From Amycolatopsis sp. GM8 (GTDB taxonomy: Bacteria > Actinomycetota > Actinomycetes > Mycobacteriales > Pseudonocardiaceae): a DNA stretch of 64,000 nucleotides. A model generated the notes under the pieces. That model was not told the DNA's origin. It did not search any database and saw only the letters and a list, made by a program, of their open reading frames with translations. The position numbers and the translations under genes are program-made. Of the stretch, positions 1-64,000 are shown one piece after another (position 1 is the first letter of the stretch; every line of letters begins with the position of its first letter). The stretch lies in contig NZ_JAJKFK010000001.1 of assembly GCF_021653975.1 (NCBI RefSeq), positions 1,084,863 to 1,148,862 of the forward strand, in the 5' to 3' direction.

Positions 1-117
1 GAGCCGTACACCGAGGGCACGACGCCGCATGTCACCCAAGGTGAGAAGACCGTGTGGGGCTGGTGGTCGCCGGGTCCGGGTCCGCAGCAGCCGAACGGGT
101 CGACGCCGACGCGCTGA
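1..117 (+). CDS. C-terminal end of an unidentified protein (partial)
   Basis: The window opens inside a reading frame that runs to a TGA stop at 115-117, giving the last 38 residues of a protein. The tail is rich in Pro, Gly, Trp and Thr (for example GEKTVWGWWSPGPGPQQPNG), like the low-complexity ends of some secreted or cell-envelope proteins. There is not enough sequence to name a family. It is read in the same direction as the PhoX-like gene, which starts 100 nt downstream behind its own ribosome binding site. Confidence 0.5.
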   Translation, partial: EPYTEGTTPHVTQGEKTVWGWWSPGPGPQQPNGSTPTR

Positions 118-177
118 CATTGTTCGTCCAGTGTTGGGCTGAATGTCGGGATTAGATCGTTGAAGGCAGTTTGGATT

Positions 178-209
178 CCCTGGTCGTATTCGCGTGTTTT
201 CGACCAGGG
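178..209 (+). promoter_or_regulatory. 9-bp hairpin overlapping the PhoX-like gene's ribosome binding site
   Basis: CCCTGGTCG at 178-186 and CGACCAGGG at 201-209 are exact reverse complements separated by 14 nt. The right arm runs into the Shine-Dalgarno sequence (GGGAGG, about 207-212) of the gene starting at 218. In RNA the stem would partly hide this site, so translation control is possible. A protein operator is an equally valid reading of the same palindrome. Confidence 0.45.
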
Positions 210-217
210 AGGTCGTC

Positions 218-1591
218 ATGGCTTTGACCCGACGGGATCTGCTGCGCACCGGCGCGCTGGGGATCATGGTCGCCGGCAGTGTGGAGGCGATCGCCGCGCC
301 GTCCGCCGCCGCGCAGACCCGGCGTCCCGCCGGCTACGGCGCCCTGGTGGACGACCCGGCCGGCCTGCTGTCGCTGCCGAAGGGCTTCAAGTACCAGGTG
401 GTCGCGCAGGCCGGCGTGACCACGCTGGAGAGTGGCCAGCCCACGCCGAGCGACGCCGACGGGACGGCGTGCTTCCGTGACGGCCGCGGGTTCGTGCTGG
501 TCAACAACCACGAGATCGACGGTTCGGAGCCGTTCAAGGTGCCGGCGCTGCCCGGGCTCACCTACGACGCGGGGGCCGGCGGCGGCACCACGAACATCGT
601 CGTCGACCATTCCGGCAAGCGGGTGCGCGAGTACGTGAGCCTGGCCGGCACGCACAACAACTGCGCCGGCGGGCCCACCCCGTGGGGTACCTGGCTGACC
701 TGCGAGGAGACCGAGCAGCGCGCGGGCGGGGTGTTCCAGCAGGACCATGGTTACGTCTTCGAGGTGGACCCGGTCGACCGGGACGCGAACCAGCACCCGG
801 TGGCGCTGAAGTTCCTCGGCCGCTACGCGCACGAAGCCGTCGCGGTGGACCCGCACAACTCGACGATCTACCTGACCGAGGACGCGGGCGACCCGCACGG
901 GCTGTACTACCGCTGGACGCCGCCGAAGGGGTTCCACGGTCGCAAGGGCGCGCTCAAGCACCTGCAGCAGACGGTGGGCGACAACGCCGGGCGGCTGCAG
1001 GCGATGAGCTGTTTCAAGGGCGGCAAGCACATCGACGACCTGTCGGAGGCCACCCAGCCGGGCACGAAGTACCGGGTCAAGTGGGTGGACGTGGCCGAGC
1101 GGCAGGCGGCGGCGGTGTCGGTCCGCAAGCAGTTCGCGGCCGGTGAGGTGACGAACAGCCGGAAACTGGAAGGCGCCTACTGGGGCGACGGCGGTGCGTA
1201 CTTCGTGGCCAGCTTCGCGCGTGCCGACGACGGTAGCGTCAACGAGCACGACGGCCAGGTGTGGTTCTACGACCCGCGGGCGGAGACCGTCGAGCTGAAG
1301 ACCATCTTCGGCGTCAACCCCGACCCCGACGTGGACACCTTCTACGACGGCCCGGACAACATCACGGTCTCGCCGTTCGGCGGCTTGATCCTGGCCGAAG
1401 ACGGTGAGGGCCTGTCACACCTGGTCGGCGTGACCGAGCGCGGCGCGGCGTATGCGTTGGCGCGCAACGAGTTGAACGACAGCGAGTTCACCGGCCCGAC
1501 GTTCAGCCAGGATGGGCGCTACCTGTTCGCCAACATCCAGACGCCGGGGTACGTGTTCTCGATCAGCGGCCCCTGGGAAACCTGCCGCTGA
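218..1591 (+). CDS. PhoX-like phosphatase / DUF839 family protein, Tat-exported
   Basis: The 457-residue protein matches the PhoX/DUF839 group, which includes calcium-dependent secreted alkaline phosphatases. ATG 218 is chosen because AGGGAGG lies just upstream; an in-frame GTG at 194 has no ribosome site. The N-terminus has a twin-arginine motif (TRRDLLRTG), a hydrophobic stretch and an Ala-rich cleavage region near residue 30, so export as a folded protein by Tat is likely. Family-like features include VLVNNHE, GGTTNIV, AGTHNNCAGG and the C-terminal PDNITVSPFGGLILAEDG. Within the family, phosphatase activity is proven for only some members, so the substrate is uncertain. It converges on cobIJ with a 6-nt gap. 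Confidence 0.82.
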   Translation: MALTRRDLLRTGALGIMVAGSVEAIAAPSAAAQTRRPAGYGALVDDPAGLLSLPKGFKYQVVAQAGVTTLESGQPTPSDADGTACFRDGRGFVLVNNHEIDGSEPFKVPALPGLTYDAGAGGGTTNIVVDHSGKRVREYVSLAGTHNNCAGGPTPWGTWLTCEETEQRAGGVFQQDHGYVFEVDPVDRDANQHPVALKFLGRYAHEAVAVDPHNSTIYLTEDAGDPHGLYYRWTPPKGFHGRKGALKHLQQTVGDNAGRLQAMSCFKGGKHIDDLSEATQPGTKYRVKWVDVAERQAAAVSVRKQFAAGEVTNSRKLEGAYWGDGGAYFVASFARADDGSVNEHDGQVWFYDPRAETVELKTIFGVNPDPDVDTFYDGPDNITVSPFGGLILAEDGEGLSHLVGVTERGAAYALARNELNDSEFTGPTFSQDGRYLFANIQTPGYVFSISGPWETCR

Positions 1592-1597
1592 GCGGCG

Positions 1598-3082
1598 CTA
1601 GTAGGTGCGGGGGGTCCAGACCTGACCGTTGGTGACCTTGGTCCGCGACGATCCGATGATCAGCAGGCAGCGCATGTCTACTGTGGACGGATCAAGGTCA
1701 CCGAGGGTCGTGATGCGCACGTCCTCTTCCGGGCCGCCGACGTCACGTGCGATCACCACCGGGGTCTCGGTGGTGCGGTGACGCATGAGGACTTCCCGCG
1801 CCTGCGCCAACTGTGTGGTCCGCGAACGAGAAGCCGGATTGTAGATCGCGATCACGAGGTCCGCGGCACCAGCCGCGTCCAGGCGTTTTTCGATGACGTC
1901 CCAAGGCTTCAGCCTGTCCGACAAGGAAAGTACGCAGTAGTCGTGTCCGAGCGGTGCGCCGGCCCGCGACGCGGCAGCTTGCGCGGCCGTGACACCGGGG
2001 AGCACCCGCACCGTAACCGGATCGTCCTGCAGCGCAGCCTGTTCCAGCACAGCCGAAGCCATCGCGAAAACACCCGGGTCGCCCGAAGAAACGACCGCCA
2101 CCCGGCCACCGGACCGCGCGAGAGAAAGCGCTTCCCGGGCACGGTCGGCCTCGACGCGATTGCCGGACGCGTGCCGCCGCTGCCCTGACCGCTGCGGCAC
2201 TTTCGCCAAGTACGGCCCATATCCGACGAGATGATCGGCCGCTTCCAAGGTCTCCGCGGCTTCCGGGGTGAGCCACTGTGGACCGGCCGGGCCGAGGCCG
2301 ACGACCACGACCTCGCCCCCAACTGCCGGCTCCGCGGCCACGGAAGTACCGGATTTCCTTGCCGCATAAGCAGGACTGGGCACGAGCGCCAGCGAAAAGT
2401 ACGGCACCGACTCGGGATCGACGTCGGCGAACGGCTCGACCCGTTGCGCCTGCCACGTCGCGCGCTCCACGTAGTAGGCGTCGTCCAGCCGGCCCGACTC
2501 CGCGAGCGCGTCGCGCACCGAAGCGAACGTGCGCCCCAGCTTCAGCACCGCCGCCGACTCGGTGTCGGCCAAGCGCCGCGCCAACTCCGGCGCGGGAAGT
2601 GTGCCCGGCAGCACGGTGAGAACCTCGTCCCGTTGCACCAAAGGGCGCCCCAGCACGGAAGAGGCCGCGCTGACCGAAGTCACACCCGGCACCGCCTCGG
2701 CCTCGTACCGGTCACAAAGCCGTTCGTGCATGTACATGTACGAGCCGTAGAAGAACGGATCGCCCTCACACAGGACGACCACATCGCGCCCGGCGTCGAG
2801 ATGCTCGGCGAGCCGTTTCGCGCTCAGCTCGTAGAATTCCGCGATCGCGCCCTCGTAGCCACCGGGATGATCGGTGGTCTCCGTGGTCACCGGGTAGACC
2901 AGCCGCTCCTCGATCTGCCCCTCCCGGAGGTAGGGCTCGGCGACCGACCGCGCGATGCTCCTGCCGTGCCGCGCGCTGTGGTAGGCGATCACCTGTGCGT
3001 CGCCGATCAGCCGCGCCGCCTTGACCGTCAGCAGTTCGGGGTCGCCGGGGCCGAGGCCGACACCCCAGAGTTTGCCGGTCAT
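1598..3082 (-). CDS. cobIJ: precorrin-2 C20-methyltransferase / precorrin-3B C17-methyltransferase fusion
   Basis: This 494-residue protein fuses two SAM-dependent methyltransferases of aerobic cobalamin synthesis. The CobI half (about residues 1-240) begins with [18 protein letters not shown] and methylates precorrin-2 at C20. The CobJ half (about 255-494) begins with [18 protein letters not shown], methylates C17 and contracts the corrin ring. Both halves show the tetrapyrrole-methylase glycine loops, for example [10 protein letters not shown] and [12 protein letters not shown]. The fusion is common in actinobacteria. ATG 3082 overlaps the cobH stop in an ATGA, so the two are translationally coupled. 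It is the last gene of cobG-cobH-cobIJ. Confidence 0.93.
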
Positions 3083-3702
3083 TCGGCCTCGCTCGCGAGG
3101 GCGTTCACCGCGGCGACGGCCATCGCGCTGCCGCCGCGCCGGCCGTGCACCACGAGGTACGGCGCCGGTGCCCGCTTCGCCAGTTCCACTTTGGACTCGG
3201 CGGCGCCGACGAAACCCACCGGCACACCGATGATCGCCGCGGGCACCCCCGCGCCGTCCTCCAGCATCTCCAGCAAGCGGAACAGCGCGGTGGGCGCGTT
3301 GCCGATCGCGACCACGGAACCGGCCAGCCGGTCCCGCCAGAGTTCGAGCGCGGCCGCGGACCGCGTCGTGCCCAGGCGTTCGGCGAGGCCGGGGACCCGC
3401 GGGTCGGACAGGGTGCACACGACGTCGTTGTCCGCCGGCAACCGGCGGCGGGTGATGCCACTGGCGATCATGTTCGCGTCACACAGCACGGGCGCACCGG
3501 CCCGCAAGGCGGCGCGCGCCGACTCGGCGACCTCCAGTGAGTAGGCGAGATCGTCGATCAGGTCGACCATGCCGCAGGAGTGGATCATGCGCACCGCGAC
3601 GGGTTCGAGGTCCTCCGGCAGGATCGCGACATCGGCCTCGTCGCGGATCGTGGCGAACGAGTGACGGTAGATTTCCGCCCCGTCCTTCAGATAGTCGATC
3701 AC
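3079..3702 (-). CDS. cobH: precorrin-8X methylmutase
   Basis: CobH moves the methyl group from C11 to C12 of precorrin-8X to give hydrogenobyrinic acid. The 207-residue protein has the usual family length. The motif MIHSCGMVD near residue 41 carries the catalytic histidine known for this family, and the segments [10 protein letters not shown] and [16 protein letters not shown] are typical substrate-binding parts. Its start overlaps the 3' end of cobG by 4 nt and its stop overlaps the cobIJ start, so cobG, cobH and cobIJ form a tightly coupled operon. Confidence 0.94.
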
Positions 3703-4754
3703 CGGTTTCCCTTCTGTCCCAACACATCCACCACCGCTTCGGCGGGTACCCAGGTCCCATCGACCAAGTAGCCCCCATCGGCTGCCACGACATCCACCGC
3801 GCCGCGTGGCTTACCGCACCGCCGCTCACATCCGGAAAAGTGCGCTCGCGCTGTCACGCGCCGGGCGTCGGCCCGCACGTCCGCGCGTGACTTCGCGCAG
3901 CCGGGGCGCCCGATGCAGGCGGTGACCTCAGTGTCGTTCGACAACGCCAGCAGGTCCGCGCGGAATTCGGGCACTACGATGCTGCGCCACGGCGTTACCA
4001 CCACGTCGCAGCGGAACGACCGCAACTGCGCGGCGGTGAGCTGTCCGAACAGCGGTGCCACACACATCCCGCGCCCGCCGTCGTCCCTCGCGAACGGGCC
4101 TACGGGGACCGGCCTCGCCGGCCGCGTCTCGCCGGAGAACCCGGGAAGCTCCCGCATCCGCCACGCACTGCCGCGAATTTCCAGGAACCGCAACGCTTCC
4201 CGCACGAGCGCCCGCGCCGCCTCGCCGACGGGCACCCTCGGACCGGCCTCGCCCGCGCGCAGCACCACGCCGGTCCGGGAGTCGAGCGCCTGCCAGCACA
4301 GGTCGGCGTCCTCGGCCGCGACGTCGCCGCGACCGTCGTCGAGCGCGAAAAGGAACCGCCCGGGCAGCTCGGCCAGCTCGGGTTCGGCGCACACCGCGGC
4401 GTCGAGTTCCGCGACGAGCGGGCGCACGTCGACGGCTCCCCCGGCGAGCCCGGACAGCGGTGACGCGAGGAAGTTCCGGACGCGTTCGTGCGAGGGTGCG
4501 GGCAGTAACCCGGCGTCGGACAGGCGGCCCACCAACTCGCCCGTGTCCCGGGAAAGCCCGCGCAGCTGCACGTTCCCGCGCGATGTCAGGTGCACCGACC
4601 CGTCGCCGAGATCGTCCGCGCAGCCGGCCAGCACGTCCAGCTGCGCCGCGGTGACCCGGCCGCCGGGCAACCGGACCCTGGCCAGCGCCCCGTCCGCGGC
4701 GTCGTGCGTCGCGAAGACACCGGGGCAGGCGTCGGGGCGGGCACGGACGGACAT
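3699..4754 (-). CDS. cobG: precorrin-3B synthase
   Basis: CobG is the oxygen-dependent monooxygenase that turns precorrin-3A into precorrin-3B, which marks this as the aerobic B12 route. The 351-residue protein has the nitrite/sulfite-reductase ferredoxin-like fold: an N-terminal half with [16 protein letters not shown] and a C-terminal iron-sulfur site with CIGRPGC and [10 protein letters not shown], whose cysteines bind a 4Fe-4S cluster. It is the first gene of cobG-cobH-cobIJ. The 109-bp gap to the divergent ABC operon must hold the promoters of both units. Confidence 0.9.
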
Positions 4755-4809
4755 GGCCCAACTGTAAACGCCGGTGCACAGCTCACCCGCGCGCAGCTCA
4801 TGGACCAGA

Positions 4810-4850
4810 TGTAGTACCTCTGCTACATTTCACCGCAGGGTCTCTACATT
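4810..4850 (+). promoter_or_regulatory. repeated CTACA/TGTAG operator-like sites before the ABC-2 operon
   Basis: TGTAG (4810-4814) and CTACA (4823-4827) form an inverted repeat with an 8-nt centre. CTACATT occurs at 4823-4829 and again at 4844-4850, 21 bp apart, which is two helical turns. The second copy ends just before the ribosome site (GGGGAGAA) of the ATPase gene. The operon encodes its own small XRE regulator, so autoregulation through these sites is a reasonable guess. The gap also serves cobG on the other strand. Confidence 0.4.
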
Positions 4851-4863
4851 GGGGAGAACAACT

Positions 4864-5796
4864 ATGACAACCATGAGCGGGGCACGGGGGGTCGTGCACC
4901 CGGTCAGATCCGCCGTCGAGGGCGCCGCTCTCGACGTGCGTGACCTGCGAATGCGGTACGGCACCACCGATGTGCTGAAGGGGGTGGACTTCACCGCCCA
5001 GCGCGGTGAAGTCCTGGCACTGCTGGGGCCGAACGGTGCGGGCAAGACGACGACGATCGAGATTCTCGAGGGGTTCCGGATGCGCTCGGCGGGGGACGTC
5101 CGGGTGCTGGGGATCGATCCGGCGCGCGGGGACGAGACGTGGCGCGCGCGGCTCGGCGTCGTCTTGCAGTCCTGGCGCGACCACGCGAAATGGCGCGTTC
5201 GCGAGCTGCTCCAGCACCTCGGCTCGTACTACCGCGACTACTCGACCGAACACATCCGGCGGCCGTGGGACGTGGACGAGCTCATCGACACCGTCGGGCT
5301 GCGGGAGCACGCGCAGAAGCGCGCCGGATCCCTCTCGGGCGGGCAGCGGCGCCGGCTCGACGTCGCGATCGGCATCGTCGGCCGGCCGGAACTGCTGTTC
5401 CTCGACGAGCCGACCGCCGGGTTCGACCCGTCGGCCCGCCGCGAGTTCCACGAACTCGTGCACCGGCTCTCGGACGACGACACCACGATCTTGCTCACCA
5501 CGCATGACCTGGACGAGGCCGAGAAGCTCGCCGACCGGATCCTCATCCTCGCCAACGGTTCCATCATCGCCAACGGGTCGGCGGACGAGCTGTCACGTCA
5601 GATGGCGACCGAGGCCGAGGTCAAGTGGACCCGCGACGGCCAGCGGTTCGTGCATTCGACCATGGCAGCGACCAAGTTCGTGCACGAGCTGTTCCTGCAG
5701 TACGGCGACGAGATCGGGGACCTGGAGGTTCGCCGGGCGAGCCTGGAGGACACCTACATGGCGATGGTCCGCGACTTCGAGAGGGGCGAGCGATGA
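4864..5796 (+). CDS. ABC-2 type transporter ATP-binding protein
   Basis: This 310-residue protein is the ATPase of an ABC exporter. It has Walker A GPNGAGKTT (near residue 55), the signature LSGGQRRR, Walker B LLFLDEPTAGFDP and the switch histidine in LLTTHDLDEAE. The C-terminal 70 residues form the accessory tail common in DrrA-like drug or lipid exporters. ATG 4864 is preceded by GGGGAGAA; longer frames upstream lack a ribosome site. Its stop overlaps the permease start (ATGA). The exported substrate is unknown; the position between cobalamin genes does not by itself imply a corrinoid. Confidence 0.9.
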   Translation: MTTMSGARGVVHPVRSAVEGAALDVRDLRMRYGTTDVLKGVDFTAQRGEVLALLGPNGAGKTTTIEILEGFRMRSAGDVRVLGIDPARGDETWRARLGVVLQSWRDHAKWRVRELLQHLGSYYRDYSTEHIRRPWDVDELIDTVGLREHAQKRAGSLSGGQRRRLDVAIGIVGRPELLFLDEPTAGFDPSARREFHELVHRLSDDDTTILLTTHDLDEAEKLADRILILANGSIIANGSADELSRQMATEAEVKWTRDGQRFVHSTMAATKFVHELFLQYGDEIGDLEVRRASLEDTYMAMVRDFERGER

Positions 5797-6644
5797 GTGC
5801 TCTCGTCAGTGCCGGGCGGATCGGCCTCGCTCGCGGCCGGATCGAGCTGCGGCAGACGTTCACCAACACCCAGGACCTGTGGTCCTACCTGTTCCCGACG
5901 ATCGTGGTCATCGTGGTGATGCTGTTCATGCGCGACTCGAAGGTGCCGGGCGTGAACTTCTCGCTCGGCTCGCTCACGCTGCCCAGCGTGATCGGCATGA
6001 GCATCGCGTTCGGTGGCCTGGTCAACCTGGCACAGCAGCTGGTCACCGAGCGCGAGGACGGCACGCTGCTGCGCGCCAAGGCGATCCCGAACGGGATGCT
6101 CGGCTACCTGATCGGCAAGATCGTGCAGTCCGCCGGGATGGTGCTGATCGGCGTCGTGCTGACGCTGGTCCCCGGCATCTTCCTGTTCCAGGGCCTCGAC
6201 CTCGGGCTCGGCTCGTGGCTGTCCCTGATCGGCATCGTGGCGCTGGGCCTGGTCGCGACCATGCCGCTCGGCGCCGTCATCGGCTCGCTGATCGGCAGCC
6301 CGCGCAGCATGGGCCTGGTGATGATGCCGATCATGGGCACGGTGGGCATTTCCGGGATCTTCTACCCGATCACCAGCCTGCCCAGCTGGCTGCAGGGCAT
6401 CGCCCAGATGTTCCCGATCTACTGGACCGGCCTCGGCACCCGCGCCGCGCTGCTGCCGGGCTCGCTCGCCGTGGTCGAGCTCGGCCATTCGTGGCGGCAT
6501 CTGGAGACCGTGGGCGTGCTGGCCGCGTGGGCGGTGGCCGGGCTGATCCTGGCGCCGATCGTGCTGCGTAGGATGGCGCGACGTGAGTCCGGTTCGGCCG
6601 TGGCGGCTCGCCGGGAGAAGGCACTGCAGCGTGTACCACGATGA
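5793..6644 (+). CDS. ABC-2 type transporter permease
   Basis: The 283-residue integral membrane protein has about six hydrophobic segments, including YLFPTIVVIVVMLFM, VLIGVVLTLVPGIFLF, LIGIVALGLVATMPLGAVIG and a C-terminal GVLAAWAVAGLILAPIV. The motif VTEREDGTLLRAKAIPNG between the second and third segments is the coupling region typical of ABC-2 permeases. It starts inside the ATPase stop (ATGA) and its own stop overlaps the XRE gene start, so all three genes are translationally coupled. With the ATPase it should form a homodimeric exporter in the plasma membrane. Confidence 0.9.
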   Translation: MSALVSAGRIGLARGRIELRQTFTNTQDLWSYLFPTIVVIVVMLFMRDSKVPGVNFSLGSLTLPSVIGMSIAFGGLVNLAQQLVTEREDGTLLRAKAIPNGMLGYLIGKIVQSAGMVLIGVVLTLVPGIFLFQGLDLGLGSWLSLIGIVALGLVATMPLGAVIGSLIGSPRSMGLVMMPIMGTVGISGIFYPITSLPSWLQGIAQMFPIYWTGLGTRAALLPGSLAVVELGHSWRHLETVGVLAAWAVAGLILAPIVLRRMARRESGSAVAARREKALQRVPR

Positions 6645-6880
6645 GTAGTAGTGAGACGATCTACAACCGGATCGCGATGCTGCGCGCGGAACGGGGCATC
6701 TCGCGGCGCGAGCTGGCCGACGCGCTCGGCGTGCACTACCAGACGATCGGTTATCTCGAACGCGGCGAGTACAGCCCGAGCCTCTACCTGGCGCTGAAGC
6801 TCGCGCGGCACTTCGAGGTCGGCGTGGAGGTGATTTTCTCCACTGAGCCGTTCCCGCGGCTGGGTGAGCGATCTGCTTGA
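6641..6880 (+). CDS. small XRE-family transcriptional regulator
   Basis: The 79-residue protein is almost only a Cro/C1-type helix-turn-helix (ISRRELADALGVHYQTIGYLERGEYSP, described here in parts: ISRRELADALGV and TIGYLERGEY). Such short XRE proteins often sit at the end of ABC transporter operons and control them. It is translated from an ATGA overlap with the permease. The likely target is the repeated CTACA/TGTAG site upstream of the operon; binding is inferred, not shown. Its stop directly abuts the inverted repeat that precedes cobN. Confidence 0.88.
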   Translation: MSSSETIYNRIAMLRAERGISRRELADALGVHYQTIGYLERGEYSPSLYLALKLARHFEVGVEVIFSTEPFPRLGERSA

Positions 6881-6938
6881 CGCGGGGCCTCCCGCCCCCG
6901 GAAGGTGAAGGGGCGAGAACCACCAGGGAGGCCCCGCG
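6881..6938 (+). promoter_or_regulatory. 13-bp perfect inverted repeat covering the cobN start region
   Basis: CGCGGGGCCTCCC at 6881-6893 pairs exactly with GGGAGGCCCCGCG at 6926-6938, leaving a 32-nt loop. The left arm begins right after the stop codon of the XRE gene. The right arm contains the only ribosome binding site of cobN (GGGAGG) and the first base of its GTG start. The RNA stem would therefore block cobN translation, or act as a terminator for the ABC operon. No cobalamin-riboswitch B12 box is visible. Confidence 0.6.
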
Positions 6939-9900
6939 TGATCCTGTTACTGTCCACTTCGGACACCGACCTGCTGAGCGCGCGTGCGTGCGCGGCCGGG
7001 TACCGGCTGGCGAACCCGGCACGGCTCGACCTCGGCGAGCTGCCCGCGCTGCTCGACGGGGTGCGGATCGTGGTGGTGCGCATCCTCGGCTCGGCGCGGA
7101 CCTGGCAGCAGGGCCTTGACACGGTGCGCGCGAGCGGCGCGCACGTGGTGGTGCTCGGCGGTGAGCAGACGCCGGACGCGGAGCTGATGGAGCTGTCCAC
7201 GGTGCCGGCGGGCATCGCGACCGAGTCGCACGCGTACCTGGCGCAGGGCGGCCCGGAGAATCTCACCCAGTTGCACCGGTTCCTCTCCGACACGCTGCTG
7301 CTGACCGGCGATGGGTTCGAGCCGCCCGCGCCGCAGCCGATGTGGGGTGTGCCCGATCGGGCGCCCCGCCGCAATGAGGGGCCGGTCGTCGCGATCCTGT
7401 ACTACCGGGCACATCAGCTGTCCGGCAACACGGCGTTCGTCGAGGCGCTGGCCCGCGCGGTCGAGGATGCCGGTGGGCAGGCCCTGCCGATCCACTGCGC
7501 GTCGCTGCGCACGCGCGAGCCGGAGATGATGGCCGAGCTGGGCAAGGCCGACGCGCTGCTGGTCACCGTGCTCGCCGCGGGCGGCACCAGGCCGTCGGCG
7601 GTCGGCGCCGGTGGTGACGACGAGGCCTGGGACGTCGCGGAGATGGCCGCCCTGGACATCCCGATCCTGCAGGCGCTCTGCCTGACGAGCGACCACGAGA
7701 CGTGGGCGGCGAGCGACGAAGGACTGTCCCCTTTGGACGCCGGGAACCAGATGGCGGTCCCCGAGTTCGACGGCCGGATCATCACGGTTCCCTTCTCCTT
7801 CAAGGAACTCGACGAGGACGGGCTGCCGCGTTACGTGCCCGACGCCGAGCGTGCGTCCCGGGTCGCGCGGATCGCGCTGGCGCACGCGCGGCTGCGCCAC
7901 ACCCCGCCGCCGCAGCGGCGGATCGCGCTGATGCTGTCCGCGTACCCGACGAAGCATTCGCGCGTCGGCAACGCCGTCGGCCTCGACACGCCCGCGTCCG
8001 CGGTGAAGTTGTTGCGCCGCATGATCTCCGAGGGCTACGACCTCGGCGACCCGTTCCCCGGTGTCGAATCCGGGGACGGCGACGAGCTGATCCACGCGTT
8101 GATCGCGGCGGGCGGGCAGGATCCCGAGTGGCTCACCGAGGAACAGTTGGCGGGCAACCCGATCCGGGTCCCCGCGGCGCGCTACCGCGAGTGGTTCGCC
8201 GCGCTGCCCGAGGATCTGCGCGCCGAGATGGAGCAACACTGGGGTCCGCCACCGGGCGAGTTGTACGTGGACGACGGTGACATCGTGCTGGCGTCGCTGC
8301 GGGCGGGCAACGTGGTGCTGATGATCCAGCCGCCGCGCGGGTTCGGCGAGAACCCGGTCGCCATCTACCACAACCCGGACCTGCCGCCGAGCCACCACTA
8401 CCTCGCCGCGTACCGCTGGCTGGAGGAGGAGTTCGGCGCGCACGCGATCGTCCACTTGGGAAAGCACGGTTCGCTGGAATGGTTGCCGGGCAAGACCGCC
8501 GGCCTGTCCGCGTCGTGCGCACCGGACGCGGTGCTGGGCAACCTGCCGCTGATCTACCCGTTCCTGATCAACGATCCCGGCGAGGGCGCGCAGGCGAAAC
8601 GCCGGGCGCACGCGACGATCATCGACCATCTCATCCCGCCGATGGCGCGCGCCGAAAGCTACGGCGACCTCGCGCGCCTCGAACAACTGATGGACGAGCA
8701 CGCGAACATCGCGGCGATGGACCCGGCGAAGCTGCCCGCGATCCGCGCCCAGATCTGGACACTCATCCAGGCCGCGAAGCTCGACCACGACCTGGGGGTG
8801 GCGGAACGGCCGCACGACGCGGAATTCGACGACTTCCTGCTGCACATCGACGGCTGGCTGTGTGAGGTCAAGGACGCGCAGATCCGCGACGGGTTGCACA
8901 TCCTCGGCGAGGCGCCGGTCGGCGAAGCGCGCGTGAACCTTGTGCTGGCGATGCTGCGCGCGCAGCAGATGTGGGGTGGCCAGGCGGGCGCGGTCCCCGG
9001 CCTGCGTTCCGCGCTGGGCCTCAAGGAAGACGCGCCACTGTCCGATGTGGACTCCGTCGAGCAGACCGCTCGCGCTCTTGTCGAGGCCATGGAAGCCGCC
9101 GACTGGTCGGTGGACGCCATCACCGCCGAGGAGCCGGTCGCCTCGGTGCTGCGGTTCGCCGCGACGGAGATCGTGCCGCGGCTGGCGGGCACCAGCGGGG
9201 AGATCGACGCGATCCTGCACGCCCTGGACGGCGGGTACATCCCGGCCGGGCCGAGCGGTTCTCCCTTGCGGGGCTTGGTGAATGTGCTGCCGACCGGCCG
9301 CAACTTCTACACCGTCGACCCGAAGGCGATCCCGAGCCGTCTGGCCTGGGAAACCGGTCAGGCGTTGGCGGACTCGCTGCTTCGCCGCTACCGCGAGGAC
9401 ACCGGAGACTGGCCACAGTCCGTCGGCCTGTCCGTCTGGGGCACGTCGGCGATGCGCACTTCGGGCGACGACGCCGCGGAAGTCCTTGCGCTGCTTGGAG
9501 TGCAGCCGGTCTGGGACGAGGCGTCCCGGCGCGTAACTGGCCTTGAGCCGATCCCGCTGGCCGAGCTGGGCCGTCCGCGGATCGACGTGACGGTACGGAT
9601 CTCCGGCTTCTTCCGGGACGCGTTCCCGCACGTGATCGACCTGCTCGACGACGCGGTCGGGCTGGTGTCGCGTTTGGACGAACCGGTCACGGAGAACTAC
9701 GTCCGCGCGCATTATCTGTCCGATCTGGACACTCATGGCGACGAACGTCGTGCCACCACCAGGATCTTCGGCTCGAAGCCTGGCGCTTACGGAGCGGGCC
9801 TGCTGCCGCTGATGGACTCCGGCAACTGGCGCGACGACGCCGACCTGGCCGAGGTGTATGCGACGTGGGGCGGCTACGCCTACGGCCGCGAGCTCGACGG

Positions 9901-10477
9901 CAAACCCGCCCGCGAGGACATGGAAAGCTCGTACCGCCGGATCGTCGTCGCGGCGAAGAACACCGACACCCGCGAGCACGACATCGCCGACTCCGACGAC
10001 TATTTCCAGTACCACGGCGGCATGATCGCGTTCACCAGGGCGCTGACCGGCGAGGCCCCGGCGTCCTATATCGGCGACTCGACCAGCCCGGACGTCGTGC
10101 GCACGCGCTCGCTGCACGAGGAGACCGCGCGTGTGTTCCGCGCCCGCGTGGTCAACCCGCGCTGGCTGGCCGCGATGCGCAAACACGGCTACAAGGGCGC
10201 CTTCGAACTCGCCGCGACCGTCGACTACCTGTTCGGCTTCGACGCGACGGCCGGCGTGGTGGACGACTGGATGTACGAAAAGCTGTCCGAGTCGTACGTG
10301 CTGGACAAGCAGAACCAGGAGTTCCTCGCGAAGTCGAACCCGTGGGCGCTGCGCGGCATCATCGAGCGGCTGACCGAAGCGGCGGACCGCGGCCTCTGGG
10401 CCGAGCCGGACCCTGACTTGCTGGACCAGCTGCGGGACGTCTACCTCCGCACCGAGGGCGATCTCGAAGGCGACTAG
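6938..10477 (+). CDS. cobN: aerobic cobaltochelatase subunit CobN
   Basis: CobN is the large substrate-binding subunit of the ATP-dependent chelatase that inserts cobalt into hydrogenobyrinic acid a,c-diamide; CobS and CobT (or ChlI/ChlD-like) partners are not in this window. The protein has 1179 residues, the usual length. Recognisable family segments include LGKHGSLEWLPGK, PSHHYLAAYRWLEEEFG, GGYIPAGPSGSPLRG and LPTGRNFYTVDPK. GTG 6938 follows GGGAGG at about 8 nt; the frame is open further upstream but without a ribosome site. The gene ends in a CTAG shared with the convergent VOC gene. Its start is covered by a strong inverted repeat. Confidence 0.95.
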   Translation: MILLLSTSDTDLLSARACAAGYRLANPARLDLGELPALLDGVRIVVVRILGSARTWQQGLDTVRASGAHVVVLGGEQTPDAELMELSTVPAGIATESHAYLAQGGPENLTQLHRFLSDTLLLTGDGFEPPAPQPMWGVPDRAPRRNEGPVVAILYYRAHQLSGNTAFVEALARAVEDAGGQALPIHCASLRTREPEMMAELGKADALLVTVLAAGGTRPSAVGAGGDDEAWDVAEMAALDIPILQALCLTSDHETWAASDEGLSPLDAGNQMAVPEFDGRIITVPFSFKELDEDGLPRYVPDAERASRVARIALAHARLRHTPPPQRRIALMLSAYPTKHSRVGNAVGLDTPASAVKLLRRMISEGYDLGDPFPGVESGDGDELIHALIAAGGQDPEWLTEEQLAGNPIRVPAARYREWFAALPEDLRAEMEQHWGPPPGELYVDDGDIVLASLRAGNVVLMIQPPRGFGENPVAIYHNPDLPPSHHYLAAYRWLEEEFGAHAIVHLGKHGSLEWLPGKTAGLSASCAPDAVLGNLPLIYPFLINDPGEGAQAKRRAHATIIDHLIPPMARAESYGDLARLEQLMDEHANIAAMDPAKLPAIRAQIWTLIQAAKLDHDLGVAERPHDAEFDDFLLHIDGWLCEVKDAQIRDGLHILGEAPVGEARVNLVLAMLRAQQMWGGQAGAVPGLRSALGLKEDAPLSDVDSVEQTARALVEAMEAADWSVDAITAEEPVASVLRFAATEIVPRLAGTSGEIDAILHALDGGYIPAGPSGSPLRGLVNVLPTGRNFYTVDPKAIPSRLAWETGQALADSLLRRYREDTGDWPQSVGLSVWGTSAMRTSGDDAAEVLALLGVQPVWDEASRRVTGLEPIPLAELGRPRIDVTVRISGFFRDAFPHVIDLLDDAVGLVSRLDEPVTENYVRAHYLSDLDTHGDERRATTRIFGSKPGAYGAGLLPLMDSGNWRDDADLAEVYATWGGYAYGRELDGKPAREDMESSYRRIVVAAKNTDTREHDIADSDDYFQYHGGMIAFTRALTGEAPASYIGDSTSPDVVRTRSLHEETARVFRARVVNPRWLAAMRKHGYKGAFELAATVDYLFGFDATAGVVDDWMYEKLSESYVLDKQNQEFLAKSNPWALRGIIERLTEAADRGLWAEPDPDLLDQLRDVYLRTEGDLEGD

Positions 10478-10848
10478 GTCCGGATCCACAGGCAGAACGG
10501 GTGCCCGGCCGGATCAAGGTAGACGCGGGTATCGTCCTGCGGCTGGAACTCCGCCTTGGTGGCACCCGCCGCCTCGACCATCGCCGACGCGGCGTCCAGG
10601 TCGCCGACCTCGAAGTCCAGGTGGAGCTGCATCTGCTGGTCGTCGCGCCGCGAAGGCCAGACGGGCGGCACGTGGTCCGGTTCGAGTTGGAACGACAGGC
10701 CCGCGCCGCCGGTCTCGGGGCGCAGCGCCACCCACGTCGGGTCCGCGCTGGTGACCGGCCAGCCGAGGAACGCCCGGTAGAACTCGGCCAGCCCGCGCGG
10801 GTCCGGCGTGCCCAGCACGGTGGAGGTCAAGGTGAACGGCGTGGTCAC
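10474..10848 (-). CDS. VOC-superfamily (glyoxalase-like) protein
   Basis: The 124-residue protein has the paired beta-alpha-beta-beta-beta modules of the vicinal oxygen chelate fold. The N-terminal module reads STVLGTPDPRGLAEFYRAFL and the second ends in DDTRVYLDPAGHPFCLWIRT, a common ending of uncharacterised glyoxalase-like proteins. Possible metal ligands are His76-type residues in QLHLDFEV and Glu/Asp in the C-terminal strand. Substrate and reaction cannot be told from sequence; members include dioxygenases, isomerases and resistance proteins. It starts at GTG 10848 and its stop overlaps that of cobN in a CTAG. Confidence 0.82.
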   Translation of the reverse strand: MTTPFTLTSTVLGTPDPRGLAEFYRAFLGWPVTSADPTWVALRPETGGAGLSFQLEPDHVPPVWPSRRDDQQMQLHLDFEVGDLDAASAMVEAAGATKAEFQPQDDTRVYLDPAGHPFCLWIRT

Positions 10849-10866
10849 GCGATGAATCGTAAGCAG

Positions 10867-12213
10867 TCACCGCGACAGCGGCAGCGCGATGGTGAAGGCC
10901 GCACCGCCCTCGGGCGCCGGGCCGGCGGAGATCGTGCCGCCCATTCGGGTCACGAGGCCGTGCGCCAGGGCCAGGCCGATGCCGGAACCGACCGGGCGGC
11001 GGCCGCGGTACTTGGCGTTGAGCGCGCCCCGTTCGAAGGCCAGCGCGTAGTCCTCCGGCGCCAGGCCCGGCCCGCCGTCACGCACCTGCAGCACGCCGGA
11101 TGCGTTGAGCGACAAGGTAAGCAGCGGTGCGACGCGCAGTGCGTTCTCCGCCAGGCCATCGAGCACCTGCCGCAGCCGCCGGGCGTCGACGACCGCGAAC
11201 ACCGGGTGCGGCGGGATTTCCAGCCGGAACGCCACCCCGGCCCGCTCGCACCGCACCCGCCACACGTCCGCGCACCGCGCCACCGTCTCGGTCAGGTCGA
11301 CCTGCGCGAGATCGAGGTGGAACTCGTCCGCGCCCAGCCGCGCCAGATCGAGGAGATCGCTCACCAGCCGTTCCAGCCGCTGCGATTCACGCTGGATCGT
11401 CTGGCCCGCGTGCCGCGCCTCCTCCCCCGACACGACACCGTCCGCCAGCGACTCGGCGAACCCGTGCACCGCGGTCAACGGTGTGCGCAGCTCGTGCGAG
11501 ACCGACAGCAGGAACTCGCGCTGCCGTGACTCACTTTGTTGCAGCGCCGCGGAAAGCTCGTTGACCGCGGTCGCCACCTCGGCGACCTCGACCGGCCCCT
11601 CGACCGGCGCCCGCAGATCCCGCCGCCCCTGCCGCATCGTCGTCGCGACGGCCGCTGTCCGGCGCAGCGGGCGCGCCAGGAGCCGTCCCAGGCCCAGCCC
11701 CGCGATCGCGGCGACGAGCAGCCCCGCGCCGAGCGCGAACAGGATGTTGCGCACCAACGCGCGTTGCGTCGCCCGGCCCATCTGCACGGGTTCCACGAGC
11801 GCGAACCCGGAACCCGCGGAGACTCCGCGTGCCTCGACAAGATATTCCTGCCCGCCGACGGTCCGGCTCGCCGAGATCGCTTGCCCCGCACCGATTGCGG
11901 TCAACCCGGCCTCGTTGGCGGCGCGGACCGCGACCGGATCACCGATCTCCGCGCGCGGCCGCGCCACCACGACGGAAATCCCTTGCCCCCGAACCACATC
12001 GGCGACCTTGGTGAGCCCGAGCCGCGAGCCGAGGCCGGTCTCGTCGACCTGGCTGGCGACCACATCCGCCTGTGCCGCAAGGGAGTTCCGCAACACGTCC
12101 GTCCCGGTCCGGCGCACCAGGCCGGCCGCGACCAGGCCCGCGACGAGAACCGCGATGCCGGCGACCGCGAGACACACCACGGTGATCCGGAAGGCCAGCG
12201 AACGGCGCATCAT
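10867..12213 (-). CDS. two-component sensor histidine kinase
   Basis: The 448-residue membrane kinase has an N-terminal transmembrane helix (residues about 9-33), an extracellular sensing region of about 120 residues, a second helix (FALGAGLLVAAIAGLGLG), a HAMP domain, the HisKA box SVSHELRTPLTAVHGF with the phospho-accepting His, and an ATPase domain. The ATP site is unusual in the N-box (LAENALR rather than the common N.xxNA.) while G1 and G2 (VRDGGPGLAPED, GSGIGLALAHG) are normal. It follows its response regulator with a 4-nt overlap and is the last gene of a four-gene operon. Confidence 0.92.
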   Translation of the reverse strand: MMRRSLAFRITVVCLAVAGIAVLVAGLVAAGLVRRTGTDVLRNSLAAQADVVASQVDETGLGSRLGLTKVADVVRGQGISVVVARPRAEIGDPVAVRAANEAGLTAIGAGQAISASRTVGGQEYLVEARGVSAGSGFALVEPVQMGRATQRALVRNILFALGAGLLVAAIAGLGLGRLLARPLRRTAAVATTMRQGRRDLRAPVEGPVEVAEVATAVNELSAALQQSESRQREFLLSVSHELRTPLTAVHGFAESLADGVVSGEEARHAGQTIQRESQRLERLVSDLLDLARLGADEFHLDLAQVDLTETVARCADVWRVRCERAGVAFRLEIPPHPVFAVVDARRLRQVLDGLAENALRVAPLLTLSLNASGVLQVRDGGPGLAPEDYALAFERGALNAKYRGRRPVGSGIGLALAHGLVTRMGGTISAGPAPEGGAAFTIALPLSR

Positions 12214-12878
12214 GCGCCGTCCGCCGCGTACCCGACCCCGCGTACTGTCCTAATCGGACTCTCATCACCCAGTTTCGACCGCAGCTGCGCGATGTGCACG
12301 TCGACCGTCCGGGTGCCGGCGGACGCCGAGTAACCCCACACCGTGCTGAGCAGCTGCCCGCGCTCGAACACCCGGCCCGGCTGCCGCAGCAGCTGCGCGA
12401 GCAGCTCGAACTCGGTCGAGGTCAGCGCGACCTCCCGGTCCGCGGCCCAGGCCCGCCGCTGCGTGACGTCGAGCCGGATCTGCCCGACGGTCAGCACCTC
12501 AGCCGGGGCGGCGGCACCCCGGCGGAGCACCGTCCGGACCCGCGCGGCCAGCTCGCGCGGGCTGAACGGTTTCGTCACGTAGTCGTCCGCGCCCAGTTCG
12601 AGCCCGAGCAGCCGGTCGACCTCGTCGTCGCGCGCGGTCACGAACAGCACCGGTGTCCAGTCACCGGCCGCGCGCATGGTCCGGCAGACCTCCACACCGT
12701 CCTTACCGGACAGTCCGATGTCGAGCACCACGGCCACCGGGCGGAGCCGCCGCACGGCGGCCAGCGCGGCGTCCCCATCGGACTCCAGGTGCACGCCGAA
12801 CCCGTCCCGCCGCAGGTAGAGCGCGATGAGCTCGGCGATCGCGGTCTCGTCTTCGACGACGAGAACGAGACCTTTCAT
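12210..12878 (-). CDS. OmpR/PhoB-family response regulator
   Basis: The 222-residue protein has a receiver domain with the acidic pair EDE near residue 9, the phosphorylation Asp in VVLDIGLSGKDG, the conserved Thr in LFVTARDD and Lys in YVTKPFSPREL. The C-terminal winged helix (TSTEFELLAQLLRQPGRVF, TVDVHIAQLRSKLG, IRTVRGVGYA) is of OmpR type. It is partner of the histidine kinase encoded directly downstream (overlap 4 nt). Thirteen nucleotides upstream ends a small lipoprotein gene, which in turn overlaps a secreted-protein gene, so all four are probably co-transcribed. Confidence 0.94.
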   Translation of the reverse strand: MKGLVLVVEDETAIAELIALYLRRDGFGVHLESDGDAALAAVRRLRPVAVVLDIGLSGKDGVEVCRTMRAAGDWTPVLFVTARDDEVDRLLGLELGADDYVTKPFSPRELAARVRTVLRRGAAAPAEVLTVGQIRLDVTQRRAWAADREVALTSTEFELLAQLLRQPGRVFERGQLLSTVWGYSASAGTRTVDVHIAQLRSKLGDESPIRTVRGVGYAADGA

Positions 12879-12891
12879 GGCTCTCCCGGGC

Positions 12892-13080
12892 TCACGGCGA
12901 GCCGTCGCCCGCCATCTCCGAATCGATCGCGTCCAGCGTAGTCTGGATCTGGTTCAGTTCGTCCTGTGCCTGTTGCGGGGCGGGCGGCGTGCTCGACGCC
13001 TGACCGCCGTGGCAGCCCGCGCAGCCCAGCGTCACGGCGAACAGCGCCATCCCGGTCACGATCGCCTTGCGCATGTTCAT
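12892..13080 (-). CDS. small putative lipoprotein in the two-component operon
   Basis: This 62-residue product has a basic start (MNMRKA), a hydrophobic core and a cysteine cluster (LGCAGCHGG) that looks like a lipobox, so it is probably lipid-anchored outside the membrane. The mature part is only about 40 residues, starts Ser/Pro/Gln-rich and ends with a short predicted helix (QDELNQIQTTLDAIDSEMAG). ATG 13080 overlaps the stop of the upstream secreted-protein gene (ATGA). No family is recognised. Its operon position suggests a role in signalling to the kinase. Confidence 0.65.
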   Translation of the reverse strand: MNMRKAIVTGMALFAVTLGCAGCHGGQASSTPPAPQQAQDELNQIQTTLDAIDSEMAGDGSP

Positions 13081-13478
13081 TTCGCCACGCAGTGCGTGTT
13101 CTTGAAGTTCGTCAGCCGTTCCTGAACGGCCTTGAGGTCGTCAGCCCGCTTGGCGCGCCGGTCGGCCCGCGCCACGAGCTGGTCGGCGATCTTGGTGTGC
13201 CCGTCGGCGCGCTGCTTGTCGGCGCGGGCCCGCAGCCACGCCACGGACCCCTTGGTGTTGGCGTCGCCGTTGATCCGCGCGGCGAGCTTGTCGCGCCGGT
13301 CGATCATCTTCGGCAGCCGGTCGGCGCACAGCTGCTGGGACTCCTCGGGGCTCAGCGTGACCTGGCCGTAGCTGGGCGGCGGCGGGGTCGTGGTCTGGGC
13401 CGACGCGGCGGGGACGCCGATGGCGAGTGCCGCGACGGCGCTGCCTCCGATGATCGCCGCCCGAACAGAACTACGCAT
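13077..13478 (-). CDS. secreted helical protein, first gene of the two-component operon
   Basis: The 133-residue protein begins with a clear Sec signal peptide (MRSSVRAAIIGGSAVAALA, cleavage near ASAQT). The mature protein is rich in Arg, Lys, Asp and Ala and predicted helical (RLPKMIDRRDKLAARING, IADQLVARADRRAKRADD). It has only two cysteines, in QLCADRL and at THCVAK, so one disulfide could form. ATG 13478 has an excellent ribosome site (AGGAGG); the frame extends upstream without one. Size, charge and operon context recall CpxP/Spy-type extracytoplasmic modulators of sensor kinases, but no direct homology is claimed. Confidence 0.75.
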   Translation of the reverse strand: MRSSVRAAIIGGSAVAALAIGVPAASAQTTTPPPPSYGQVTLSPEESQQLCADRLPKMIDRRDKLAARINGDANTKGSVAWLRARADKQRADGHTKIADQLVARADRRAKRADDLKAVQERLTNFKNTHCVAK

Positions 13479-13540
13479 GTTTCCTCCTTGGTCGGTACTG
13501 CGCTGACTCTGGAGGACGAGCATTCGAGGAAAGTGGACGC

Positions 13541-13556
13541 TTTGTTCGGGGTTTGT
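13541..13556 (-). promoter_or_regulatory. direct repeat suited to an OmpR-type regulator
   Basis: TTTGT occurs at 13541-13545 and 13552-13556, an 11-bp spacing (on the minus strand ACAAA twice). OmpR/PhoB regulators typically bind such direct repeats one helical turn apart. The site lies about 65-80 bp upstream of the first gene of the two-component operon, a plausible place for autoregulation by its response regulator. It also overlaps the edge of the P450 relic, so chance is possible. Confidence 0.3.
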
Positions 13557-13830
13557 AAGAGTGCGCGCCGGGGCGCAGATACGGTCCTTGCCCGAAGGCC
13601 AGGTGGTCGTTCGGCTCGCGGGCGGCGAGTTCCTGGGCGCAGCCGAACATGTCGGCGAGCATCGGAGGCGAGCGCGGGCTGACCAGCTTGCCGTCAGTGC
13701 CGTGGACGACCTCGGCGTGCTCCGGGTCGGCCTAGCGTTCGAGCCGCCGCGTGGTGAACACGGCCGAGACGATCCGCCGGAGCCGGTTGTGCTCCGGCGG
13801 GTCTAACGAGTGCGCCGACCTCCGGCGTCC
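13545..13830 (-). pseudogene. relic of a cytochrome P450 gene
   Basis: Two blocks of a P450 remain in different frames. The first (13732-13809) reads SLDPPEHNRLRRIVSAVFTT, matching the family's DPPEHxRLRRLV motif of the C-helix region, then stops at TAG. The second, further along, contains NDHLAFGQGPYLRPGAH at about 13561-13605, which is the haem-binding loop FGxGxHxCxGA. The cysteine that must ligate haem iron is replaced by Arg (CGC at 13573-13575), and His by Tyr. About 250 codons between the two blocks are missing. The gene is therefore dead. It fills most of the 360-bp gap between the secreted-protein gene and the hydrolase gene. Confidence 0.65.
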
Positions 13831-13838
13831 GCAACGCG

Positions 13839-14594
13839 TCAGTGCTCGTCGAGGAACACTTCGATCGCGTTGGCGAGCGTCACCGGCACCTCGTCGGCGG
13901 GGTAGTGGCCCGCGTCGGGCAGCACCTCGAGTTCGAGGTTCGGGTACCACTGGGCGAACGTGGTGAGCATGGTCTGCTCGCCCAGGGCGGGATCGTGCTC
14001 GCCGACGAACACCTTGATCGGCACCTCGGCCCCGGCGATCCGGTCGTGGAAGTCGGTGTGCGCCCAGGCTTCCAGGTACCCGGCGAAGGCATCCTTGTCG
14101 GAATTCTCCTCGGAGAACAGCACCATCCCGTCGAGCCACGCGGCGGGAAGCCGGTGGCCCGTGGAGAAGTCGATGATCGCCCGGCGGTTCGCGGAGTCCT
14201 CGGCCGCGCTCGTGAACACCTGCCAGGTGTCGTCGTCGAACGGCATGCCGTTCGCGGGCACCGGCGCGACACCGACCAGGGCACGGACCTTGTCGGGCGC
14301 ATCGGCGTAGATCCACTGCATGACGCTGGCGCCCATCGAGTGGCCGACGAGGGAGAACCGGCTCACGCCCAGCTCAGCGGCGAGCGCGAGCACGTCGGAC
14401 GCCGCTTCGGCGAGGGTGTGCTCGCCGGATTCTCCTTTGCGGGCGCCATATCCGCGATAGTTGGGGAAGATGTAGGTGTAGCGCTCGGTGTCCAGATGCG
14501 GGATCAGGTTGCCCCAGGCGTCCGCGGACGCGAACCACCCGTGCAGCACGAAAACGTTGTGCTCGCCGTTGCCGATGCGCCGGTGACCGGTCAC
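13839..14594 (-). CDS. alpha/beta hydrolase
   Basis: The 251-residue protein has the alpha/beta-hydrolase fold: an oxyanion-hole segment VFVLHGWFAS, the nucleophile elbow LVGHSMGAS with catalytic Ser, an acid in VFVGEHDPALG, and the catalytic His in LPDAGHYPADEVP near the C-terminus. The fold covers esterases, epoxide hydrolases, haloperoxidase-like and C-C hydrolases; the substrate cannot be told. GTG 14594 is chosen because GAGGAGGGG lies just upstream; a longer frame has no ribosome site. It is divergent from the PPOX-family gene. Confidence 0.87.
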   Translation of the reverse strand: MTGHRRIGNGEHNVFVLHGWFASADAWGNLIPHLDTERYTYIFPNYRGYGARKGESGEHTLAEAASDVLALAAELGVSRFSLVGHSMGASVMQWIYADAPDKVRALVGVAPVPANGMPFDDDTWQVFTSAAEDSANRRAIIDFSTGHRLPAAWLDGMVLFSEENSDKDAFAGYLEAWAHTDFHDRIAGAEVPIKVFVGEHDPALGEQTMLTTFAQWYPNLELEVLPDAGHYPADEVPVTLANAIEVFLDEH

Positions 14595-14670
14595 TGCCCC
14601 TCCTCGCCGGGTGTGCGGTCGAGCTTGGCACACCGCGACGAGTTTCGCGTCGCGTGCGAGTCTGACCGGT

Positions 14671-15168
14671 ATGGAAACCCGACTGGACTCCCGTTACAGC
14701 GCACCGGATGCGGCCGCGATCGCCTGGCCGGAGGCGGCAAAGGTGCTTGCCGAGGCGGAGGTGTCGTGGCTGTCCACCGTCCGCCCCGACGGCCGCCCGC
14801 ATGTCACGTCGCTCATCACGGTGTGGCTCGACGACGCGGCATACTTCGGCACCGGCGCCGGCGAGCGCAAGGCGCGCAACCTCGCCGCAAATCCGCACGT
14901 GACCCTGACGACCGGCAACAACCGGCTGCACGACGGGCTCGACGTGGTGATCGAAGGCGATGCCACCCGGGTGCGCGACGCGGCGAAACTACGACGCGTC
15001 GCCGAGGCGTACGAAGCGAAGTACGGCGCCGAGTGGCGCTTCACCGTGAACGAGAACGGCACCTTCAGCAATGACATGGGCGGCGAGGCACTGGTGTACG
15101 AGATCGCCCCGGTGACCGTTTTCGGCTTCGGCAAAGGCTTGTACAGCCAGACCCGCTGGCGTTTCTGA
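14671..15168 (+). CDS. PPOX-class pyridoxamine 5'-phosphate oxidase-like flavoprotein
   Basis: The 165-residue protein has the split-barrel flavin-binding fold of the PNPOx-like superfamily. Typical segments are AEVSWLSTVRPDGRPHVT, the following strand LITVWLDDAAYFGTGA, and RKARNLAANPHVTLTTG, where the basic residues contact the FMN or F420 phosphate. Actinobacterial members of this class often use F420 rather than FMN and reduce small aromatic or unsaturated compounds. Which cofactor this one uses is not evident. ATG 14671 starts the conserved region; no strong ribosome site is seen. Confidence 0.83.
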   Translation: METRLDSRYSAPDAAAIAWPEAAKVLAEAEVSWLSTVRPDGRPHVTSLITVWLDDAAYFGTGAGERKARNLAANPHVTLTTGNNRLHDGLDVVIEGDATRVRDAAKLRRVAEAYEAKYGAEWRFTVNENGTFSNDMGGEALVYEIAPVTVFGFGKGLYSQTRWRF

Positions 15169-15171
15169 GGC

Positions 15172-15813
15172 TCACGCCATCGCGGGCGCCCACAGCTCGT
15201 CGATCTCGCGCTCCGCCGCCGCGCGGCTCTGCTCGGCCAGCGGCACCAGGTCCGCCATCGCGGGGTTCGTCGCGGCCAGCGTCAGCTCCGCCGTGATGAA
15301 CCGCGGCTCCAGACCGGTCAGCGACAGCCCGTGCGGCAGCCACGGCTCGGCATGGTCCCAGCCCGCACGCGGGGTGCCCTCGCCGTACCCGCCGCCACGC
15401 GCCGCGAGCACCACGAACTGGCGGCCGCCCAGCAGGCCGGTGCCGGCCTCCGGGTCGAAGGCCAGGCCAGGGACGATCAGATGGTCGACCCACGACTTGA
15501 CGCTGCTCGGCGGGCCGTAGTTGTACAGCGGCAGCCCCAGCAGGAGCGCGTCCGCCCGCTTGATGTCGTTGACCAGCTCCTGGCTGAGCGCGAACGACTC
15601 CGCCTGCTCGGGCGTGTGGTCCGACGACGCCACCATGCGCGCGAGCCCGCTCGCCGTGTCGAAATGCGGCAAGGGCTCGGCGCCGAAGTCGCGGTAGGTG
15701 ACCGTGCCGTCGGGGTGCGCCGCCTGCCAGACCTTGGCCGCTCGCGCGGTGAGCTGCCGGGTCACCGACCTCTCCCCCTGGATACTCGTGTCGATGTGCA
15801 GCAGATGGGCCAT
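15172..15813 (-). CDS. FMN-dependent NAD(P)H azoreductase-like quinone reductase
   Basis: The 213-residue protein has a flavodoxin-like fold of the AzoR/NQO group. The N-terminal MAHLLHIDTSIQGERSVTRQ forms the phosphate loop for FMN, LLLGLPLYNYGPPSSVKSWVD is the hallmark flavin-contact segment, and FVVLAARGGGYGEG the second flavin loop. Such enzymes reduce quinones and azo compounds and protect against electrophiles. The ribosome site GAAGGA precedes ATG 15813. It is divergent from a MarR gene with a palindrome between them, a common arrangement in which quinone or thiol stress relieves repression. Confidence 0.88.
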   Translation of the reverse strand: MAHLLHIDTSIQGERSVTRQLTARAAKVWQAAHPDGTVTYRDFGAEPLPHFDTASGLARMVASSDHTPEQAESFALSQELVNDIKRADALLLGLPLYNYGPPSSVKSWVDHLIVPGLAFDPEAGTGLLGGRQFVVLAARGGGYGEGTPRAGWDHAEPWLPHGLSLTGLEPRFITAELTLAATNPAMADLVPLAEQSRAAAEREIDELWAPAMA

Positions 15814-15831
15814 ATCGATGATCCTTCACAG

Positions 15832-15854
15832 ATAGTTTGTGTGAGACAAGCTAT
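15832..15854. promoter_or_regulatory. MarR-type operator between azoreductase and MarR genes
   Basis: ATAGTTTGT (15832-15840) and ACAAGCTAT (15846-15854) form a 9-bp inverted repeat with one mismatch and a 5-bp centre, the usual geometry for MarR dimers. It lies 19 bp upstream of the azoreductase start and 43 bp upstream of the marR start, so binding could block both divergent promoters. Confidence 0.6.
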
Positions 15855-15896
15855 TGATACCATATCGACCGCTGATTTGGCCCGTAGACTGTGGTC

Positions 15897-16361
15897 ATGG
15901 CCTCTTTGCCGGTCGTCAACCAGCCGCCGCACCGGTGCGGCGCGCTGCTCCAACGCCTCACACGGGCGATCCAGCTGCGCTCGGAATCCGTGCTGACGCC
16001 GATGGGCCTGCGGCCGCGGCATCTCGTGATGCTCACCGTGCTGCGTGACACCGGGGGCTGTGGCCAGCAGTCGCTCGCGAAGATGCTGGAGATGGACGGC
16101 ACGAACATCGTCGGCCTGCTCAACGAGCTGGAGGCCGAGGACCTGGTCGAACGGCGCCGCTCACCGGAGGACCGGCGCCGGCACGTCGTGGAGCTCACCG
16201 ACGCCGGCCGCGCGAAGCTCGCGAAGGCCGAGTTCGCCCTGGCCGCGGTCGAAGACGAGGTGTTCGCCAAGCTCGACGACGATCAGCGCGAGCAGCTGTA
16301 CACCCTGCTCCAGCAGGTCACCGGCGGCCCCCTGAACTGGGCCGACGCGGCGAAGTGCTAG
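15897..16361 (+). CDS. MarR-family transcriptional regulator
   Basis: The 154-residue winged-helix protein has the MarR core: helices with QQSLAKMLEMDGTNIVGLLNELE and the wing with RRRSPEDRRRHVVELTDAGR (each given in part). A cysteine near the N-terminus (PPHRCGALLQ) could sense thiol or quinone stress as in some MarR proteins, but this is inference. ATG 15897 has no ribosome site and is preceded by TAGACT at 15885-15890, which would suit a leaderless transcript. The palindrome at 15832-15854 is its likely operator, controlling itself and the azoreductase. Its stop shares a CTAG with the convergent gene. Confidence 0.9.
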   Translation: MASLPVVNQPPHRCGALLQRLTRAIQLRSESVLTPMGLRPRHLVMLTVLRDTGGCGQQSLAKMLEMDGTNIVGLLNELEAEDLVERRRSPEDRRRHVVELTDAGRAKLAKAEFALAAVEDEVFAKLDDDQREQLYTLLQQVTGGPLNWADAAKC

Positions 16362-16597
16362 CAGTCGGGCAGCTCCTGCTGCTGCCACAACAGCGCGCGG
16401 TGTAACGCCTGGATCAGGCGCTCGTCGTCCTCCTCGGTCGGGTGTTCGCCGAACGGCACCCAGCGCTCCCAGGCCTGTTGTCCGTCTTCGAACCCGGTGA
16501 GCAGGATTCCGGGGTAGGAAAGGGAAATCTCCCTGCCCCCGGCGTCGACGGTCACCTGCCGCAGCTGTACCGCGACGTGTACCGCCCGTTCGGACAT
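16358..16597 (-). CDS. 79-residue conserved-looking protein of unknown function
   Basis: The protein is short, soluble and acidic at the C-terminus. It starts [20 protein letters not shown] and continues with a strand-rich part ([15 protein letters not shown]) and a helical part ([20 protein letters not shown]). The alternation of strands then helix and the GC-rich third codon positions support a real gene. No family is recognised. It is divergent from tex, and its stop overlaps that of the marR gene in a CTAG. Confidence 0.65.
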
Positions 16598-16763
16598 GGC
16601 GCACCTACCGAAGGGTCTTGCGGGCGATCTATACCCGACAGTCGCGCGGCACGGGCCTTTGGTTACTGGGCGGCCCCCTCGCTCTGGGCGGGCCTGTGCG
16701 GGCACAATGCCTCGGGTGCCGGTGGACCCCACCGGACTTTCGACGAGGGAGTGGATCAACAAC

Positions 16764-19127
16764 GTGACAGGCAGCTCGAGCAGCGCCGTGCAGTCGGTCG
16801 AGCGCAGGATCGCCGAGGAGCTCGGTGTGCGCGACGGACAGGTCAAAGCGGCCGTCGACCTCCTCGACGGCGGCTCGACGGTGCCGTTCATCGCGCGGTA
16901 CCGCAAGGAAGTCACCGGCATGCTCGACGACGCCCAGCTGCGCACGCTCGAAGAGCGGCTGCGGTACCTGCGGGAGCTCGACGAGCGGCGCGAAGCCGTG
17001 CTCGACTCGATCCGTACCCAGGGCAAGCTGACGCCCGAGCTGGAGGAGCAGATCCAGCTCGCCGAGACGAAGGCGCGCCTGGAGGACATCTACCTGCCGT
17101 ACAAGCCGAAGCGGCGCACGAAGGCGCAGATCGCGCGCGAGGCGGGCCTCGAACCGCTGGCCGACGGCCTCCTGGACGACCCGTCGACCGATCCGCAGGC
17201 CGCCGCCGCGGTGTTCGTCGACGCCGAGAAGGGCGTGGCCGACGCGCAGGCAGCGCTGGACGGCGCGCGGGCGATCCTGGTCGAGCGGTTCGGCGAGGAC
17301 GCGGACCTGCTCGGCGAGCTGCGCGAGAAGATGTGGGGGCAGGGCCGGCTCGGCTCGAAGGTACGTCCCGGCAAGGAAACCGACGGCGCGAAGTTCTCGG
17401 ACTACTTCGACTTCTCCGAGCCGTTCACGAAGATGCCGTCGCACCGCGTGCTGGCGATGTTCCGCGGTGAGAAGGAAGAGGTCCTCGACCTCACCCTGGA
17501 GTCGGAGGAGCCGAGCGAAGAGCCGCGCACCGGGCCGGGCGAGTACGAGCAGCGGATCGCGCAGCGCTTCGGCGTCGCCGACCAGGGCCGTCCGGCCGAC
17601 AAGTGGCTGATGGACACGGTCCGCTGGGCCTGGCGCACGAAGATCCTGCTGCACCTGGGCATCGACCTGCGGTTGCGGCTGCGTCAGGCGGCCGAGGACG
17701 ACGCCGTCCGGGTGTTCGCGGCCAACCTGCGTGACCTGCTGCTGGCCGCGCCGGCCGGCACCCGCGCGACGATGGGTCTCGACCCGGGTTTCCGCACCGG
17801 GGTGAAGGTGGCCGTTGTGGACGCGACCGGCAAGGTCGTCGCGACGCACACCATCTACCCGCACCAGCCCGCCAACAAGTGGGACGAGTCGATCGCGATC
17901 CTCGCGAAGCTCGCCGGCGAGCACAAGGTCGACCTGATCGCGATCGGCAACGGCACCGCTTCCCGGGAGACCGACAAGCTGGCGCTCGAGCTGATCAAGA
18001 AACACCCGGACCTGAAGCTCACCAAAGCGGTCGTGTCGGAGGCCGGGGCGTCGGTGTACTCGGCGTCGGCGTTCGCTTCGCAGGAGCTGCCCGGCATGGA
18101 CGTTTCCCTGCGCGGCGCGGTTTCCATCGCGCGCCGCCTGCAGGATCCGCTGGCCGAGCTGGTGAAGATCGACCCGAAGTCGATCGGGGTCGGGCAGTAC
18201 CAGCACGACGTGTCCGAGGTTTCGCTGTCGCGCTCGCTCGACGCGGTGGTCGAGGACTGCGTGAACGCCGTCGGGGTGGACGTGAACACCGCGTCCGCGC
18301 CGCTGTTGACCCGCGTTTCGGGCATCACGTCTTCGCTCGCGGAGAACATCGTGAGCCACCGCGACACCAACGGCCCGTTCACCTCGCGCGAGGTGCTCAA
18401 GCAGGTGCCGCGGCTGGGCCCGAAGGCGTTCGAGCAGTGCGCGGGCTTCCTGCGCATCCGCGGCGGGGACGACCCGCTGGACTTCTCCAGCGTGCACCCC
18501 GAGTCCTATCCGGTGGTGCGGCGAATCCTGTCCACCACGGGCAAGGAGCTGCCCGAGCTGATCGGCAACGAGCGGGTGCTGAAGTCCGTGCGGCCCGAGC
18601 AGTTCGTGGACGACACCGTCGGCCTGCCGACGGTCACGGACATCCTGTCGGAGCTGGAAAAGCCGGGCCGTGACCCGCGTCCGGCGTTCAAGACCGCGAC
18701 GTTCGCCGAGGGTGTGGAGAAGCTCGCGGACCTCAAGCCGGGCATGCGGCTGGAAGGCGTCGTGACGAACGTGGCGGCGTTCGGCGCGTTCATCGACATC
18801 GGCGTGCACCAGGACGGGCTCGCGCACGTCTCGGCGCTGTCGAAGAACTTCGTGAAGGATCCACGGGATGTGGTGAAACCCGGCGATATCGTCAAGGTGA
18901 AGGTGCTCGACGTCGACATCCCACGGAAGCGAATTTCGCTGACCCTGCGTCTCGACGACGAGCCCGGCGGCGGTCCGAAGCAGCCGCGGGAGAAGAACGA
19001 ACGCCAAGGACAGCAAGGGCAGGGCCAGCGCAAGGGCGGCGGGCAGTCGCGCAACCGCCGGGACTCGGGCAACGCCGCCGGTGGCGCGCTCGCCGACGCA
19101 CTACGCCGAGCCGGTTACGGCCGCTGA
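16764..19127 (+). CDS. tex: RNA-binding transcriptional accessory protein Tex
   Basis: Tex is a cytoplasmic RNA/DNA-binding protein linked to transcription and stress survival. The 787 residues show the full domain order: helical N-terminal domain ([17 protein letters not shown]), YqgF/RNase H-like domain ([18 protein letters not shown]), helix-hairpin-helix motifs ([37 protein letters not shown]) and a C-terminal S1 domain ([20 protein letters not shown]), then a Gly/Gln/Arg-rich tail. The start is uncertain: GTG 16764 has GAGGGA 13 nt upstream, and ATG 16707 is an in-frame alternative. GTG 16764 fits family length. Confidence 0.95.
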
Positions 19128-19233
19128 TCGCGGTCACCCTGTGTCAACGGGCTGCTGAGTGTTACAGGCCATTCCGGCGAAACACCCGACCTCCGGGTGG
19201 CGTAACGGCGTTCATCGGCTCATCATCAGAGGC

Positions 19234-19656
19234 ATGGGCTGGGCCGACACTCTGGCGGACCGATCCGCCCGGCGATGGTTCGAGACAATCGCCGGGCGGA
19301 TCGAGCCTGGGTGGTCCGCACTCTCCGCCGATCCGGCGTTGTGGTCGCGGTACGAGCACCATCTGGCCGCGGTGACCGATGCGGTGCACGTCGAGGGTCA
19401 GCTGGTGGGCCGGCAGGAGCCGGTGAGCGACCTGGTGCTGATCGCGTCACACGCCCATGACGTCTGGACCGCGGCGGAGAAGGAAGGCTGGACCCCGCCC
19501 AGCGACGCCGCGCGCTGGGCGCCGTCGGAGTGGACCGGCCTGCGCCTGCTGGCGTGCTTTCGGCTCGCCGCGGCGGAACCACACGGCCCGAAGCTGAGCC
19601 GCGAGGCCGCCCTCCTGCGCCGCACCACAGCGGAACCCCGCAAACGCGTCCGCTGA
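19234..19656 (+). CDS. hypothetical protein, 140 residues
   Basis: No family is recognised with confidence. The protein is soluble, Trp- and Ala-rich, with conserved-looking patches RRWFETIAGRIEPGWSAL, VLIASHAHDVWTAA and a basic Arg/Lys-rich tail. ATG 19234 is preceded by AGAGG at a short distance; the frame is open upstream but without a ribosome site. Third positions are strongly GC, supporting real coding. A 147-bp array of 21-bp repeats begins 10 bp after its stop. Confidence 0.65.
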   Translation: MGWADTLADRSARRWFETIAGRIEPGWSALSADPALWSRYEHHLAAVTDAVHVEGQLVGRQEPVSDLVLIASHAHDVWTAAEKEGWTPPSDAARWAPSEWTGLRLLACFRLAAAEPHGPKLSREAALLRRTTAEPRKRVR

Positions 19657-19665
19657 CCCCGGCGT

Positions 19666-19812
19666 GTTGGCCGCCCGCGTCGGTGAGTTGGCCGCCCGCG
19701 TCGGTGAGTTGGCCGCCCACGTCGGTGAGTTGGCCGCCCACGTCGGCGTGTTGGCCGCCCACGTCGGCGTGTTGGCCGCCCGCGTCGGTGAGTTGGCCGC
19801 TCACGTCGGTGA
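19666..19812 (+). repeat. tandem array of seven 21-bp repeats
   Basis: Seven contiguous 21-bp units run from 19666 to 19812, each starting GTTGGCCGC and most ending CGTCGGTGA; units four and five end CGTCGGCGT. Differences are confined to a few positions. There are no spacers, so it is not a CRISPR. In one frame the period yields a heptad-like LAARVGE repeat, but no start signal supports translation. Related units occur at 20988-21062 and 58969-59236. Confidence 0.85.
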
Positions 19813-19879
19813 ACCGGACTCCGCACCACGCTCCGCTGCGGCGAACACCACGACGATTGGCTGCGCACACACGAGATAG

Positions 19880-20092
19880 CGCTTTCAGCGGCTCGCCGGT
19901 CCGGCTGTCCGCACGGAGCTGGCGGCGGAGATCGGCGACCGGCACCGCGAAGCCCATGCGCCGCAACGACTCGCGCTGCTGCACCAGACCCACCGGAACC
20001 TCGCCGCGGCCCGCGAGGAACTCGACCACTCGACCGCGATCTTCGACGAGCTGGGCGGCGACCGTGTGTCGGCTACGCGGCTGCTGCTGTGA
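19880..20092 (+). pseudogene. 3' remnant of an unidentified gene
   Basis: An open frame of 70 codons ends at TGA 20090-20092. About 86 percent of its codons end in G or C, as in real genes here, and it reads as a helical protein end (ALLHQTHRNLAAAREELDHS, then IFDELGGDRV). There is no ATG, GTG or TTG start near its beginning, and it follows an in-frame TAG at 19877-19879. It is best explained as the C-terminal part of a gene whose 5' end was lost; a resemblance to the C-terminal helices of MerR-type regulators is only an impression. The following 170 bp to the next gene hold nothing recognised. Confidence 0.4.
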
Positions 20093-20263
20093 ATTCGCTT
20101 TCGGTGCACCAGCGCGGCCACGACCGCCGGTCCGAAGCGGAGGCCGCGAAACCGCGCGCTCGGCGCGCCAGGCGGCCTGATGAGCATGCCGGGCACCGGA
20201 ACCATTGACCCAGAAGTTGATCACGACCATTCTGTGTCAACAAGGCGAGTCGGGGAGGCACCG

Positions 20264-20881
20264 ATGAGCAGCTTCGTGGTGGTGGGCGGCACCGGGCGGA
20301 CGGGACGCCGGGTCGTCGACCGGCTCACCGATGGTGGGCACAATGTCGTGGTGGCGAGCCGGGACGGGACGGCGAAACTGGATCTCGCCGCGCCCGATCC
20401 GGCGGTGTTCGCGGGCGCCGAGGGCGTCGTGATCTGCGTCGAGCCGCCGAAGGGCGCGGAGACGGTGATGCACGAGGGCGTCGCGGAAATCGCGGCCATC
20501 GCCGCCCGGGAGGACATCCCCGTGGTGCTGGTTTCGCAGATCTACGTGACCAGGCCCGCCGAGCATCCCGAGATGTCTACCCGCATCGAGGCGCGGGCGC
20601 GCGGTGAACAGTCCTTGCGGGACAGCGGCGCGCAGTACACCATCATCCGGCCGAGCTGGCTGCACGACCTCGCGTCCGACGGCATCCGCATCGAGCAGGG
20701 CGACACCGGCGAGGGCCGGGTCAGCCGGGACGCGGTGGCCGCGGCCGCCGTCGCCGCGTTGTTCGACCCGTCCGCGTCCGGCAAGACTTTCGAGCTGTAC
20801 GACGACCCGGACTCCACGGAACCGGACTGGGCCACGGTTTTCGCCGCGCTCAGCCCGGATCCCGAAGCCGCGAACGCCTAG
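20264..20881 (+). CDS. NAD(P)-binding atypical SDR (NmrA/SDR_a5-like) protein
   Basis: The 205-residue protein has the Rossmann glycine motif of atypical short-chain dehydrogenases at its very start (FVVVGGTGRTGRRVVDRL). Later segments DIPVVLVSQIYVTRP and AQYTIIRPSWLHD follow the pattern of NAD(P)H-binding NmrA-like and divinyl-chlorophyll-reductase-like proteins, in which IIRP marks the substrate pocket. A catalytic YxxxK is not obvious, so it may be a redox sensor or a reductase. GGGGAGG stands before ATG 20264. Its stop shares a CTAG with a gene remnant on the other strand. Confidence 0.82.
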   Translation: MSSFVVVGGTGRTGRRVVDRLTDGGHNVVVASRDGTAKLDLAAPDPAVFAGAEGVVICVEPPKGAETVMHEGVAEIAAIAAREDIPVVLVSQIYVTRPAEHPEMSTRIEARARGEQSLRDSGAQYTIIRPSWLHDLASDGIRIEQGDTGEGRVSRDAVAAAAVAALFDPSASGKTFELYDDPDSTEPDWATVFAALSPDPEAANA

Positions 20882-20988
20882 CTCGCCACCGAAAACGCCG
20901 TGTCGCGGTGTGCGTCGTGCTCGGCCAGCCGCGCGACGAGCGAGGCCCGCACGTCGCGGTAGGCGTCCGGGCCAAGCGGCAACCCGCT
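20878..20988 (-). pseudogene. C-terminal remnant of an unidentified gene
   Basis: On the minus strand a frame of about 35 codons (LPLGPDAYRDVRASLVARLA, then EHDAHRDTAFSVAS) ends at TAG 20880-20878, overlapping the stop of the convergent SDR gene in a CTAG, the way intact convergent genes do in this window. Thirty-two of 35 codons end in G or C. Upstream the frame runs straight into the 21-bp repeat element at 20988-21062 and has no start. It is therefore probably the surviving end of a truncated gene. Its family is unknown. Confidence 0.45.
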
Positions 20989-21062
20989 GCGTCGGCGAGT
21001 TTGCCCGTCACGTCGGTGAGTTTGCCTCGCATGCGGCCAACTCACCGACGCGGGCGGCAAAC
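20988..21062. repeat. second copy of the 21-bp repeat family, with an inverted unit
   Basis: Direct units lie at about 20988-20998 (partial), 20999-21019 and from 21020, each containing GTCGGTGAGTTTGCC or a close variant. A unit in the opposite orientation lies at 21042-21062 (starting TCACCGACGCGGGCGG). The direct and inverted units could pair into a hairpin, so the element may end transcription of the two convergent neighbours (SDR-like and SPFH genes). Confidence 0.65.
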
Positions 21063-21085
21063 ACGCCGGGTGGCGTGCGCGGGGC

Positions 21086-22207
21086 TCAGCGGCTGCCGTC
21101 CCGTTCGGTCAGTTCCGGCGTGGATGGCTTGTCGGACAAGCCTTTCTTCACCGAGTCGAGGATCGCCAGGCCCTGACCGACCAGTCCGGAAGCCAGCTCG
21201 CCCAGACCATCGGCACCGTTGAGGATGTTGACGTTCGCGCCCGCGAGCCCGCCCGCCGCCTCCTTCACGATCTGCGGCAGCTGGTCGATGAGCATCCGGT
21301 CGAGCGCGACCCGGTTGTGCGACGCGGCCGCCTCGGCCTGGATGCGCATCTTCTCCGCCTCCGCCTGCGCCAGGATCCGCACCCGCTCGGCCTCCGCGTC
21401 GGCCGGCTTCACGACCTCCGCGACCAGCTGCTGCTGCCGCAGTTCCGCCTCGCGCTGCGCGAGTTCGGTCTGCATCGCGATGACCTCGCGCTGCGCCTGT
21501 GCCTGCGCGAGCGGTCCCGCCTGCGAGGCCGCGGCCTGGGCCCGGTCGACCTCCGCCTTGTACTGCGCCTGCACGACCGCGGTCTGCCGCGCGTACTCGG
21601 CCTGCCGCCGCTGCGACTCCTGCTCGGCCTCGGCCGCGGCCTGGTTCGCCTGCGCCTGCGCGATCTGCGCCTGCCGCTGGATCGCCGCGTTGTGCGGAGC
21701 GGCCATCGCCGCGATGTACCCGAGTTTCATGTCGTCGATCGACTGGATCTGCAGCGAATCCACGGTCAGGCCGATCTTCGCCATCTCGGCCTTCGACCCG
21801 TCGAGCACCTCGGTGGCGAGCTTCTGCCGTTCGGTCACGATCTCCTCGACCGTCATCGACCCGACAATGGAACGCAGGTGCCCGGCGAAAATCCGGCCGG
21901 TCAGCACCGACATCTGGTCCTGATCGGACAGAAAGCGCTGCCCGGCGTTGACGATGCTTTCCTCGTCGTTGCCGACCTTGAAGGCGATCACCGCGCGCAC
22001 GTTGAGCGCGATGCCCTGTTTCGTCACGCACGCCTCGCCGACCTCGGCCTCGCACATCGCGAGCGTGAGGTACCGGACCTTCCGGAAGAACGGCAGGACG
22101 AAACTGCCGTGCCCGGTCACCACCCGGAACGGTGTCTCACCCGAGCCGCCCTTGCCGCCGGAGATGAGCATCGCCTGGTCAGGGGCGGGCACGTGATAGC
22201 CAAACAT
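21086..22207 (-). CDS. SPFH/flotillin-family membrane-associated protein
   Basis: The 373-residue protein has an N-terminal SPFH (band 7) domain (about residues 10-190, with GKGGSGETPFRVVTGHGSF and VRAVIAFKVGNDEESIVNAG) and a long Ala/Gln/Glu-rich coiled coil (about 190-310, for example AQAQANQAAAEAEQESQRR), followed by a Gly-rich tail. Flotillins scaffold membrane microdomains. Unlike many flotillins it lacks an obvious N-terminal hydrophobic hairpin, so membrane contact may be peripheral. ATG 22207 follows a distant GAGGAG. An NfeD-like OB-fold gene sits 19 nt upstream in the same direction, a known functional pairing. Confidence 0.87.
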   Translation of the reverse strand: MFGYHVPAPDQAMLISGGKGGSGETPFRVVTGHGSFVLPFFRKVRYLTLAMCEAEVGEACVTKQGIALNVRAVIAFKVGNDEESIVNAGQRFLSDQDQMSVLTGRIFAGHLRSIVGSMTVEEIVTERQKLATEVLDGSKAEMAKIGLTVDSLQIQSIDDMKLGYIAAMAAPHNAAIQRQAQIAQAQANQAAAEAEQESQRRQAEYARQTAVVQAQYKAEVDRAQAAASQAGPLAQAQAQREVIAMQTELAQREAELRQQQLVAEVVKPADAEAERVRILAQAEAEKMRIQAEAAASHNRVALDRMLIDQLPQIVKEAAGGLAGANVNILNGADGLGELASGLVGQGLAILDSVKKGLSDKPSTPELTERDGSR

Positions 22208-22226
22208 TTTCTTTGCCGTCTCCTCG

Positions 22227-22454
22227 TCATTGAGTGCCGGGAAGGTCCGACCAGGGCACGACGTCGACGCTGCGCGCACCACGCGATTCGACGACGAGTA
22301 CCGAAGTGCCCGGCGGGAGTGGTTCCGCGGACCAAGCCAGATAGATTTCCGTGCCACCGCGAATCCGCACCCGCACCTCGCCGGGACCATCGGGGCCCCG
22401 GGTCGCGTGGACGAGTTTGCCGACCCGGCCCACGACGGAGGAATCGCCGTTCAC
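22227..22454 (-). CDS. small NfeD-like OB-fold protein
   Basis: The 75-residue protein looks like the soluble OB-fold domain of NfeD: VGRVGKLVHATRGPDGPGEVRVRI (given in part as GPGEVRVRI), an acidic-Gly turn, then PPGTSVLVVESRGARSVDVV. NfeD proteins are regular partners of flotillins and are thought to help organise them; here the membrane and protease parts of full NfeD are absent. It is 19 nt upstream of the SPFH gene and surely in its operon. The function is inferred from this pairing. Confidence 0.72.
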   Translation of the reverse strand: MNGDSSVVGRVGKLVHATRGPDGPGEVRVRIRGGTEIYLAWSAEPLPPGTSVLVVESRGARSVDVVPWSDLPGTQ

Positions 22455-22502
22455 AGCGCAAATCTACGCCCGGCGACGAGTTTTCCGCAGGAGAATCTGC
22501 TA

Positions 22503-23882
22503 TTACGGCAAACCGGTTGATTCACCCAAATCCCAGAACAGTCCGGCCATGATTCGGAGCCCTTCACGCGCCACCGGCGCGAGAAGATGCTCGTCCGGCG
22601 CGTGCTGCGAACACGCGGGGTACGAATGCGGGAGCCAGATGGTGCACAGCCCCAGTTCTTCGGCGAACGCGTCGTTCGGGATGCTGCCGCCGAGGTTGGG
22701 CAGTACCGCCGGTTCCGCGCCCGTGGTGGTGGCGATCGACTGCCGCGCCCAGCGGACCCACGGGTCGCCGGGATCGGTGCGGGTCGGCATCATCGAGCCG
22801 CCGACCTCCACCTCGACCATCGGAAACCCTTGCCGGTCAAGGTGTTCACGCAGGATCGGGCCCACATCGTCCACTTTGGTGCCGACCACGGAGCGCAGCT
22901 GGCAGTGGGCGTGGGCCTTGCCGGGGATGGCATTGGTGGGTTTCTCCGGGTTACCCGCCGAGAACGCCAGCACCTCGACGGTATTCCAGGCCACGAGTCG
23001 TTCGGCTGCCGTTAGACCCGGTTCGCCCCAGCCGTCGTCGATCTCCGGATCGTCCGGGCCGCCGCCGACTTCGATGTCCAGCAAGGCTTTCCGCACGTTC
23101 TCCGGGATCTCTGGCGGCCGGAGACCGGGCACCAGGATCCGGCCGCGCGAGTCCACAATAGACGCGATCGCGCCGGCGAGCACGGTCGCCGGGTTCCGCA
23201 ACAGGCCACCCCAGTTGCCGGAGTGATGCGCGCCTTCCCGTGCCTTGAACCGCAGGGTGAACGGCGTGGCACCACGGGAGCCGAGAAAGATCGTCGGCCG
23301 CGCGGCGGACACCCGGGGACCGTCGGACGCGATGAACACGTCCGCCGCCAGCTCGTCGCGCAGCTGCCCGCACACCTGCCGCAGGCCCGGCGAGCCCGCC
23401 TCTTCTCCCGTCTCCACCAGGAACTTCAGGTTGAACCCGAGTTTCCCGCGCACGTGCAGGACCTGGCCGAGGGCGGCGAGGTTGATCGTGTGCTGCCCCT
23501 TGTTGTCGGCCGTGCCCCGCCCGTACCAGCGGTCACCCTCGACGACGACCCGCCACGGATCGAGCCCGGACCGCCATCGCTCGGCATGCCCCCACACGAC
23601 GTCGCCGTGTCCATAGCAGAGCACGGTCGGCAGCGAGTCGTCCTCGTGCCGGGCGGCGACGAGAAACGGCCAGCGGCCGGCGGGATTGTCCACGATCCTT
23701 GTCGTGCAACCGATCCGCTCGAACGACGGCGCCAGCTCATCGTCCAAATAGGACCGGAGCACGGCACCGGCGTGCTTGTTCTCGCTCTCGGTGCGAAAGC
23801 CCACCCGCCGGTTGAGATCTTCCAGGAACCGCCCGGAATCGAAGTACCCCTCGGCGGCTTCGATCGCGCCGGCCCGGCTCAC
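22503..23882 (-). CDS. M20-family metallopeptidase
   Basis: The 459-residue protein is a zinc aminoacylase/carboxypeptidase of family M20. Metal-binding segments are visible: LCYGHGDVVWGH, DRWYGRGTADNKGQH with the conserved Asp, VETGEEAGSPGL with the catalytic Glu pair, and a late His in LPHSYPACSQHAPDEH. The dimerisation domain lies between. Substrates are typically dipeptides or N-acyl amino acids. GTG 23882 overlaps the aminotransferase stop (GTGA), so the two enzymes are translationally coupled and may act in one catabolic route. Confidence 0.9.
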   Translation of the reverse strand: MSRAGAIEAAEGYFDSGRFLEDLNRRVGFRTESENKHAGAVLRSYLDDELAPSFERIGCTTRIVDNPAGRWPFLVAARHEDDSLPTVLCYGHGDVVWGHAERWRSGLDPWRVVVEGDRWYGRGTADNKGQHTINLAALGQVLHVRGKLGFNLKFLVETGEEAGSPGLRQVCGQLRDELAADVFIASDGPRVSAARPTIFLGSRGATPFTLRFKAREGAHHSGNWGGLLRNPATVLAGAIASIVDSRGRILVPGLRPPEIPENVRKALLDIEVGGGPDDPEIDDGWGEPGLTAAERLVAWNTVEVLAFSAGNPEKPTNAIPGKAHAHCQLRSVVGTKVDDVGPILREHLDRQGFPMVEVEVGGSMMPTRTDPGDPWVRWARQSIATTTGAEPAVLPNLGGSIPNDAFAEELGLCTIWLPHSYPACSQHAPDEHLLAPVAREGLRIMAGLFWDLGESTGLP

Positions 23883-25135
23883 AGCTTGCGGGCCAGCTCG
23901 TCCAGGCCCGCCGCGTACGCGTCGGCGATCTCCTGGATCTGCTCGGCCTGGATGGTCAGCGGCGGCGATGTCGCGAGCGCCTTGCCGAGCGGCCGCAGCA
24001 AGACCCCGTGCCGCCGGGCGAGCATTTGCAGGTCGGTCACCGCGGACGGCAGGCGCCGCAACACGTCCGGCGTCAGCTCGACCGCACCGAGCAGACCGAT
24101 CCCGGCCCGGACATCCGCGACGAGCTCGTGCGACGCGAGCGGCTTGAGCGCCTCCGCCAGCTCGCTCTCCATGGTCCGGCCACGCTCGACGAGCCCGTCT
24201 TGCTCCAGCAGGTCGATGTTGACCAGACCCGCCGCGCACGCGGCCGGATGACCGGAGTACGTCGAGCCGTGCCGGAGCGCGGTGCCCGGCCGCGACCAGA
24301 ACGGCTCCGCGACCCGGCCGTGCGCGACGACCCCGCCGAGCGGCAGATAGCCGCTGGTCACACCCTTGGCGAAGGTGATCAGGTCAGGTTCGGCGTCCCA
24401 GCGCTCGACACCGAACCAGGTGCCGAGCCGGCCGAACCCGCAGATCACCGCGTCCGCGATGGCGAGCACGCCGAACTCGTGGCAGACGTCGATCACACCG
24501 CGCACGTAACCCTCGGGCGGCAGCAGCAGGCCACCGGCGCCGATCACCGGCTCGAACAGGAAGGCCGCGACGTTTTCCGGCCCCACGCGCAGGATTTCGG
24601 CACGCAGCGCGTCGACCGAATCGAACGGCACACGCGACGACGACGGCAGGATCTCGCCGAATCCGGCGCGGTTGGCCTCGATCCCGGCGATGCCGGTGCC
24701 GATGCCGTTGGTGCCGTGGTAGGAGTTCTCGCGGCTGATCACGTGCACGCGGCCGGGTTCGCCCTGCGCGGCGTGATAGCGGCGGGCGATCTTGACCGCG
24801 GAGTCGATGGCCTCGCCGCCGCCGGCGGTGAAGAAGACCTTCGCGTCGGGCATCGGCGCCAGCCCGGCGACCCGTGCCGCGAGCGCGCGAGCGGGTTCGT
24901 TCGCGATGTCACCGAAGATCGAGTACCCGGCCAGCTTGCGCATCTGCTCGGCCGCGGCGTCGGCGATCTCGGTCCGGCCGTGGCCGACGTTGACGTACCA
25001 GAGGCTGGCTGTGGCATCGAGGTACCGGTTGCCATCGGTGTCGTAGACCCAGACGTCCTCACCGCGCTCGACGACGAACTCGTCCGCGCGTACGACCGCC
25101 ATGTCCGAAAACGGATGCCACAGTGCTGTCTCCAT
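23879..25135 (-). CDS. class III PLP-dependent aminotransferase
   Basis: The 418-residue enzyme belongs to fold-type I class III aminotransferases (omega-amino acid or beta-alanine:pyruvate group). The PLP lysine is in LITFAKGVTSGYLPLGG; the cofactor-binding Asp in VLAIADAVICGFGRLG; the entrance VFFTAGGGEAIDSAVKIAR contacts the phosphate. HGSTYSGHP before the last domain is typical. The amino donor cannot be told. It heads an operon with the M20 peptidase and is divergent from a TetR gene whose operator-like palindrome lies in the 85-bp gap. Confidence 0.93.
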   Translation of the reverse strand: METALWHPFSDMAVVRADEFVVERGEDVWVYDTDGNRYLDATASLWYVNVGHGRTEIADAAAEQMRKLAGYSIFGDIANEPARALAARVAGLAPMPDAKVFFTAGGGEAIDSAVKIARRYHAAQGEPGRVHVISRENSYHGTNGIGTGIAGIEANRAGFGEILPSSSRVPFDSVDALRAEILRVGPENVAAFLFEPVIGAGGLLLPPEGYVRGVIDVCHEFGVLAIADAVICGFGRLGTWFGVERWDAEPDLITFAKGVTSGYLPLGGVVAHGRVAEPFWSRPGTALRHGSTYSGHPAACAAGLVNIDLLEQDGLVERGRTMESELAEALKPLASHELVADVRAGIGLLGAVELTPDVLRRLPSAVTDLQMLARRHGVLLRPLGKALATSPPLTIQAEQIQEIADAYAAGLDELARKL

Positions 25136-25167
25136 GCGATCAGCATGGCGGGCGGCAGATCACTTTT

Positions 25168-25188
25168 CCAGGGGTTACTCAGCCCTGG
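25168..25188. promoter_or_regulatory. palindrome between aminotransferase and TetR genes
   Basis: CCAGGG (25168-25173) and CCCTGG (25183-25188) form an inverted repeat around a 9-bp centre that contains TTACTC. TACTCA also recurs at 25216-25221 directly at the tetR start codon. Placement between divergent genes suits a TetR operator controlling both. Confidence 0.4.
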
Positions 25189-25220
25189 CAGTTCTTACTT
25201 GTCCGAGGTACCGTTTACTC

Positions 25221-25808
25221 ATGCAGGTAAGGAGCTTCACCGCAGAGGCGCGGCGAGCACAGATCGTGGGGGCGGCGATCGAGGTGATCGCCGAGGTCGG
25301 CTACCCGCAGGCGTCGTTCGCGCGCATCGCCGAGCGCGCGGGGCTGAGCAGCACGCGGCTGATCTCGTACCACTTCGCCGGCAAACAGGAGCTGATCCAG
25401 GAGGTCGTCGCCCAGCTGTACGGCGAGATCGGCGAGTTCATGACCGGGCGCGTCACTGCGGCGGGCACGCCGACGGAGGCACTGCACGCGTACATCGAGG
25501 GGTACATCGAGTTCGTCACCGCGCACCGCACGCAGATGAAGGCGCTGCTGAGCATCTTCCTGAACGGAGGGCTGGAATGGGACCCGCAAACGCAGGAACC
25601 GGTGGTCTTGTCGCCGGTGGAGCGGATACTGACGGACGGGCAGTCCGCGGGCGAGTTCCGCGAGTGCGACGTCCGGATCGTCGCGGCGACGATCCAGCGC
25701 AGCCTCGACGGGATCCCGCTGATGCTGGAAGCGCATCCGGACCTGGACCTCGCGACGTGCGCGCGGGAACTGGTGACGCTGTTCGACCGCGCGCTCAGAC
25801 CGTCGTGA
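25221..25808 (+). CDS. TetR-family transcriptional regulator
   Basis: The 195-residue protein has the TetR DNA-binding domain at its N-terminus (IAEVGYPQASFARIAERAG and STRLISYHFAGKQEL) and an all-helical ligand domain. It is divergent from the aminotransferase-M20 operon, so that operon is the likeliest target, together with its own operon. ATG 25221 starts just before the conserved domain with no clear ribosome site. Its stop overlaps the start of the membrane-protein gene (GTGA). The ligand is unknown; an amino acid derivative handled by the divergent enzymes is a guess. Confidence 0.9.
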   Translation: MQVRSFTAEARRAQIVGAAIEVIAEVGYPQASFARIAERAGLSSTRLISYHFAGKQELIQEVVAQLYGEIGEFMTGRVTAAGTPTEALHAYIEGYIEFVTAHRTQMKALLSIFLNGGLEWDPQTQEPVVLSPVERILTDGQSAGEFRECDVRIVAATIQRSLDGIPLMLEAHPDLDLATCARELVTLFDRALRPS

Positions 25809-26437
25809 ACCGGCTCCGCCACGGCGCGATCATCGCGTTCGACATCGGGGCCCCGATCGCGCTCTACTACGTGCTGCGCGCGGCCGGGCTGAGCGTTTAT
25901 CTGTCGCTGCTGATCAGCGCGGTGCTGCCGGTGCTCAGCACGCTGGTGCAGATCGTGCGCGGGCGGAAGCTGGACCAGCTGGGCATCTTCATGGCCGGGA
26001 TCACGATCCTGTCCGCCGGCGTCGCGACGATCAGCGGCAGCGACCGCTTCCTGCTCGCCAAGGACGGCTGGGTCACCGCGGTCACCGGCCTGTGGATGCT
26101 GTCCACCACCCGCAGTGACCGGCCGATTGTCTACCATTTCGCCCGCGTGCTGCTGGAAGGCCGGATCGGCCCGAAGGGCGAATCGTGGGCGTCGATGTGG
26201 GACCGGCTGCCGCGTTTCCGGCGCGTCTGGCGCGTGGCGTGCGTCATCTGGGGCGTCGCGACTCTGCTGGACGCCGGCGTCCGCGTGGCGATGGCCTACA
26301 CGCTGCCGGTCAACGTGGTCCCCGCGCTGAACGGCGTGCAGTATCTCGTGCTGTTCCTGCTCCTGCAGATCGCGACGAACATCTACTACTTCCGCGCAGG
26401 CCTGTTCAACCCGCAGTCCGCGCTGTACCAGGCCTGA
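25805..26437 (+). CDS. VC0807-like integral membrane protein
   Basis: The 210-residue protein has about six hydrophobic segments (IGAPIALYYVLRAAGL, LLISAVLPVLSTLVQIV, FMAGITILSAGVATI, VACVIWGVATLLDAGVRVAM and YLVLFLLLQIATNIYYF). The order and the motif RFLLAKDGWVTAVTGLWML match VC0807-type proteins, whose role is unknown. It starts at GTG 25805 inside the tetR stop, so it is co-translated with the regulator. It may be the regulated transport or tolerance partner, but nothing in the sequence shows this. Confidence 0.78.
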   Translation: MNRLRHGAIIAFDIGAPIALYYVLRAAGLSVYLSLLISAVLPVLSTLVQIVRGRKLDQLGIFMAGITILSAGVATISGSDRFLLAKDGWVTAVTGLWMLSTTRSDRPIVYHFARVLLEGRIGPKGESWASMWDRLPRFRRVWRVACVIWGVATLLDAGVRVAMAYTLPVNVVPALNGVQYLVLFLLLQIATNIYYFRAGLFNPQSALYQA

Positions 26438-26447
26438 TCCCCGCGGG

Positions 26448-27305
26448 TCAGCTGGTGGGTTCCAGGGATTCCTGGCGCGGTGCGGGGACTTCCGCGGGTT
26501 CGACCTGGAGCATCGGGGTCGCTTCGGCGAGGAGTTGCTGGATGGCGTGCAGCTCCCCGATTGTCCGGTTGCGCTGCGCGTGCACAGTGTCGGCCTCGCG
26601 CTGTGCCTGGCCGAGGAGGTTCCTCGCCTTCTCCTCGGTGCCGGCCAGCAGCCGGGCGCGCTCGGCCGCCGCCTCCTGCTCCTCCTGCTCGATGGAGGCC
26701 ATCGCCTCCGTGCGGCGGACGCGCATCGCCTGCTCGAAGTCCTCCTCGACCTCCTGCCGCCGCTGCGCCGCCTCCTCGTCGAGCTTCTTGCGCTCGTCCT
26801 CAGCCTGCCCGGCCAGCTCTTCGAGCTCCTCACGCGTCCGGCGAATCTGCGCGTCGTGCTCGTCGGCGAGCTCCTTGCGGCGCGCGGCCACCTCCGCGAC
26901 CAGGGCGTCGTGCCGCTCGCGCAGCCGTTGCGCGGCCTGCTCGGCCGACGCCCAGCTGCGTTCGGCGGCGGCCCGCGCCCGCTCGGTGATCTCGGTCGCC
27001 TCTTCCTGCGCCAGCTCGACCATCTGGAACAGCCGGCTGCTGAGCCCGTCGGCCTCGATCGGGCTCCGGCTGATCCGGTCGATCTTCGCGCGCAACCGGT
27101 CGTTCTCGGACCGCAGATCTTCGAGCTGTCGCGCGAGATTCTCGGCGCTGGCCGCCGCCGCGTCCCGGTCCGCGAGAACCAGCCGCAGGTCCGCTTCGAC
27201 CCGCCGGACGTACTCCCGGACCTGACGCGTTTTGAGCCCCCGCCAAGATCGACCGAAATCCGTGCGTGGCGGATCCAGATCCTCGCGAGAGTCAACGGTG
27301 GCCAT
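26448..27305 (-). CDS. DivIVA-domain coiled-coil protein
   Basis: The 285-residue protein has a DivIVA-like N-terminal part (TDFGRSWRGLKTRQVREYVR, residues about 15-35, then a first coiled coil) and a long Glu/Arg/Ala-rich coiled coil to about residue 255 (for example RERHDALVAEVAARRKELA). DivIVA proteins in actinomycetes mark poles and guide wall growth, but this one differs from Wag31 in its diverged N-terminus, so a secondary coiled-coil scaffold is more likely. ATG 27305 follows GGGAGG; a longer upstream frame lacks a ribosome site. It converges with the VC0807-like gene across a 10-bp gap. Confidence 0.78.
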   Translation of the reverse strand: MATVDSREDLDPPRTDFGRSWRGLKTRQVREYVRRVEADLRLVLADRDAAAASAENLARQLEDLRSENDRLRAKIDRISRSPIEADGLSSRLFQMVELAQEEATEITERARAAAERSWASAEQAAQRLRERHDALVAEVAARRKELADEHDAQIRRTREELEELAGQAEDERKKLDEEAAQRRQEVEEDFEQAMRVRRTEAMASIEQEEQEAAAERARLLAGTEEKARNLLGQAQREADTVHAQRNRTIGELHAIQQLLAEATPMLQVEPAEVPAPRQESLEPTS

Positions 27306-27354
27306 CAGCACCTCCCGAAGCGACAGTCCTCTGTGGACTGGCAACAAAAACTCG

Positions 27355-28590
27355 TTACTGTAGAGCATCCTCTCTTCGCGACGCTCCGTCTACCACCTTG
27401 CCCGGTCCAGCGTAATCTTCCAGTGTGACGCCGCCGGCCTTGCCTTGAAGATCACCGGTGAGCATCGACCGCCACGGCCCGGCGAGCATCAGCCGGGTGG
27501 TCTGGTTGCCCAGCCAGATCATCCCGCGCCCCTTCGGCAGGAACAGGTTTTTCCCGCCAGGCATCGGTTTCTTGTTATCCCGGACGTAACCATCGAGCAC
27601 TTGACGGTATCGCGCGAACGCCCGAACATGATCACCATCGGCCGCCGCGAGCTCACCCGCGAGCACGTACGCGCCGACTACTGCCATGCTCGTCCCCATG
27701 CCGGCCGAACCACCGAACACGGCGTCGCCGAGTAGCGCCACCCGTCCTCTCGACCACTCTTCGATGGTGACCAGGTACTCCCGGTCGATATAGAAATCCG
27801 TTGTGTCCCACATGGATTCGAGCATTCGCGGCACCTGCCAGCCGGCCCCAGCCATCGCGTCGGCGACGAACCGTTTCTGGCGCTGGACGTCCCGCCGGTC
27901 GTGGTCGATCTCGGGTCCGGCGAAGAAGAACATGCCTCGGGTCCGGCCGCCGCGCGTCGGGTAGAGACTCGCGCGGCGGCGGCCGGGCATCACGTACATC
28001 AACTGCCAGTCGTCGAGCGGCACATCCGCGCCGGTCGCGAAGATCACCTTGTAGTACCCCTGGTCCTGCACGAATCCCGGCTCCGGCCCGAAGGCCAGGC
28101 GCCGGACGTTCGAGTGCAGCCCGTCCGCGCCCACCACGACGTCGAACGTGCGTGACCCCCCGCTGGCGAACGTCACGTCCACGCCGCCGGCATGTTCGTG
28201 CAGCGCGATGATCGAGTCGTCGAAGATGTATTCGACGCCGTCGCGGCTGGCCTCGTACAGAATCCGGCCAAGATCGGCACGCAGGATTTCCAGATCGGCG
28301 ATGATCCCGCCGGAATCACCGCTCAGGTCGCTGCCCCAGCTCCAGACTCGCCGGTTCCGCTGGTCGACGGCGCTCAACCCGACGACGCCGGTGTGGTGTG
28401 CGCGCACGGTGTCCAGCAGACCCATCCGCTCGATCACGTCGCGGGCCGCGCCGCGCAGGTCGACCGCCTGCCCGCCTTCGCGGGGTTTCGGTGCCCGCTC
28501 GACGACGGTCACGGTGAAGCCGTGGCGGCGCAGCCAGTAGGCCAGCGTCGGTCCGGCAATGCTTGCTCCCGAGATCAGTACCTTAGTCAT
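27355..28590 (-). CDS. FAD-dependent aromatic-type monooxygenase
   Basis: The 411-residue protein is a class A flavoprotein monooxygenase. It has the N-terminal GxGxxG-like dinucleotide site (VLISGASIAGPTLAYWLRR), the middle DG motif (VVVGADGLHSNVRRLAFG) and the late GD motif (RVALLGDAVFGGSAGMGTS). This group includes hydroxylases of antibiotics, and several confer resistance, for example to tetracyclines or rifamycins. It is divergent from a TetR-containing regulator, the pattern seen for inducible drug-inactivating oxygenases. Its real substrate is unknown. Confidence 0.88.
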   Translation of the reverse strand: MTKVLISGASIAGPTLAYWLRRHGFTVTVVERAPKPREGGQAVDLRGAARDVIERMGLLDTVRAHHTGVVGLSAVDQRNRRVWSWGSDLSGDSGGIIADLEILRADLGRILYEASRDGVEYIFDDSIIALHEHAGGVDVTFASGGSRTFDVVVGADGLHSNVRRLAFGPEPGFVQDQGYYKVIFATGADVPLDDWQLMYVMPGRRRASLYPTRGGRTRGMFFFAGPEIDHDRRDVQRQKRFVADAMAGAGWQVPRMLESMWDTTDFYIDREYLVTIEEWSRGRVALLGDAVFGGSAGMGTSMAVVGAYVLAGELAAADGDHVRAFARYRQVLDGYVRDNKKPMPGGKNLFLPKGRGMIWLGNQTTRLMLAGPWRSMLTGDLQGKAGGVTLEDYAGPGKVVDGASRREDALQ

Positions 28591-28593
28591 GCG

Positions 28594-28624
28594 TACACCG
28601 TACAGACACTGAATATACGGTGTA
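28594..28624. promoter_or_regulatory. perfect 9-bp inverted repeat upstream of the monooxygenase
   Basis: TACACCGTA (28594-28602) and TACGGTGTA (28616-28624) are exact reverse complements with a 13-bp centre. The site begins 4 bp upstream of the monooxygenase start codon, so a bound protein would block its transcription or translation start. GTACACCG recurs in the second palindrome region next to the regulator gene, suggesting the same protein reads both. Confidence 0.6.
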
Positions 28625-28631
28625 AAGTTTC

Positions 28632-28677
28632 CTAGTGCACCGACACTGAGCTGCAGATGAGCACGGAAGTGCACTAG
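28632..28677. promoter_or_regulatory. second perfect 9-bp inverted repeat, near the fusion regulator gene
   Basis: CTAGTGCAC (28632-28640) and GTGCACTAG (28669-28677) are exact reverse complements 28 bp apart. The right arm runs into AGTACACCG, a partial copy of the first palindrome's half-site. It ends 19 bp before the regulator start codon. Together the two palindromes fill the 106-bp intergenic region. Confidence 0.55.
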
Positions 28678-28696
28678 TACACCGAAAGGCCCTGAG

Positions 28697-29593
28697 ATGA
28701 CGCACCCGTACGCCAGGATCGTCGCCGAACTGCAGCGGAGGATCGCCGCCGGCGAGCTGCGCCCCGGTGACCGCGTGCCCTCGACTCGCCAGCTGACCGA
28801 GGAGTGGGGCGTCGCGATGGCTACCGCGACCAAGGCGCTCTCAGCCTTGCGGCAGCAGGGACTGGTGCGGGCGGTGCAAGGCGTCGGGACGGTCGTCGCC
28901 GACGGGCGGCGGACCCAGCAGACGGCGCCGGGAACCGAGCTGACCCAGGCCCGTATCGTCCGCGCGGCCATCGAAATCGCCGACGCCGAAGGGCTGGCTG
29001 CGGTGTCGATGCGGCGCATCGCGACCGAACTCGGCGTCGCGACGATGTCGCTCTACCGGCACGTGCCCGGTAAGGACGACCTGGTCGTGCTGATGGCCGA
29101 CGCCGCGATCGCCGAGCAGCCCCTGCCCGAAACCCCGCCGCCCGGCTGGCGCGACCGGCTCGAACTGTCCTCTCGCCTGATGTGGCAGCACTTCCGCAAA
29201 CACACGTGGCTCGCACCCGCGATCTCGATGACCAGACCACAGGTCTTGCCGAATGCCGTCCGGTACACCGAATGGTCGCTGCAAGCGCTCGCCGGGCTCG
29301 AACCGACGGCCAAGCTCTACGCCTACCTGACGGTATTCGGGTTCGTCCGCGGTCTCGCGGTGAACCTCGAGGCCGAGGCGCAGGCGGAGCAGGACACCGG
29401 GCTGACGCCGGACGAGTGGATGCAGACCCAGAGCAATGACCTGCTGTCCGGGATCTTCGAGCACGCCGAACTGCCCGCGTTCGCCGAGCTGATCACGCAC
29501 GACATCCCGTTCGACCTCGACAATCTGTTCGAGTTCGGCCTCGCACGAGTGCTCGATGGACTGGAAAGATTGCTGATACGGGCAAATCAGTGA
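28697..29593 (+). CDS. GntR-TetR double DNA-binding-domain regulator
   Basis: The 298-residue protein carries two DNA-binding domains in series. Residues about 1-70 are a GntR winged helix (RIAAGELRPGDRVPSTRQL, ATKALSALRQQGLVRAVQG). Residues about 80-130 are a TetR helix-turn-helix (AAVSMRRIATELGVATMSLY, RHVPGKDDL). The rest is a TetR-type ligand domain (TetR_C-like, with LMWQHFRKHTWLAPAIS). Such fusions are known in actinobacteria but little studied. It is divergent from the monooxygenase and its likely targets are the two palindromes between them. GAAAGG precedes ATG 28697. Confidence 0.88.
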   Translation: MTHPYARIVAELQRRIAAGELRPGDRVPSTRQLTEEWGVAMATATKALSALRQQGLVRAVQGVGTVVADGRRTQQTAPGTELTQARIVRAAIEIADAEGLAAVSMRRIATELGVATMSLYRHVPGKDDLVVLMADAAIAEQPLPETPPPGWRDRLELSSRLMWQHFRKHTWLAPAISMTRPQVLPNAVRYTEWSLQALAGLEPTAKLYAYLTVFGFVRGLAVNLEAEAQAEQDTGLTPDEWMQTQSNDLLSGIFEHAELPAFAELITHDIPFDLDNLFEFGLARVLDGLERLLIRANQ

Positions 29594-29645
29594 GACAGAG
29601 GGTAGCTCCGTGATCGTCCTCAACCCGACGCCGTAGCCTGACCGG

Positions 29646-31067
29646 GTGACCGGGACGGAAACGAAAGACGAGGGGCGTCTGATCGCCGGCCGCTACCGGC
29701 TGGAGCGCCGCATCGGCGGCGGGGCGATGGGCGTGGTGTGGCTCGCGAAGGACGAGCTGCTCGATCGAACCGTTGCGCTGAAACAACTTCTGCTCACCGC
29801 GGGGCTCAGCGAGAAAGAGGCGGAGCAGGCGCGAAAACGGTCGTCGCGCGAGGCCCGGCTGGCCGCGCGACTACAGCACCGGCACGCCATCACGGTCTTC
29901 GACGTCGCCGACGACGACGGGATGCCCGTGCTGGTCATGGAATACCTGCCGTCGCAGAGCCTCGCCGAGGTGCTCGCCGCACGCGGTCCGCTGCCGCCCG
30001 CGGAGGTCACGCGGATCGGCGCGCATGCCGCGTCCGCGCTGGCCGCCGCGCATGCCGCCGGGATCGTGCACCGCGACGTCAAGCCCGGCAACATCCTGCT
30101 CGGCGAGGAAGGCACCGCGAAGATCACCGATTTCGGCATCTCGCGCGCGGCGGACGACGGCACGCTGACCGGCAGCGGCCGCTTCGCCGGCACCCCCGCG
30201 TACCTCTCCCCCGAAGCCGCACGCGGGGAGAAACCGACACCGGCCTCGGACGTCTTCTCCCTCGGGGCGACGTTGTACGCGATCGTCGAGGGCCGTTTTC
30301 CTTACGGTGACACCGAAAACCAGATGGCACTGCTGTACGCCGCGGCCGCCGGGCGGTTCGCGCCGCCGAACCAGGCCGGGCCGCTGACCGCCCCGCTGGA
30401 GCGGATGATGCGGTTCGCCCCGGACGAGCGCCCGACGATGGCCGAGGTGGCCGACGAGCTGGCGAAACTCGCCGAGCCCACCCAGGAGGAGCGCCGCCGC
30501 GGCCGGGCGCTGGTGTGGGCCGGGGTGGCCGCGGTCGTGGTGGTGGCGGCCGCGGTGACCACGATCGTGCTGCTCAACAATGGATCCGGCGGGCAGAACG
30601 CCTCGCCCCCGCCGGCTTCCGTCACGCAAAGCCCCGTGGCCCAGCAGCCGACCTCGTCGGCGCAGCAGCAGCAACAACCCACGACCGGCGCGACCTCCAG
30701 CCAGTCGACGGCGCCGTCGTCCTCGACCGCCGCAGCGCCCCCGGCCGCCCCGCCGCCCGCGACCACCGACCTCGTCCAGTTCGTCAAGGACTACTACGCG
30801 GCGATGCCGGGCGGGACCGCCGCCGGCTGGACCAAGCTCAGCCCTGACATGCAGCGGCGCGTCGGGCACGACTACTACCTGCGGTACTGGGGCGAGATGT
30901 CGAAGTTCGAGGTCAAGGTCGCGCCGCACCAGACCGGGCCGAACACCGTCGAGTCCGTGCTCGACTTCGTCCAGAACGGCACGCACTACGAGGAGCGGCA
31001 CCGGCTGACCGTGATCAACGTCGGCGGCCAGCTCCTGATCGACAACGACAGCTCCTCGGGCGTCTAG
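29646..31067 (+). CDS. PknB-type membrane serine/threonine protein kinase
   Basis: The 473-residue protein has a cytoplasmic Hanks-type kinase domain (about residues 14-275): glycine loop RIGGGAMGVVWLAKD, Lys in TVALKQL, catalytic HRDVKPGNILL, DFG in KITDFGISRA and activation-loop end GTPAYLSPEAARGE. One transmembrane helix follows (ALVWAGVAAVVVVAAAVTTI), then a Ser/Thr/Pro/Gln-rich linker and a 90-residue extracellular domain (DLVQFVKDYYAAMPGGTAAG) that looks NTF2-like rather than PASTA. It therefore senses something other than the muropeptides read by PASTA kinases. GTG 29646 has no ribosome site, suggesting a leaderless transcript. Confidence 0.92.
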   Translation: MTGTETKDEGRLIAGRYRLERRIGGGAMGVVWLAKDELLDRTVALKQLLLTAGLSEKEAEQARKRSSREARLAARLQHRHAITVFDVADDDGMPVLVMEYLPSQSLAEVLAARGPLPPAEVTRIGAHAASALAAAHAAGIVHRDVKPGNILLGEEGTAKITDFGISRAADDGTLTGSGRFAGTPAYLSPEAARGEKPTPASDVFSLGATLYAIVEGRFPYGDTENQMALLYAAAAGRFAPPNQAGPLTAPLERMMRFAPDERPTMAEVADELAKLAEPTQEERRRGRALVWAGVAAVVVVAAAVTTIVLLNNGSGGQNASPPPASVTQSPVAQQPTSSAQQQQQPTTGATSSQSTAPSSSTAAAPPAAPPPATTDLVQFVKDYYAAMPGGTAAGWTKLSPDMQRRVGHDYYLRYWGEMSKFEVKVAPHQTGPNTVESVLDFVQNGTHYEERHRLTVINVGGQLLIDNDSSSGV

Positions 31068-32206
31068 GTGCGGGTGGCCTCGCAGAGGAAGGCGACCGGG
31101 GAACGGCCGATCCTGGTCAACACCACCGTCGCCTCGTTCGGGCCGCGAGGTTTGAGCCGTTTGCGCAACGCGTCCGGGTCGACGTCGAGGCCGCGGACGA
31201 GGATCTCCAGCCGGCCGACCTCACGCCGTTTCAGCACGGCACGCAGGGCTTTCTCCTGGTACGGCCCGTGTTCGAGCACGCGGAAGGCGCGCACGCCGGG
31301 CGGCGGCCGGTCGCCCGTCAGGTAGGCGATGCGTTCGTCGAGCTGCCACAGGCCGTGCCGCGCGCCGTAGTGCTTCACCAGCCCGGCGCGGACCACGGCG
31401 CCGTCCGGATCGATGATCCACTCGCCGGGCTCGCGCGCTCCGATGTCGTCGGGGTCCTCCGACGTGATCGTCCATTGTGGACTTTCGCCGCGCAGCACGG
31501 TCGCCCGGCGCGCCGCCGTGGCGAGCGAACCCGTCCACAGGCAGGCCTCGCGCACCTGCCCGTCCAGTGACACCAGCTCGACCTCGTCCGCCCAGGTCAA
31601 CGGGCTGAAGTCAAGGCCCGGCGACACCTTGACGGCCAGCTCGCGCCCGCCGTACACCTCCGCGAGCCGATCCAGCGGCGGCGCGAAATCCTCGGGCCGC
31701 CAACGCCGCCCGCGAGCGTCCCGGCGCGCCGGGTCGGCGACGATCACGGTGCCGCGGCTCACCGGGTGCAACGCGTCGGCCCGCACGAGCGGCACATCGG
31801 GGCAGTTGTGCCGGGCCATCGCCAGCCGCACACTGTCCACATCGGACCCGACGACCCGCCGCGCGACCGCGGCCAGCTCCACCAGGTCCGCGCCGACCGA
31901 GCAAGTCACGTCGTGCACATCACGGCCGGCCAGCCGCGCCGCGCGATGCCGGGCCACCGCCGACGCGCTCGCCTGCTGCATCGCGTCACCGGTGAACAGC
32001 CACCCGTCGGCGTCGAGCTTCGCGCGCGCCTTCCGCCGCAGCACCACGGTCTCCAGCACCGCGGCCGCGTGCTCGCCCGCGATCCGCCGGGCGGCCTCGA
32101 CATCGGCGATCCGCGACGCGTCCAGCCCGGCGCACCCGGCGAGCGCGGCCGCACCCGAAGCCGAGCGCAGGAACCGGACGTCGTCGAGCGTGAACGCGTA
32201 GGCCAA
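31064..32206 (-). CDS. class I SAM-dependent methyltransferase with THUMP-like C-terminal domain
   Basis: The 380-residue protein has a Rossmann methyltransferase core (VHDVTCSVGADLVELAAVA for the SAM loop; VIVADPARRDARGRRW after it) and a C-terminal THUMP-like region (ILVRGLDVDPDALRKRLKPR). Related proteins are thought to methylate RNA, but the target of this group is unproven. Translation appears to begin at TTG 32206, directly after the TAG stop of the upstream methyltransferase gene (TAGTTG); no ATG or GTG lies nearby in frame. Its stop shares a CTAG with the kinase gene. Confidence 0.82.
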   Translation of the reverse strand: MAYAFTLDDVRFLRSASGAAALAGCAGLDASRIADVEAARRIAGEHAAAVLETVVLRRKARAKLDADGWLFTGDAMQQASASAVARHRAARLAGRDVHDVTCSVGADLVELAAVARRVVGSDVDSVRLAMARHNCPDVPLVRADALHPVSRGTVIVADPARRDARGRRWRPEDFAPPLDRLAEVYGGRELAVKVSPGLDFSPLTWADEVELVSLDGQVREACLWTGSLATAARRATVLRGESPQWTITSEDPDDIGAREPGEWIIDPDGAVVRAGLVKHYGARHGLWQLDERIAYLTGDRPPPGVRAFRVLEHGPYQEKALRAVLKRREVGRLEILVRGLDVDPDALRKRLKPRGPNEATVVLTRIGRSPVAFLCEATRT

Positions 32207-33187
32207 CTACAGCTCGACCGGCGAGGACGGCTTGATGCCGGTGACCATCACGTTGTAGAACAGCTCCCTCGGCAGCACCCTGGCCAGCAGTTTCTTGTCC
32301 AGCGCGGACAGCCGCAGCCACAGGTGGTAGGCGAACATCCGCCAGCGCACGGTCAGCTTCTCCTGCGGTACCGCGGCTTCGAACGTGCGGATCGGCCAGC
32401 CGGTCAGCGCCGCGGCGAACTCGTCGGTGACCGCTCGCACGTCCACCGCGCCCGCGCCGAGAGACATCCGCTCCAGCTCGCTCGGATCGAACGTGTGGAT
32501 GTCCACCACGGCCTCCAGCGCCGCCGCGCGCGAGGACTCGTCGAGCTCCTCCTGCGGCCGGCGCCACCCGTTCAGCGGGCCGAACTTCGTCACGTTCGTG
32601 GTGAGCCACCAGGTGAACTGGCCGAGCTTGCGGGCATAGAAGTCGCCGATCTTCGTCGGCTCGCCCGCGAACACGAACCGCCCTCCCGGCTTGAGTACCC
32701 GAAGGACTTCGCGCAGGGCAGCGGAGACGTCCGGGATGTGGTGCAGCACCGCGTGCCCGACGACGAGGTCGAAACTGTTGTCCGGGTAGGGAATCCGCTC
32801 CGCGTCGGCGACCCGGCCGTCGACGTCGAGGCCCAGCTTCTCCGCGTTGCGCAGCGCCACGGCCACCATGCCCGGCGACAGGTCGGTGACCGAGCCCTTC
32901 TTGATCACCCCGCCCTGCATGAGGTTCAGCAGGAAGAACCCGGTGCCGCTGCCCAGTTCCATCGCCGTCGGGTACGGCTGGCCGTCCTCGCCCGCGACCG
33001 CGTTGAACACGTCGGTGGCGTAGGAGATGCAGCGCTCGTCGTACGAGATCGACCACTTCTCGTCGTAGGTGCCGGCTTCCCAGTCGTGGTAGAGGACGTT
33101 GGCCAGCCTCGGGTCGTCGAACGCGGCCCTGACCTGCTCGGCGGTCGCGTGCGGGTTCGGCATGGGATCGGGCACGGCGTCGCTCAC
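32207..33187 (-). CDS. class I SAM-dependent methyltransferase (UbiE/Methyltransf_11-like)
   Basis: The 326-residue enzyme has the motif I AMELGSGTGFFLLNLM, the acidic end of strand 2 (VTDLSPGMVAVA), and the post-I segments NSFDLVVGHAVLHHIPDV and VLRVLKPGGRFVFAGEP. The roughly 120-residue C-terminal extension with EKWSISYDERC near the N-terminus is seen in uncharacterised actinobacterial homologues. Substrate unknown; a lipid or polyketide-type small molecule is possible given the adjacent enoyl-CoA hydratase. It is 3 nt downstream of that gene and abuts the THUMP-like methyltransferase gene. Confidence 0.87.
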   Translation of the reverse strand: MSDAVPDPMPNPHATAEQVRAAFDDPRLANVLYHDWEAGTYDEKWSISYDERCISYATDVFNAVAGEDGQPYPTAMELGSGTGFFLLNLMQGGVIKKGSVTDLSPGMVAVALRNAEKLGLDVDGRVADAERIPYPDNSFDLVVGHAVLHHIPDVSAALREVLRVLKPGGRFVFAGEPTKIGDFYARKLGQFTWWLTTNVTKFGPLNGWRRPQEELDESSRAAALEAVVDIHTFDPSELERMSLGAGAVDVRAVTDEFAAALTGWPIRTFEAAVPQEKLTVRWRMFAYHLWLRLSALDKKLLARVLPRELFYNVMVTGIKPSSPVEL

Positions 33188-33190
33188 CGG

Positions 33191-33970
33191 TTACTTCCCT
33201 TCGAAGGTGGCCTTGCCGGGACCGTTCTCGATGAACGAGTTCATCCCGTTCCGCTGGTCCTCGGTGGCCCACAACGAGGTGAACAGGTACGTCTCCAGCT
33301 TGAGCCCGCTCGCGAGATCGCCGTCGAGGCCGCCGTCGATCGCGGCCTTCGCGTTGGCCAGCGCGACCGCGGGCCCGCCCGCGAACTGCGCCGCCCACTT
33401 CTGCGCGGTCTTGTAGACGTCGTCGGCCGGCACCAGCTCGTCCACGATGCCCAGGCTCAGCGCCTCCTCGGCGGCCGCGAACCGGCCGGTGAACACGAGG
33501 TCCTTGGCCTTGCTCGGGCCGACCAGCCGCGCGAGCCGCTGCGTGCCGCCGGCGCCGGGGATGATGCCGAGCAGGATCTCGGGCTGGCCGACCTTCACGT
33601 TGTCGCCGGCGATCCGCCGGTCCGCGGCCAGTGCCAGCTCCAGCCCGCCGCCGAGGGCGTAGCCGGTGAGGGCGGCGACGACCGGCTTCGGGATCGCGGC
33701 GACCGCGGCGACGGTGTTCTGCAGCGCCGCGCCGAAGGACCGCATCTCCGAGTACGACCGGGCGGCCATCTCCTTGACGTCGGCGCCACCGCAGAAGGTC
33801 TTCTCGCCGCCGTACAGGATCACGGCGCGGACGTCGGCGCGCTCCGCGGCCTCGCGCGCCACCTCGGCCAGCTCCGCCTGGAGCTGGTTGTTGATGGCGT
33901 TGACCGGTGGCCGCTCCAACCGGATCGTGCCGATCCCGCCGTCCGCCTCGAGCCGTACGAACTCACCCAC
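33191..33970 (-). CDS. enoyl-CoA hydratase/isomerase family protein
   Basis: The 259-residue crotonase-fold protein has the oxyanion-hole loop VILYGGEKTFCGGADVKEMA and the second loop GYALGGGLELALAADRRIAG, followed by ILLGIIPGAGGTQRLARLVG. Glu residues in the latter region are those that activate water in true hydratases, so hydration of enoyl-CoA thioesters is likely. It leads an operon with two methyltransferases. AGGAGG precedes GTG 33970. The upstream gap carries long palindromes that look like operators. Confidence 0.92.
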   Translation of the reverse strand: MGEFVRLEADGGIGTIRLERPPVNAINNQLQAELAEVAREAAERADVRAVILYGGEKTFCGGADVKEMAARSYSEMRSFGAALQNTVAAVAAIPKPVVAALTGYALGGGLELALAADRRIAGDNVKVGQPEILLGIIPGAGGTQRLARLVGPSKAKDLVFTGRFAAAEEALSLGIVDELVPADDVYKTAQKWAAQFAGGPAVALANAKAAIDGGLDGDLASGLKLETYLFTSLWATEDQRNGMNSFIENGPGKATFEGK

Positions 33971-34000
33971 GCTGGATCCTCCTAGAACGGTGCTGTGTCG

Positions 34001-34104
34001 TTGGTACCAATCCGACCGGCAGCCACGGCGATCCGCCTCGCGTAGGTCGGCTTCCGGCTGGTGGGGTCGGCCTACTTTCGGTCGGATTGGTACCGGCCGG
34101 TACC
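34001..34104. promoter_or_regulatory. paired operator-like palindromes upstream of the enoyl-CoA hydratase operon
   Basis: GGTACCAATCCGACC (34003-34017) and GGTCGGATTGGTACC (34080-34094) are exact 15-bp reverse complements 62 bp apart. Within them, TTGGTACCAA (34001-34010) is itself a perfect palindrome, and GGTACCGGCCGGTACC (34089-34104) is a perfect 16-bp palindrome. GGTCGG recurs between them. The arrangement suggests two binding sites for one dimeric regulator, possibly with DNA looping over the promoter of the minus-strand operon. Confidence 0.6.
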
Positions 34105-34917
34105 TTACCGCCGTCGCGCGAAGAAACGGTCGCCCGAACGCTCCAGGATCAGGTCCTGGTCGAACGTCTTGGACAGGTTCTCCGCCGTCAGCACATCGTC
34201 GATCAACCCGGCCACCACGGCGCGCCCTTCGCGGAGCAGCAGCGCGTGCGTGAACCCGGGCGGGATCTCCTCGACGTGGTGGGTGACCAGCACGATCGCC
34301 GGGGCGTCCGCGTCGAGCGCCAGCGTGGACAGCCGCGCGACCAGGTCCTCGCGGCCGCCGAGGTCGAGGCCTGCGGCCGGCTCGTCGAGCAGCAGCATCT
34401 CCGGGTCGGTCATCAGCGCGCGGGCGATCAGGACGCGCTTGCGCTCGCCCTCGGACAGGGTGCCGAAAGTGCGCTCCGCGAGATGCGTCACACCCATCGC
34501 GCCGAGCAGCTCCATCGCGCGGTTCACATCGAGGGTGTCGTAGTGCTCGCGCCAGCGGCCGACGACCGCGTACCCGGCGCTGACCACGACGTCACGGACC
34601 ATTTCGTCGCCCGGCACGCGGCTCGCGAGGGCGGCGGAGGTGAAGCCGATGCGGGGCCGCAACTCGAAGATGCTGACCTTGCCGATCCGTTCGCCGAGCA
34701 GGTCCACGGTGCCGGTGGTGGGGTGCAGTTCGGCGGCCGCGAGGCGCAGCAGCGTCGTCTTGCCGGCGCCGTTCGGGCCGAGCACCACCCAGCGCTCATC
34801 CAGCTCGACGGCCCAGTCCAGGCCCGCGAGCAGGTCGTTGCGGCTACGGCGGACCCCCACGCCCGACATTCGCACCACGAGGTCGTCAAGGTTGTCCGTC
34901 TCGCTCACGAGGCCCAT
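34105..34917 (-). CDS. ABC transporter ATP-binding protein (stand-alone)
   Basis: The 270-residue ATPase has Walker A LGPNGAGKTT, the signature TLSEGERKRVLIARAL (SEGER in place of SGGQ), Walker B EMLLLDEPAAGLDLGG and the switch His in VLVTHHVEEIP. The SEGE signature and the lack of a permease gene are typical of ModF/YlmA-like iron- or molybdate-type ATPases, whose transport partner is often unknown. ATG 34917 is chosen as the residue just ahead of the conserved region; a GTG two codons later is possible. It is divergent from the cysteine dioxygenase leader. Confidence 0.88.
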   Translation of the reverse strand: MGLVSETDNLDDLVVRMSGVGVRRSRNDLLAGLDWAVELDERWVVLGPNGAGKTTLLRLAAAELHPTTGTVDLLGERIGKVSIFELRPRIGFTSAALASRVPGDEMVRDVVVSAGYAVVGRWREHYDTLDVNRAMELLGAMGVTHLAERTFGTLSEGERKRVLIARALMTDPEMLLLDEPAAGLDLGGREDLVARLSTLALDADAPAIVLVTHHVEEIPPGFTHALLLREGRAVVAGLIDDVLTAENLSKTFDQDLILERSGDRFFARRR

Positions 34918-35002
34918 TGTGGTGGTCGATGGCCGTCCTCGTGGCAGCGGCCCCGTACCAGAACGTGAGACGTCACCAGGGGTAGCGGGAACCCGTGGCA
35001 GG

Positions 35003-35167
35003 ATGCGCTCTGTGCACACCGCCACGCCTTTGCCGCCCACCGGGCGCTTCTGGCGTGACCGCACCGTGGATCTGCTCCTCGTCGCCTCGTGCGGCTGTAC
35101 CGGTCCGTCGACCGTGTCCAGTCCCCGAGTTCGTCCAGGAGCCTTCGTTGACCCAGTCTGTCCTTGA
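35003..35167 (+). CDS. Cys-containing leader peptide ORF upstream of cysteine dioxygenase
   Basis: A 54-codon frame (ATG 35003) contains VDLLLVASCGC, close to the RRxVDLLRVxSxxC pattern of the short leader peptides found before sulfur-metabolism genes in actinobacteria, and a last Cys codon two codons before its stop (DPVCP). Its 3' end overlaps the ribosome site and first codons of the cysteine dioxygenase gene (35137-35167). Ribosome stalling at Cys codons would therefore affect access to that start, giving cysteine-dependent control. Shorter in-frame GTG starts are possible. The LVASC string also resembles a lipobox, but the rest does not fit a lipoprotein. Confidence 0.5.
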   Translation: MRSVHTATPLPPTGRFWRDRTVDLLLVASCGCTGPSTVSSPRVRPGAFVDPVCP

Positions 35168-35687
35168 TATCGAGATCCACCCGCACCTGTCCGATGTGCT
35201 CTCGCACGATCTGCTCACCCCGTCGCGTCTACTGTGGACATCCGGGCAGCTGGCCGCGCTGACCGGGTACGTCGCGCGTGAGCTGGCGGGTCCGCTGCGC
35301 GAGATCCTGCATTTCGACACCGACCAGCGCTGGTGGGCGCGGCTCGCGCTGACCGACGGTGTGGAGCTGTGGCTGCTGTCGTGGCTGCCCGGCCAGCAGA
35401 CGAAGCCGCACGACCACGGCGGTGCGTCCGGCTCGTTTTCCGTGCTGCAGGGCGAACTGACCGAGCAGTACCGCTATCCGGGCCGCCCGATCCGGACTCG
35501 CACGCACGGCGCCGGAGTCGGCATCGGGTTCGGCGCGGGCCGGGCACATCAGATGACCGGCACCGGTACCGAGCCGGCCGCGAGCGTGCACGCGTACTCG
35601 CCGCCGCTGGTGCCGACTCGCGAGTACCGGTCGCTGGCCGACGTGCCCAGCGAGATGCCGTCGCTGCCAGTGATACTGAGCCGGTGA
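35148..35687 (+). CDS. cysteine dioxygenase
   Basis: The 179-residue cupin enzyme oxidises cysteine to cysteine sulfinate with molecular oxygen and ferrous iron. The iron ligands are in the cupin motif KPHDHGGASGSFSVLQGELTE (His pair in PHDHGG) and a later His in GAGRAHQMTG. TTG 35148 is chosen because AGGAG lies 6 nt upstream; no ATG or GTG fits. Its start overlaps the 3' end of the leader ORF and its stop overlaps the rhodanese gene (GTGA). Together they form a sulfur-catabolism operon. Confidence 0.88.
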   Translation: MTQSVLDIEIHPHLSDVLSHDLLTPSRLLWTSGQLAALTGYVARELAGPLREILHFDTDQRWWARLALTDGVELWLLSWLPGQQTKPHDHGGASGSFSVLQGELTEQYRYPGRPIRTRTHGAGVGIGFGAGRAHQMTGTGTEPAASVHAYSPPLVPTREYRSLADVPSEMPSLPVILSR

Positions 35688-36073
35688 CCATCGAAGATGT
35701 TCTCGCCGAGGCGCGGGCCAAGCTGAAGCGGGTCGACCCGGCGGGCGCGCGGGCGCTGCAGGAGCAGGGCGCGCTGATCGTGGACATCCGGCCCGAGTCG
35801 GACCGCGCGGCCGAGGGCGAGATCCCCGGCTCGGTGCCGATCGAGCGGATCCACCTGGAGTGGCGCCTCGACCCGGCCGGCTCGCACCGCCTGCCCGAGG
35901 CGCGAGCCGACCGGCCGGTCGTCGTGGTGTGCAACGAGGGTTACGCCTCGAGCCTCGCCGCCGCCGATCTGCTGCGGCTCGGCGTGCGGGCGACGGATCT
36001 CGACGGCGGTTTCCGGGCGTGGGCGGCCGCGGGGTTGCCCATGCGGCAAGGCCCGACGCCCGCGGCTCCCTAG
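35684..36073 (+). CDS. rhodanese-like sulfurtransferase
   Basis: The 129-residue single-domain rhodanese has the entry motif LIVDIRPESDRAAEGEIPGS and the active-site loop VVVVCNEGYASSLAAADLL, where Cys (about residue 86) carries the persulfide. This loop, CNEGYAS, fits a six-residue thiosulfate-type site. It starts at GTG 35684 inside the cysteine dioxygenase stop, so both are made together; it may handle sulfite or persulfides arising from cysteine oxidation. Its stop shares a CTAG with the convergent SDR gene. Confidence 0.9.
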   Translation: MTIEDVLAEARAKLKRVDPAGARALQEQGALIVDIRPESDRAAEGEIPGSVPIERIHLEWRLDPAGSHRLPEARADRPVVVVCNEGYASSLAAADLLRLGVRATDLDGGFRAWAAAGLPMRQGPTPAAP

Positions 36074-36768
36074 GCGTAGAAGAGGCTCGGGTCCTTCGCC
36101 AGCGAGGCCTTGACGTGGGCGCTCCAGTCGTCGAAGACCACTTCGATCTCGCCCGCCTCGACCGAGTCCAGCGCGGCCTTGGCGACGTCGGCGGGATCAC
36201 CCATCGGACCGTCGTAGTCGATGCCCTTCACCATGTCCGTGTCCGCCACCCCGAGGTGCACGCCGGTGACGAACGTGCCCTGCCCGGCCAGCTCCAGCCG
36301 GATCGCGTTGGTCAGGTTCCATTCGGCGGCCTTGGCCGCGGCGTAGGCATTGGCTCCGTCGAAGGCGAACCAGGACAGCGCGGACAACATGTTGACGATC
36401 GCCCCGCCGCCGTTCGCCGCGAGGACCGGCGCGAACGCCCGCACCATGCCGAGCGTGCCGAAGTAGTGCGTGTCCATTTCGAGGCGGATCTTGGCGAGAT
36501 CCCCGGTGACGAGGTTGGTGTTCGTGCTGGTACCGGCGTTGTTGACCAGCAACGTCACGTCCTGCGCGACGGCCGCCACCTCCGCGATCGACGCCGGGTC
36601 GGTGATGTCGAGCCGCAGCGCCTCGACGCCGGGGACGTCGATGTGTTCCGGGTTCCGCGCGGTCGCGTAGACCTTCGCCGCGCCGCGTTGCACCAGCACC
36701 CGTGCGAACTGCCTGCCGATGCCGCGGTTCGAACCGGTCACGAGAGCGACCGAGCCCGGGATCTTCAT
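36070..36768 (-). CDS. short-chain dehydrogenase/reductase
   Basis: The 232-residue SDR has the nucleotide motif VTGSNRGIGRQFARVL, NNAG in TLLVNNAGTSTN, a catalytic Ser in SALSWFAF and the YxxxK pair in NAYAAAKAAEWN. Arg39-type residues after strand 2 (TARNPEH) suggest NADPH preference. Substrate unknown. GGAGGAAG precedes ATG 36768. It is divergent from an AraC-family gene, which may control it. Confidence 0.92.
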   Translation of the reverse strand: MKIPGSVALVTGSNRGIGRQFARVLVQRGAAKVYATARNPEHIDVPGVEALRLDITDPASIAEVAAVAQDVTLLVNNAGTSTNTNLVTGDLAKIRLEMDTHYFGTLGMVRAFAPVLAANGGGAIVNMLSALSWFAFDGANAYAAAKAAEWNLTNAIRLELAGQGTFVTGVHLGVADTDMVKGIDYDGPMGDPADVAKAALDSVEAGEIEVVFDDWSAHVKASLAKDPSLFYA

Positions 36769-36865
36769 GCTTCCTCCAAATCAGTCGGGACACCAGCCAC
36801 CATATGAAGCACGAAGGTGCACAGACGATGATCGGAAAGCACGCAAAGATATCCGTTTGTCTCAC

Positions 36866-36884
36866 ACGCGACGTATCGTTGCGT
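36866..36884. promoter_or_regulatory. palindrome abutting the araC-family start codon
   Basis: ACGCGACG (36866-36873) and CGTTGCGT (36877-36884) form an inverted repeat with one mismatch around TAT, one base before ATG 36886. No ribosome site is present and TATCGT (36874-36879) could be a -10 box for a leaderless message, so a protein bound here would directly block the promoter. Confidence 0.4.
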
Positions 36885-36885
36885 C

Positions 36886-37830
36886 ATGGATCTTCTTGCT
36901 GACGTACTCGCGGTGGGCGGCGTGCGCGGCACCGCCGCGAGGCGGGTCGAAGCTGCCGAACCATGGGGAATGTCGTGGCGCGAAATCTCGGGCGCGGCCT
37001 TCTACGCGGTCACCGCCGGGACCACCTGGCTCGGCCTGCCGGACAGCCCGCCACGGCAGCTCCTGCCCGGCGACGTCGTGCTGCTGCCGACCGGCACCGG
37101 GCATACGCTCACCAGTGACCCCGCGGGCGCGGCGAACCCGTGCGAGCACATGGCGCCCGCGCGGACCCCGTCCGGGGAAAAGGTCATGCGGTTCGGGTCC
37201 GGCGAGACCACGACGCACATCCTCGGCGCCTGCTACGAATACGATCCCGCCGTCTCGACGCAGATCATCACCCTGCTGCCGGAGATCGTGCACATCCGCG
37301 CCGACAACGGCGCCACCTGCCTCGACGACACCGTGCGGCTGCTGGCGCGCGAGCTGGCGCATCCGCAGCTCGCGGCCTCGGTCGTGCTCGACCGGCTGGT
37401 GGACATCCTGCTCATCCAGCTGCTGCGGGTGTGGCTCGCCGGGAAACCCGCCGAGGCGCAAGGGACCTGGCTGGGCGTGCTCGACGATCCGCTCGTCGGC
37501 GTCGCGATGGCCAAGGTGCACGAGGATCCCGCGCGCGCCTGGACCACCGAGACGCTCGCCGCGGAGCTGGCCGTGTCACGGGCCACGCTCTCCCGGCGTT
37601 TCCTCGTCGTGGCCGGGGAAACGCCCGGCGCCTACCTCACGCGCTGGCGCATGGACCTCGCCGCGATCCGGCTCCGGGACACCGACGACACGCTGGAGAG
37701 CATCGCCCACTCCGTCGGCTACACGTCGGTCTACGCGTTCAGCCGGGCGTTCCGGCGGGCCCGCGCCCAGGCACCGGGCCGGTACCGCGTCGAGGCGCGA
37801 GCCGCCGCCCAGGACCGCCAGGTCAGCTAG
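36886..37830 (+). CDS. AraC-family regulator with cupin_6 domain
   Basis: The 314-residue protein has an N-terminal cupin_6-type ligand domain (about 1-190, with QLLPGDVVLLPTGTGHTL) and a C-terminal AraC domain with two helix-turn-helix units (TETLAAELAVSRATLSRRFL and ESIAHSVGYTSVYAFSRAFR). This group often controls a neighbouring oxidoreductase gene, here the divergent SDR. The ligand is unknown. It overlaps the 3' end of the alpha-glucan phosphorylase gene by 8 nt. Confidence 0.92.
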   Translation: MDLLADVLAVGGVRGTAARRVEAAEPWGMSWREISGAAFYAVTAGTTWLGLPDSPPRQLLPGDVVLLPTGTGHTLTSDPAGAANPCEHMAPARTPSGEKVMRFGSGETTTHILGACYEYDPAVSTQIITLLPEIVHIRADNGATCLDDTVRLLARELAHPQLAASVVLDRLVDILLIQLLRVWLAGKPAEAQGTWLGVLDDPLVGVAMAKVHEDPARAWTTETLAAELAVSRATLSRRFLVVAGETPGAYLTRWRMDLAAIRLRDTDDTLESIAHSVGYTSVYAFSRAFRRARAQAPGRYRVEARAAAQDRQVS

Positions 37831-40351
37831 CCAGTACCACCTTCCCGAGTTCGGCCGGCGTGGCCAGCAGCGGGTGTTTCGGCAGCACACGCACGGTGTA
37901 GCCGATCGAACCGGCGTGCGGCAGCTGCAACGTCGCCGTGAACAGCCCGATCCCGGCCGGCTCCATCGGCACCGTCACCGGTTCCGACAGGTCGTCGCTG
38001 TCGCCGACCCGGCCGACCACCACCTGAACGTCCACTTCGGACACATCGAGGCCGGCGAGGTCGATGCGCGCCTCCACGTGCACCTCGCTGCCGACGACGA
38101 GCCGGTCCGCGGTCAGCTCGCTGTCGAAGATCTTCACCTGCGGCCACACCGTGTCGATCCGGGTGCGGTACTCCGCCAGCGACTTGGCGCCCTGGTAGGA
38201 ATCCCTGGCCGCGGCCTCGACCGTCGACGCCGCCGGGTGGTAGCTGGTCTCGACGTACTCGCGGACCATTCGCGACGCCTGCACGCGCGGGCCGAGGGTG
38301 TCGAGCGTGTGCCACACCATCGACATCCAGCCCTTCGGCACCCCGTTCCCGTCGCGGTCGTAGAACAGCGGCGCCACCTGCTGCCCGAGCAGGTCGTACA
38401 ACGCGGCGGACTCCAGCTCGTCGCGCCGCAGCGGGTCGCGGATGCCGTCGGCGGTGGGGATCGCCCAGCCGTCGCTGCCGTCGTAGCACTCATCCCACCA
38501 ACCGTCGCGAATGGACAGGTTGAGCCCGCCGTTGAGCGCCGACTTCATGCCCGACGTGCCACACGCCTCGAGCGGCCTGGTCGGGTTGTTGAGCCAGACG
38601 TCGCAGCCGCGGTAGAGGTAGCGGGCCATCGACATGTCGTAGTCCGGCAGGAACACCATGCGGCGCCGGACCGCCGGGTCGTCGACGAACCGGACGATCT
38701 GCTGGATCAGCTGCTTGCCACCCTCGTCGGCCGGATGCGACTTGCCCGCGACGACGATCTGGATCGGACGGTCGTCGTCGAGCAGCAGCGCGCGCAGCCG
38801 TTCCGGGTCGCGCAGCATCAGCGTCAGCCGCTTGTACGTCGGCACGCGGCGGGCGAACCCGACGGTCAGCACGTCCGGGTCGAACACCGTGGTGATCCAG
38901 CCCAGTTCGAGCGCCGACGCGCCGCGCTGCAGCCAGGAGTCACGGACGCGGCGCCGCACCTCGGCGACCAGTTTCTGCCGCAGATCGCGGCGCAGCGCCC
39001 ACAGTTCCTCGTCGCTGACGCCCTGCTGGCTGGGCAACTGCCCCTTGTGGCCCCATTCCTTGTGCTTGCCGCCGAGCAGCGCGGTGAGCTCGCGGGCGAC
39101 CCACGTCGGGCCGTGCACGCCGTTGGTGACCGACGTGATCGGCACCTCGTCCTCGTCGAACCCGGGCCACAGCCGCCCGAACATGCGGCGGGACACCCGG
39201 CCGTGCAGCCGCGAAACGCCGTTCGCGCGCTGGGCCAGCCGCAGGCCCATGTGCGCCATGTTGAACATGCCGGGGTTGTCCTCGGCGCCGAGCGCCAGCA
39301 CGCGCCGCGTCTCGATCCCGGGCAGCAGCCGCCCGTCGCCGAAGTAGTGCTGCACGAGGTCGACCGGGAACCGGTCGATGCCCGCGGCGACCGGGGTGTG
39401 CGTGGTGAACACCGTGCCCGCGCGGACCGCGGACAGCACCTCGTCGAAGCCGAGGCCGTGCTCGCCGATGATCTCGCGGGCGCGCTCCAGGCCGAGGAAC
39501 CCGGCGTGCCCTTCGTTGGTGTGGAACACCTCGGGCTGCGGGTGCCCGGTCAGCTCGCAGTACCGGCGCACCGCGCGCATCCCGCCGATCCCGGCGAGGA
39601 TCTCCTGGCGGATCCGGTGGTCGGCGTCGCCGCCGTAGAGCCGGTCGGTGACCCGGCGCAGGTCCTCGTCGTTCGCGTCCACGTCGGTGTCCAGCAGCAG
39701 CAACGGCACCCGGCCGACGTGCGCCTGCCACACCTGCGCGTACAGGTCGCGCCCGCCCGGCATGGCGACGTCGACCAGCACCGGCTCGCCTGCCTCGTCG
39801 GTCAGCAACTCCAGCGGCAGCGCGTTGGGGTCGATCACCGGGTAGTGCTCCAGCTGCCAGCCGTCGAGCGACAGGCCCTGGCGGAAGTAGCCCGCGCGGT
39901 ACAGCGGGCCGACGCCGATCATGGGCACACCCAGGTCGGACGCGGCTTTGAGATGATCGCCGGCGAGCACGCCGAGGCCGCCGGAGTAGTTCGGCAGCGC
40001 TTCGTGCACGCCGAACTCCATGCAGAAGTACGCGATGGCGGCCGGCCCGTCGGCCTGTTGTTCCTGGTACCAGCGCTCCTCGGTGAGATAGCGTTCCAGA
40101 TCCTCCGTCGCCGCGCGGGCTCTGGCCAGGAAGTCCTCGTCGCCCGCCAGCTCCGCCAGCCGGGCCGGGGCCACCCCGAGCAGCATCCGCAGCGGGTCCT
40201 TGACCCGGCGGAACAGCTCGTCATCCATCGAGGCGAACAGGTCCCGGGTCGGCGGATGCCAGGTCCAGCGGAGGTTGGTCGCCAGGGCACGCAAGCCGGC
40301 CAGCGAGTCCGGCAGGCTCGCGCGCACGGTGAACCGACGGATTGCTCTCAT
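37823..40351 (-). CDS. glgP: alpha-glucan (glycogen) phosphorylase with DUF3417 N-terminal domain
   Basis: The 842-residue enzyme cleaves alpha-1,4-glucans with phosphate to glucose 1-phosphate. It is of the short bacterial type that begins with DUF3417 (about residues 10-120, ATNLRWTWHPPTRDLFASMD). Catalytic regions are visible: PNYSGGLGVLAGDHLKAASD, HTNEGHAGFLGLERAR, FTTHTPVAAG, and the PLP/phosphate region VWLNNPTRPLEACGTSGMK; the PLP lysine belongs to the latter. Substrate may be glycogen or maltodextrin. It ends within the 3' end of the AraC-family gene. Confidence 0.94.
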   Translation of the reverse strand: MRAIRRFTVRASLPDSLAGLRALATNLRWTWHPPTRDLFASMDDELFRRVKDPLRMLLGVAPARLAELAGDEDFLARARAATEDLERYLTEERWYQEQQADGPAAIAYFCMEFGVHEALPNYSGGLGVLAGDHLKAASDLGVPMIGVGPLYRAGYFRQGLSLDGWQLEHYPVIDPNALPLELLTDEAGEPVLVDVAMPGGRDLYAQVWQAHVGRVPLLLLDTDVDANDEDLRRVTDRLYGGDADHRIRQEILAGIGGMRAVRRYCELTGHPQPEVFHTNEGHAGFLGLERAREIIGEHGLGFDEVLSAVRAGTVFTTHTPVAAGIDRFPVDLVQHYFGDGRLLPGIETRRVLALGAEDNPGMFNMAHMGLRLAQRANGVSRLHGRVSRRMFGRLWPGFDEDEVPITSVTNGVHGPTWVARELTALLGGKHKEWGHKGQLPSQQGVSDEELWALRRDLRQKLVAEVRRRVRDSWLQRGASALELGWITTVFDPDVLTVGFARRVPTYKRLTLMLRDPERLRALLLDDDRPIQIVVAGKSHPADEGGKQLIQQIVRFVDDPAVRRRMVFLPDYDMSMARYLYRGCDVWLNNPTRPLEACGTSGMKSALNGGLNLSIRDGWWDECYDGSDGWAIPTADGIRDPLRRDELESAALYDLLGQQVAPLFYDRDGNGVPKGWMSMVWHTLDTLGPRVQASRMVREYVETSYHPAASTVEAAARDSYQGAKSLAEYRTRIDTVWPQVKIFDSELTADRLVVGSEVHVEARIDLAGLDVSEVDVQVVVGRVGDSDDLSEPVTVPMEPAGIGLFTATLQLPHAGSIGYTVRVLPKHPLLATPAELGKVVLAS

Positions 40352-40410
40352 GAGGAGCGACGATATCGGTTAGTGTCCGGGGGTCGAAGCGGATCAGGGA
40401 GCGGGTGGGG

Positions 40411-41832
40411 ATGCGCGCAGGGGGGCTGGCCGTCGCGATGGCCGGGGTGCTGCTGCTCGGGCTGACGGCATGTGGCGCAGATGACACCGGATCCGCGGCC
40501 GGTTCGGTCGCCGGGCTGCCGATCACGCACTTCCAAAGCGGCCTGCGCGCGAATGCCCCGGCGCCGAACCTCGACGTGGAAAATGCCAGTGACGACGAGG
40601 CGGACAAGCTGGCGACGTCGACCATCGCCGATGTCGAGGACTACTGGTCCAAACAGCTGCCCGACGACTTCGGGGTCGCGTTCGAGCCGGTGAGTTCCCT
40701 GCTGTCGTACGAGTCGAACGGCGAGAACCAGCAGAACGGCTGCGGGAACACGCGGAAGAACGTCAACGCGTTCTACTGCGGGGCGGACGATTCGGTCGCG
40801 TGGGACCGGGGTGTGCTGCTGCCCACGATGATCCAGCAGTTCGGGCCACTGTCGGTGGTGACGGTGCTGGCGCACGAGTTCGGGCATGCCGTGCAGTTCC
40901 GGCTGGGGGCCAAGGCGGGTATCACCCGCAGCACGCCGACGATCGTGAAGGAGCAGCAGGCGGATTGCTTCGCCGGCAGCTACTACCGGTGGGTTGTCGA
41001 GGGGAACAGCAAGTACTTCACGGTTTCGACGGCGGAGGGCCTGAACGCGGCCTTGTCGTCGTTGTTCCTGGTGCGGGACAGCGCGGGCACGTCGGCCGAG
41101 GACCGGCAGGCACATGGGACGGCTTTCGACCGGCTCTTCGCATTCCAGTTGGGCTTCGAAAAGGGCCCGAAGGACTGCGCGGCGATCACCATGGACAACA
41201 TCAAGCCGCGCCTGGTCGAGCGGCCGTTCGATCCGGCGGACAAGAACGAGGGCACGATCGACATCGACGATCAGACGGTCGGCCTGCTGAAGGAAAGCCT
41301 GGACGCCGCCTTCGCCGGGGCCAAGGCGCCCGCACCCGAGATCGTCGACGGCGGTGGAACCTGTCAGGGCGGGCCGGCTACGCCCCCGGCGTCGTACTGC
41401 CCGTCGGACAACACGGTCAACATCGACCTGAACACACTGGCGGAACTGGGCCGGCCGGTGGACCAGAGCGGTGAATTCACGGGCCAGTCCAACGGCGGTT
41501 TCGGTGACTTCGCGGCCCTGTCGGAAATCGCTTCACGGTATGCCCTGGCGATTCAAAAGGGCGTCGGCGCTTCCCTGGACAATGCGAATGCCGGTTTGCG
41601 GACAGCATGCCTGGTAGGTGCCTGGGCCGCGGCGGCGAACAACCTGCAAGACACGAAACTGCGTCTTTCAGCAGGGGATTTGGACGAGGCCATCTCGGAC
41701 CTACTCCGCCCGGACAGCCTCGTCGCAGCGGACGTCAACGGAAAACGCGTCGATGCCGGCTTCACCCGAGTCGAAGCCATGCGGACAGGCTACCTACAAG
41801 GCTCCACCCCCTGCACCAAACAATACGGCTAA
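40411..41832 (+). CDS. neutral zinc metallopeptidase-like lipoprotein
   Basis: The 473-residue protein starts with a lipoprotein signal (LLLGLTACGADD, lipid Cys at about residue 21). The central part has a zinc-peptidase site LAHEFGHAVQFRLG (HEFGH) with a following EQQADCFAGSYYRW, as in the YpfJ/Zn_peptidase_2 group, whose substrates are unknown. Several cysteine pairs (NGCGNTRKNVNAFYCG, GGTCQGG, SYCPSD) could form disulfides outside the cell. ATG 40411 follows a GGGAGCGGG region; GTG 40405 is an alternative. The last third has more A and T than neighbouring genes. Confidence 0.85.
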   Translation: MRAGGLAVAMAGVLLLGLTACGADDTGSAAGSVAGLPITHFQSGLRANAPAPNLDVENASDDEADKLATSTIADVEDYWSKQLPDDFGVAFEPVSSLLSYESNGENQQNGCGNTRKNVNAFYCGADDSVAWDRGVLLPTMIQQFGPLSVVTVLAHEFGHAVQFRLGAKAGITRSTPTIVKEQQADCFAGSYYRWVVEGNSKYFTVSTAEGLNAALSSLFLVRDSAGTSAEDRQAHGTAFDRLFAFQLGFEKGPKDCAAITMDNIKPRLVERPFDPADKNEGTIDIDDQTVGLLKESLDAAFAGAKAPAPEIVDGGGTCQGGPATPPASYCPSDNTVNIDLNTLAELGRPVDQSGEFTGQSNGGFGDFAALSEIASRYALAIQKGVGASLDNANAGLRTACLVGAWAAAANNLQDTKLRLSAGDLDEAISDLLRPDSLVAADVNGKRVDAGFTRVEAMRTGYLQGSTPCTKQYG

Positions 41833-41925
41833 GACCCACCACAAAAACCGTCAAACCGCCACCCGGCAACAAAACGCAACAACAACCCCAGCCCACCCAC
41901 ACCTCCCCCAACCCCGATAGAAAGC
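41833..41925 (+). other. C/A-rich, G-poor tract after the metallopeptidase gene
   Basis: For about 90 bases after the stop codon the plus strand is dominated by C and A with very few G and T (for example CACCACAAAAACCGTCAAAC and CCCACCCACACCTCCCCCAA). Such unstructured C-over-G stretches are what Rho uses to load, so this may be a Rho-dependent terminator for the metallopeptidase message. It also directly precedes the cloverleaf element. Confidence 0.4.
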
Positions 41926-41929
41926 CGCC

Positions 41930-42024
41930 CTAGCGGTTGGCACGTCGTGTCAAGGGTGACCGCGCCAGCGGTCATCGCGATAGCGACGCCGAAGGCGCCC
42001 TTGATACGACGTGCCAACCGTTAG
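41930..42024 (+). ncRNA. fully paired cloverleaf palindromic element (RNA or repeat)
   Basis: Arms 41930-41956 and 41998-42024 pair over 27 positions: 25 Watson-Crick pairs and two positions that are G-U pairs in a plus-strand RNA (41933 and 41949). The 41 nt enclosed are used up by three abutting hairpins: TGACCGC-GCCA-GCGGTCA (41957-41974), TCGC-GATA-GCGA (41975-41986) and CGCC-GAA-GGCG (41987-41997). No base outside the three small loops is unpaired. It has no tRNA features. It may be a structured RNA, a dispersed palindromic element or a cruciform-forming site; the type given is a best guess. Confidence 0.5.
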
Positions 42025-42059
42025 ACGATCGGCGATCGGGGTGGGCTGCCGGCTTTTAC

Positions 42060-42099
42060 GTCGCGCGGAGCGCGACGCCCCTCGCGCGGAGCGCGAGGG
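42060..42099. repeat. twin hairpins with GGA loops
   Basis: GTCGCGC-GGA-GCGCGAC (42060-42076) and CCCTCGCGC-GGA-GCGCGAGGG (42079-42099) are two perfect hairpins with the same core and identical 3-nt loop, 2 nt apart, followed by the A-rich string AAAAAGATCAAAAGAT. They look like duplicated copies of one short palindrome. On either strand they could act as strong RNA stems. Confidence 0.6.
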
Positions 42100-42149
42100 A
42101 AAAAGATCAAAAGATGCCTCGCCGGCGGGCAGGCTCCAGGATGACTGAC

Positions 42150-42170
42150 CCCAAGGGATCTCACCTTGGG
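42150..42170. repeat. small perfect hairpin
   Basis: CCCAAGG (42150-42156) and CCTTGGG (42164-42170) pair with a 7-nt loop. It lies between the twin GGA-loop hairpins and the large nested palindrome and is part of the same run of structured non-coding DNA. Confidence 0.45.
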
Positions 42171-42179
42171 TGGGTGGTT

Positions 42180-42335
42180 GAGTTGGGTGGTCATCCCGTC
42201 GCCTGCGGTTTTCGAATATCACTTTTCCTCAGAGCCGCAAGCTTTGGTCTCTCGGCTGCCCGCCGGGCAGGAAGGTTGCGGCCCTGACGAAAAGTGATCG
42301 TTCCTGTGTCAGGCGACGGGATGACCACCCAACTC
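42180..42335. repeat. 156-bp nested palindrome
   Basis: The outer arms 42180-42205 and 42310-42335 are exact reverse complements over 26 bp. Inside them ATCACTTTTC (42218-42227) begins a 15-nt arm pairing, with one mismatch, to 42284-42298; then GCCGCAA (42234-42240) pairs with TTGCGGC (42276-42282); and CTGCCCG-C-CGGGCAG (42256-42270) forms an inner hairpin. The stems are strictly nested around one axis. No open frame with a ribosome site crosses the element. Function unknown. Confidence 0.65.
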
Positions 42336-42393
42336 GGGCCGTGGGCATTCGCCCCGGCTCTGCCGTGGGTGTTCGCTCTCGTTCCGTTGCCTT

Positions 42394-43362
42394 TTAAAAC
42401 AGTGCGGAGGCTAGGTCCCTTCGGGCTTTTGCCACCCGTTCGTCCGCTGGGTCGAACAGGTCGAAGAGGCCTACCAGGTGTTGCCGTACGCGGTTACGGT
42501 CGTCGCCGAAGGTGCGGCGGATTGTGGTGATCAGCCTGGCGAAGGCGTCCTCGATCTTGTTCTGTGCCACTTCGAAGTCCGCCGCCGCGAGTTGGGCGTC
42601 CAGGTCGCCCGGGTCGGCGTCGGCGCGGGCCACGGCTGACGGATCCGCCGACTCGGCCCTGGCGGCGAACCGGACCTGGGTGAGCGCGGCCTTCGCCAGC
42701 TCGTTCGCCGGTTCGACGTCGAGGATCCGCTGGTAAGCCGCCTCGGCACCGGGGTAGTCACCGCGCTCGAAGGCGTCTTCGGCCTCGGTGAAGCGCGGGT
42801 CGTCCGGCTCCTCGACCTCTTCCCCTCCGCCGGGCTGTGCGTCCCGGATGCTGGGCAGTTTGTCCTTGAGCGCGTCCAGCAGCGCGTTGAGCCACTTCTT
42901 GATCTCGGGTTCCGGCAGGGCACCCGCGAAGGCGTCGACCGGCTGGCCACCGGCGATCGCGACCACCGTCGGGATGCTCTGCGCCCCGAACAGCTGCGCG
43001 ATCCGCGGGTTCGCGTCCACATCGACCTTCGCCAGCACCCAGGCACCGCCGGCCTGCGAAGCGAGCCGCTCCAGCACCGGGCTGAGCTGCTTGCACGGCC
43101 CGCACCAGTCGGCCCACAGGTCCACGATCACGAGCTGCTGCAGGGAACGGTCGACGACCTCGGCCTGGAAGGAGGCCTCGGTGACCTCGATGATCGCGCC
43201 GCCGGCGGCCGGTGCCTGCTGCTGCGGGGACCCCGACGTAGAGGTGGCCGGCTGCTGGCGTGCGGCGTCCGCGCGTGCCTTCAGCGCGGACAGATCGACC
43301 GCACCCGACAGCGCGGCCGACATGGCTGCTGAGTTCGCTGCTGATCCGCGTGGGTTCGTCAC
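42394..43362 (-). CDS. thioredoxin-domain tetratricopeptide protein (YbbN/CnoX-like)
   Basis: The 322-residue protein has a thioredoxin domain (about residues 55-165) with an intact active site [16 protein letters not shown] and cis-Pro in SIPTVVAI, then a TPR-like region (about 190-320, for example [20 protein letters not shown]). This order matches YbbN/CnoX, a redox-chaperone that works with chaperonins in proteobacteria; unlike the E. coli protein the CGPC cysteines are present here. The N-terminal 50 residues are Ala/Gln/Ser-rich. GTG 43362 is used; an ATG about 13 codons later is possible. Confidence 0.88.
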
Positions 43363-43393
43363 GCTTCCATCCTGGCACGCGTTCCCACAGGAA

Positions 43394-43690
43394 TCACCGC
43401 AGGTGCTGTTCCACCCGCTCCACTTTCGCCTCCAGCTGACCGGTGTACCCGGGCCGGATGTCGGCCTTCAACACCAGCGACACCCGCGCAGCGCCCTGAC
43501 CAGCGGCTTCCACCGCGCGTTTGACGACGTCCAGCACCTCGTCCCACTCGCCTTCGACGTTGGTGAACATCGCGTTGGTGGAATTCGGCAGTCCCGAATC
43601 CCGGACAACCTGGACCGCCCGCGCGACGGCCTCGCTGACTCCCCCATCCGGGTCTCCGCCGGACGGGCTGACACTGAATGCGACGAGCAT
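43394..43690 (-). CDS. MTH1187/YkoF-family thiamine-binding-like protein
   Basis: The 98-residue protein matches the small ferredoxin-fold family typified by MTH1187 and YkoF, reported to bind thiamine-like ligands: [20 protein letters not shown] at the start, [20 protein letters not shown] in the middle and [20 protein letters not shown] at the end. It probably forms multimers and binds a small molecule in the cytoplasm; a role in thiamine precursor salvage is suggested for relatives. AAGGAAGGGA precedes ATG 43690. It is upstream of the thioredoxin-like gene in the same direction. Confidence 0.82.
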
Positions 43691-43764
43691 GATGGTCCCT
43701 TCCTTGGCTTTCCCGCCCCCACCCTGCCCCATCGGGTGGTTACACGCTGGTAGCTTGCCTGGTC

Positions 43765-44265
43765 ATGAACCGCCCACTGCCGTTCGACCCGATCGCCCGC
43801 GCCGCCGAGCTGTGGGAGGACCGGGTCGGCCCCTCCGGCACGATGGCCGCGGTGACCGGGTTGATGCGCGTCCAGCAGATCGTCCAATCCTCCGTGGACG
43901 GCGCGCTGAAACCCCACGGGCTCACCTTCGCCCGCTACGAGGCGCTCGTGCTGCTGAGTTTCGCCCGCCGCTCCAGCCTGCCGATGCGGGTGATGGGCGA
44001 GCGCCTGCAGCTGCATCCCACCAGCGTGACGAACATCGTCGACCGGCTCGAGCGCGACGGGCTGGTCAAGCGCGTCCCGCACCCGACCGACCGCCGCACG
44101 ACGCTGGTCGAGATCACCGACGACGGCCGCGCCCGGCACGCCGAGGCGACCAAAGCGGTCACCGGGATCGACTTCGGGCTCGTCGGCCTCACCGCGAACC
44201 AGACCGTCCAGCTGACCGACCTGCTCACGAAGATCCGCAAAGCCACCGGCGACTTCGTCGACTGA
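43765..44265 (+). CDS. MarR-family transcriptional regulator
   Basis: The 166-residue protein has the MarR winged helix: PHGLTFARYEALVLLSFAR, the recognition helix HPTSVTNIVDRLERDGLVKR and the wing PHPTDRRTTLVEITDDGR. It has no divergent enzyme partner; the 74-bp gap upstream separates it from the thiamine-binding-like gene, which could be its target. The start region MNRPLPFDPIARAAELWEDR is a common N-terminal form in this subgroup. It is followed at once by a strong terminator. Confidence 0.92.
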   Translation: MNRPLPFDPIARAAELWEDRVGPSGTMAAVTGLMRVQQIVQSSVDGALKPHGLTFARYEALVLLSFARRSSLPMRVMGERLQLHPTSVTNIVDRLERDGLVKRVPHPTDRRTTLVEITDDGRARHAEATKAVTGIDFGLVGLTANQTVQLTDLLTKIRKATGDFVD

Positions 44266-44266
44266 C

Positions 44267-44304
44267 GAGAAAGCCCCCGCCCGGAGCCGGGCGGGGGCTT
44301 TCTC
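44267..44304. terminator. bidirectional intrinsic terminator hairpin
   Basis: GAGAAAGCCCCCGCCCG (44267-44283) and CGGGCGGGGGCTTTCTC (44288-44304) pair exactly over 17 bp with a 4-nt loop. It begins one base after the marR stop and lies 12 bp from the stop of the convergent DUF3817 gene. The CTTTCTC end gives a short U-rich run on the plus strand, and GAGAAAG gives the same on the minus strand. Confidence 0.85.
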
Positions 44305-44316
44305 GTGCGCATAAGG

Positions 44317-44691
44317 TCAGGCGGCCGCGGCGTCCGCGGCGGTCTCCCGGACGAACAGGCCGGTGCCGCCGTGGGTGAGCCGCTGCGGGCCGTCGAGCTT
44401 GCCGGTGCGCAGCGCCCACTTCTCGAACCACCAGGTGAACAGCGGCGGGATGCTGGCGAGCAGCGCGATGATGAGGGTCTTCGGCTTCCAGCCGAGGGGC
44501 TTGAACACGGAGAGCGTCACCAGCACATAGCAGATGAAGATCACCCCGTGCACCATGCCCAGCACCGGGACCCCACCCTCGTGGGACGCGGAGAAGCCGT
44601 ACTTCAGGATCATCCCGATCACCAACGCGGCCCAGGAGAGCGCCTCGGCGACTGCGGCCACGCGGAATGCGAGTGCGGCCTTGCTGGACAC
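44317..44691 (-). CDS. DUF3817-family membrane protein
   Basis: The 124-residue protein has three to four hydrophobic helices (LSWAALVIGMILKYGF, VPVLGMVHGVIFICYVLVTL, TLIIALLASIPPLFTWWFEK). The conserved H in GMVHGVIF and the spacing match DUF3817, a small membrane family of unknown role found in many actinobacteria, sometimes fused to or next to MarR or MFS genes. GTG 44691 is chosen because GAGGAGG precedes it; the frame extends upstream without a ribosome site. Confidence 0.83.
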   Translation of the reverse strand: MSSKAALAFRVAAVAEALSWAALVIGMILKYGFSASHEGGVPVLGMVHGVIFICYVLVTLSVFKPLGWKPKTLIIALLASIPPLFTWWFEKWALRTGKLDGPQRLTHGGTGLFVRETAADAAAA

Positions 44692-44795
44692 TGCTTCCTC
44701 CTCAGTGGATAGACACAAAAAAAGTCCGGCAACGTGTCAACCACGATGTCGGACGTTCTTGGTGTCCAGTGTGCGCCGTGACGGTGCTCACGGGA

Positions 44796-44833
44796 ACAGC
44801 GGGGGTCGTGAGCATTCTCACGACCCCCGCTGT
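44796..44833. terminator. 17-bp terminator-like hairpin after the GH92 genes
   Basis: ACAGCGGGGGTCGTGAG (44796-44812) and CTCACGACCCCCGCTGT (44817-44833) pair exactly with loop CATT. It starts 11 nt beyond the stop of the GH92 gene on the minus strand and would end that operon. A run of T follows only on the plus strand side (GGCGTTTTTC), so classic U-tract termination fits the plus strand better. Confidence 0.7.
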
Positions 44834-44843
44834 CCGGCGTTTT

Positions 44844-47201
44844 TCAGCTGGCGCAGGGGGAAGGCGGCGCCCCGCCCGGACCGGTCGCCCACGTTGCTCT
44901 CGCGGCGTCGGTGGTGAGCCGGAAGTCCAAGGTGGACCCCCGGGTCAGCTGCTCGAGACCGATGTAAGCCCGGTCACTGGCCACACCGTTGACGCGCAGT
45001 CCCTGCACGTACTGGATGCGCGACGCGTCGGCCCCACCGGCCTCGAGCACGATGTCCCGCCGGTTTTCCAGGTGCACCACGGCTTTCGCGAACTGTGGTG
45101 CGCTCAGCACGAATTGTCCGGTGCCCGGCACGGCCGGGTAGAGCCCGAGGCCACTGAACACGTACCAAGCGGACATCTCGCCGAGATCGTCGTTCCCCGT
45201 GACCCCGTTGGGCGCGTTGGTGAACAACGTGTGCGCCGCCCGGACCACCGCGGAGGTCTTCCACGGCTGGCCGACGAGCGTGTACATCCACGGCGTGTGC
45301 AGATCCGGTTCGTTGTTGGGGTTGTACCGGAACTGGTTGTAGTAGTTGTACGGCCCGGTGACCCATTCGTCGCGCACAGTGCCCGCCGGATCCGTCAGCA
45401 GGTCGTTATAGGCGAAGAAGTCGTCGAGCCGCGCGGCCGCCTGCAGCGGCCCTCCCATCCGCTGGACCAGCCCGGGGATGTCCTGCTGGACCAGCCATTG
45501 GTACTGCCAGGCGGTGCCCTCGTGGAACCCGTCCTGGCCCTCCGGGGTGTAGGGCCCGGAAGCCGGGGTGAACCAGTCGCCGCCGGTGACCTTCGGGCGC
45601 GGGAACCCGGTGAACCCGCGATCGGAAACCGTGCTGTCCCAAAGGTTCTGGTAGCTGCGTCCCTTGGCCGCGAGCGCCTGGGCGTCCTGCGTCCGGCCCA
45701 GGCTCTTCGCCATGATCGACAGCGAGCAGTCCGCGAGCGCGTACTCCAACGTCGCCGACGCACCGTGCGCCGGGTCGGTGTCCTGCCCCTTGCTCGGGAA
45801 GTTCGGGTCGTACTGCACGAACCCGCCCGCCTGGTAGCTCTCGTTGCCCGCGCGGCCCTGGAACGGCGAGCTGGCCGGCGGGATCTGCGTGGAGTTCTGC
45901 AGAAGTGCTTGGTAGGCCTGGACTTCCAGGCCGTTCAGCGCACCGAACCACCAGAGGTCGACCAGGAACGGCGTGACCGGATCGCCGGTCATCGTGTTCG
46001 TCTCCTGGTTCGCGTACGCCCACCGCGGCAGCCAGCCACCCTGGTCGTGGATCGCGAGCAGGGTCCGCGCGATGTCCCGCGCCCGGTCGGGCCGCAGCAA
46101 CGCCAGCAGCTGGTTCTGCGAGCGATACGTGTCCCACAGCGAGAAGTACTGGTAGTACGTCCAGCCGGCGGCGCGGTGCACCTGGTTGTCGAAGCCGCGG
46201 TAGCGACCGTCGACATCGTTGCCCGTCAACGGTTGCAGCAACGTGTGGTACAGCGAGGTGTAGAATACGGTCCGGTTGTCCGTACTGCCGCCGCTGATAT
46301 CCACAGTGGACAGTTCTTGGCGCCAGTCGCGCTGTGCCGCTGCCTTGACCCGGTCGAAGCTCTTGCCTCCTTCGGCCGCGAGGTTCCGGCGGGCGCCATC
46401 AGCGTCCACATAGGAAATCGCCGTGGTGGCGGTGATCGAGCCGGGATCGGCGAACGTGAGCCACGCACCGCGCAGCCCGGCACCACCCGCCGACTCCTTG
46501 CTGCCCGCGGTGCCACCGGTCGGCGACCACGTGCCGTAGGAGGCGAACGGCTTGTCGAACGTGGTACGGAAGTACGTCGTGTACGGCTTGCCGCCACAGA
46601 ACGCCTGCGACTGGACCGTTCCCTCGACGGTCCGGTCGTCGACGATCCGGACGCTGCTGCCGCTCACCGGTTCCTTGTCGTTGGCCTGCCCGGTGTTGAC
46701 GAACACGTTGGCCGGACCGGACTTGTCGAACGTGTACCGCTCGACGCCGGTGTGCGTCGTCGCCGTGGTCTCGACGTCGATCCCGCCGGAGCCGGTGAGA
46801 TGCACCTTGTAGTAGCCGGGTTTCCCGACCTCACCGTCGTGCGTGTACGGCGAGGCGTACTGCGTCTGGTCGAAAGTGGACGGTTTCGTGATGTCGAACG
46901 TGCCGGTGGACGGCAGGGTCGACACCAGGCCACCCTGCTCCCAGCAGCCGGCGCCGGAAAGGAAGAAGTGCCCGAACCCGCGGATCGCGGTGTCGGTGTA
47001 CTGATAGCCCGCGTAGTGCGAACCGATCGGACTTACTTGCGTCATACCGAAAGGAGCCGACGCACCCGGGAACGTGTTGCCCTCGTCCTGGGTGCCGATG
47101 AACGTGTTGACGGAGTCGAGCACGTCGCCCGGCGAGGCCGCCGCCACTGGAGTGACGACGGCCGCCGGAACGAGTGCCAGCACCGCGAGAAGTGCCTTCA
47201 A
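44844..47201 (-). CDS. secreted GH92 alpha-mannosidase
   Basis: The 785-residue protein has a Sec signal peptide (MKALLAVLALVPAAVV, cleavage near VAAASPG). It belongs to glycoside hydrolase family 92, calcium-dependent exo-alpha-mannosidases acting with inversion. Family marks include GNTFPGASAPFGMTQVSPIG, HEGTAWQYQWLVQQDIPG with the likely catalytic-acid Glu, and GNDDLGEMSAWYVFSGLGL, whose Asp residues belong to the base site. Linkage preference (1,2, 1,3, 1,4 or phospho-mannose) cannot be told. It follows the larger GH92 gene by 3 nt and shares its operator upstream. Confidence 0.92.
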   Translation of the reverse strand: MKALLAVLALVPAAVVTPVAAASPGDVLDSVNTFIGTQDEGNTFPGASAPFGMTQVSPIGSHYAGYQYTDTAIRGFGHFFLSGAGCWEQGGLVSTLPSTGTFDITKPSTFDQTQYASPYTHDGEVGKPGYYKVHLTGSGGIDVETTATTHTGVERYTFDKSGPANVFVNTGQANDKEPVSGSSVRIVDDRTVEGTVQSQAFCGGKPYTTYFRTTFDKPFASYGTWSPTGGTAGSKESAGGAGLRGAWLTFADPGSITATTAISYVDADGARRNLAAEGGKSFDRVKAAAQRDWRQELSTVDISGGSTDNRTVFYTSLYHTLLQPLTGNDVDGRYRGFDNQVHRAAGWTYYQYFSLWDTYRSQNQLLALLRPDRARDIARTLLAIHDQGGWLPRWAYANQETNTMTGDPVTPFLVDLWWFGALNGLEVQAYQALLQNSTQIPPASSPFQGRAGNESYQAGGFVQYDPNFPSKGQDTDPAHGASATLEYALADCSLSIMAKSLGRTQDAQALAAKGRSYQNLWDSTVSDRGFTGFPRPKVTGGDWFTPASGPYTPEGQDGFHEGTAWQYQWLVQQDIPGLVQRMGGPLQAAARLDDFFAYNDLLTDPAGTVRDEWVTGPYNYYNQFRYNPNNEPDLHTPWMYTLVGQPWKTSAVVRAAHTLFTNAPNGVTGNDDLGEMSAWYVFSGLGLYPAVPGTGQFVLSAPQFAKAVVHLENRRDIVLEAGGADASRIQYVQGLRVNGVASDRAYIGLEQLTRGSTLDFRLTTDAARATWATGPGGAPPSPCAS

Positions 47202-47204
47202 GCT

Positions 47205-50200
47205 TCAGCCCACCCCGATCGCGAAGACGTGCAACTGTCCACCCGAGACGGTCGACGGCAATGTGACACTTTGGACGGTCTTGCCCGCCGCGAGCGTGAT
47301 CGGCGTGCTCGCGAACACATAGGTGTTGATCTGCTGCGGATCGCCGCCGCCGCTGTTGCGGTACGGCGTGGTGAACGCGATCTGGTTACCGAAGGACGGT
47401 TGCCCGCCACCGCCACCGAGCGTCCAGTCCGAGAACCCGAGGCTCGCGGTGCTGGTGCTGCCGTCGGTGTAGGTGATCGTCACGGTGCCGGACGCGTTGC
47501 CGTTCGACCCCGCACCGAGGAACGCGAGCCGCCCACTGCCGGACAGGTTCACGGTTTGCCCTTGCACGGCAACGTTGTTCGGTGCGCCGACCGGGTAGTT
47601 CGGCCAGCTGTAGGACAATCCGTTCACCGTCACCGTGCTGCCCGCCTTCGCACCGGCCGCGGCCAGCGCATCGGACGAATAGCTGAAGCCGCCGCCGTCG
47701 AAGTTCGCCGCGGCGGGCTTGGCATCGGGCGAGATCCCCGCGTTGTTCACGGTCGCCAGCCAGCTGCCCGGTTGCGCGACCAGCACGCCGAGTGTCGCGG
47801 ACAGCTGCTGCCCGGCGCCGGTCAACGTGACCGGTACCTGGTAGGAACCTTCGGCGGTACCGTCCGCGACGGCGACCGTCACCGAAACCTGAGCCTTGCC
47901 ACCAGCGGGAATCGCGAGGTCACCGGAGGCCGGGGTGACCGTGATGCCCGCCGGTGGCGCGGCAGTCCAGTGCCAGGTCCGGGCGGTGCCGGACAGGTCC
48001 TGCGCGCCGATCGCCGCGGTACCGCTCGCGCCGCCCGGCACCACCACCCGCGACGGGTCCACAAAGGACAACGCCGGGGTTTCGCCTTCCCGGAACGACG
48101 GTGGCGCGTCAGCGGGAGCAGCGCCCCACGACGTGTCAGGCGTGCTGGACAGCGTGTAGTCGAGCGTGCCGCCGGACGTAACGAACGACTCGGGCAACCA
48201 CGGCTTGGTCGTGCTGGTGCCGTTGACCTTCAGCCCCGTCACGTACTGCCCGCTGCCGCTGGCGTTGATGGTGATCTTCTTGCCCAGCCCCGTGGTCAGC
48301 ACGACCTTCGAGAACAGCGGCGAGCCGAGCACCAGCTCCGAGCGACCGGGGATCTCCGGGTACATGCCGAGCGCCGACCACACGTACCAGGACGACATCT
48401 GACCGAGATCGTCGTTGCCGACCAGGCCTTCCGGGTTCGGGTTGTACAACTCGGTCATCGACCGGCGCACGATCGCCTGTGTCTTGTACGGCGCGCCCGC
48501 GAAGTCGTACAGCCACGGCGCGTTGGCGTTGGGCTCGTTGCCCATGAACGCGTGCGGATCCTGGGTTCCCGCGTTCAGTTCGGTGAAGAATTCGTCCAAA
48601 CGCGACTGAACGGCCTGGTTCCCGCCGAACGCCGTGACCAGTCCGGCGACGTCGTAGGGCACCATCCAGCTGTACTGCGCGCCGTTGCCCTCGACCCAGC
48701 CCGATGAACTGCCCGGGTTGTACGGCGAGGTGAACGTGCCGTCCGCCTGCCGCGGCTGCAGGTAACCACTCGCCGGGTTGTAGAGGTTCTGCCAGTTCTG
48801 GGCCCGCTTCATGAAGTTCTGGTACGTCGAACTGTCCCCGAGCCGCGCCGCGAGCTGCGCGATCGAGAAGTCCGCGCTGGTGTACTCGAGCGTGTCCGCA
48901 CCGGCACCCGGCACGTACCCGAGGTTCTGGTAGTCCTCGAGCCCCGGCCGTTCGGTGTAGCCCTGCGTGGTCGGCTGCGTGGCGCCGCGGATCATCGACA
49001 ACAACGCGTTGTTCGCGCCGAAGTCCTTGGCGCCGAAGGCATACGCGCTGGACACGATGATGTGGTACGGGTCGCCGTTCATCACGCCCGTGTAGTCGTT
49101 CGCCACCGTCCAGCGGTCCCACGACCCGCCCTGGGCCGCGTAGGCGATCATCGACCGGGCGATGTCGGAGGTCTCCTTTGGCGCCAGCAAAGCCAAAAGC
49201 TGGATTTCCGAACGATAGATGTCCCAGCCGGAGAAGTTCGTGTACATGGCGTGGCCGCGATCGGCCGTGTGCACGCGACCGTCGAAGCCGGTGTACTTAC
49301 CGTCCACATCGGAGAAGATGTTCGGCTGGATCAGCGAGTGGTACAGCGCGGTGTAGAAGGTGGTCTTGTCCGCGTCCGAGCCGCCGGTCACCTGGACCTG
49401 GTTCAACCGGTCGTTCCACGCCTTCCGGGCCGCGGCCGCGACGTCTTCGAACGAGCGGCGGCTGTTCTCCGCCTTGACGTTCGCCTGTGCTCCATCAGCG
49501 GATACAAAGGACAGTCCGACTTGGACATTGACCGTCGAGCCTGGCGCGAACGTGACGTAGCCGCCGCTGCCGGGACCGCTCACCGTGGTGTTCGTCGGCG
49601 GCCTCGACTGCGAGCGGGCCATCGCCGTCTGTGGAGCGAGTTTCGCTTGTGCGCCACCGTTTTCGGCGGCCTTGTTCGGGGTGACGGTACCGTTGCGCCA
49701 GGTCCCGATCGACGCGAACGGGGTGTCGAACTTCGCGTAGAAGTACACGCGGTAGTGCGAGTCGGTGCCGCAGAACCGGCCGCTGGACGCCCAGCCGCTG
49801 ATGCTGTCGCGGCCGATGGTGATCTGCGCGTCATCGGTGCCCATGATCGAGCCGGAGCTGTTGACCATCAGCGTCGCCGGGCTGTTCTGCGGGTAGGTGA
49901 ACCGCCCGGAGCCGGTGCGCTGGGTCGCGCTCAGCTCGACGTTCACGCCGCTGTCCAGCTTGACCGAGTACTTGCCGGCGCTCGCCTGCTCGTTCGCGTG
50001 CGAGAACGGCATCGTGTAGCGGCCGGGATCGGTCGCGGGCGATGTGGTGACCTCACCCGCGTAGGGGATGAACGGGATGTCTTCGTACGTGTCGCAGCCC
50101 GCGCCGGACAGGTGCGTCAGGCTGAAACCCTTGAGCGCGGTGCTGTCGTAGAAGTAGCCGCCCTGCTGTTCGGTGACCGTGTCCGGGCTCCACTGGACCA

Positions 50201-50435
50201 TCCCGAACGGGACCACCGCGCCGGGGAAGGTGTTCCCCGCGCCGCCGCCGGTGCCCTGGTCCGCGCCGCCCGGCCGGGTGCCGACGAAGGGGTTGACCCA
50301 CTTCGCCAGGTCCTGCGGCGGGGGCGCCGCGTCCGCCTGCACGGCCGGCAGCACACCTGAGGTAACCACGAGGCCGGCGAAGAGCGCCAGCGCCCGTCTG
50401 CTGCGCCGTTGGTTACCAACCCGCGAAAGCCTCAT
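47205..50435 (-). CDS. secreted multidomain GH92 alpha-mannosidase with NEW3-like and C-terminal beta domains
   Basis: The 1076-residue protein has a signal peptide (ALALFAGLVVTSGVLP, cleavage near ADAAPPP) and a full GH92 region (about 35-780) with GNTFPGAVVPFGMVQWSPDT, WVEGNGAQYSWMVPYDVAG and GNDDLGQMSSWYVWSALGMY. It is followed by a NEW3/NPCBM-associated-like beta domain (about 810-890, WHWTAAPPAGITVTPASGDL) and a roughly 170-residue beta-rich domain (LSGSGRLAFLGAGSNGNASG) that may bind carbohydrate. ATG 50435 follows AGGAGGGG. An operator-like palindrome lies 12 bp upstream. It is the first gene of the two-GH92 operon. Confidence 0.92.
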   Translation of the reverse strand: MRLSRVGNQRRSRRALALFAGLVVTSGVLPAVQADAAPPPQDLAKWVNPFVGTRPGGADQGTGGGAGNTFPGAVVPFGMVQWSPDTVTEQQGGYFYDSTALKGFSLTHLSGAGCDTYEDIPFIPYAGEVTTSPATDPGRYTMPFSHANEQASAGKYSVKLDSGVNVELSATQRTGSGRFTYPQNSPATLMVNSSGSIMGTDDAQITIGRDSISGWASSGRFCGTDSHYRVYFYAKFDTPFASIGTWRNGTVTPNKAAENGGAQAKLAPQTAMARSQSRPPTNTTVSGPGSGGYVTFAPGSTVNVQVGLSFVSADGAQANVKAENSRRSFEDVAAAARKAWNDRLNQVQVTGGSDADKTTFYTALYHSLIQPNIFSDVDGKYTGFDGRVHTADRGHAMYTNFSGWDIYRSEIQLLALLAPKETSDIARSMIAYAAQGGSWDRWTVANDYTGVMNGDPYHIIVSSAYAFGAKDFGANNALLSMIRGATQPTTQGYTERPGLEDYQNLGYVPGAGADTLEYTSADFSIAQLAARLGDSSTYQNFMKRAQNWQNLYNPASGYLQPRQADGTFTSPYNPGSSSGWVEGNGAQYSWMVPYDVAGLVTAFGGNQAVQSRLDEFFTELNAGTQDPHAFMGNEPNANAPWLYDFAGAPYKTQAIVRRSMTELYNPNPEGLVGNDDLGQMSSWYVWSALGMYPEIPGRSELVLGSPLFSKVVLTTGLGKKITINASGSGQYVTGLKVNGTSTTKPWLPESFVTSGGTLDYTLSSTPDTSWGAAPADAPPSFREGETPALSFVDPSRVVVPGGASGTAAIGAQDLSGTARTWHWTAAPPAGITVTPASGDLAIPAGGKAQVSVTVAVADGTAEGSYQVPVTLTGAGQQLSATLGVLVAQPGSWLATVNNAGISPDAKPAAANFDGGGFSYSSDALAAAGAKAGSTVTVNGLSYSWPNYPVGAPNNVAVQGQTVNLSGSGRLAFLGAGSNGNASGTVTITYTDGSTSTASLGFSDWTLGGGGGQPSFGNQIAFTTPYRNSGGGDPQQINTYVFASTPITLAAGKTVQSVTLPSTVSGGQLHVFAIGVG

Positions 50436-50446
50436 CAGCCCCTCCT

Positions 50447-50458
50447 GACAACCTTGTC
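50447..50458. promoter_or_regulatory. LacI-type operator before the GH92 operon
   Basis: GACAACCTTGTC is an 11-of-12 match to the perfect palindrome GACAACGTTGTC found at the lacI gene. It sits 12 bp upstream of the GH92 operon start codon, overlapping the leader region, and is well placed to repress the mannosidase genes. Confidence 0.7.
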
Positions 50459-50620
50459 GTGGCGCTTCACTGTCGTTATCCGCTGACAAGCAGGTCAAGG
50501 ATCAGGGCAAATCCTGTCTCGTTCCGGACAGGACATACTCCATACGTCGCAAGGGATACAGCCGACATCTCGTCCGGACCATTGACAACCGGACGGCGCG
50601 GGTGTCCAATGCCCGATATT

Positions 50621-51658
50621 ATGACAACGTTGTCGGAGGGTGCTCCTGGGCCGGGCTCGACGAGACGCGCCACGATGAGTGACGTCGCCCGGCTGGCGGG
50701 GGTCAGCATCAAGACGGTGTCGCGCGTGGTCAACGACGAGCCGGCGGTGCATCCGGAGACCGCCCGGCGGGTGCTCGCCGCCATCGAGCAGCTCGGGTTC
50801 CGCCGCAACCTCGGCGCCCGCAACCTGCGCCGCGGCTCCACCACCGGCACGATCGGCGTCGTCGTGGAGGACGTCGGCAACCCGTTCTACTCCGAGCTCA
50901 ACCGCGCCGTGGAGAAGATCGCGTTCTCCTACGGGCGCCACGTGCTGACCGGCTCCTCGGAGGAGGATGCCGACCGCGAACGCGAGCTCGTGCTGGAGTT
51001 CTGCGCCCGCCGCGTGGACGGGCTGCTGCTCGTGCCCGCCGGCGCCCAGCACCACTACCTGGTGCCGGAGATGCGCGCGGGCATGCCGGTGGTGTTCCTC
51101 GACCGCCCGGCCGGCGACATCGTGGCCGACACGGTCCTGCTCGACAACCTCGACGGCATGATCGAAGCGGTCGGGCACCTGGCCCGGCACGGCCATCGCC
51201 GGATCGCGTTCATCGCCGACCGGCCGGACATCTTCACCGCCGCCGAGCGGCTACGGGGTTTTCGCGAAGGCTGCGTCCGCGCCGGTATCCGGTACGACGA
51301 CCGGCTGACCGCGCTGAGCACCCCGACCCAGGAAAGCGTGCTGGACGCGGTGGACCGGCTGCTGACCGGCCCGGACCGCGCGACGGCCGTCATCGCGGGC
51401 AACAACCGGATCGCCGTGCACGTGCTGCGCGCGCTGGCCCAGGTCGCCCCGCGCCCCGCGCTGGTGAGCTTCGACGATTTCGAGCTCGCCGACCTGCTCG
51501 ACCCACCCGTCACCGTGATCGGCCATGACGTCGGCCGGCTCGGCAAGGCGGCGGCCGAGCTGCTGTTCGCTCGTATCCACGGCGAGGTCTCCCCGCCGAG
51601 AAAGGTAGTTCTGCCCGTGCATCTCGTCCCCCGTGGCTCCGGTGAGGTCTCACCGTGA
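50621..51658 (+). CDS. LacI-family transcriptional regulator of the mannoside locus
   Basis: The protein (345 residues from ATG 50621) has the LacI helix-turn-helix and hinge (TMSDVARLAGVSIKTVSRVV, PETARRVLAAIEQLGFRRN) and a periplasmic-binding-protein-like sugar domain (VVEDVGNPFYSELNRAVEK, ALVSFDDFELADLLDPPVTV). The start is uncertain: ATG 50609, 50621 or 50675 are in frame, none with a good ribosome site. The arginine-rich lead before MSDVARL favours the longer forms. It heads an operon with manA and a sugar ABC importer, and it is divergent from two GH92 genes, so mannose or a manno-oligosaccharide is its likely inducer. Confidence 0.9.
   Translation: MTTLSEGAPGPGSTRRATMSDVARLAGVSIKTVSRVVNDEPAVHPETARRVLAAIEQLGFRRNLGARNLRRGSTTGTIGVVVEDVGNPFYSELNRAVEKIAFSYGRHVLTGSSEEDADRERELVLEFCARRVDGLLLVPAGAQHHYLVPEMRAGMPVVFLDRPAGDIVADTVLLDNLDGMIEAVGHLARHGHRRIAFIADRPDIFTAAERLRGFREGCVRAGIRYDDRLTALSTPTQESVLDAVDRLLTGPDRATAVIAGNNRIAVHVLRALAQVAPRPALVSFDDFELADLLDPPVTVIGHDVGRLGKAAAELLFARIHGEVSPPRKVVLPVHLVPRGSGEVSP
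50623..50634. promoter_or_regulatory. LacI-type operator at the lacI gene
   Basis: GACAACGTTGTC is a perfect 12-bp palindrome with the central CG typical of LacI-family sites. It overlaps the first codons if lacI starts at ATG 50621, or the transcription start if TATTAT (50617-50622) is the -10 box and translation begins later. TTGACAACC at 50582-50590 holds a further half-site. Confidence 0.72.
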
Positions 51659-52665
51659 CCGAACCCATCAAGCTCGCGGCCAACCAGCCGCCCCAGTTCT
51701 ACCGTGGTGGCGAGGCGATCGCCTCCCTCCGCGGCGCCAGCCCTGACAAGGAGTTCGGCCCCGAAGACTGGGTAGCCTCGACCACCACCCTGTTCGGCCA
51801 GGCGGAAAACGGCCTCACCAGGCTGCCCGACGGCCGGTGGCTGCGCGACGCCGTGCGCGCCGATCCGCAGGCGTGGCTGGGCGCCGCGCACGTGTCGGCG
51901 CTGGGCGACTCGACCGCGCTGCTGGTCAAGCTGCTCGACGCCGGCCAGCGGCTGCCGGTGCATTTCCACCCGTCGAACTCCTTTGCCGAGCAGCATTTCG
52001 ACTCGCACTTCGGCAAGACCGAGGCGTGGATCGTGGTCGGCACGAGCGGCGACGATCCGCGCGTGTACCCCGGGTTCAAGCAGAGCGTGGACCCGGCGAC
52101 GGTCGGCGAATGGGTGCGGGAGCAGGACACCGAGGCGATGCTCGGCGCTCTGAACAGCGTGCCGGTCGCGCCGGGGGACAACGTGTACATCCCGGCGGGG
52201 CTGCCGCACGCGATCGGCGAGGGCGTGTTCGTCGTCGAGCTGCAGCAGCCGACGGACTTCTCGCTCACCATCGAATGGCGCGATTTCCTGGACAGCCCGG
52301 AAAAGGGGCATCTCGGAATCGGCTTCGACACGGCGTTGCAGGCGCTGGACACTTCGGCGCGTGACCCCGAGTCGGTCATCCGGCGCACCGGCGGCGCGAA
52401 CGAGTCCATTGTGGATCTCCTGGTGCCCGGCGCGGCGGAGTTCTTCCGCGCCGACCGGTTGCACCCGAAACCCACGCTGGCACTCGACCCGTCGTTCACC
52501 GTGTTCGTGGTCCTCGACGGCGAGGGCACCTGCCGGACCGAGCACGGCGGCGAGCTGGCACTGTCCAAAGGCGACACCGTGGTGGTGCCGTATGCCGCCG
52601 GGCAGCACGAGGTCTCGGGTGAGCTGACCATCATCCGCTGCCGACCCCCAGCACCGGGAGCCTGA
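51655..52665 (+). CDS. manA: class I mannose-6-phosphate isomerase
   Basis: The 336-residue cupin enzyme interconverts mannose 6-phosphate and fructose 6-phosphate with zinc. Metal ligands are seen in LPVHFHPSNSFAEQHF, in FGKTEAWIVVG with the conserved Lys-Thr-Glu, and in YIPAGLPHAIGEGVFVVELQ with His. The second cupin is reduced. It starts at GTG 51655 inside the lacI stop (GTGA) and ends 1 nt before the ABC ATPase gene, so the operon order is lacI-manA-ABC. It would feed imported and phosphorylated mannose into glycolysis. No sugar kinase is seen in the window. Confidence 0.88.
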   Translation: MTEPIKLAANQPPQFYRGGEAIASLRGASPDKEFGPEDWVASTTTLFGQAENGLTRLPDGRWLRDAVRADPQAWLGAAHVSALGDSTALLVKLLDAGQRLPVHFHPSNSFAEQHFDSHFGKTEAWIVVGTSGDDPRVYPGFKQSVDPATVGEWVREQDTEAMLGALNSVPVAPGDNVYIPAGLPHAIGEGVFVVELQQPTDFSLTIEWRDFLDSPEKGHLGIGFDTALQALDTSARDPESVIRRTGGANESIVDLLVPGAAEFFRADRLHPKPTLALDPSFTVFVVLDGEGTCRTEHGGELALSKGDTVVVPYAAGQHEVSGELTIIRCRPPAPGA

Positions 52666-52666
52666 C

Positions 52667-53434
52667 ATGACTGATGCCGTCCTGCTGGACGCCCAGAACA
52701 TCGTGAAGCACTACGGCTCGGTCGAGGCGCTACGGGGCGCCTCGTTCCAGGCGAGAGCCGGCGAGGTCACCGCGCTGATCGGCGACAACGGCGCCGGGAA
52801 GTCCACGCTGATCAAGTGCCTCTCCGGGGCCGAGCAACCCACGTCGGGCAGAATCCTGTTGGACGGCAAGGAAGTTCACTTCGACTCGCCCACCACCGCG
52901 CGGCGGCTGGGCATCGAGACGGTGTACCAGGATCTCGCGGTCGCGCCCGACCTGGACCCGGCCGCGAACCTGTTCCTGGGCCGGGAGATCCACCGCCGTG
53001 GCATCCTCGGCAAGCTCGGCATGCTGGACAACGGGGCGATGCGGCGGCAGGCGGTCGAGGAGTTCAAGCGGCTCGGCGTGACGCTGCAGAGCACCGACGT
53101 GTCCATCGGCTCGCTGTCCGGCGGGCAGCGCCAGAGCGTGGCGGTGGCGCGGTCGGTGGTGTGGGCGAGCAAGGTCGTGTTCATGGACGAGCCGACCGCC
53201 GCCCTCGGTGTGGTGCAACGGGAACGCGTGCTCGACGTGATCCGCCGGGTCCGCGACGAGGGCATCGCGGTGGTGCTGATCAGCCACAACATGCCCGAGG
53301 TGCTGTCGGTGTCCGACCGGATCGAGGTGCTGCGCCTGGGCGCCCGGGTGGCCAGGTTCCACGCCGCGGACACGTCGCTCGAGGATCTCGTGGCGGCCAT
53401 GACGGGCGCTCTCACCCAGGAGGAGGCGGCATGA
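52667..53434 (+). CDS. sugar ABC importer ATP-binding protein (FrcA-like, single ATPase domain)
   Basis: The 255-residue protein has one ATPase domain: Walker A IGDNGAGKSTLIKCLSGA, signature GSLSGGQRQSVAVARSV, Walker B VVFMDEPTAALG and switch His in VVLISHNMPEVL. Ribose-type importers usually use a fused double ATPase of about 500 residues; the single-domain form resembles FrcA of the fructose/mannose/ribose importer. It lies 1 nt after manA and overlaps the permease gene by 4 nt (ATGA). Confidence 0.92.
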   Translation: MTDAVLLDAQNIVKHYGSVEALRGASFQARAGEVTALIGDNGAGKSTLIKCLSGAEQPTSGRILLDGKEVHFDSPTTARRLGIETVYQDLAVAPDLDPAANLFLGREIHRRGILGKLGMLDNGAMRRQAVEEFKRLGVTLQSTDVSIGSLSGGQRQSVAVARSVVWASKVVFMDEPTAALGVVQRERVLDVIRRVRDEGIAVVLISHNMPEVLSVSDRIEVLRLGARVARFHAADTSLEDLVAAMTGALTQEEAA

Positions 53435-54474
53435 CGGCCACGCGGGAGATCCAGTCCACCGTGGACGGTGGGTTCGGAAAGCGCTCTCTGGGCCAGCGCC
53501 TGATCGGCGCGAACACGTTCTGGATCGCGCTGGTGTTGATCGCCCTGATCGTGGTGTTCACCGTGCTCAAACCGGGCCAGTTCGCCACCCTGTTCACGTT
53601 CCAGACCCTGCTGATCGAGACGTCGGTGCTGCTGGTGCTTTCGGTCGGGATGACGTTCGTGATCATCACGTCCGGTATCGACCTGTCCGTCGGCTCGGTG
53701 CTGATCTTCGCGGGCATGGTCTGCGGCAAAACGATGGAAGCGCTTTCTCCCGGCGGCAACGCGAGCACCGCCGGCTGGGGCGTGATCGGCATCGGGCTCG
53801 TCGCGGCGATCCTGTCGGGCACGATCTGGGGCCTGATCAACGGTTTCCTCATCGCGATCGCGAAGATCCCGCCGCTGATCGTGACCCTCGGCACGATGGG
53901 CGCGGCGCTCGGCGCGGCGTACCTGCTCAACAACGGCTCGGACGTGCGCAGCGTGCCGACCGTGCTGAACAGGACGCTCGGCTACGGCACCTCGTTCGGC
54001 GGCGTCCCGAACCTGGTGCTGGTGGCGGTGGTCATCACGCTGATCGGCGCCTGGTTGTTGCACACCACCAAGTTCGGCCGATACACGTACGCGGTCGGGT
54101 CGAGTGCCGAGGCCGCTCGCCGGGCGGGTATCGGTGTCACCGCGCACCTGCTGAAGGTGTACCTGCTGACCGGTTTTCTGGCCGGCATAGCGGGTTTCAT
54201 GTCGCTGGCCTACTACGCGTCGACCACGATCACCGCGCACACCACGGACAACCTGAACGCGATCGCGGCGACGGTGATGGGTGGCACGAGCCTGTTCGGC
54301 GGGGTCGGCTCGGTGCTCGGCACGGTCATCGGGGTGTTCATCCCCGCCGTGCTGAAGAAGGGTTTCAACATCACGCAGGTACCGGACTTCTGGCAGATGA
54401 TCGCGGTCGGCGCGGTGCTCATCGCCGCCGTGTGGTTCGACCAGCGCCGCCGCCGGCAGCGCAATTCCCGTTAA
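53431..54474 (+). CDS. sugar ABC importer permease (FrcC/RbsC-like)
   Basis: The 347-residue protein has about ten hydrophobic segments, including ALVLIALIVVFTVLKPGQ, VLLVLSVGMTFVIITSGIDL, GLINGFLIAIAKIPPLIVTL and VGAVLIAAVWFDQ. The motif TSGIDLSVGSVLIFAGM is the hallmark of the BPD_transp_2 family that serves ribose, xylose and fructose/mannose importers; the EAA-like coupling part is in AARRAGIGVTAHLLKVYLLT. AGGAGG precedes ATG 53431. It would pair with the single-domain ATPase as a dimer of each. Confidence 0.93.
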   Translation: MTATREIQSTVDGGFGKRSLGQRLIGANTFWIALVLIALIVVFTVLKPGQFATLFTFQTLLIETSVLLVLSVGMTFVIITSGIDLSVGSVLIFAGMVCGKTMEALSPGGNASTAGWGVIGIGLVAAILSGTIWGLINGFLIAIAKIPPLIVTLGTMGAALGAAYLLNNGSDVRSVPTVLNRTLGYGTSFGGVPNLVLVAVVITLIGAWLLHTTKFGRYTYAVGSSAEAARRAGIGVTAHLLKVYLLTGFLAGIAGFMSLAYYASTTITAHTTDNLNAIAATVMGGTSLFGGVGSVLGTVIGVFIPAVLKKGFNITQVPDFWQMIAVGAVLIAAVWFDQRRRRQRNSR

Positions 54475-54501
54475 CTACAACGAAGTAGGGAGTCCCCACT
54501 G

Positions 54502-55479
54502 ATGAAGAAAGCGCTTACCGCCGGTACGGCTGTCGCAGCGGCGGTCCTGCTGGCAGCCTGTGGCTCCGGCCAGGTCGGCGGCTCCGGCGGCAACAGCGTG
54601 CAGAACAACAAGCAGCTGGCGCTGATCCCCGGCGTGCAGGCCGAGCCGTTCTACATCTCGATGCAATGCGGCGCGGAGGCCGAGGCGAAGAAGCTCGGCT
54701 ACACCATCAACACCTCGGCGCCGCAGAAGTTCGACGCGGCGCTACAGACCGAAAAGGTCAACGCGCTCGGCTCGAACCCGCCGGCGGCGCTGCTGATCGC
54801 GCCGACCGACGACACGGCGATGCTCGCGCCGATCCAGCAGGTCGCCAACCGCGGCACGAAGATCGTCCAGGTGGACACGGCGTTGAAGGACTCCAGCATC
54901 GCGGTCTCGTCGATCTCCTCCGACAACACCGAGGGCGGCAAGCTCGCCGCGCAGACCCTGGCGCAGTTGGTGGGTGACAAGTCCGGTTCGGTGCTGGTGC
55001 TCGACACCATCGCGGGCACGTCGACCACGGCGGCGCGGGCGCAGGGCTTCAGCGACGAGCTGAAGACCCACCCGAACCTCAAGTCGATCGGCATTCAGTT
55101 CACCCAGAACGAGCCGGAACAGGCCGCGGCGAAGGTGACCGCGGCGCTCGCGTCCACTCCGGACCTGGTGGGTATCTTCGCCACCAACCTGAACACCGGT
55201 GAGGGTGCGGCGACCGGCCTGCGCAACGCCGGCAAGATCGGCCAGGTCAACCTGATCGGTTTCGACGCCAGTCCGTCCGAAGTGGATGGTCTGCGCAGCG
55301 GCGAGTACCAGGGCCTCATCGCGCAGGACCCGGCCGCGATCGGGCAGCAGGGCGTGGACCAGGCCGTCGCCGCACTGGAGGGCAAGCCGGTGACGAAGAC
55401 GCTCACCGCCGGCCTGCACTCGCTCACCAAGTCCAATATGGACGCCAACGCGCAGTACTTCTACAAGCAGCAGTGTTAG
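54502..55479 (+). CDS. sugar-binding lipoprotein of the ABC importer (FrcB/RbsB-like)
   Basis: The 325-residue protein has a lipoprotein signal (AVLLAACGSGQ, lipid Cys near residue 20) followed by a periplasmic_binding_4 fold: EPFYISMQCGAEAEAKKLGY, NPPAALLIAPTDDTAML, SVLVLDTIAGTSTTAARAQG and LIGFDASPSEVDGLRSGEYQ. Aromatic and Asp residues in these loops bind monosaccharides in relatives. With the adjacent ATPase and permease it completes the importer. Mannose is the expected ligand because of manA and the GH92 mannosidases, but this is inference. Confidence 0.9.
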   Translation: MKKALTAGTAVAAAVLLAACGSGQVGGSGGNSVQNNKQLALIPGVQAEPFYISMQCGAEAEAKKLGYTINTSAPQKFDAALQTEKVNALGSNPPAALLIAPTDDTAMLAPIQQVANRGTKIVQVDTALKDSSIAVSSISSDNTEGGKLAAQTLAQLVGDKSGSVLVLDTIAGTSTTAARAQGFSDELKTHPNLKSIGIQFTQNEPEQAAAKVTAALASTPDLVGIFATNLNTGEGAATGLRNAGKIGQVNLIGFDASPSEVDGLRSGEYQGLIAQDPAAIGQQGVDQAVAALEGKPVTKTLTAGLHSLTKSNMDANAQYFYKQQC

Positions 55480-55485
55480 TCCGCC

Positions 55486-56193
55486 TCACAGCTCCTTGAG
55501 GCGTTCGCTGAGCCAGGTGCGCATGTCGTGCCACAGTGCGCCGCCGAGTGAAACCCTTGCCACACCGAGGGAAGCGAGGTCGGCACCCGGCAGGCGGTTC
55601 GCGTTGACCGCCGCCGGGTGCACGGCTTTGACCAGTTCTGCCAGCACCTCGGGCGAGCGGATCGCGATCGGGTACACGCAGTCCGCGCCCGCCGCAAGAT
55701 ACGCCTTCGCCCGCTCGATTGCCTCCGGCAGCACCTGTTGCTGGTCTCCCCTCAGGAAAAGATCGATCCGCGCGTTGATCACCAGCGCGTCCCCCGCCGC
55801 CTCGCGCACCGCCGCAAACCGCTCGGCCTGCTCGGCGAGCGGCCGGATCCGGCCCTGCGCGTGGTCGGTGTCCTCCAGATTGCAGCCCACCGCGCCGGTC
55901 GCGAGTAGCCGGTCCACCAACTCCGGCGCCGGCAGCCCGTAGCCCGCCTCGGCATCGACGGTCACCGGCACCTCGACGGCCCGGGCGATCCGCGCCGCGG
56001 CGGCGAACATCTCGTCCACCGGCGCCTGTTCCCCGTCGGGATAGCCGAGCGAGGTCGCCACCGCGACCGAACTCGTTGCCACCACGGGAAAACCGGCCTC
56101 TTCGACGAGCCGTGCGGTGCCCGCGTCCCAGACGTTCGGCAACACCAGCGGGCTACCGGGGACATGCAGCGCGCGCAGCGCGGCGGCCGTCAC
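55486..56193 (-). CDS. isocitrate lyase/PEP mutase superfamily protein
   Basis: The 235-residue protein has the modified TIM barrel of the PEP mutase group: LVLPNVWDAGTARLVEEAGF, VPVTVDAEAGYGLPAPELVD with the Mg-binding Asp/Glu, and GCNLEDTDH, which takes the place of the family's catalytic loop Glu. The typical KKCGH motif of isocitrate lyases is missing, as in 2-methylisocitrate-lyase-like and oxaloacetate-decarboxylase-like relatives. The reaction is unknown. It starts at GTG 56193 overlapping the AhpD-like gene stop, so the two are coupled. Confidence 0.85.
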   Translation of the reverse strand: MTAAALRALHVPGSPLVLPNVWDAGTARLVEEAGFPVVATSSVAVATSLGYPDGEQAPVDEMFAAAARIARAVEVPVTVDAEAGYGLPAPELVDRLLATGAVGCNLEDTDHAQGRIRPLAEQAERFAAVREAAGDALVINARIDLFLRGDQQQVLPEAIERAKAYLAAGADCVYPIAIRSPEVLAELVKAVHPAAVNANRLPGADLASLGVARVSLGGALWHDMRTWLSERLKEL

Positions 56194-56654
56194 TTCTCGT
56201 CGTCCGGCAGCGGCTTGTGACTGGTGACACCGAGCCGGTTCCACGCGTTGATCGTCAGGATCGCCCAGGCGACCGCCACGTACTGCTCCTCGGTCAGGGC
56301 CTTGGTGGCCTGCTCGTACACGTCGTCCGGCACATCCTGGACCTGCGCCAGCTTCGTCATTGCGTCGGTGAGCGCGAGCGCGGCCCGCTCCTGCTCGGTG
56401 TAGAGGTCCGTCTCCCACCAGGTGCCGAGGAGCACGATCCGGCGCTCGGACTCGCCGAGCCTGCGCGCGTCCCGGGAGTGCATGTCGAGGCAGTACGCGC
56501 AGCCGTTCAGCAGCGAGGCGCGGATCTTGACCAGCTCGATCAGGCGCTGGTCCAGGCCCGCGTTCGCGGCGGCCTTCTCTACCGCCACGTGCAGCGCGGA
56601 CAGGTGCTTACGGAGGTCGGGGGCCGCTTCGCTGAGGTCGATTCGGTTTCTCAT
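56190..56654 (-). CDS. AhpD-like carboxymuconolactone decarboxylase-family protein
   Basis: The 154-residue all-helical protein has the redox motif LLNGCAYCLDMHSRDARRLG (CxxC followed by His), with the upstream Glu in LIELVKIRAS as expected for the AhpD proton relay. Such proteins reduce peroxides or disulfides or act as unknown peroxidase-like enzymes. ATG 56654 is used; GTG three codons earlier is possible. It is divergent from a MocR-type regulator with repeated TGGTCCAGTT sites in the 46-bp gap, so it is the probable target of that regulator together with the PEP-mutase-like gene. Confidence 0.88.
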   Translation of the reverse strand: MRNRIDLSEAAPDLRKHLSALHVAVEKAAANAGLDQRLIELVKIRASLLNGCAYCLDMHSRDARRLGESERRIVLLGTWWETDLYTEQERAALALTDAMTKLAQVQDVPDDVYEQATKALTEEQYVAVAWAILTINAWNRLGVTSHKPLPDDEK

Positions 56655-56672
56655 GACTTTCACGCTAGCCCC

Positions 56673-56722
56673 AACTGGCCCACGAGTATGGTCCAGTTTC
56701 ATGACAGATTCGTGGTCCAGTT
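56673..56722. promoter_or_regulatory. MocR-type operator repeats
   Basis: TGGTCCAGTT occurs at 56689-56698 and 56713-56722 in the same direction, 24 bp apart, and AACTGGCCCA (56673-56682) is an inverted copy with one mismatch. MocR/PdxR proteins typically bind a direct repeat plus an inverted half-site. The third copy lies inside the first codons of the regulator gene. Confidence 0.6.
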
Positions 56723-58062
56723 GGGATGTGCACCTCGATTGGCAGCCCGATGCGGGCCGGCAGGGGCTCGCGGACGCGCTGCGCCAGGCGATCCGCGACG
56801 GCCGGCTCGCGCCGGGCACCATCGTGCCGTCGACTCGGGCGCTCGCGAAGGACCTCGGCATCGCGCGCGGCACGGTCACCCGGGTGTACGCCGACCTGAC
56901 TGTCGAAGGCTACCTGCGCACGAGCCAGGGCGCGCCGACCCGCGTTGGCGCGGTGAGTTCTCCCTTGCCGCCGAAGGAAAAGCCGCACGCGGCGCCGTGG
57001 GTGCCGGGCGCGCGCTGGGACCTCTATCCCGGCCGGCCGGACCTGTCGTCCTTTCCGCGTGAGGCTTGGGTTGCGGCAACGCGGCGAGTCCTGCACGACG
57101 CGCCCGCGAGCGTGTTCGACTACGGCGACGGGCTGGGCTCGGCGGTGTTGCGGGAAGCGCTTTCACGGTACTTGTCGCGGAGTCGCGGCGTGCTCGCGGA
57201 ACCCGACCGGATCGTCGTCTGCGGCGGGTTCGGTCATGGTCTGGCGGTGCTGGCTCGCGTCCTGCATGCCCGGGGCGACCGCGAGTTGTCCTTCGAAAAC
57301 CCTTGCCTGCCACAGTTTCGCGAGCATGCGACACGAGCCGGCCTGCACGTCGCCGCCGTTCCCGTCGACGAGCAGGGTCTTGAAGTGTCCAAACTGGACA
57401 GTCCAGCCGTCGTGGTGACGCCCGCGCATCAGTACCCGCTGGGCGTCACGCTGGCTCCGGAGCGACGAACCGCCCTCGCGCGGTGGGGCGGCCTGGTGAT
57501 CGAGGACGACTACGACGGCGAGTTCCGCTTCGATCGCCATCCGGTCGGCGCACTGCAAGCCCTTGCGCCGGAACGGATCGTATACGCGGGGTCGGTCAGC
57601 AAGACGCTCGCGCCGGCGTTGCGGATCGGCTGGCTGGTGCTGCCGCGGTTCCTGGTCGAGCCGGTGCGCGCGGAGCTGGCGGCGACCGGCTGGCACCCGC
57701 CCGTCGTGGACCATCTGGTGCTGGCCGACATGCTGAGTTCCGGGGCGTACGACCGGCATGTCCGGCAGCGGCGGATCGCCTACCGCAAGCGGCGCGATCG
57801 GCTGTTGTCCTTGCTACCACGCGAGATCACGCCCGTGGGTATCTCGGCCGGCCTGCATGTGCTGCTGCGGTTGCCGCCGGGCCGCTCGGAGGAGCAGGTG
57901 ATTCGCGCGGCGCTGCGGGAGTCGGTCGCGATCGACGGCCTCGGCCGGCATTGGTTCGGCGACGGCCGGCGGTCGCGGGGCATCGTGCTCGGCTACGCGA
58001 CGCCGGCGGAGCACGCGTTCGGGCCGGCGATCGAGGCGCTGCTGAAGGCGATTACGCCGTGA
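56701..58062 (+). CDS. MocR/PdxR-type regulator (GntR domain fused to aminotransferase domain)
   Basis: The 453-residue protein joins a GntR winged helix (about 1-75, ALRQAIRDGRLAPGTIVPST, TRALAKDLGIARGTVTRVYA) to a fold-type I aminotransferase domain (about 100-450). The PLP lysine is in VYAGSVSKTLAPALRIGWLV and the Asp in VIEDDYDGEFRFDRHPVGAL. Such proteins sense PLP or amino compounds. ATG 56701 is the first codon ahead of the domain. It is divergent from the AhpD-like/PEP-mutase-like pair, with repeats in between; vitamin B6 genes are not nearby, so the regulon may be the divergent pair. Confidence 0.92.
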   Translation: MTDSWSSWDVHLDWQPDAGRQGLADALRQAIRDGRLAPGTIVPSTRALAKDLGIARGTVTRVYADLTVEGYLRTSQGAPTRVGAVSSPLPPKEKPHAAPWVPGARWDLYPGRPDLSSFPREAWVAATRRVLHDAPASVFDYGDGLGSAVLREALSRYLSRSRGVLAEPDRIVVCGGFGHGLAVLARVLHARGDRELSFENPCLPQFREHATRAGLHVAAVPVDEQGLEVSKLDSPAVVVTPAHQYPLGVTLAPERRTALARWGGLVIEDDYDGEFRFDRHPVGALQALAPERIVYAGSVSKTLAPALRIGWLVLPRFLVEPVRAELAATGWHPPVVDHLVLADMLSSGAYDRHVRQRRIAYRKRRDRLLSLLPREITPVGISAGLHVLLRLPPGRSEEQVIRAALRESVAIDGLGRHWFGDGRRSRGIVLGYATPAEHAFGPAIEALLKAITP

Positions 58063-58108
58063 GCGGATCGGGTTCGGCGTGCTGGTCCGGCGTTCTAGCT
58101 TGGGGCAT

Positions 58109-58783
58109 ATGGAGATCCGCGAGTTGACGCCGAGGCTGCGCATGCTGCGGGTCGGCGGCTGGCTGCTGTACCTGTGGCAGGAGGGCGGCCGGCAGACGTT
58201 GATCGACACCGGCGCGCCTGGTGGCGCCGAGGAGATCGCGCCGCTGGTGCCCGGCCTCGAACGGATCGTGCTCACGCATTTCCACACCGACCACACCGGC
58301 AACGCGGAGGAACTGCGAACGCGCACCGGCGCCACGGTTATCGCGGGCGCCGCGGATGCGGCCGTTCTGCGCGGACTCGATCCGGGCGCGCCGGCCGTAC
58401 TGGAAGACTGGGAGCGGCCGATCTTCGAACGCACGTCGGCGGGTCTGCCGTGGACAGTGACGGTGACCGTGGATGTCACCGTCACCGGCGGCGAAACCCT
58501 GGACTTCGGGGGCAGTGCCCAGGTGGTCGCCGTCCCCGGGCATACCGAAGGCAGCATCGCGGTCTACCTGCCGCGCGACCGCGTACTGCTCACCGGCGAC
58601 GCGATCGCCGAGACCGAAGGCCGGGTCATCCTGGGGGTGTTCAACCAGGACCGCGCCCGCACGGTGGCTTCGTTCCGCCGCCTGGCTGCCCTCGACGTCG
58701 ACGTCGCCTGCTTCGGCCACGGCGAGCCGCTGCTCTCGGATGCCGGCAAACGCTTGCGCGAGGCAGCGGAGGGCCTGGCGTGA
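58109..58783 (+). CDS. metallo-beta-lactamase-fold hydrolase
   Basis: The 224-residue protein has the zinc-binding motif LTHFHTDHTGNAEELR (HxHxDH), later ligands His in VVAVPGHTEGSIAVYL and Asp in VLLTGDAIAETEGR, and a final His in VACFGHGEPLL. The order and spacing are those of the glyoxalase II-like branch. The substrate is unknown; thioesters, lactones or phosphodiesters are all found in this fold. Its stop overlaps the start of the GrpB relic (GTGA). Confidence 0.88.
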   Translation: MEIRELTPRLRMLRVGGWLLYLWQEGGRQTLIDTGAPGGAEEIAPLVPGLERIVLTHFHTDHTGNAEELRTRTGATVIAGAADAAVLRGLDPGAPAVLEDWERPIFERTSAGLPWTVTVTVDVTVTGGETLDFGGSAQVVAVPGHTEGSIAVYLPRDRVLLTGDAIAETEGRVILGVFNQDRARTVASFRRLAALDVDVACFGHGEPLLSDAGKRLREAAEGLA

Positions 58784-58960
58784 ACGATCCCGCCTGGGCA
58801 CACGAACGCCCCGACGTCGTCGCCCACGATCCGCGGTGGAGCGCCCTGGCTGCGGCCGAACGAGCACCTCAAGCGTGACCTCGCCGAGCGGCACGGGCGC
58901 GACCGCGAGGCCTACACCGAGGCGAAAGCCGAGTTCATCACCCGCGCCCTGACCATTTGA
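58780..58960 (+). pseudogene. internally deleted GrpB/UPF0157-family gene
   Basis: GTG 58780 overlaps the MBL gene stop as a real downstream gene would and gives an N-terminal piece (NDPAWAHERPDVVAHDPRWS) like the start of GrpB-family proteins. The frame ends at TGA 58876-58878. In a second frame the typical C-terminus survives (EHLKRDLAERHGRDREAYTE, AKAEFITRAL) and ends at TGA 58958-58960. GrpB proteins are about 170 residues; over 100 codons between the pieces are gone. The gene is therefore a deletion remnant. A 21-bp repeat array starts 8 bp later. Confidence 0.65.
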
Positions 58961-58968
58961 TCCGGTCA

Positions 58969-59236
58969 GACTCGCCGCCGCCAAACGACGGACTCGGCGT
59001 CCCGAACGTCGGACTCGCCGCCGCCAGCGTCCGACTCGCGCACCACCCTGCACCCTGGCCACTTGACGAACGCCGAACTCACCGTCCCCAACGCCGAACT
59101 CACCGTCCCCAACGCCGAACTCACCGTCCCCAACGCCGAACTCACCGTCCCCAACGTCCGACTCGCGCGAGCGCCCGCCCGGGCCACTTGATCAGGTCGC
59201 CCTCGCCGCCGCCACGTCGAACTCGCCACCGCCAAC
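58969..59236. repeat. third array of the 21-bp repeat family
   Basis: Four identical 21-bp units (each starting AACGCCGAACTCACCG) run from 59069 to 59152. They are flanked by looser 21-bp units built on GGACTCGCCGCCGCC at 58969-59031 and 59153-59173, and by two copies of a longer module starting near CCACTTGA (about 59059 and 59180). On the minus strand the core is GGTGAGTT, shared with the arrays at 19666 and 20988. This fills the 282-bp gap up to the NAD kinase gene. Confidence 0.8.
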
Positions 59237-59242
59237 GCCGGA

Positions 59243-60301
59243 CTAGTCCTCCTCGACCGGCCCGGGGTGGGCCAGGTCCGGGGGCATCGGCTTGTTCGGC
59301 GCGTAGGCGGGCGGGTTCCCGTCGGCGAGGGCGGCCGCCGCGTCGACCAGGCCGAACCGGTCCCGCACCTTGCCCAGGAAATCCGGCTCCGACAGGCGAA
59401 CCAGCTTGGAACGTTTCGGCGCGCCGTACACGCTGATCCAGTCGCCCGGCCCGAGCACACCCCGCAGCTGCCCGTCCACGCTGATCGCGACCTGCCCCGA
59501 ATGCTCCAGCACCAGGATGCCGATCTGCTGCGAGCTGTCGAGCACCACGCTCCGGTTGAACACCATGTGCGGCGCCACCGGCGTGAACACCAGCGCGTCC
59601 AGGTGCGGCGACACGATCGGCCCGCCTGCCGCGAAACTGTAGGCCGTCGAGCCGGTCGACGACGCGACGATCAACGCATCGGCCGAATACGACGCGAAGA
59701 GCTTCCCGCCGGCGTACACCGCGAGGCTCGCCTGCCGGTCACGCGCGAGCTTCTCCACGACGATGTCGTTGAGCGCCAGCACATCCAGCGGCACCCCCCA
59801 GCCGACCTCGCTCTTCAGCCCCGGCCGCACATGCGGCGGCGGCAGCATCGGCCCGCGCCCGTACCGCAGCATCGCCTCGATACCGTGCGGGATCTCCAGC
59901 GGCCGCGACGAGCGCATGGTCAGCGCCATCCGCGCGTCCACGGTCGTCTCGCCGCGTCGCACCTGTTCCAGCGCACCGGTCACGCCGTCCGTGGTGACCT
60001 CGGTGAGGAACCCGACCCGCCCGACGTTCACACCCAGCACCCGCGCCCCGATCGGCCCGGCCACCCGAACCCCGCGGAGGAACGTCCCGTCGCCGCCGAC
60101 CGTCACGATCAGATCCGGGTTCCCGGCGCGCTCCGCCTCTTCCCGCGCGTGCCGCCGGTGCCCGTCGCCGTCGTGCCACACGTCGATGTCGGCGCACGGG
60201 ATTTCGTGGCCCGCCGCCCATCGCCGCACTTCGCGAGCCGCGGCGAGGGCCTCTTCCTTACCGCCGTGAACGACGAGTCCGATCCGCCCGACTGGCACCA
60301 T
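59243..60301 (-). CDS. nadK: NAD kinase
   Basis: The 352-residue enzyme phosphorylates NAD to NADP. It has the GGDGT motif in LIVTVGGDGTFLRG, NVGRVGFLTEV after it, and the NE/D-type motif replaced by VLALNDIVVEKLARDRQASL (LND in place of the common LNE), then STGSTAYSFAAGGPIVSPHL. The roughly 50-residue C-terminal extension (after YGAPKRSKLVRL) is longer than in the textbook enzyme. ATG 60301 is the first codon before the conserved part. It lies 4 nt downstream of meaB. The paired LND and extension suggest a paralogue of the main NAD kinase. Confidence 0.87.
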   Translation of the reverse strand: MVPVGRIGLVVHGGKEEALAAAREVRRWAAGHEIPCADIDVWHDGDGHRRHAREEAERAGNPDLIVTVGGDGTFLRGVRVAGPIGARVLGVNVGRVGFLTEVTTDGVTGALEQVRRGETTVDARMALTMRSSRPLEIPHGIEAMLRYGRGPMLPPPHVRPGLKSEVGWGVPLDVLALNDIVVEKLARDRQASLAVYAGGKLFASYSADALIVASSTGSTAYSFAAGGPIVSPHLDALVFTPVAPHMVFNRSVVLDSSQQIGILVLEHSGQVAISVDGQLRGVLGPGDWISVYGAPKRSKLVRLSEPDFLGKVRDRFGLVDAAAALADGNPPAYAPNKPMPPDLAHPGPVEED

Positions 60302-60305
60302 GTCC

Positions 60306-61250
60306 CTATTCTCCCGTTCGGAGCGCGTCGAGCAGGACATCGGCGGCCGCGAACGGGTCCAGCGTGCGGTCGACGACCCGGGCGGCCAGATCGTTCAGCC
60401 GGCCGGCCTGGAAGTCCGCGGCCCGCAGCTCCCGCAACGCGATCGCCTCGACCTCACTCGCCGCGCGGCGCACCCGCCGCCGGTCGAGTTCGCCGTGCGC
60501 TTCGAGCCAATCGTGGTGCTCGCCGAGCGCGCGCACCAGATCCGGCCCGCCCTCGCCGCGTGCGGCCACCATGGGCACGATCGGCTGCGGCCAGCCATCG
60601 CGGTGCGCCATCGCGATCAGCTGTTTGAGGTCCCGCACCACGGTCCGGGCGCCGTCGCGGTCGGCCTTGTTCACCACGAACACGTCCGCGATCTCCAGCA
60701 CGCCCGCCTTCGCCGCCTGGATCCCGTCGCCCATCCCCGGCGCCAGCAACACCACCGTGGTGTCGGCGAGCCGCACAACGTCCACTTCGGACTGTCCAAC
60801 CCCGACGGTCTCGATCAGCACGACGTCGAACCCGGCCGCGTCGAGGACCCGCACGGCCTGCGGGGTCGCCCAGGCGAGCCCGCCGAGATGCCCGCGGGTG
60901 GCCATCGAGCGGATGAACACGCCGGGGTCGGTCGCGTGCTCGGTCATCCGGATCCGGTCGCCGAGCAACGCGCCACCGGAGAACGGTGACGACGGGTCGA
61001 TCGCGAGCACCCCGACCCGCTTGCCTTCCTTGCGCAGCACGGAAAGCAGCATCGAGGTCGAGGTGGACTTGCCGACGCCGGGTGGACCGGTCAGCCCGAT
61101 CACGCGAGCGTGCCCGGTGAACGGGGTCAGCGCGGCCGCGACCTCACGCAGCCGCGGATGCGCGTCCTCGACCAGCGAGATCAGCTTCGCGACCGCGCGC
61201 GGTTGTCCCTCCCGCGCGCGGTCGACCAGCTCCGAAATGTCCAGTGACAC
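60306..61250 (-). CDS. meaB: methylmalonyl-CoA mutase-associated GTPase MeaB
   Basis: MeaB is a G3E GTPase that protects and loads B12 into methylmalonyl-CoA mutase. The 314-residue protein has the P-loop IGLTGPPGVGKSTSTSMLL, the switch regions LAIDPSSPFSGGALLGDRIR and VLIETVGVGQSEVDV, and the base-specificity motif VVNKADRDGA. The C-terminal dimerisation helices follow. It is 9 nt downstream of a thiolase gene. The mutase itself is not in the window, but methylmalonyl-CoA epimerase lies about 1.3 kb away. Confidence 0.94.
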   Translation of the reverse strand: MSLDISELVDRAREGQPRAVAKLISLVEDAHPRLREVAAALTPFTGHARVIGLTGPPGVGKSTSTSMLLSVLRKEGKRVGVLAIDPSSPFSGGALLGDRIRMTEHATDPGVFIRSMATRGHLGGLAWATPQAVRVLDAAGFDVVLIETVGVGQSEVDVVRLADTTVVLLAPGMGDGIQAAKAGVLEIADVFVVNKADRDGARTVVRDLKQLIAMAHRDGWPQPIVPMVAARGEGGPDLVRALGEHHDWLEAHGELDRRRVRRAASEVEAIALRELRAADFQAGRLNDLAARVVDRTLDPFAAADVLLDALRTGE

Positions 61251-61259
61251 AAAGCCAAT

Positions 61260-62447
61260 CTAGGCGGTCGGAACGCGCAGCAGCAGGGCGTCACCCTGAC
61301 CGCCGCCGCCGCACAGCGCCGCCGCGCCGAGGCCACCGCCGCGCCGCCGCAACTCGTAGATCAAGTGCACCGCCAGCCGCGCGCCCGAAGCGCCGATCGG
61401 GTGGCCGAGCGCGATCGCGCCGCCGTTGACGTTGACCTGCTCCGGGGTCAGCCCCAGCTTGTCGCTCGACACCACGCCGACCGCCGCGAACGCCTCGTTG
61501 ATCTCCACCAGGTCCAGCGCGCTCACGTCGAGCTTCGCCTTGGCCAGCGCCTTCTTGATCGCGTTCGACGGCTGCTCGTGCAGGCTCGCGTCGGGCCCGG
61601 CGACCACGCCGTGCGCGCCGATCTCGGCGAGCGGGGTGATGCCCAGCTCCTCGGCCTTCTCCCGGCTTGCCACGACGACCGCCGCCGCACCGTCGGAAAT
61701 CTGCGAGGACGAGCCCGCGGTGATCGTGCCGTCCGACGCGAACGCGGGGCGCAGCTTCGCCAGCCCTTCGGTCGTGGTGTCGCCGCGCACGCCCTCGTCG
61801 GTGTCGAAGATGACCGGGTCACCCTTGCGCTGCGGGATCGCGACGGGCGCGATCTCCTCCTTGAACACGCCCGACGCGATCGCGGCCGCCGCCCGCTGGT
61901 GCGAGCGCGCGGAGAACTCGTCCTGTTGCTCGCGGGTGACGCCGTAGCGCGCGTTGTACTTCTCCGTCGAAGAGCCCATGGCGACCTGGTCGAACGCGCA
62001 GAACAAGCCGTCGTACGCCATGTGGTCCACCAGCGTGGTGTCGCCGTACTTGAAGCCCGAGCGCGACTTCGGCAGCAGGTGCGGCGACTGCGTCATCGAC
62101 TCCTGGCCACCCGCGACGACCAGGTCGAACTCGCCGGCGCGGATCAGCTGGTCGGCCAGCGCGATCGCGTCCAGGCCGGACAGGCACACCTTGTTGATCG
62201 TCAGCGCCGGCACGTCCATCGGGATGCCCCCGGCGACCGCGGCCTGCCGGGCCGGGATCTGCCCCGCACCGGCCGTGAGCACCTGGCCCATGATCGTGTA
62301 CTCGACGGCTTCGGGCGCGACACCGGCGCGTTCGAGTGCGGCCTTGATCGCCACCCCGCCGAGCTGAGCACCTGAGAAGTCCTTCAGGGAACCCAGCAGT
62401 CGACCGATCGGGGTGCGGGCAGCACCCAGGATCACCGAACCGGACAC
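61260..62447 (-). CDS. acetyl-CoA C-acetyltransferase (thiolase)
   Basis: The 395-residue thiolase condenses or cleaves acetoacetyl-CoA. Catalytic residues are visible: the nucleophilic Cys in [20 protein letters not shown], His in [20 protein letters not shown] and the second Cys in [16 protein letters not shown]. The [10 protein letters not shown] and CGGGGQG motifs are typical of biosynthetic thiolases, so roles in acetoacetyl-CoA or polyhydroxybutyrate routes fit. GTG 62447 follows TTTGGAGGC; a frame extension upstream has no ribosome site. It leads an operon with meaB and nadK. Confidence 0.93.
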
Positions 62448-62567
62448 GGCAGCCTCCAAAAACGCGAGCAACGACGGTCGATTCGACGATACCGGGCGAG
62501 CCGCTCCAGTACAGGTGTGAGCCGTGGCACGGGTAGGCCCCGGACGCGGCCTCTATGCTCGGAAACT

Positions 62568-63005
62568 ATGGATGACGCGCTGAAAACGCTCGTGACCACC
62601 GTCGATCACGTCGGCATCGCGGTGCCCGATCTCGATGCCGCGATCGCGTTCTACGCCGAGAACTTCGGAATGCTCGCCACCCATACCGAGGTCAACGAGG
62701 AGCAGGGCGTCCGCGAGGCGATGCTGCACGCGCCGGGCGACGAGTCCGGTCCCGCGGTCCAGCTGCTCGCGCCGCTGCGCCCGGACTCGACGATCGCGAA
62801 GTTCCTCGACTCGAAGGGCCCAGGCCTGCAGCAGGTCGCGTACCGCGTGGCGGACGTCGAGGCCGCCGCGGAAACGTTGCGCGCCAAGGGTTTGCGCCTG
62901 CTCTACGACAAGGCGAAGCGCGGCACGGCCGACAGCAAGGTCAACTTCGTGCACCCGAAGGACGCCGGCGGCGTGCTCGTGGAACTCGTCGAACCGGCTA
63001 CGTGA
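62568..63005 (+). CDS. mce: methylmalonyl-CoA epimerase
   Basis: The 145-residue VOC-fold enzyme interconverts the (2R) and (2S) forms of methylmalonyl-CoA ahead of the B12-dependent mutase. It shows VDHVGIAVPDLDAAIAFY at the start and VAYRVADVEAAAETLRAKG and FVHPKDAGGVLVELVEP in the second module, with His12-type, His and Glu metal ligands. It is close to meaB on the other strand, so the B12-dependent propionate branch is grouped here. It overlaps the 3' end of a TetR gene by 8 nt. Confidence 0.92.
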   Translation: MDDALKTLVTTVDHVGIAVPDLDAAIAFYAENFGMLATHTEVNEEQGVREAMLHAPGDESGPAVQLLAPLRPDSTIAKFLDSKGPGLQQVAYRVADVEAAAETLRAKGLRLLYDKAKRGTADSKVNFVHPKDAGGVLVELVEPAT

Positions 63006-63564
63006 CGGGTCGCGCCATCAGCGCGTCGGCGATGAAGTTCAGCTCCCGCTCCATCAGCTCCGCCGCCCCGTGCCGGGCCACGGAATGGCGGTAGCTCACG
63101 GCGAGCGCGAGCAGTCCGGCCGCGCTGTCCACGTCCGCGACCGCGACGTCGCCCTCGCCCGCCGCGAGGATCACCGCCCGCACCTGCCGCACCAGCTGCT
63201 GGAACCGCTCGTTCAGCGCGTCACGCACCGCGCGATGCGTGTCCGCCTCACGCCACAACAGGTGTGAAAGCATGCGCGAGCGGGCGAGCCGGGCGTCCAG
63301 CTCGGAAACCAGACGCCGCAAGCTCTCCGCGATATCCCCCGGCACCACCACCAGCGCCGGGTCGATCTGCTCCGCGGGCAGCCGTTTGATCAGCGCGCCC
63401 AGCAGATCGGCCTTGCGCCGGAAGTAGTAGTGCACCAGACCTTTCGGCACGTTCGCGCGTTCCGCGATCCGTGAGGTCGGTGTGGCGTCGAAACCGTTCT
63501 CGGCGAAAAGTTCTTCCGCCGCGAGAAGAATGCGCTCCTTCGCCGGGGGCTCTTCGTTCTTCAG
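62998..63564 (-). CDS. TetR-family regulator, probable CTG start
   Basis: The 188-residue protein has the TetR domain right at its N-terminus (KERILLAAEELFAENGFDAT, PTSRIAERANVPKGLVHYYF) and a C-terminal helical domain. In this frame no ATG, GTG or TTG exists near the expected start. CTG 63564 overlaps the stop of the SPW gene as CTGA, which mimics the ATGA/GTGA overlaps used elsewhere, so a rare CTG start with coupled translation is the best reading. It probably regulates its own operon. Confidence 0.82.
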   Translation of the reverse strand: MKNEEPPAKERILLAAEELFAENGFDATPTSRIAERANVPKGLVHYYFRRKADLLGALIKRLPAEQIDPALVVVPGDIAESLRRLVSELDARLARSRMLSHLLWREADTHRAVRDALNERFQQLVRQVRAVILAAGEGDVAVADVDSAAGLLALAVSYRHSVARHGAAELMERELNFIADALMARPVT

Positions 63565-63932
63565 TGCTGGCCCGCCATCCTTCCGTGTTCGGCATTGGCC
63601 ACGGGCAGCGCGGCCGCGCCGACGAGCACGGTCAGCCCGCCGATGATCCACGCGTACAGCGACGGGGTGCTCTGATCCGTGTAGCTCATCACCCACGGCG
63701 AAATCACCAGCAGCGCGCCGAGCACGATCTGGACTCCTTCGCCGTACACAAGCCCCGGCATCGCCAGCGACAGCAAGCCGTCCAGGGCGATCAGCGCACC
63801 CAGCACAATCATCGTCCACATCGCGGTGTTGCTCATGTCCACCCACAAGAAGGTCAGCACCGCAACCACCCCGAGTACCACCTCGGCCCAGTCGTGCGGA
63901 CGCGTCCATGCACGAGTCGAAGTTCCAGCCAT
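63561..63932 (-). CDS. SPW-repeat membrane protein
   Basis: The 123-residue protein has about four hydrophobic helices (WAEVVLGVVAVLTFLWV, MWTMIVLGALIALDGLLSLA, VQIVLGALLVISPWVMSYTD, AWIIGGLTVLVGAAALPVA). The element ISPWVMSYTD contains the SPW signature; the first repeat is degenerate (TFLWVDMSN). Function is unknown in the family. ATG 63932 is chosen because AGGAGG lies 8 nt upstream; an earlier in-frame GTG overlaps this site. Its stop overlaps the TetR start. Confidence 0.87.
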   Translation of the reverse strand: MAGTSTRAWTRPHDWAEVVLGVVAVLTFLWVDMSNTAMWTMIVLGALIALDGLLSLAMPGLVYGEGVQIVLGALLVISPWVMSYTDQSTPSLYAWIIGGLTVLVGAAALPVANAEHGRMAGQH

Positions 63933-63946
63933 CGTGACCACCTCCT

Positions 63947-63968
63947 GAGAAAGCGCCGTTGCTTTCTC
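63947..63968 (-). promoter_or_regulatory. 8-bp inverted repeat just upstream of the SPW gene's ribosome site
   Basis: GAGAAAGC (63947-63954) and GCTTTCTC (63961-63968) are exact reverse complements with a 6-nt loop, ending directly before AGGAGG on the minus strand. It could be the operator of the TetR protein encoded in the same operon, or a stem that shapes the leader. Confidence 0.45.
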
Positions 63969-64000
63969 GTCAAGTTTGCGTCTTGGTTGGCCGGCCGGTC

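Follow-up and report, generated by a model that had tools for sequence, protein, structure and literature searches.

The cloverleaf at 41930-42024 of the window (the whole 64,000-nucleotide stretch of Amycolatopsis sp. GM8 DNA analysed here) is the core of a repeat module, A, that belongs to a real, widespread and strand-specific structured repeat family of the REP/MITE kind, although it departs from REP/RAYT elements in each feature tested and resembles MITEs only in part. A is an Actinomycetota repeat family in which the four-way-junction fold, but not the letters, is kept by compensatory change. The reading that we favour, at roughly even odds, is that A is a strand-specific, DNA-level end structure of a small mobile element family.

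As plus-strand RNA, 41930-42024 has a minimum free energy fold with a 27-pair stem and three abutting hairpins with loops GCCA, GATA and GAA, just as the initial annotation had described. Its stability (-74.3 kcal/mol, z -12.6) was equalled by none of 200 shuffles. Plus-strand DNA parameters gave the identical fold (z -12.1), and the fold of the minus strand is weaker (-64.5, z -10.3). Two pairs of the 27-pair stem read G-U when the plus strand folds but A-C when the minus strand does, also as first described. The extent given in that annotation was incomplete, as it missed the leader, an outer stem, two small hairpins and a second large palindrome at 42180-42335. In the outer stem, 41912-41918 pairs with 42035-42041 across an asymmetric internal loop. 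An alignment of copies from the same genome shows homology far past the cloverleaf, such that module A comprises an A/C-rich leader, the outer stem and the cloverleaf; the conserved A unit has 134 model positions and 44 pairs. What is repeated is a composite of ~500 bp, running from the leader through the outer stem, cloverleaf, two small hairpins and a linker to the second palindrome, with module A as its left half and module C (42116-42335) as its right half. The features of the locus are as follows.

40405..41832, plus strand: 475-aa gene that ends, at its stop codon, ahead of the element (context)
41859..41911, plus strand: A/C-rich, G-poor 5' leader of the composite, conserved in most of 20 aligned own-genome copies
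41912..41918, plus strand: left arm of the outer stem, CCCCGAT, pairing with 42035-42041 (81.4% of cells paired, 33 copies)
41930..42024, plus strand: core of the A module, a four-way junction with a 27-pair closing stem and three hairpins (fold and covariation)
42035..42041, plus strand: right arm of the outer stem, ATCGGGG (pairing in aligned copies)
42059..42099, no strand assigned: two small hairpins joining A to C, TCGCGCGGAGCGCGA twice (own-genome alignment)
42100..42115, plus strand: purine-rich linker AAAAAGATCAAAAGAT; a similar linker precedes C also behind another A variant
42116..42335, minus strand: C module, second palindromic repeat (own-genome copies; minus-strand mismatch rule)
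42336..42357, plus strand: short tail GGGCCGTGGGC...GCCC, partly conserved, right edge of the composite (copy alignment)
42394..43362, minus strand: convergent gene of 322 aa whose translation contains WCGPCK, a thioredoxin motif (context)

The loops of the small linking hairpins vary, with TCC or TTC replacing GGA or GAA in some copies. The long hairpin of C (42180-42335) folds with z -13.2 as minus-strand DNA and -12.3 as plus-strand DNA. The cloverleaf itself lies in non-coding DNA, as first proposed, within a 561-base gap between convergent genes that have their stop codons at 41832 and 42394. Simple consensus scans of 41800-42420 found no terminator-like site (hairpin plus U tract) and no sigma-70-like promoter; an intrinsic terminator was rejected on the lack of a U-tract hairpin, in agreement with the earlier remark that the shape is not that of a terminator. 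No Rfam family reached its gathering score anywhere in the window, and for that reason a known RNA family was also rejected. At eight loci of distant A copies only tRNAs reached gathering score, and a lax setting gave sub-threshold matches only.

A BLAST search of the Amycolatopsis sp. GM8 genome with 41920-42034 gave 20 distinct A places at 77-100% identity, counted from the first 20 rows, the later rows being antisense or partial. Model searching added 10 further places, where C stands behind a variant A with a shorter tip. In the nine that were read, the outer stem, internal loop and long inner stem are of the kind seen in the other copies, but the apical loop is simple; the tenth, L179, was identified by the model alone. 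C occurs at 35 full or nearly full places, and the totals for the genome, window counted, are about 30 A and 35 C modules. The alignments of the variant-A and C copies, and of the Actinomadura A copies considered below, were fitted to models. The dispersed palindromic element that had been one option in the initial annotation is thereby borne out, the BLASTN and covariance-model searches proposed there having returned many dispersed copies with compensatory changes. Five copies (L043, L046, L058, L076 and L084) lie ~90-270 bases from contig ends; A/C repeats at contig ends may break assemblies, so that copy numbers may be underestimated.

A covariance model of A (R1), built from 33 sequences of this genus and one other, matched 247 of 390 genomes of the family, representing 36 of 46 genera, as well as 82 of the 394 genomes in a sample of the class and 10 of the 346 in a sample of the phylum. 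The model of C (R2) matched 78 of the 390 family genomes. Two of them, G001 and G004, have a C match and no A match, a distribution which indicates that A and C are separate families travelling together here. Scanning named genomes for the exact core pattern gave at least 114 stretches, and among the 80 loci listed all but one have Actinomycetota names. A core match at L267 lies on a contig binned as an Acidobacteria metagenome-assembled genome and may reflect contamination or transfer. The exact core pattern was absent from viral contigs and a phage collection gave no match, on which grounds a phage origin was rejected. Plasmids gave two weak Streptomyces matches of the core; the one core-matching Streptomyces plasmid viewed has no annotated mobile gene in its 8 kb.

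The pairing of A is maintained across copies. In 33 A sequences, an alignment that omits L001 (an own-genome copy identical to the window over this region), 94.8% of cells are paired, compared with 31-48% in slid controls and 88.6% after shuffling. Both sides have changed in 19 of the 44 pairs, with 86 such cells against a shuffled mean of 18.4. Among 47 distinct distant sequences, aligned by fitting to the model and including one wrong-strand row (L117:172), both sides have changed in 36 of 44 pairs, with 407 cells compared with 116 after shuffling. The hairpin loops and internal-loop motifs of A are conserved across genera.

The mismatches indicate which strand folds, since a hairpin that matters on one strand alone tolerates G-T there and not A-C. 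In the A inner stem the 33 sequences have 84 G-T, 14 G-G and a single A-C mismatch; without the 31 G-T contributed by one fixed G-U column the ratio is 53 to 1. The rule fails in the other A helices, mostly the outer stem (9 G-T, 15 A-C), giving 93 G-T and 16 A-C over the whole structure. Distant copies give 110 and 19 over the whole structure, with L117:172 excluded and the strand chosen by the model, a possible bias; the orientation of own-genome copies was set by sequence homology, independently of the fold. These counts are not of independent events, as related copies inherit the same mismatch. C, read on the strand of A in this genus, has 36 A-C, 35 C-C and no G-T mismatches; outside the genus its two strands score alike. 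The inner-stem counts and their mirror in C indicate plus-strand folding for A and minus-strand folding for C. The earlier suggestion of selection on a plus-strand transcript thus stands as to the strand (84 to 1 in the inner stem) but not as to the transcript: the rule shows strand-specific folding rather than transcription, given that tandem copies lie either way, that the tabulated loops are mostly GNA triloops with no UUCG, and that no promoter- or terminator-like site was found. In themselves, strand-specific mismatches fit RNA and single-stranded DNA alike and do not separate the two.

Loops were tabulated in the 94 of 167 A copies that fold to three hairpins, leaving aside 20 without the core pattern and 53 that fold to one or two hairpins. 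The resulting 282 loops comprise 227 C(GNA)G, 25 C(GNNA)G and 3 CTTG, the last an undercount; there are only 2 GNRA loops and no UUCG tetraloop. Being shared by descent, the loops are not independent evidence.

The position of the copies relative to host genes was assessed with genes called by our own codon-usage script rather than a standard caller. In the genome under study the genes on either side of A converge in 19 of 28 usable contexts (29 in total, window excluded), and in A. bartoniae (G016) in 12 of 20. Outside the genus the figure is 21 of 68 usable contexts (of 117), with 12 A. bartoniae loci dropped from the other-lineage set because they come from the same genome as G016. C, on its own strand, has convergent contexts in 22 of 31 and 8 of 10 cases in the two Amycolatopsis genomes, respectively. 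Where the neighbouring genes are in tandem, A is sense to the preceding gene 5 times and antisense twice in the genome under study, 4 and 3 times in G016, and 16 and 21 times in other copies; C on its own strand gives 3 and 4, and 1 and 1, in the first two. As tandem contexts show no orientation rule and convergence outside the genus is limited to 21 of 68, the strand rule seems to be a property of the element rather than of an adjoining transcript. A strict 3'-UTR rule was rejected on the tandem contexts. Within the genome under study the gene preceding A is nevertheless on the strand of A in 24 of 28 contexts; for C, taken on its own strand, this holds in 25 of 31, at a median of 27 nt past the called stop codon, and with both modules so close behind stop codons a secondary role in 3' ends is possible in Amycolatopsis.

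In some lineages two inverted A modules flank larger units, with the 3' side of each folding strand pointing outward. G536 carries four such pairs, forming units of about 0.8 kb, and G546 four spanning 1.4-2.7 kb; the assignment of these two genomes to Streptomyces was made indirectly, through a G695 contig matching Streptomyces sp. NRRL S-87. Six pairs from Actinomadura span 2.4-3.5 kb with arms of ~190 bases, and all six flank a DUF222 gene. The outward polarity holds in all 14 pairs. Other arrangements also occur: three A copies alike at L219, one facing three at L220, two alike at L265, and a pair plus a third copy at L413. No obvious target-site duplication was seen by eye at the four G536 units. 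The cargo of the G546 pairs is unrelated where identified (an NmrA-like with an APH-family gene, GntR, NUDIX, and one without a family). At the centre of the 0.8-kb unit at L402 is a palindrome, ATGGATGACACTT...AAGTGTCATCCAT, reminiscent of module C motifs.

Candidate partner genes were sought beside A. DUF222-type genes are near A at 19 loci among 166 contexts, in Actinomadura, Labedaea, Herbihabitans and A. acidicola, with A placed ~160-500 nt from the called DUF222 start codon and its 5' side toward the gene. Pfam identified DUF222 in all four Actinomadura proteins scanned, taken from four of the units, and HNH in one of the four, weakly and below cut-off. No DUF222 match was found in the A-bearing genomes G000 (Amycolatopsis sp. 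GM8 itself), G016, G007, G006 and G014, and its absence from A-rich genomes led us to reject DUF222 as a general mobiliser. The genus has 61 DUF222 matches, and A adjoins one of the 30 loci fetched; when 30 loci (two without a called gene) were scanned for a strong fold upstream of the DUF222 gene, only L341, which has A, stood out. The Y1 (TnpA_REP) transposase, PF01797, matched 5 of 14 control genomes and nothing in the genome under study, and a RAYT-driven REP was therefore rejected for this genome. With regard to a possible integron attC or other site recombined as a folded strand by a tyrosine recombinase, a cluster of 11 loci has integrase-like genes, named by eye, close to A. In one family A stands beside a small gene at seven loci (L205, L208, L209, L210, L212, L213 and L216), and an integrase-like gene, again by eye, is present at six of them, so that A looks as though it were borne by an integrative element.

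Comparison of orthologous sites shows that A copies are gained, lost and homogenised. The window's own site was compared by eye with 18 other genomes of the genus. The A-C unit is complete there in G016, degenerate but oriented alike in G006 and G007, and represented in G009 by an A in the opposite orientation. In G001, G003, G004, G008, G011, G012 and G018 the site is a gap of 11-237 bases without the element, most of these gaps holding a simple hairpin or palindrome as judged by eye. The neighbouring gene is not convergent in G002, G005, G010, G013 and G017, and the second flank was not found in G014 and G015. Another site, from a second genus, had a match in each of 80 genomes; of the 30 loci examined, 7 have A within the fetched stretch, four others (L428, L431, L436 and L439) keep the outer parts without the hairpin, by eye, and the other 19 show by eye no A trace in ~330 bases each (L422 being shorter). 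These four hairpin-less relics, with L094, L085 and L089, look by eye like the footprint of hairpin deletion.

For six of 20 G016 sites a flanking gene is also found at one of 41 stretches of G000, in four cases on both sides, so the elements at such sites can persist for long. Three orthologous A pairs are 77.5, 74.6 and 73.1% identical, compared with a cross-genome mean of 74.5%, and copies within a genome average 93.3% in G000 (16 copies) and 81.6% in G016 (20 copies); the window copy was represented in this comparison by its identical paralogue L160. That orthologues are no closer than other cross-genome pairs, with copies alike within each genome, points to concerted evolution or to repeated replacement at the same site. 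Orthologous C pairs (79.5, 78.7 and 76.8%) exceed their cross-genome mean of 70.6%, partial copies included, so the case for homogenisation is weaker for C. In a comparison of window 34085-40766 with L155, an A-C unit in G016 stands at the place where the window, with the flanks shared, has two extra genes. Identical 3.9-kb copies in G757 (L221 and L222) were rejected as evidence of mobility because the match reaches the contig ends and may be an assembly overlap.

We propose that the cloverleaf, as module A, would be the left end of a small, non-coding, dispersed element. A would work in the form of a single-stranded DNA hairpin rather than within a host mRNA, and would be exposed during replication, repair or transfer. 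A putative trans-acting protein may recognise it and move or copy the unit without obvious target-site duplication, and gene conversion between copies would keep A alike within one genome. In this genus A is joined to C, which folds on the opposite strand, and convergent gene ends may be enriched because insertions there are least harmful. DUF222 proteins are candidates for the enzyme only where they are present. We lean to DNA over RNA in view of the loop types, the absence of any rule for gene orientation, the relics that have lost the hairpin and the arrangement in inverted pairs, and the option of a single-strand DNA substrate in the initial annotation fits somewhat better than its option of a structured regulatory RNA. 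Several observations stand against a mobile end. The genome under study and G016 are rich in copies without DUF222, the former also without Y1, and the strand rule fails in the outer stem. The enrichment at convergent genes in Amycolatopsis, with each module on the strand of its preceding gene, is like that expected of paired 3'-end RNAs, and the unrelated G546 cargo together with the mixed orientations at L219, L220, L265 and L413 may mean that some pairs are independent insertions. The long persistence possible at sites shared by G016 and G000 and the weaker case for homogenisation of C also count against it. A broader proposal, which we offer tentatively, is that A and C represent a new class of actinomycete mobile element, with one-strand single-stranded DNA cloverleaf or hairpin ends bearing telomere-like GNA loops, a putative trans-acting enzyme that leaves no target duplication, cargo when two ends face outward, and uniformity kept by gene conversion.

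The main rival is structured RNA: A and the opposite-strand C might be 3'-end RNA structures of convergent genes, acting as an exonuclease barrier or in termination, or A might be a small RNA. We regard this as a serious but somewhat unlikely alternative. The excess of G-U over A-C in the A inner stem and the mirror rule in C count in its favour, as does the placement of both modules behind same-strand genes (24 of 28 and 25 of 31, median 27 nt after the called stop), and the element-free orthologous sites often hold a simple hairpin or palindrome by eye. Rho sites are rich in A and C, and the A/C-rich leader resembles one in sequence. Tandem contexts, on the other hand, follow no orientation rule, convergence drops to 21 of 68 outside the genus, and 41800-42420 has no promoter-like or U-tract site; a set of 282 loops with no UUCG and 2 GNRA, and the lack of an Rfam family at gathering score in the window and at eight distant loci (sub-threshold only at the lax setting), also argue against RNA.

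There are three further explanations. Passages in PMC4513846 and PMC7205883 describe Streptomyces telomere overhangs as folded single-stranded DNA with GCA, GGA and CTTG loops, the GCA and GGA loops being closed by sheared G-A pairing. A resembles the overhangs so described in its packed single-strand hairpins, its loops (GNA and some CTTG) and the outward 3' polarity of the folding strand in inverted pairs; on this reading A would derive from folded 3' termini of linear replicons and might serve as an end structure to which telomere proteins bind. Unlike telomeres, the A copies seen are internal and dispersed, and R1, with E allowed to reach 10, has no match within the initial 600 bases of three linear plasmid records, among which pSV2 alone was seen to begin with typical telomere sequence; a telomeric derivation seems quite improbable, and the likeness of the loops is a lead. 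A little less improbable is that A is part of DUF222 (REP13E12-like) homing elements whose gene was lost in this lineage. The consistent placement of A near DUF222-type genes at 19 loci in 166 contexts and the inverted arms around the gene in all six Actinomadura pairs are in its favour, to be set against five A-bearing genomes with no DUF222 match, the single adjoining locus among 30 fetched from 61 genus matches, and the weak HNH match in one of four proteins. The least likely of these, and very improbable, is a passive palindrome, an inverted repeat that hairpin-templated repair keeps perfect and that is itself neither functional nor mobile. Palindromes are prone to intrastrand correction and the hairpin-less relics show instability, but templated repair treats both strands alike and leaves the opposite strand rules of A and C unexplained, along with the dispersal and the loops and internal-loop motifs conserved across genera.

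Among known systems, REP, BIME and REPIN sequences associated with RAYT are dispersed extragenic palindromes without coding capacity, often in opposite orientations and with strand-specific hairpins, and A is similarly dispersed, extragenic, palindromic, strand-specific and non-coding. MITEs are short, non-coding, dispersed and palindromic, as are A and C, and the inverted arms in Streptomyces and Actinomadura may add to this likeness. A and C differ from MITEs in their strand-specific fold and may differ in two further respects: no target-site duplication was obvious by eye at the four G536 units and, as regards terminal inverted repeats, the two halves of the Amycolatopsis composite are unrelated and not copies of each other. 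REPs differ in size, being 20-40 bp according to PMC3733652, compared with ~130 nt and a four-way junction for A, and the Y1 transposase that accompanies REP/RAYT has no PF01797 match in the genome under study. A word search of the main text of PMC3733652 found none of six actinomycete terms. A passage of PMC10589994 names REP13E12, HNH endonuclease and DUF222 repeats together; DUF222 genes lie beside A in several lineages, but A-rich G000, G016 and G007 in this genus have none. Searches of an open-access library brought up no description of the A repeat.

A combines strong covariation and presence in 247 of 390 family genomes and in other actinomycete families with no Rfam gathering-score match. 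Many of these bacteria are antibiotic producers. As a mobile-element end, A would open a way to the enzyme involved and make selection acting on folded single-stranded DNA accessible to study; as RNA, it would constitute a new, abundant RNA family. The opposite strand rules of A and C make this choice testable by strand-specific transcription. Finally, a variable repeat type, GCAAACTCACC / GGCAAACACGCC, lies directly to the left of many A copies (L001, L004, L005, L009-L011, L014, L015 and L017, and also L099 in G009) and resembles a third repeat module.
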